Program-made: the position numbers and the translations under genes
Shown: positions 1-9,303 of the stretch, piece after piece
Layout of the letters: every line of letters starts with the position of its first letter
Position numbering within the stretch: position 1 is the stretch's first letter
Assembly (NCBI GenBank): GCA_005223085.1
Contig: NJBP01000069.1
Span: 1 to 9,303 of the forward strand
Origin: Candidatus Aerophobetes bacterium Ae_b3b
GTDB taxonomy: Bacteria; Aerophobota; Aerophobia; Aerophobales; AE-B3A
Length of the DNA: 9,303 nucleotides
Reading direction: 5' to 3'
The notes under the pieces: model-generated
Seen by the model: the letters and a program-made list of their open reading frames with translations, nothing else
The model's database searches: none
Told to the model about the DNA's origin: nothing

Positions 1-868
1 GTTCTCGCTCCACCACACTGAACCTACCACTATTTACCAGTTCGGTGACCAGCATATCTGAGATCCCCTCGCCAGGGTCCCAATCCCACCCCCACCAGCT
101 TTTTATCTGGCCTATCTTAAAGGGCATCACCGCGATGCGGATTCTGGCCGGAGTAACTGTAGGAGTTATGGTAACCTGCGGTGTTACCGTGGGTGTCACT
201 GGAGCAACGGCTAAACCAACCGTCTTCTCCTCAATTCCCTCGGCTAATTCTTTAACCGCGCCAGTGGTAGCCTTGCCGAGAATATGTTCCGCGAATCTTG
301 AGCTACCGAAAGTAAAACCAGATAGATCACCCCACCTTTCACTAAGGGCAACGTTACTCTGGCTCTTAGCCCCTTTCCCGGTTACAGCCGCCATGATCTC
401 TGAGGTCTCCACATTAACTAATCTTGCATTAAGGGCACATCTTGCCCGCCATTCATTAACTTCTCCCGCAACCGGAAGACGTATCTTTTTCGAGGTCAGG
501 CTAAATTCGGTAACCGTTCCAAAGACAAATAGTTGCACCCCCAGGATCCTTCCTATTCTAGCTGCCGTAGCTGCATTAACTACTCCTTCCCTGGCCAAAT
601 TCTGCTCCTGAAGTACCTCGTCCAGGCGTTCTCGCTCCACCACACTGAACCTACCACTATTTACCAGTTCGGTGACCAGCATATCTGAGATCCCCTCGCC
701 AGGGTCCCAATCCCACCCCCACCAGCTTTTTATCTGGCCTATCTTAAAGGGCATAACCGCGATGCGAATCTTTTGTGCGGCCACATCTTCTCGAGGGATA
801 AATAAACCGCCAGCCAGTAAAACCAGAAATAAACCGACTAGGATGAAACTTCTTTTCTTTCTCAACAT
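1..868 (-). CDS. CsgG-domain exported protein, 3' truncated by window edge (left copy)
   Basis: An open frame starts at ATG 868 on the - strand, behind a strong AAGGAGGA ribosome site, and runs off the window at position 1 (289 codons visible). The protein starts with a basic, hydrophobic signal peptide (about residues 1-31, cleavage plausible after VAA or AAQ) with no lipobox cysteine, unlike the E. coli CsgG lipoprotein. A CsgG-family domain follows (about 33-222), with IAVMPF at its start, a VVERERLDEVLQEQ stretch and GVQLFVFGTVTEF. After a Thr/Pro-rich linker (223-241) a second, nearly identical CsgG domain begins. It is sequence-identical to the copy at 8436-9303. CsgG is the curli secretion pore, but related folds serve other envelope roles, and no csgA, csgB, csgE or csgF is visible here. 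Function is unassigned. Confidence 0.8.
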   Translation of the reverse strand, partial: MLRKKRSFILVGLFLVLLAGGLFIPREDVAAQKIRIAVMPFKIGQIKSWWGWDWDPGEGISDMLVTELVNSGRFSVVERERLDEVLQEQNLAREGVVNAATAARIGRILGVQLFVFGTVTEFSLTSKKIRLPVAGEVNEWRARCALNARLVNVETSEIMAAVTGKGAKSQSNVALSERWGDLSGFTFGSSRFAEHILGKATTGAVKELAEGIEEKTVGLAVAPVTPTVTPQVTITPTVTPARIRIAVMPFKIGQIKSWWGWDWDPGEGISDMLVTELVNSGRFSVVERE

Positions 869-1243
869 CTAAATCCTCCTTTGAGTTTTAATCACAATGA
901 CACCTCTTGTTTCTTACCCTACAAATCACCTCCCTCTTTTTGATCCCACCTTCTCAAAAGTTATTCTTGATACATTGTGTTAGACTGCCAAAAAGGGGGA
1001 ATGTTCCCTAATAATTCAGAACTGAGAACTAAGAACTGAGAAAAAATCCACTAGCAAATCTTGATTTTTAATGCTTAGTTCTATTTACAATAACTTACCA
1101 CTCTCCAAAAACTCAGTACTTAAGAATTAATAAAAGCATTTTTGTAATTTTCGGTAAATCTCAGTTCTTAATTCTTAGTTCTCAGTTCTATCTGTATTAT
1201 AACTCTTAGTCCTTAATGCTTAATTCTTAATCCTATCTTTATC
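869..1243. other. Non-coding leader of the left CsgG gene, degenerate repeats
   Basis: No plausible gene is present. The stretch is full of degenerate units of the type GAACTGAGAACTAAGAA / TTAAGCATTAAGGACTAAG in both orientations, including a perfect 18-bp inverted pair at 1018-1035 and 1172-1189. The ribosome site of the CsgG gene lies at 875-881. It is identical to 8061-8435. Confidence 0.8.
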
Positions 1244-1319
1244 TGGTGGAGGCAGGGGGATTCGAACCCCCGACCTCGTCCACGCCAAGGACGCGCTCTC
1301 CCAGCTGAGCTATGCCCCC
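1244..1319 (-). tRNA. tRNA-Ala (anticodon GGC)
   Basis: Read on the - strand it forms a complete 76-nt cloverleaf. The acceptor GGGGGCA pairs with TGCCTCC (one G-T pair). The D arm is GCTC/GAGC, and the anticodon stem CGTCC/GGACG encloses loop TTGGCGT with GGC at 1286-1284. The T arm is GGGGG TTCGAAT CCCCC, and the discriminator A plus CCA are encoded. The 3' end touches the left inverted-repeat arm. It lies in the same orientation as rsfS, nadD and rny, about 390 bp downstream of rsfS. I did not find a convincing promoter of its own. Confidence 0.97.
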
Positions 1320-1378
1320 GTGAAATCTCTGGAAACCTTTAGTTACTTCGTAAGTATTCAGTGAACCCCGTCATTTTT

Positions 1379-1425
1379 GGTAGTCGCAAGGCTCAGAGCC
1401 TGCGCACCCTAAAGGGTGCGGCTAC
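1379..1425. repeat. REP-like branched palindrome
   Basis: The outer arms GGTAGTCGCA (1379-1388) and TGCGGCTACC (1416-1425) are complementary with one G-T pair. Inside lie two hairpins: AGGCTC-A-GAGCCT (1389-1401) and CGCACCC-TAAA-GGGTGCG (1403-1420), the second competing with the outer stem. The compact multi-hairpin form resembles the dispersed extragenic palindromes of many bacterial genomes; copy number cannot be judged from one window. Confidence 0.6.
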
Positions 1426-1503
1426 CCTGAAAATTCAATGTGACACGGTGTTTACTGAGCATTTACGTTACTTCTCTGCTAGCAATATCCTGTGACAAGA
1501 TAC

Positions 1504-1529
1504 TCGAGGGGGGAAATATCCCCCCTCGA
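1504..1529. repeat. Strong GC-rich hairpin
   Basis: TCGAGGGGGG (1504-1513) pairs perfectly with CCCCCCTCGA (1520-1529) across a six-base AAATAT turn. Neither side carries a T run directly after the stem, so it is a poor intrinsic terminator on its own. GAGGGG (1506-1511) could instead pair with CCCCTC (1583-1588), which is followed by TTTTTT (1589-1594). Confidence 0.6.
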
Positions 1530-1709
1530 CGGCTCGATCAGCAAAGCCGACTCTCGCTTCGCTCGAGCAAGTCGAGCCTGCTCCCCTCTTTTTTCTGATA
1601 TTTGGTCTACCGAGGGTTACTTGATAATAATTCAGAGAGATTATTGAAATTCCTATACCTTAAATTATCCTCAAGGTGAGGTGAAAAGAGAGTTTTTATC
1701 GGTTAGTGA

Positions 1710-2084
1710 TTACTGATCGCTGACTATCGTTTTCCCGGCATCGGCCCATAATCTTTCCAGTTGATAAAAGTCCCTCCCTGCTTGGGAAAAAATATGCACC
1801 ACTATTGAGCCAAAGTCAAGAAGAATCCAGCGATTGTTCATGAAATCCTTGGGATTGAGGAGTGTCACTCCTTGCTTGCTTAAGTTTTCCTCAAGCTCCT
1901 GAGCAATGCTACGCATGTGCAAAGAAGATTCCCCGCCGCAGATTATGAAATAATCTGTGATAGTAGAAATTTCCTTTAAGTTTAGAAGAACTATGTCTTT
2001 TGCTTTTTTATCCTCCACTATTTTGATGGCATCCTTTATCAATCTCTTGGGAATCAAATCCCTCTTCCTTCTACTAATTCGCAT
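1710..2084 (-). CDS. rsfS: Ribosomal silencing factor RsfS (Iojap/YbeB family)
   Basis: RsfS binds ribosomal protein uL14 on the 50S subunit and blocks subunit joining when nutrients are scarce. The 124-residue protein shows the family signatures TDYFIICGG (43-51), WILLDFGSIVVHIF (86-99) and FYQLERLWADA (106-116). Length is near the usual 105-130, with about 15 extra basic N-terminal residues. ATG 2084 is the first in-frame start, because an in-frame TGA lies six bases upstream. Its ribosome site is poor: the good GGGGAAGG is placed for ATG 2094, which opens only a two-codon frame. The gene sits 44 bp after nadD, the classic nadD-rsfS pairing. Its last codons and stop fall in a TGATTACT repeat-like sequence, so the C-terminal tail may be acquired. 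Identification is secure; the exact start less so. Confidence 0.95.
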   Translation of the reverse strand: MRISRRKRDLIPKRLIKDAIKIVEDKKAKDIVLLNLKEISTITDYFIICGGESSLHMRSIAQELEENLSKQGVTLLNPKDFMNNRWILLDFGSIVVHIFSQAGRDFYQLERLWADAGKTIVSDQ

Positions 2085-2085
2085 C

Positions 2086-2094
2086 TCAACTCAT
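2086..2094 (-). other. Two-codon mini-ORF with a good ribosome site just before rsfS
   Basis: On the - strand ATG AGT TGA (2094-2086) follows GGGGAAGG (2109-2102) at a 7-base spacing. It ends one base before the rsfS ATG. Ribosomes loading here would stop and could re-initiate at rsfS. This is an observation from spacing only; a regulatory role is inference. Confidence 0.35.
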
Positions 2095-2109
2095 GTTAGC
2101 GCCTTCCCC

Positions 2110-2123
2110 GTTGGTCAACCAAC
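2110..2123. other. Intercistronic hairpin between nadD and rsfS
   Basis: GTTGGT (2110-2115) and ACCAAC (2118-2123) form a perfect stem with a very tight turn. It lies in the 44-bp gap just upstream of the rsfS ribosome site on the transcript. No T run follows, so processing or translational tuning is more plausible than termination. Confidence 0.45.
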
Positions 2124-2128
2124 AGGAT

Positions 2129-2731
2129 CTATCGATAGAGGTTATTCTTATAAATATATTTTTCAACCACTTCTGGTACAAGATATTTGATAGTTTGTTC
2201 CTTCTTTATTCTTTCTCTGATTTGTGTTGAGGAAATAGCTAAAGCGGGAACTTCTACGAGGTAAGTACATTTTTGAAACCGGGGATCGATTTTTTTTATA
2301 TCTAACTTGTAACCCGGCCTAGAAACAGCAATAAATTTAGCTAGATGTGGCAAATCCTCTGTTTTATGCCAGGTAGAAATTTCCGCTATGGCATCAGCTC
2401 CAGTAATAAAAAAACATTCTGTACCTTCACCATACATCTGCCTCAATTGTAAGACAGTGTCCCGGGTATAAGATTCACCCCGCCGCTCTATCTCTATGGA
2501 AGAAACAGAGAAGTGTTCATTGCTGGCTGTAGCAAGAACCGTCATCATCCAGCGGTTTTCTGGTGAGGCAATTTCATTGTTCCCCTTATGGGGAGGTTTG
2601 CCCGAAGGGACAAACAATACCTCCTCCAATTTAAATTTATCCCAAATAAACTCTGCTGCCACTAGGTGTCCCTGATGAATGGGATTAAAAGTTCCTCCCA
2701 TAATTCCAAGTTTGAACGACGGTTTGCTCAT
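2129..2731 (-). CDS. nadD: Nicotinate-nucleotide adenylyltransferase NadD
   Basis: NadD joins nicotinate mononucleotide to the adenylyl group of ATP to make deamido-NAD, a late cytosolic step of NAD synthesis. The 200-residue protein has the nucleotidyltransferase fold signatures: GGTFNPIHQGH near the start, with the HxGH catalytic motif at H19-H22, FVPSGKPPHK for substrate binding, the FFITGADA stretch, and the C-terminal SSTxIR motif at 167-172. Length is typical of the family. ATG 2731 overlaps the rny stop by four bases (ATGA), so the two genes are translationally coupled. rsfS follows after 44 bp, the common bacterial order. All key residues that I can recognise are present. Confidence 0.97.
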   Translation of the reverse strand: MSKPSFKLGIMGGTFNPIHQGHLVAAEFIWDKFKLEEVLFVPSGKPPHKGNNEIASPENRWMMTVLATASNEHFSVSSIEIERRGESYTRDTVLQLRQMYGEGTECFFITGADAIAEISTWHKTEDLPHLAKFIAVSRPGYKLDIKKIDPRFQKCTYLVEVPALAISSTQIRERIKKEQTIKYLVPEVVEKYIYKNNLYR

Positions 2732-4269
2732 TTTGCATATTCAATAGAACGAAGCTCCCGAATTACCGTTATCTTAATCTGTCCGGGATAATTCAATTCT
2801 TTTTCAATTTTATTAGCGATCTCTCGACACAGTTCTGTAGCTCTTTCATCATTGATCTCCTGTGGCTGAACCATGATACGTAGTTCCCTGCCTGCTTGTA
2901 TAGCATAGGCTCTGTTTATTCCGGTAAAGGAACGGGCTATCTCCTCCAACTCTTCAATTCGCTTAAGATATGCCTCCAGAACTTCTTTTCTTGCTCCAGG
3001 TCTGGCCGCAGAAACAGCATCTGAAGCCTGAATCAAAATAGCCAGGGTGGTTTCAGTTTGTCTATCTTCATGATGAGCAGCAATGGCATGAACGATCTCT
3101 GGTGATTCTCCATATCGTTCAGCCAGACGGGCTCCAATTAAAGCATGTGAGCCTTCTATTTCCTGATCCACCGCTTTTCCAATATCATGAAGAAGACCTG
3201 CTCTTTTGGCCCGGATATAATCCACCTTCACTTCAGCTGCCATAATGCTAGCTATATAGGATACTTCTTTTGAGTGTTGCAATACATTTTGCCCATAACT
3301 GGTACGAAATTTCAGTCTTCCTAGAAGGTTGATTAGTTGGGTAGGTAGATCAGAGATTCCCATGTCGAAAGCTGCTCGCTGACCTTCTTCGTGAAGGATC
3401 TCCTCCATATCTTTTTTGGCTTTTTCCACTATCTCCTCGATTCTTGCTGGATGTATGCGAGTATCAGCGATGAGTCGCTCTAGACTAATTTCAGCTATTT
3501 TACGCCTTAAGGGATCGAAACAGGAGATAACCACTGTTTCTGGAGTGTCATCCACGATCAAATCCACACCGGTGAGAGCTTCAAATGTCCTTATGTTTCT
3601 ACCCTCTCTTCCGATAACTCTTCCTTTCATTTCATCATTGGGCAAGGAAAGGGTGGAGATTACTGTACCGACCACTTCATCCACTGCGCAACGTTGAATA
3701 GCTGTAGCTACAATCTTTCTCGCTTTTTTGTTAGCTGTTTCCTTGGCTTCTCTCTCCACTTTCTGGATAATCTGAGCTGCTTCTTCTTTAGCCTCTTCCT
3801 TTATAGTGTCTAAAAGAGTCCTTTTTGCCTCGGCCGTCGAAATACCAGCTATTTTTTCCAGCTCCTCCCTTTGCTTAATTTCCAGACCTCTTATTTTTTC
3901 TCTTTCCTTTTCTAATCTTTGTTCTTCTACTAAGATCTCCTTTTTTTTCCCTTCCATTTCCAGGAGACGACGATCTACAGTCTCCTCTCTTTCTGTTAAC
4001 CTTTTCGACAATTTATGAAGTTCATCACTTTTTTCTCTGGTTTCCTTCTCAAAACTAGCTCTTATTCGGTGAAGTTCCTCTTTTTTCTCAAGCTCAATTT
4101 CTCTTCTTCTATTCCTGACTTCCTCCTCTACCCGGGACAACTTAAACCGGGCTTTGTTCAATAAAGATCTTGCTCTTACTCTACTGAGAAGAGTAGTAAT
4201 TGCCCATCCCCCCAGTAGCCCTAAAATAATATATAGATAAATCTCATTGATGATATTAACTGGTATCAC
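2728..4269 (-). CDS. rny: Ribonuclease Y (membrane-anchored endoribonuclease)
   Basis: RNase Y starts mRNA decay at the inner face of the membrane. The 513-residue protein has the full family order: one N-terminal membrane helix (about 10-28), a long Glu/Lys/Arg-rich coiled coil (about 30-200), a KH RNA-binding domain with GRVIGREGRNIR (216-227), and an HD domain with the metal-binding pair H361-D362 in LLHDIGKA plus AIAAHHED downstream. Length matches the usual 510-520. The start is GTG 4269: an in-frame TGA lies six bases upstream, no ATG is nearby, and GAGGGGG sits about 9 bases ahead. The start lies in a 10-bp tandem duplication. A TTGACA promoter at 4314-4342 drives it. It leads an operon with nadD and rsfS. 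Confidence 0.97.
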   Translation of the reverse strand: MIPVNIINEIYLYIILGLLGGWAITTLLSRVRARSLLNKARFKLSRVEEEVRNRRREIELEKKEELHRIRASFEKETREKSDELHKLSKRLTEREETVDRRLLEMEGKKKEILVEEQRLEKEREKIRGLEIKQREELEKIAGISTAEAKRTLLDTIKEEAKEEAAQIIQKVEREAKETANKKARKIVATAIQRCAVDEVVGTVISTLSLPNDEMKGRVIGREGRNIRTFEALTGVDLIVDDTPETVVISCFDPLRRKIAEISLERLIADTRIHPARIEEIVEKAKKDMEEILHEEGQRAAFDMGISDLPTQLINLLGRLKFRTSYGQNVLQHSKEVSYIASIMAAEVKVDYIRAKRAGLLHDIGKAVDQEIEGSHALIGARLAERYGESPEIVHAIAAHHEDRQTETTLAILIQASDAVSAARPGARKEVLEAYLKRIEELEEIARSFTGINRAYAIQAGRELRIMVQPQEINDERATELCREIANKIEKELNYPGQIKITVIRELRSIEYAK

Positions 4270-4280
4270 CTGGTATCACC
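4261..4280. repeat. 10-bp tandem duplication across the rny start
   Basis: The ten bases tggtatcacc occur twice in a row. On the - strand this gives two copies of GTGATACCAG, so two GTG codons sit 10 bp apart in different frames behind the same GAGGGGG. Only the inner one (4269) opens rny; the outer one (4279) meets a stop after seven codons. Confidence 0.85.
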
Positions 4281-4313
4281 CCCTCTATTTTCAAAGATCA
4301 AAATTTCGCTATA

Positions 4314-4342
4314 AAAATACATAATTTTAAATGTTTTGTCAA
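4314..4342 (-). promoter_or_regulatory. Probable sigma-70-type promoter for rny-nadD-rsfS
   Basis: On the - strand a perfect TTGACA -35 (4342-4337) is followed by a 17-base spacer and TATTTT (4319-4314) as -10, matching the consensus at 4 of 6. It lies about 45 bp upstream of the rny GTG and faces away from the rightward promoter. Confidence 0.6.
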
Positions 4343-4351
4343 CCTTGGGTC

Positions 4352-4379
4352 TTGTCAAAGAATAGGGAATTGATATAAT
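4352..4379 (+). promoter_or_regulatory. Probable sigma-70-type promoter for the COG1313 gene
   Basis: TTGTCA (4352-4357) and a perfect TATAAT (4374-4379) are separated by 16 bases, with an extended -10 TG at 4371-4372. Transcription should start near 4386, leaving a leader of about 28 bases that contains a small hairpin (4388-4402). A 7-base TTGTCAA occurs both here and at 4336-4342, inside the opposing -35. Confidence 0.7.
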
Positions 4380-4387
4380 CAAGTCAT

Positions 4388-4402
4388 CTCTGACTCTCAG
4401 AG
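4388..4402 (+). promoter_or_regulatory. Leader hairpin overlapping the ribosome site of the COG1313 gene
   Basis: CTCTGA (4388-4393) pairs with TCAGAG (4397-4402) across CTC. The likely ribosome site AGAGG (4399-4403) for ATG 4414 lies in the 3' arm, so the fold could reduce initiation. The stem is short; a regulatory role is inferred. Confidence 0.35.
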
Positions 4403-4413
4403 GCCAGATAAAT

Positions 4414-5337
4414 ATGGACACCACTTTGGATACTCTTAATTATCGAAATCTTTACCAGAGTGGGGAATTAAGAAAAAGGATAAAAAAAGCTTATAAACTC
4501 TTGGAAAACTGTAGTCTCTGTCCCCGGAGATGTGGCGTAAATAGAAGAAGGGGAGAAACCGGATTTTGCAGATCCGGTGAGAAGTTAGAGGTCTCCAGCT
4601 TTCATTCTCACTTTGGCGAAGAGCCACCAATTTCTGGCTGTCGGGGCTCGGGAACTATCTTCCTGGCCCACTGTAATTTAAGATGTATCTTTTGTCAGAA
4701 TTATCCTATATCCCATCTGGGGAATGGAAACAAGATCTCAACCCAACAACTTTCTCAAATGATGCTCAGTTTGCAGAAAAAGAGATGCCATAATATAAAC
4801 CTGGTAACTCCTACTCATTTCATGCCTCAAATCCTGTCTGGTTTCCTACAAGCTGTCGAGAGAGACCTGGATATCCCTTTAGTTTATAATTGCAGTGGAT
4901 ACGAAAGCGTTGAGACTCTCAAGCTTCTGGAGGGGGTAGTTGATATTTACATGCCTGATCTAAAATATGGAACTAGAGAGGCAGGAGAAAAGTATTCCTC
5001 AGCTCCTGATTACTTTGAAATAGCAAAAAAAGCAATAAAAGAGATGTATCGGCAGGTAGGAGACCTAAGGCTTGATAAGAAAGGAGTTGCTCAGAGAGGT
5101 CTTCTAGTTAGACATCTTGTTCTACCCAATGGACAGGCGGGGACAAGAAAAGTTCTTGCTTTTTTAGCAGAAGAAATTTCCTCCCACACTTACATTAGCA
5201 TTATGAGCCAGTATTTTCCTGCTTATGAGGCGCAAGAATTCAAAGAGTTGAATAGGCGAATTACCCGCCAGGAATATCAACAAGTTCTGGACATGGCTGA
5301 ACAGTTAGGTCTAGAGACAGGATGGCGACAGAATTAA
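4414..5337 (+). CDS. Radical SAM protein, COG1313 (PflX / pyruvate formate-lyase activase-like)
   Basis: This 307-residue protein has the radical SAM cluster motif CxxxCxxC at C87, C91 and C94 (HCNLRCIFCQNY), which binds the 4Fe-4S cluster that cleaves S-adenosylmethionine. Ahead of it lie four more cysteines, C33, C36, C40 and C52, in CSLCPRRC and GFC, characteristic of this group and possibly a second metal site. LVTPTHFMPQI, VYNCSGYES, YMPDLKYG and RHLVLPN are strong family stretches. It resembles pyruvate formate-lyase activating enzymes, but the substrate of COG1313 proteins is not established, and no glycyl-radical enzyme is visible nearby. ATG 4414 follows a good promoter and a weak AGAGG site. 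It stands alone, about 105 bp before the likely start of the potassium transporter gene, on the same strand. Confidence 0.9.
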   Translation: MDTTLDTLNYRNLYQSGELRKRIKKAYKLLENCSLCPRRCGVNRRRGETGFCRSGEKLEVSSFHSHFGEEPPISGCRGSGTIFLAHCNLRCIFCQNYPISHLGNGNKISTQQLSQMMLSLQKKRCHNINLVTPTHFMPQILSGFLQAVERDLDIPLVYNCSGYESVETLKLLEGVVDIYMPDLKYGTREAGEKYSSAPDYFEIAKKAIKEMYRQVGDLRLDKKGVAQRGLLVRHLVLPNGQAGTRKVLAFLAEEISSHTYISIMSQYFPAYEAQEFKELNRRITRQEYQQVLDMAEQLGLETGWRQN

Positions 5338-5344
5338 TTAAACT

Positions 5345-5426
5345 AGTAATCAGTGGTCAGTATTCAGCGAAAATCTTGGGTGGTTGGTCAGTCACGCCTG
5401 ATTTTTGATCACGAAGCCTGATTACT
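5345..5426. repeat. Small inverted-repeat element before ktrB
   Basis: AGTAATCAG (5345-5353) and CTGATTACT (5418-5426) are exact reverse complements flanking 64 bp. Inside are short direct repeats, GGTCAGT and GCCTGATT, each twice. The 8-mer TGATTACT also occurs at the rsfS 3' end (1707-1714). No T run supports termination. It looks like a degenerate dispersed repeat, and its edge supplies the TGA (5419-5421) that bounds the ktrB frame upstream. Confidence 0.5.
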
Positions 5427-5442
5427 AAAAGAGGGAATCGTA

Positions 5443-5544
5443 ATTAACTATCCCAAAGTTACATCTCACCTGAATATCTTCATTACGGGGGTTGCTCTTA
5501 CAGCTATCCTCTCTCTTATCCTGGAGTACGGTTTTTATCTAGGA
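5443..5544 (+). other. Probable N-terminal extension of ktrB with a non-standard AUU start
   Basis: The ktrB frame stays open upstream of GTG 5545 to the TGA at 5419 and encodes a clear membrane helix (FITGVALTAILSLILEYGF). There is no ATG, GTG or TTG in this stretch. A good AGAGGGA (5430-5436) lies 6 bases before ATT 5443, an allowed rare start codon (as in infC). GTG 5545 has AGGA directly abutting it, too close to work. I infer that translation starts near 5443; a base error that hides a normal start is the alternative. Confidence 0.5.
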
Positions 5545-7182
5545 GTGAAAACCGAAGCTCTCCTCCATCGTCTGGATCTATTTATTGTAGGGATATTTCT
5601 TGCCGAATTTTTCTTTAAGTTAGCCTTAGCGAAAGAGAAGCGAGCTTATTTGATCGCTAATAAAGTTGATGGAGTAGTTATTGGCGTCTTTTTTGTCCTA
5701 ATTTTATTTATTAACAAGTTATTTACTGCGCCTGAATTGACTCAGTTTTTAGGAAGGATTGGCATTGTTTCTCCGGCCGAGGCCTATATAGTAATCTCTC
5801 AGGGGTATATTCTTGTGGCCTTACTTCTCAAACTACCTCAACTCAACAAAGCCCTTCTCATTCTGAAGCTAAATCCCTCCTTAGTAGTTATTTTGGCTTT
5901 TCTCACTATCATCGGTATAGGGACTATGCTGCTTCTTTTACCCCGCTCTACCGCATCAGGAAAAGAGACCACTTTCCTAGATGCTCTTTTTACTGCTACT
6001 TCGGCGACCTGTGTTACGGGACTCATTGTTGTCGATACGGGAACTCATTTTTCCTTGCTCGGACAACTAACCATCCTTTCATTAGTGCAAATAGGAGGTC
6101 TAGGATTGATGACTTTTACCTCTTTCTTTGCCCTAGTCCTAGGCAAAGGATTTGGACTCAAAGATAGGGGTCTGCTTCAAGATATACTCAATTACAGAAG
6201 GCTAGGTAGAATTGGATCTTTACTTTTATCAATTCTCACCATCACTTTCATTATAGAGGCAGCTGGGGCTCTTCTGTTGTATAGCCAATTCTTACCCAGA
6301 TATGGAGCAGGGGTGTCTGGTCTCTATTTTGCTATCTTTCATTCTGTTTCAGCCTTCTGTAACGCGGGATTTTCCCTTTTTTCGGATAGTTTTATGAGTT
6401 ATCGAGGGAATTTAGGAGTTAATCTTATTATGAGTAGTTTGATAATCCTAGGAGGATTGGGATTTATGGTAATAACTAATCTTCTACGCTGGGTATATGC
6501 GCGTCTTAAGGGGGAAAAGAGGTCTTTGTCTCTTCAGAGTAAGCTGGTACTTTTGGTCTCAGGCATATTAATTGCAACGGGGCTCAGTCTTATTCTTCTA
6601 GGAGGAACTATGGAGAATCTTTCCTTTAAAGAAAAAGTGCTGGGAGCCTATTTTCAATCAGTAACCGCAAGAACAGCCGGGTTTAATACCTTAAATATAA
6701 GTGGTTTGTCTGTATCTTCTGCTTTTTTGCTCATTGTCCTCATGTTTATAGGAGCCTCTCCTGGCTCCACTGGAGGAGGTGTTAAGACCAGCACTTTTGC
6801 TACACTAATTTTTACCATCAAATCTATGGCTCAGGGGAAAAACAGGGTGGAAGTTTTCCGCCGTACTATACCTCGCCTGATAGTTTATCAGGCCTTATGT
6901 GTTGTCATTCTAGCTCTGGGATGGATTGCCATTTCCACCTTCATCCTTGCTTTAACTGAAAACGCTTCCTTCATTAATATACTTTTTGAGGACCTTTCCG
7001 CCTTTGGCACGGTTGGTTTATCCAGAGGGTTGACCCCTAACCTGACCCCAGTGGGTAGAGTTGTCATCATCCTTACTATGCTGGTGGGAAGAATTGGTCC
7101 TCTAACCCTGGCATTAGCTATAGGGGGAAGAAGAATTAGTGAGCTTTATGAATACCCTGAAGAAAGAATAATGATAGGGTAG
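5545..7182 (+). CDS. ktrB: TrkH/KtrB-family potassium uptake channel subunit
   Basis: This is the integral membrane K+-conducting subunit. It carries the four selectivity-filter pore loops of the family: CVTG (156-159), NAGF (273-276), TAGF (377-380) and GTVG (488-491). The intramembrane gate loop SPGSTGGGVK starts at 405. These sit in the usual fourfold helix-pore-helix plan from about residue 110. Before that is an extra membrane region, longer than in KtrB proteins of about 450 residues, with F18-x2-E21-x3-K25 and N39-x2-D42, the pattern of voltage-sensor S2-S3 segments; its S4-like helix lacks an Arg ladder. Numbering is from GTG 5545, but the real start is probably upstream (see 5443-5544), giving about 579 residues. 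ktrA follows after 10 bp. Na+ or H+ coupling cannot be told from sequence alone. Confidence 0.93.
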   Translation: MKTEALLHRLDLFIVGIFLAEFFFKLALAKEKRAYLIANKVDGVVIGVFFVLILFINKLFTAPELTQFLGRIGIVSPAEAYIVISQGYILVALLLKLPQLNKALLILKLNPSLVVILAFLTIIGIGTMLLLLPRSTASGKETTFLDALFTATSATCVTGLIVVDTGTHFSLLGQLTILSLVQIGGLGLMTFTSFFALVLGKGFGLKDRGLLQDILNYRRLGRIGSLLLSILTITFIIEAAGALLLYSQFLPRYGAGVSGLYFAIFHSVSAFCNAGFSLFSDSFMSYRGNLGVNLIMSSLIILGGLGFMVITNLLRWVYARLKGEKRSLSLQSKLVLLVSGILIATGLSLILLGGTMENLSFKEKVLGAYFQSVTARTAGFNTLNISGLSVSSAFLLIVLMFIGASPGSTGGGVKTSTFATLIFTIKSMAQGKNRVEVFRRTIPRLIVYQALCVVILALGWIAISTFILALTENASFINILFEDLSAFGTVGLSRGLTPNLTPVGRVVIILTMLVGRIGPLTLALAIGGRRISELYEYPEERIMIG

Positions 7183-7192
7183 GAGGAAAAAA

Positions 7193-7876
7193 ATGCGCAA
7201 GTTTGCCGTCATCGGGCTAGGGCGATTTGGTGGAACGGTAGCCCAGAGTTTGGCTGAAAGAGGAGCTGAGGTAATCGCTGTTGATAAAGATGGTAAGTTG
7301 GTTGACAAATTTGCCGAAATTGTGGATCTAGCCGTTAGGTTGGATTCTACAGATGAGGAAGCTTTGAAATCTCAAGGGATAAATCAGGTAGATGTGGCCA
7401 TCGTGAGTATAGGAGATTTTGAGGATTCTGTTCTTACTACTGCTCTTCTTAAGCGACTAGGTGTTCCAATGGTCATTACTCGGGCCTCCCAGACCGCATC
7501 AGATATTCAAGATCGAATACTGAGTCTTGTAGGAGCGGATAGGGTAGTTTTACCTGAGATGGAGATGGGTAAGAGATTAGCCAGGAATCTTTTGGTTTCC
7601 AGTGTCCTCGATTACGTCCCAATTTCTGATAAGTACAGCGCAGCAGAGATCCGGTGTCCTAAGTCGTTCTGGGGTAAAAGGATAGCTGATCTTAAGATCC
7701 GACAGAAATACAAAGTAAACATTTTAGAGATGAAGAAAGTATCCGGGGAGGGGGAGGACGAGCGGGTGGAGAGAATAAACTATCTTCCTCAGTCTGATGA
7801 CGTTATCGAAAAGGGAGATATTTTGCTGGTGATAGGCGAAGAAGAAGATATTGAGCGTCTCTCAAAGGAAGAGTAA
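7193..7876 (+). CDS. ktrA: KtrA/TrkA-type RCK regulatory subunit of the K+ uptake system
   Basis: This cytosolic protein forms the ring that gates the KtrB channel in response to nucleotides. The 227 residues contain an RCK_N Rossmann domain (about 3-120) with GLGRFGG (8-14) and an acidic D31 at the end of the second strand (VIAVD), the usual contact to the adenine ribose of NAD or ATP. A C-terminal RCK_C domain (about 138-225) ends in GDILLVIGEEEDIERL. One RCK unit and this length match KtrA rather than the two-unit TrkA of E. coli. ATG 7193 follows AGGAGG (7181-7186), which overlaps the ktrB stop, so the subunits are translated together. A strong hairpin follows at 7893-7932. Confidence 0.95.
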   Translation: MRKFAVIGLGRFGGTVAQSLAERGAEVIAVDKDGKLVDKFAEIVDLAVRLDSTDEEALKSQGINQVDVAIVSIGDFEDSVLTTALLKRLGVPMVITRASQTASDIQDRILSLVGADRVVLPEMEMGKRLARNLLVSSVLDYVPISDKYSAAEIRCPKSFWGKRIADLKIRQKYKVNILEMKKVSGEGEDERVERINYLPQSDDVIEKGDILLVIGEEEDIERLSKEE

Positions 7877-7892
7877 TGATTGGCAACTATTT

Positions 7893-7932
7893 ACCCCGTT
7901 AGAAAAGGCCCATCCGAATTTTCTAACGGGGT
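7893..7932 (+). terminator. Hairpin terminator after ktrA (possibly also a dispersed palindrome)
   Basis: ACCCCGTTAGAAAA (7893-7906) and TTTTCTAACGGGGT (7919-7932) form a perfect 14-bp stem with a 12-base loop, 17 bp after the ktrA stop. The tail (TTACATTCTTTG) is only moderately T-rich, so termination may be partial. The long perfect arms could equally belong to a dispersed intergenic palindrome family. Confidence 0.65.
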
Positions 7933-7959
7933 TTACATTCTTTGAGAGTTTGCTATGCT
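7932..7959 (+). promoter_or_regulatory. Probable promoter of tRNA-Leu
   Basis: TTTACA (7932-7937; 5 of 6 to the -35 consensus), a 16-base spacer and TATGCT (7954-7959) with an extended -10 TG at 7951-7952 put the start near 7966, just before the tRNA at 7973. The -35 shares its first base with the last base of the ktrA hairpin. Confidence 0.5.
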
Positions 7960-7972
7960 TCAGGCGTAGTAA

Positions 7973-8060
7973 GCCGGGATGGCGGAAGTGGTAGACGCGC
8001 ATGGTTGAGGGCCATGTGGACGTTTTGTCCATGGGGGTTCAAATCCCCCTCCCGGCACCA
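7973..8060 (+). tRNA. tRNA-Leu (anticodon GAG)
   Basis: This is a complete 88-nt class II tRNA. The acceptor GCCGGGA pairs with TCCCGGC. The anticodon stem CATGG/CCATG encloses loop TTGAGGG with GAG at 8007-8009. The long variable arm GGAC-GTTTT-GTCC (8018-8030) is typical of tRNA-Leu. The T arm is GGGGG TTCAAAT CCCCC, followed by discriminator A and encoded CCA. The last five bases form the start of the right inverted-repeat arm. Its T arm differs from that of tRNA-Ala by one loop base. Confidence 0.97.
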
Positions 8061-8114
8061 GATAAAGATAGGATTAAGAATTAAGCATTAAGGACTAAGA
8101 GTTATAATACAGAT

Positions 8115-8286
8115 AGAACTGAGAACTAAGAATTAAGAACTGAGATTTACCGAAAATTACAAAAATGCTTTTATTAATTCTTAAGTACTGAGTTTTTGGA
8201 GAGTGGTAAGTTATTGTAAATAGAACTAAGCATTAAAAATCAAGATTTGCTAGTGGATTTTTTCTCAGTTCTTAGTTCTCAGTTCT
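8115..8286. repeat. Long-range inverted repeat in the leader (MITE- or REP-like)
   Basis: An 18-base arm at 8115-8132 is the exact reverse complement of 8269-8286, 136 bp apart. Related imperfect copies lie at about 8075-8098 and 8222-8235. The same pair is mirrored at 1018-1189. It resembles a dispersed intergenic palindromic repeat; it encodes no transposase and I see no obvious target-site duplication. Confidence 0.6.
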
Positions 8287-8295
8287 GAATTATTA

Positions 8296-8314
8296 GGGAA
8301 CATTCCCCCTTTTT
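8296..8314 (+). terminator. Weak hairpin with T run, possible terminator after tRNA-Leu
   Basis: GGGAA (8296-8300) pairs with TTCCC (8303-8307) over a 2-base turn. Two more Cs and five Ts (8310-8314) follow. The stem is short, so this is only a candidate for ending transcripts from the tRNA-Leu promoter. The mirror is at 990-1008. Confidence 0.3.
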
Positions 8315-8435
8315 GGCAGTCTAACACAATGTATCAAGAATAACTTTTGAGAAGGTGGGATCAAAAAGAGGGAGGTGATTTGTAGGGTAAGAAACAAGAG
8401 GTGTCATTGTGATTAAAACTCAAAGGAGGATTTAG

Positions 8436-9303
8436 ATGTTGAGAAAGAAAAGAAGTTTCATCCTAGTCGGTTTATTTCTGGTTTTACTGGCTGGCGGTTT
8501 ATTTATCCCTCGAGAAGATGTGGCCGCACAAAAGATTCGCATCGCGGTTATGCCCTTTAAGATAGGCCAGATAAAAAGCTGGTGGGGGTGGGATTGGGAC
8601 CCTGGCGAGGGGATCTCAGATATGCTGGTCACCGAACTGGTAAATAGTGGTAGGTTCAGTGTGGTGGAGCGAGAACGCCTGGACGAGGTACTTCAGGAGC
8701 AGAATTTGGCCAGGGAAGGAGTAGTTAATGCAGCTACGGCAGCTAGAATAGGAAGGATCCTGGGGGTGCAACTATTTGTCTTTGGAACGGTTACCGAATT
8801 TAGCCTGACCTCGAAAAAGATACGTCTTCCGGTTGCGGGAGAAGTTAATGAATGGCGGGCAAGATGTGCCCTTAATGCAAGATTAGTTAATGTGGAGACC
8901 TCAGAGATCATGGCGGCTGTAACCGGGAAAGGGGCTAAGAGCCAGAGTAACGTTGCCCTTAGTGAAAGGTGGGGTGATCTATCTGGTTTTACTTTCGGTA
9001 GCTCAAGATTCGCGGAACATATTCTCGGCAAGGCTACCACTGGCGCGGTTAAAGAATTAGCCGAGGGAATTGAGGAGAAGACGGTTGGTTTAGCCGTTGC
9101 TCCAGTGACACCCACGGTAACACCGCAGGTTACCATAACTCCTACAGTTACTCCGGCCAGAATCCGCATCGCGGTGATGCCCTTTAAGATAGGCCAGATA
9201 AAAAGCTGGTGGGGGTGGGATTGGGACCCTGGCGAGGGGATCTCAGATATGCTGGTCACCGAACTGGTAAATAGTGGTAGGTTCAGTGTGGTGGAGCGAG
9301 AAC
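8436..9303 (+). CDS. CsgG-domain exported protein, 3' truncated by window edge (right copy)
   Basis: ATG 8436 lies 6 bases after AAGGAGG (8423-8429), and the frame stays open to the last base. Residues 1-31 form a signal peptide (MLRKKR, then a long hydrophobic core, ending near VAAQ) without a lipoprotein cysteine. Residues 33-222 are a CsgG-family domain: IAVMPF, a GEGISDMLVTELV helix, VVERERLDEVLQEQ, an ATAARIGRILGV helix and FGTVTEF. Residues 223-241 are a Thr/Pro linker (TPTVTP-type). From residue 242 a second domain repeats the first with a 209-residue period and continues beyond the window. The gene follows tRNA-Leu by 375 bp in the same orientation. The CsgG fold assignment is from recognised family motifs; the partner, substrate and full length are unknown. 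Confidence 0.82.
   Translation, partial: MLRKKRSFILVGLFLVLLAGGLFIPREDVAAQKIRIAVMPFKIGQIKSWWGWDWDPGEGISDMLVTELVNSGRFSVVERERLDEVLQEQNLAREGVVNAATAARIGRILGVQLFVFGTVTEFSLTSKKIRLPVAGEVNEWRARCALNARLVNVETSEIMAAVTGKGAKSQSNVALSERWGDLSGFTFGSSRFAEHILGKATTGAVKELAEGIEEKTVGLAVAPVTPTVTPQVTITPTVTPARIRIAVMPFKIGQIKSWWGWDWDPGEGISDMLVTELVNSGRFSVVERE
8550..8676 (+). repeat. 127-bp direct repeat, copy 1 (in CsgG domain 1, right arm)
   Basis: This stretch is identical to 9177-9303, offset 627 bp (209 codons, in frame). Just upstream the copies differ (t8549 versus g9176, plus three further differences back to 8532), so domain 2 is a genuine diverging copy rather than an echo of domain 1. The mirror copy on the left arm is 628-754. 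Confidence 0.97.
9177..9303 (+). repeat. 127-bp direct repeat, copy 2 (in CsgG domain 2, ends the window)
   Basis: It is identical to 8550-8676, and the window ends exactly when the shared run reaches 127 bp. The mirror copy is 1-127 at the left edge. An end defined by a 127-mer that already occurs in the contig is what a de Bruijn assembly with k=127 would produce. Confidence 0.95.

Follow-up and report, generated by a model that had tools for sequence, protein, structure and literature searches.

The DNA analysed here, a window that comprises an entire contig of 9,303 nt (C73), is one of the 86 contigs of bin G000, a 2.04-Mb assembly from Candidatus Aerophobota that is 88.6% complete. Most of the window is occupied by a 6.8-kb block, M (1244-8060), between two oppositely facing tRNA genes, tRNA-Ala(GGC) (1244..1319, − strand) and tRNA-Leu(GAG) (7973..8060, + strand), both recognized by ARAGORN and by Rfam RF00005. 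The − strand of M encodes the ribosomal silencing factor rsfS (1710..2084; PF02410), the nicotinate-nucleotide adenylyltransferase nadD (2129..2731; PF01467) and the RNase Y gene rny (2728..4269; PF12072, KH and HD domains), and its + strand a radical SAM protein (4414..5337; PF04055), trkH (5545..7182; PF02386) and trkA (7193..7876; PF02254 and PF02080); the best matches of the trkA product are to proteins of MAGs, most of them named Candidatus Aerophobetes. Beyond tRNA-Leu, a csgG-like gene (8436..9302, + strand; PF03783 in two stretches) specifies a full CsgG domain and the start of a second, near-identical one, and is open at the contig end. In a Pfam domain search, no recombinase family matched any of the window's seven proteins; PF00589 has seven matches elsewhere in the bin and none in the window.

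Both ends of the window are formed by an inverted repeat, the left arm (1..1248, − strand) being the exact reverse complement of the right arm (8056..9303, + strand), with zero mismatches when the 9,303-nt window is compared with itself. The perfect 1.25-kb repeat described in an earlier sequence-only reading is thus confirmed, and so, from the ARAGORN coordinates, is the placement of the boundaries between arms and unique sequence within the CACCA ends of tRNA-Ala and tRNA-Leu. Each arm contains two copies of a 127-nt repeat, 627 nt apart: 8550-8676 and 9177-9303 (+ strand) in the right arm, the latter exactly at the contig end, and their mirror copies at 628-754 and 1-127 in the left arm. 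C73 consequently begins and ends exactly on this repeat, inside the csgG-like gene.

The terminal repeat is an assembly node. Among 169 contig ends tested in the bin, 47 close on a terminal 127-mer that is exactly common to another place, whereas a common 128-mer was found at none of them, except for C73 with itself. Because contigs share exactly 127-mers at their ends and, C73 with itself apart, no 128-mers, the assembly is attributed to path walking on a de Bruijn graph of k = 127, probably by a SPAdes-like assembler. Such a graph represents sequences that agree over more than k nt only once, as a single edge or as several edges in a chain. The two arms correspond to a single segment of the graph, hereafter R, native downstream of tRNA-Leu and walked twice by the assembler; their perfect identity and their length of 1,248 nt are made by the graph and are therefore uninformative about the age or true extent of any repeat. 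Perfect identity had been advanced as an argument for a chimera or a flipping segment, and in this role it fails, since a graph assembler that walks one segment twice always yields identity. The left arm lacks tRNA-Leu and starts at the very point from which the contexts of the two tRNA genes differ; because contigs walk whole edges, the tRNA-Ala/R junction should itself be part of the k = 127 graph, and would thus have been present in the reads or, less likely, in contigs of smaller k. The earlier claim that reads must span the junction accordingly stands, its original support (that 5 bp are too few for a k-mer assembler to join on) being replaced by the argument from whole-edge walks.

Native neighbours of both tRNA genes are found on other contigs of the same bin. 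On C74, tRNA-Ala is followed by ilvD-hisC-cmk-plsC-ispH-rpsA, and C82 carries the 3' part of the csgG-like gene followed by an outer-membrane-beta-barrel-like gene, a nitroreductase-like gene, queH, proB and era (some of these names were assigned by reading the sequence). Relatives outside genus g4 share, as far as each contig reaches, the order hisC-ilvD-tRNA-Ala-rsfS-nadD-rny-rSAM-trkH-trkA-tRNA-Leu, which was seen in G002, G003, G009 and G011 and partly in G001, G006, G010, G012, G014 and G016. Downstream of tRNA-Leu lie queH and/or proB in G003, G006, G010 and G011, with era too in G011, and a csgG homologue in G009, in the same place as in the right arm; the overall order in relatives is hisC-ilvD-tRNA-Ala-[rsfS nadD rny rSAM trkH trkA]-tRNA-Leu-(csgG)-queH-proB-era. 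The same-genus genome G001 has no tRNA-Leu(GAG) stretch, and the neighbour of this tRNA within the genus is not readable from it. None of the relatives examined has csgG beside tRNA-Ala, where they and C74 have ilvD instead. Since C74 and C82 carry the native neighbours and the relatives agree, the right arm is taken as native and the tRNA-Ala/arm junction alone as anomalous. The comparison with related genomes that the sequence-only reading had called for thus links tRNA-Ala to ilvD and tRNA-Leu to csgG, queH and proB; gene order indicates that the tRNA-Leu/R junction is ancestral and the tRNA-Ala/R junction the anomaly. The left arm is a second traversal of a segment native downstream of tRNA-Leu, in an anomalous position. 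The chromosome itself probably lacks the 1.25-kb inverted repeat in this form, which should not be annotated as part of it. A mobile element at the two tRNA 3' ends was rejected, the arm being the native tRNA-Leu neighbourhood and carrying no integrase.

What the two tRNA genes have in common extends beyond their CACCA ends. A 23-nt block at the anomalous junction, CACCAGATAAAGATAGGATTAAG, occurs at three sites in the bin, namely 1226-1248 (− strand) and 8056-8078 (+ strand) of the window and positions 403-425 of C74. On C74, this block is the native 3' flank of tRNA-Ala, which equals the start of R for 23 nt and then continues with a 7-nt shift; with this shift, the longest exact match between the C74 flank and the tRNA-Leu flank is 40 nt. 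About 60 nt of tRNA-Leu-type flank stand beside tRNA-Ala on an independent contig, and because the common 23 and 40 nt are in inverted orientation, the flanks of tRNA-Ala and tRNA-Leu constitute inverted repeats around M. It had been stated that only 5 bp are shared at the junction; this holds within the window (5 nt) but not for the usable homology, which the C74 flank raises to 23-40 nt, and a junction formed on 5 bp alone is rejected. The repeats at the flanks are degenerate heptamer tracts. Among 20 tRNAs, inspected by eye in sampled stretches, only tRNA-Ala(GGC) and tRNA-Leu(GAG) have such flanks, so that they are not a general property of tRNAs here; spacers of G002, G003 and G006 commonly consist of heptamer tracts, and a literature search on heptamers next to tRNAs found nothing related. 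The tRNA-Ala flank of G001 differs from that of G000, reflecting either a gain of the tract in G000 or its loss in G001.

Alignment of C73 and C74 reveals a 117-bp MITE-like insertion (1350..1466) between tRNA-Ala and rsfS that is filled in C73, flanked by 8-bp direct repeats GTTACTTC at 1342-1349 and 1467-1474, and for which C74 represents the empty site; about a dozen near-identical copies of the element exist in the bin. A dispersed repeat at 1496..1663 has many copies both in the bin and in the same-genus genome. Around tRNA-Ala, the exact common stretch of C73 and C74 is 124 nt, shorter than k = 127. Three pairs of contigs (C59/C46, C29/C55 and C36/C70) overlap end to end at 94-96% identity; for the C59/C46 dovetail, synteny with G001 gave no supporting matches. 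Taken together, the bin is best read as a strain mixture from a metagenome in which C73 and C74 would be two haplotypes of the locus; alternatively, they may derive from two tRNA-Ala loci within one genome.

With a confidence that approaches even, the palindrome is best explained by an inversion variant of M, present in part of the population or in a single strain. The two tRNA genes face in opposite directions and their 3' flanks are near-identical. An exchange between these flanks would generate the tRNA-Ala/R junction and, with the flank repeats (exact matches of 23 nt, or of 40 nt when a 7-nt shift is allowed) in inverted orientation around M, would leave M inverted; if part of the population or one strain carried this arrangement, both ends of M would be joined to R in the sequenced DNA, and a k = 127 assembler would walk R twice. 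This variant is favoured because it accounts for a native right arm together with an odd left junction, for the inverted homology of the flanks and for the precedent in genus g4. M has what a tRNA-bounded inversion is expected to have, oppositely oriented tRNA genes with shared inverted flank sequence. In g4, a sister genus (three species), hisC onward lies downstream of tRNA-Leu: G004 has the order era-queH-ilvD-tRNA-Ala-rsfS-nadD-rny-(another trk pair)-tRNA-Leu-hisC, and in G007 and G008 tRNA-Leu is followed by hisC-cmk-plsC-ispH-rpsA. As judged from gene order, g4 carries a fixed inversion of the ilvD-tRNA-Ala-M-tRNA-Leu segment relative to its neighbours, with one breakpoint at tRNA-Leu and the other between hisC and ilvD, ilvD remaining with tRNA-Ala in G004. 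The segment is therefore found in opposite orientation among relatives, although the ilvD-side breakpoint differs, which makes the g4 inversion a related and not an identical event. Against the inversion, the walk enters R at both ends of M; had the two orientations been common within a single strain, the graph would be expected to contain a path from M to the ilvD side as well. No contig of the bin has the reciprocal junction, in which tRNA-Leu would meet the ilvD-side flank, a weak argument in a bin that has no contigs below about 5 kb (the smallest seen is 5,144 nt). On balance, we infer that the extra junction exists in cells, as an inversion rather than a duplication. A bolder extrapolation, in which the heptamer-tract 3' flanks of tRNA-Ala(GGC) and tRNA-Leu(GAG) would be a recurrent inversion hot spot in Aerophobota, exchanging sequence and repeatedly flipping the rsfS-trkA block, now in the G000 population and earlier in the g4 ancestor, is speculative and considered quite unlikely.

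The sequence-only reading had favoured either a block in both orientations or a chimera over a real duplication; the flip is the better supported, and the chimera falls behind in the lack of any other fold-back contig. During whole-genome amplification or library PCR, a 3' end released at the tRNA-Ala flank could re-anneal to the opposite-strand tRNA-Leu flank 6.8 kb away and copy R, with the assembler keeping the join. The absent reciprocal junction is what such a one-sided event predicts, and the orientation of the join, its distance below 10 kb and its homology fit the mechanism described for MDA (PMC1855051). For MDA, however, about one chimera per 22 kb is expected (PMC1855051), and C73 is the sole fold-back contig among the 86, sampled at their ends (usually the first 12 kb and the last 8 kb). 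Apart from C73, inverted matches of at least 60 nt within one contig are limited to a 124-nt palindrome with which C76 begins; pervasive MDA artefacts are accordingly rejected as far as the sampled contig ends are concerned. Assemblers remove many chimeras, which weakens the absence of further fold-backs as an argument, so that this absence speaks against amplified DNA, but not decisively. In addition, the apparent mixture of strains in the bin points to a metagenome, and the 23/40 nt at the join are real shared sequence rather than a random short match. An in-vitro origin of the junction is possible but less likely than an inversion.

A true inverted duplication, which would place a second copy of R (at least 1.25 kb) beside tRNA-Ala in one strain through replication template switching at the CACCA/flank homology, predicts that M continues at either end into R alone, as it does on C73; moreover, the tRNA-Leu-type flank beside tRNA-Ala on C74 implies that sequence passed between the two flanks sometime in the lineage. 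This explanation is nevertheless unlikely: the arm stops exactly at an assembly node with no biological end of the copy in sight, no contig carries the second copy onward into other sequence, the placement of csgG beside tRNA-Ala has no parallel in the relatives examined, and the arms, instead of having different outer flanks, both end on the same 127-nt node. That the assembler simply misjoined strain variants, so that no real molecule contains the join, is barely credible, for while strain variation and a common low-complexity flank could confuse small k values, a left arm devoid of tRNA-Leu would require the junction in the k = 127 graph, and none of the exact matches reaches 127 nt, the two flanks having 23 and 40 nt in common and C73 and C74 having 124 nt. 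The likelihoods attached to these four explanations are matters of judgement and were not computed.

In summary, little about the feature is out of the ordinary: the palindrome stems from the graph and points to a small rearrangement bounded by tRNA genes. It illustrates that, even in the absence of reads, the odd junction behind a striking perfect palindrome in a metagenome contig can be recognized by comparing contig ends for graph overlap, by locating the native neighbours on other contigs and by consulting the gene order of related genomes. If the inversion is real, an uncultured phylum has a small structural variant bounded by tRNA genes, and a sister genus offers a related case that became fixed.

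Invertible regions that undergo phase-variable inversion are found in metagenomes as mixed orientations. As in these, inverted repeats flank the segment here and both orientations may coexist in one population; unlike them, M consists of housekeeping genes and two tRNAs, its repeats are degenerate heptamer tracts, and none of the window's seven proteins is an invertase, the adjacent gene by which phase variation is recognized. MDA chimeras are inverted in 85% of cases, mostly span less than 10 kb and show complementarity over as many as 21 nt (Lasken and Stockwell 2007, PMC1855051). The junction resembles these fold-backs in that it joins, in inverted orientation and at sequence complementarity, segments lying within 10 kb of each other (6.8 kb), but is a single event in a bin with no sign of amplification, and its 23-nt homology is just above the reported range. 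In Thermococcales, chromosomal inversions have breakpoints at pairs of oppositely oriented tRNA genes (Cossu et al. 2017, PMC5495485); the inverted segments measure roughly 74-143 kb, the breakpoints fall within the tRNA genes, and a tRNA-targeting integrase has been implicated (PMC5495485). The present case differs from these in its size of 6.8 kb, in a shared block located mostly downstream of CCA and in the lack of a recombinase in the window. As in Thermococcales, the inversion would be bounded by two different, opposite-facing tRNA genes and lineages of one genus differ; tRNA-bounded inversions being already known (PMC5495485), the Aerophobota case would add to a known kind.

Two dispersed repeat families are represented in the window. 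The first is a 117-bp MITE-like element (1350-1466) with imperfect terminal inverted repeats and an 8-bp target duplication. The bin contains roughly a dozen copies of the element at 94-99% identity, indicating that it has been recently active. The second, distinct from it, is a repeat of ~170 bp (window 1496-1663; also 112-280 of C74, the contig of the same bin in which tRNA-Ala is followed by ilvD), which occurs in many copies across both the bin and the same-genus genome.

The csgG-like gene at the right end of the window (8436-9302), continued at 349-912 of C82, the contig that leads on into queH-proB-era, contains a tandemly duplicated CsgG domain with a period of 627 nt, the repeat being near-identical over 142 nt. 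In C82, a later domain is interrupted at its start by ~350 nt resembling a stretch of another contig of the bin, C41. Elsewhere in the bin, a 124-nt palindrome (92%) lies at the start of contig C76 (1-123), and an integrase fragment (contig C61, 1860-2045) is located just upstream of a tRNA-Lys/Glu/Val cluster (tRNAs at 2101-2325).

Degenerate heptamer tracts of the AATTAAG type form the 3' flanks of tRNA-Leu (window 8061-8145) and tRNA-Ala (C74 408-449). Their lag-7 match is 0.57 and 0.66, respectively, and values of at least 0.5 occur in ~1% of intergenic windows of this bin. Three related genomes (G002, G003 and G006) carry heptamer tracts directly 3' of the CCA of the same two tRNAs, but of a different, NTCGTNN type; in these genomes, such tracts take up much of the spacer sequence.

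In three genomes of the sister genus g4 (contigs G004:C111, G007:C127 and G008:C209), tRNA-Leu adjoins another trk pair and is followed by hisC onward, with ilvD-tRNA-Ala located at the queH side in G004:C111; the arrangement of this genus is a fixed inversion.
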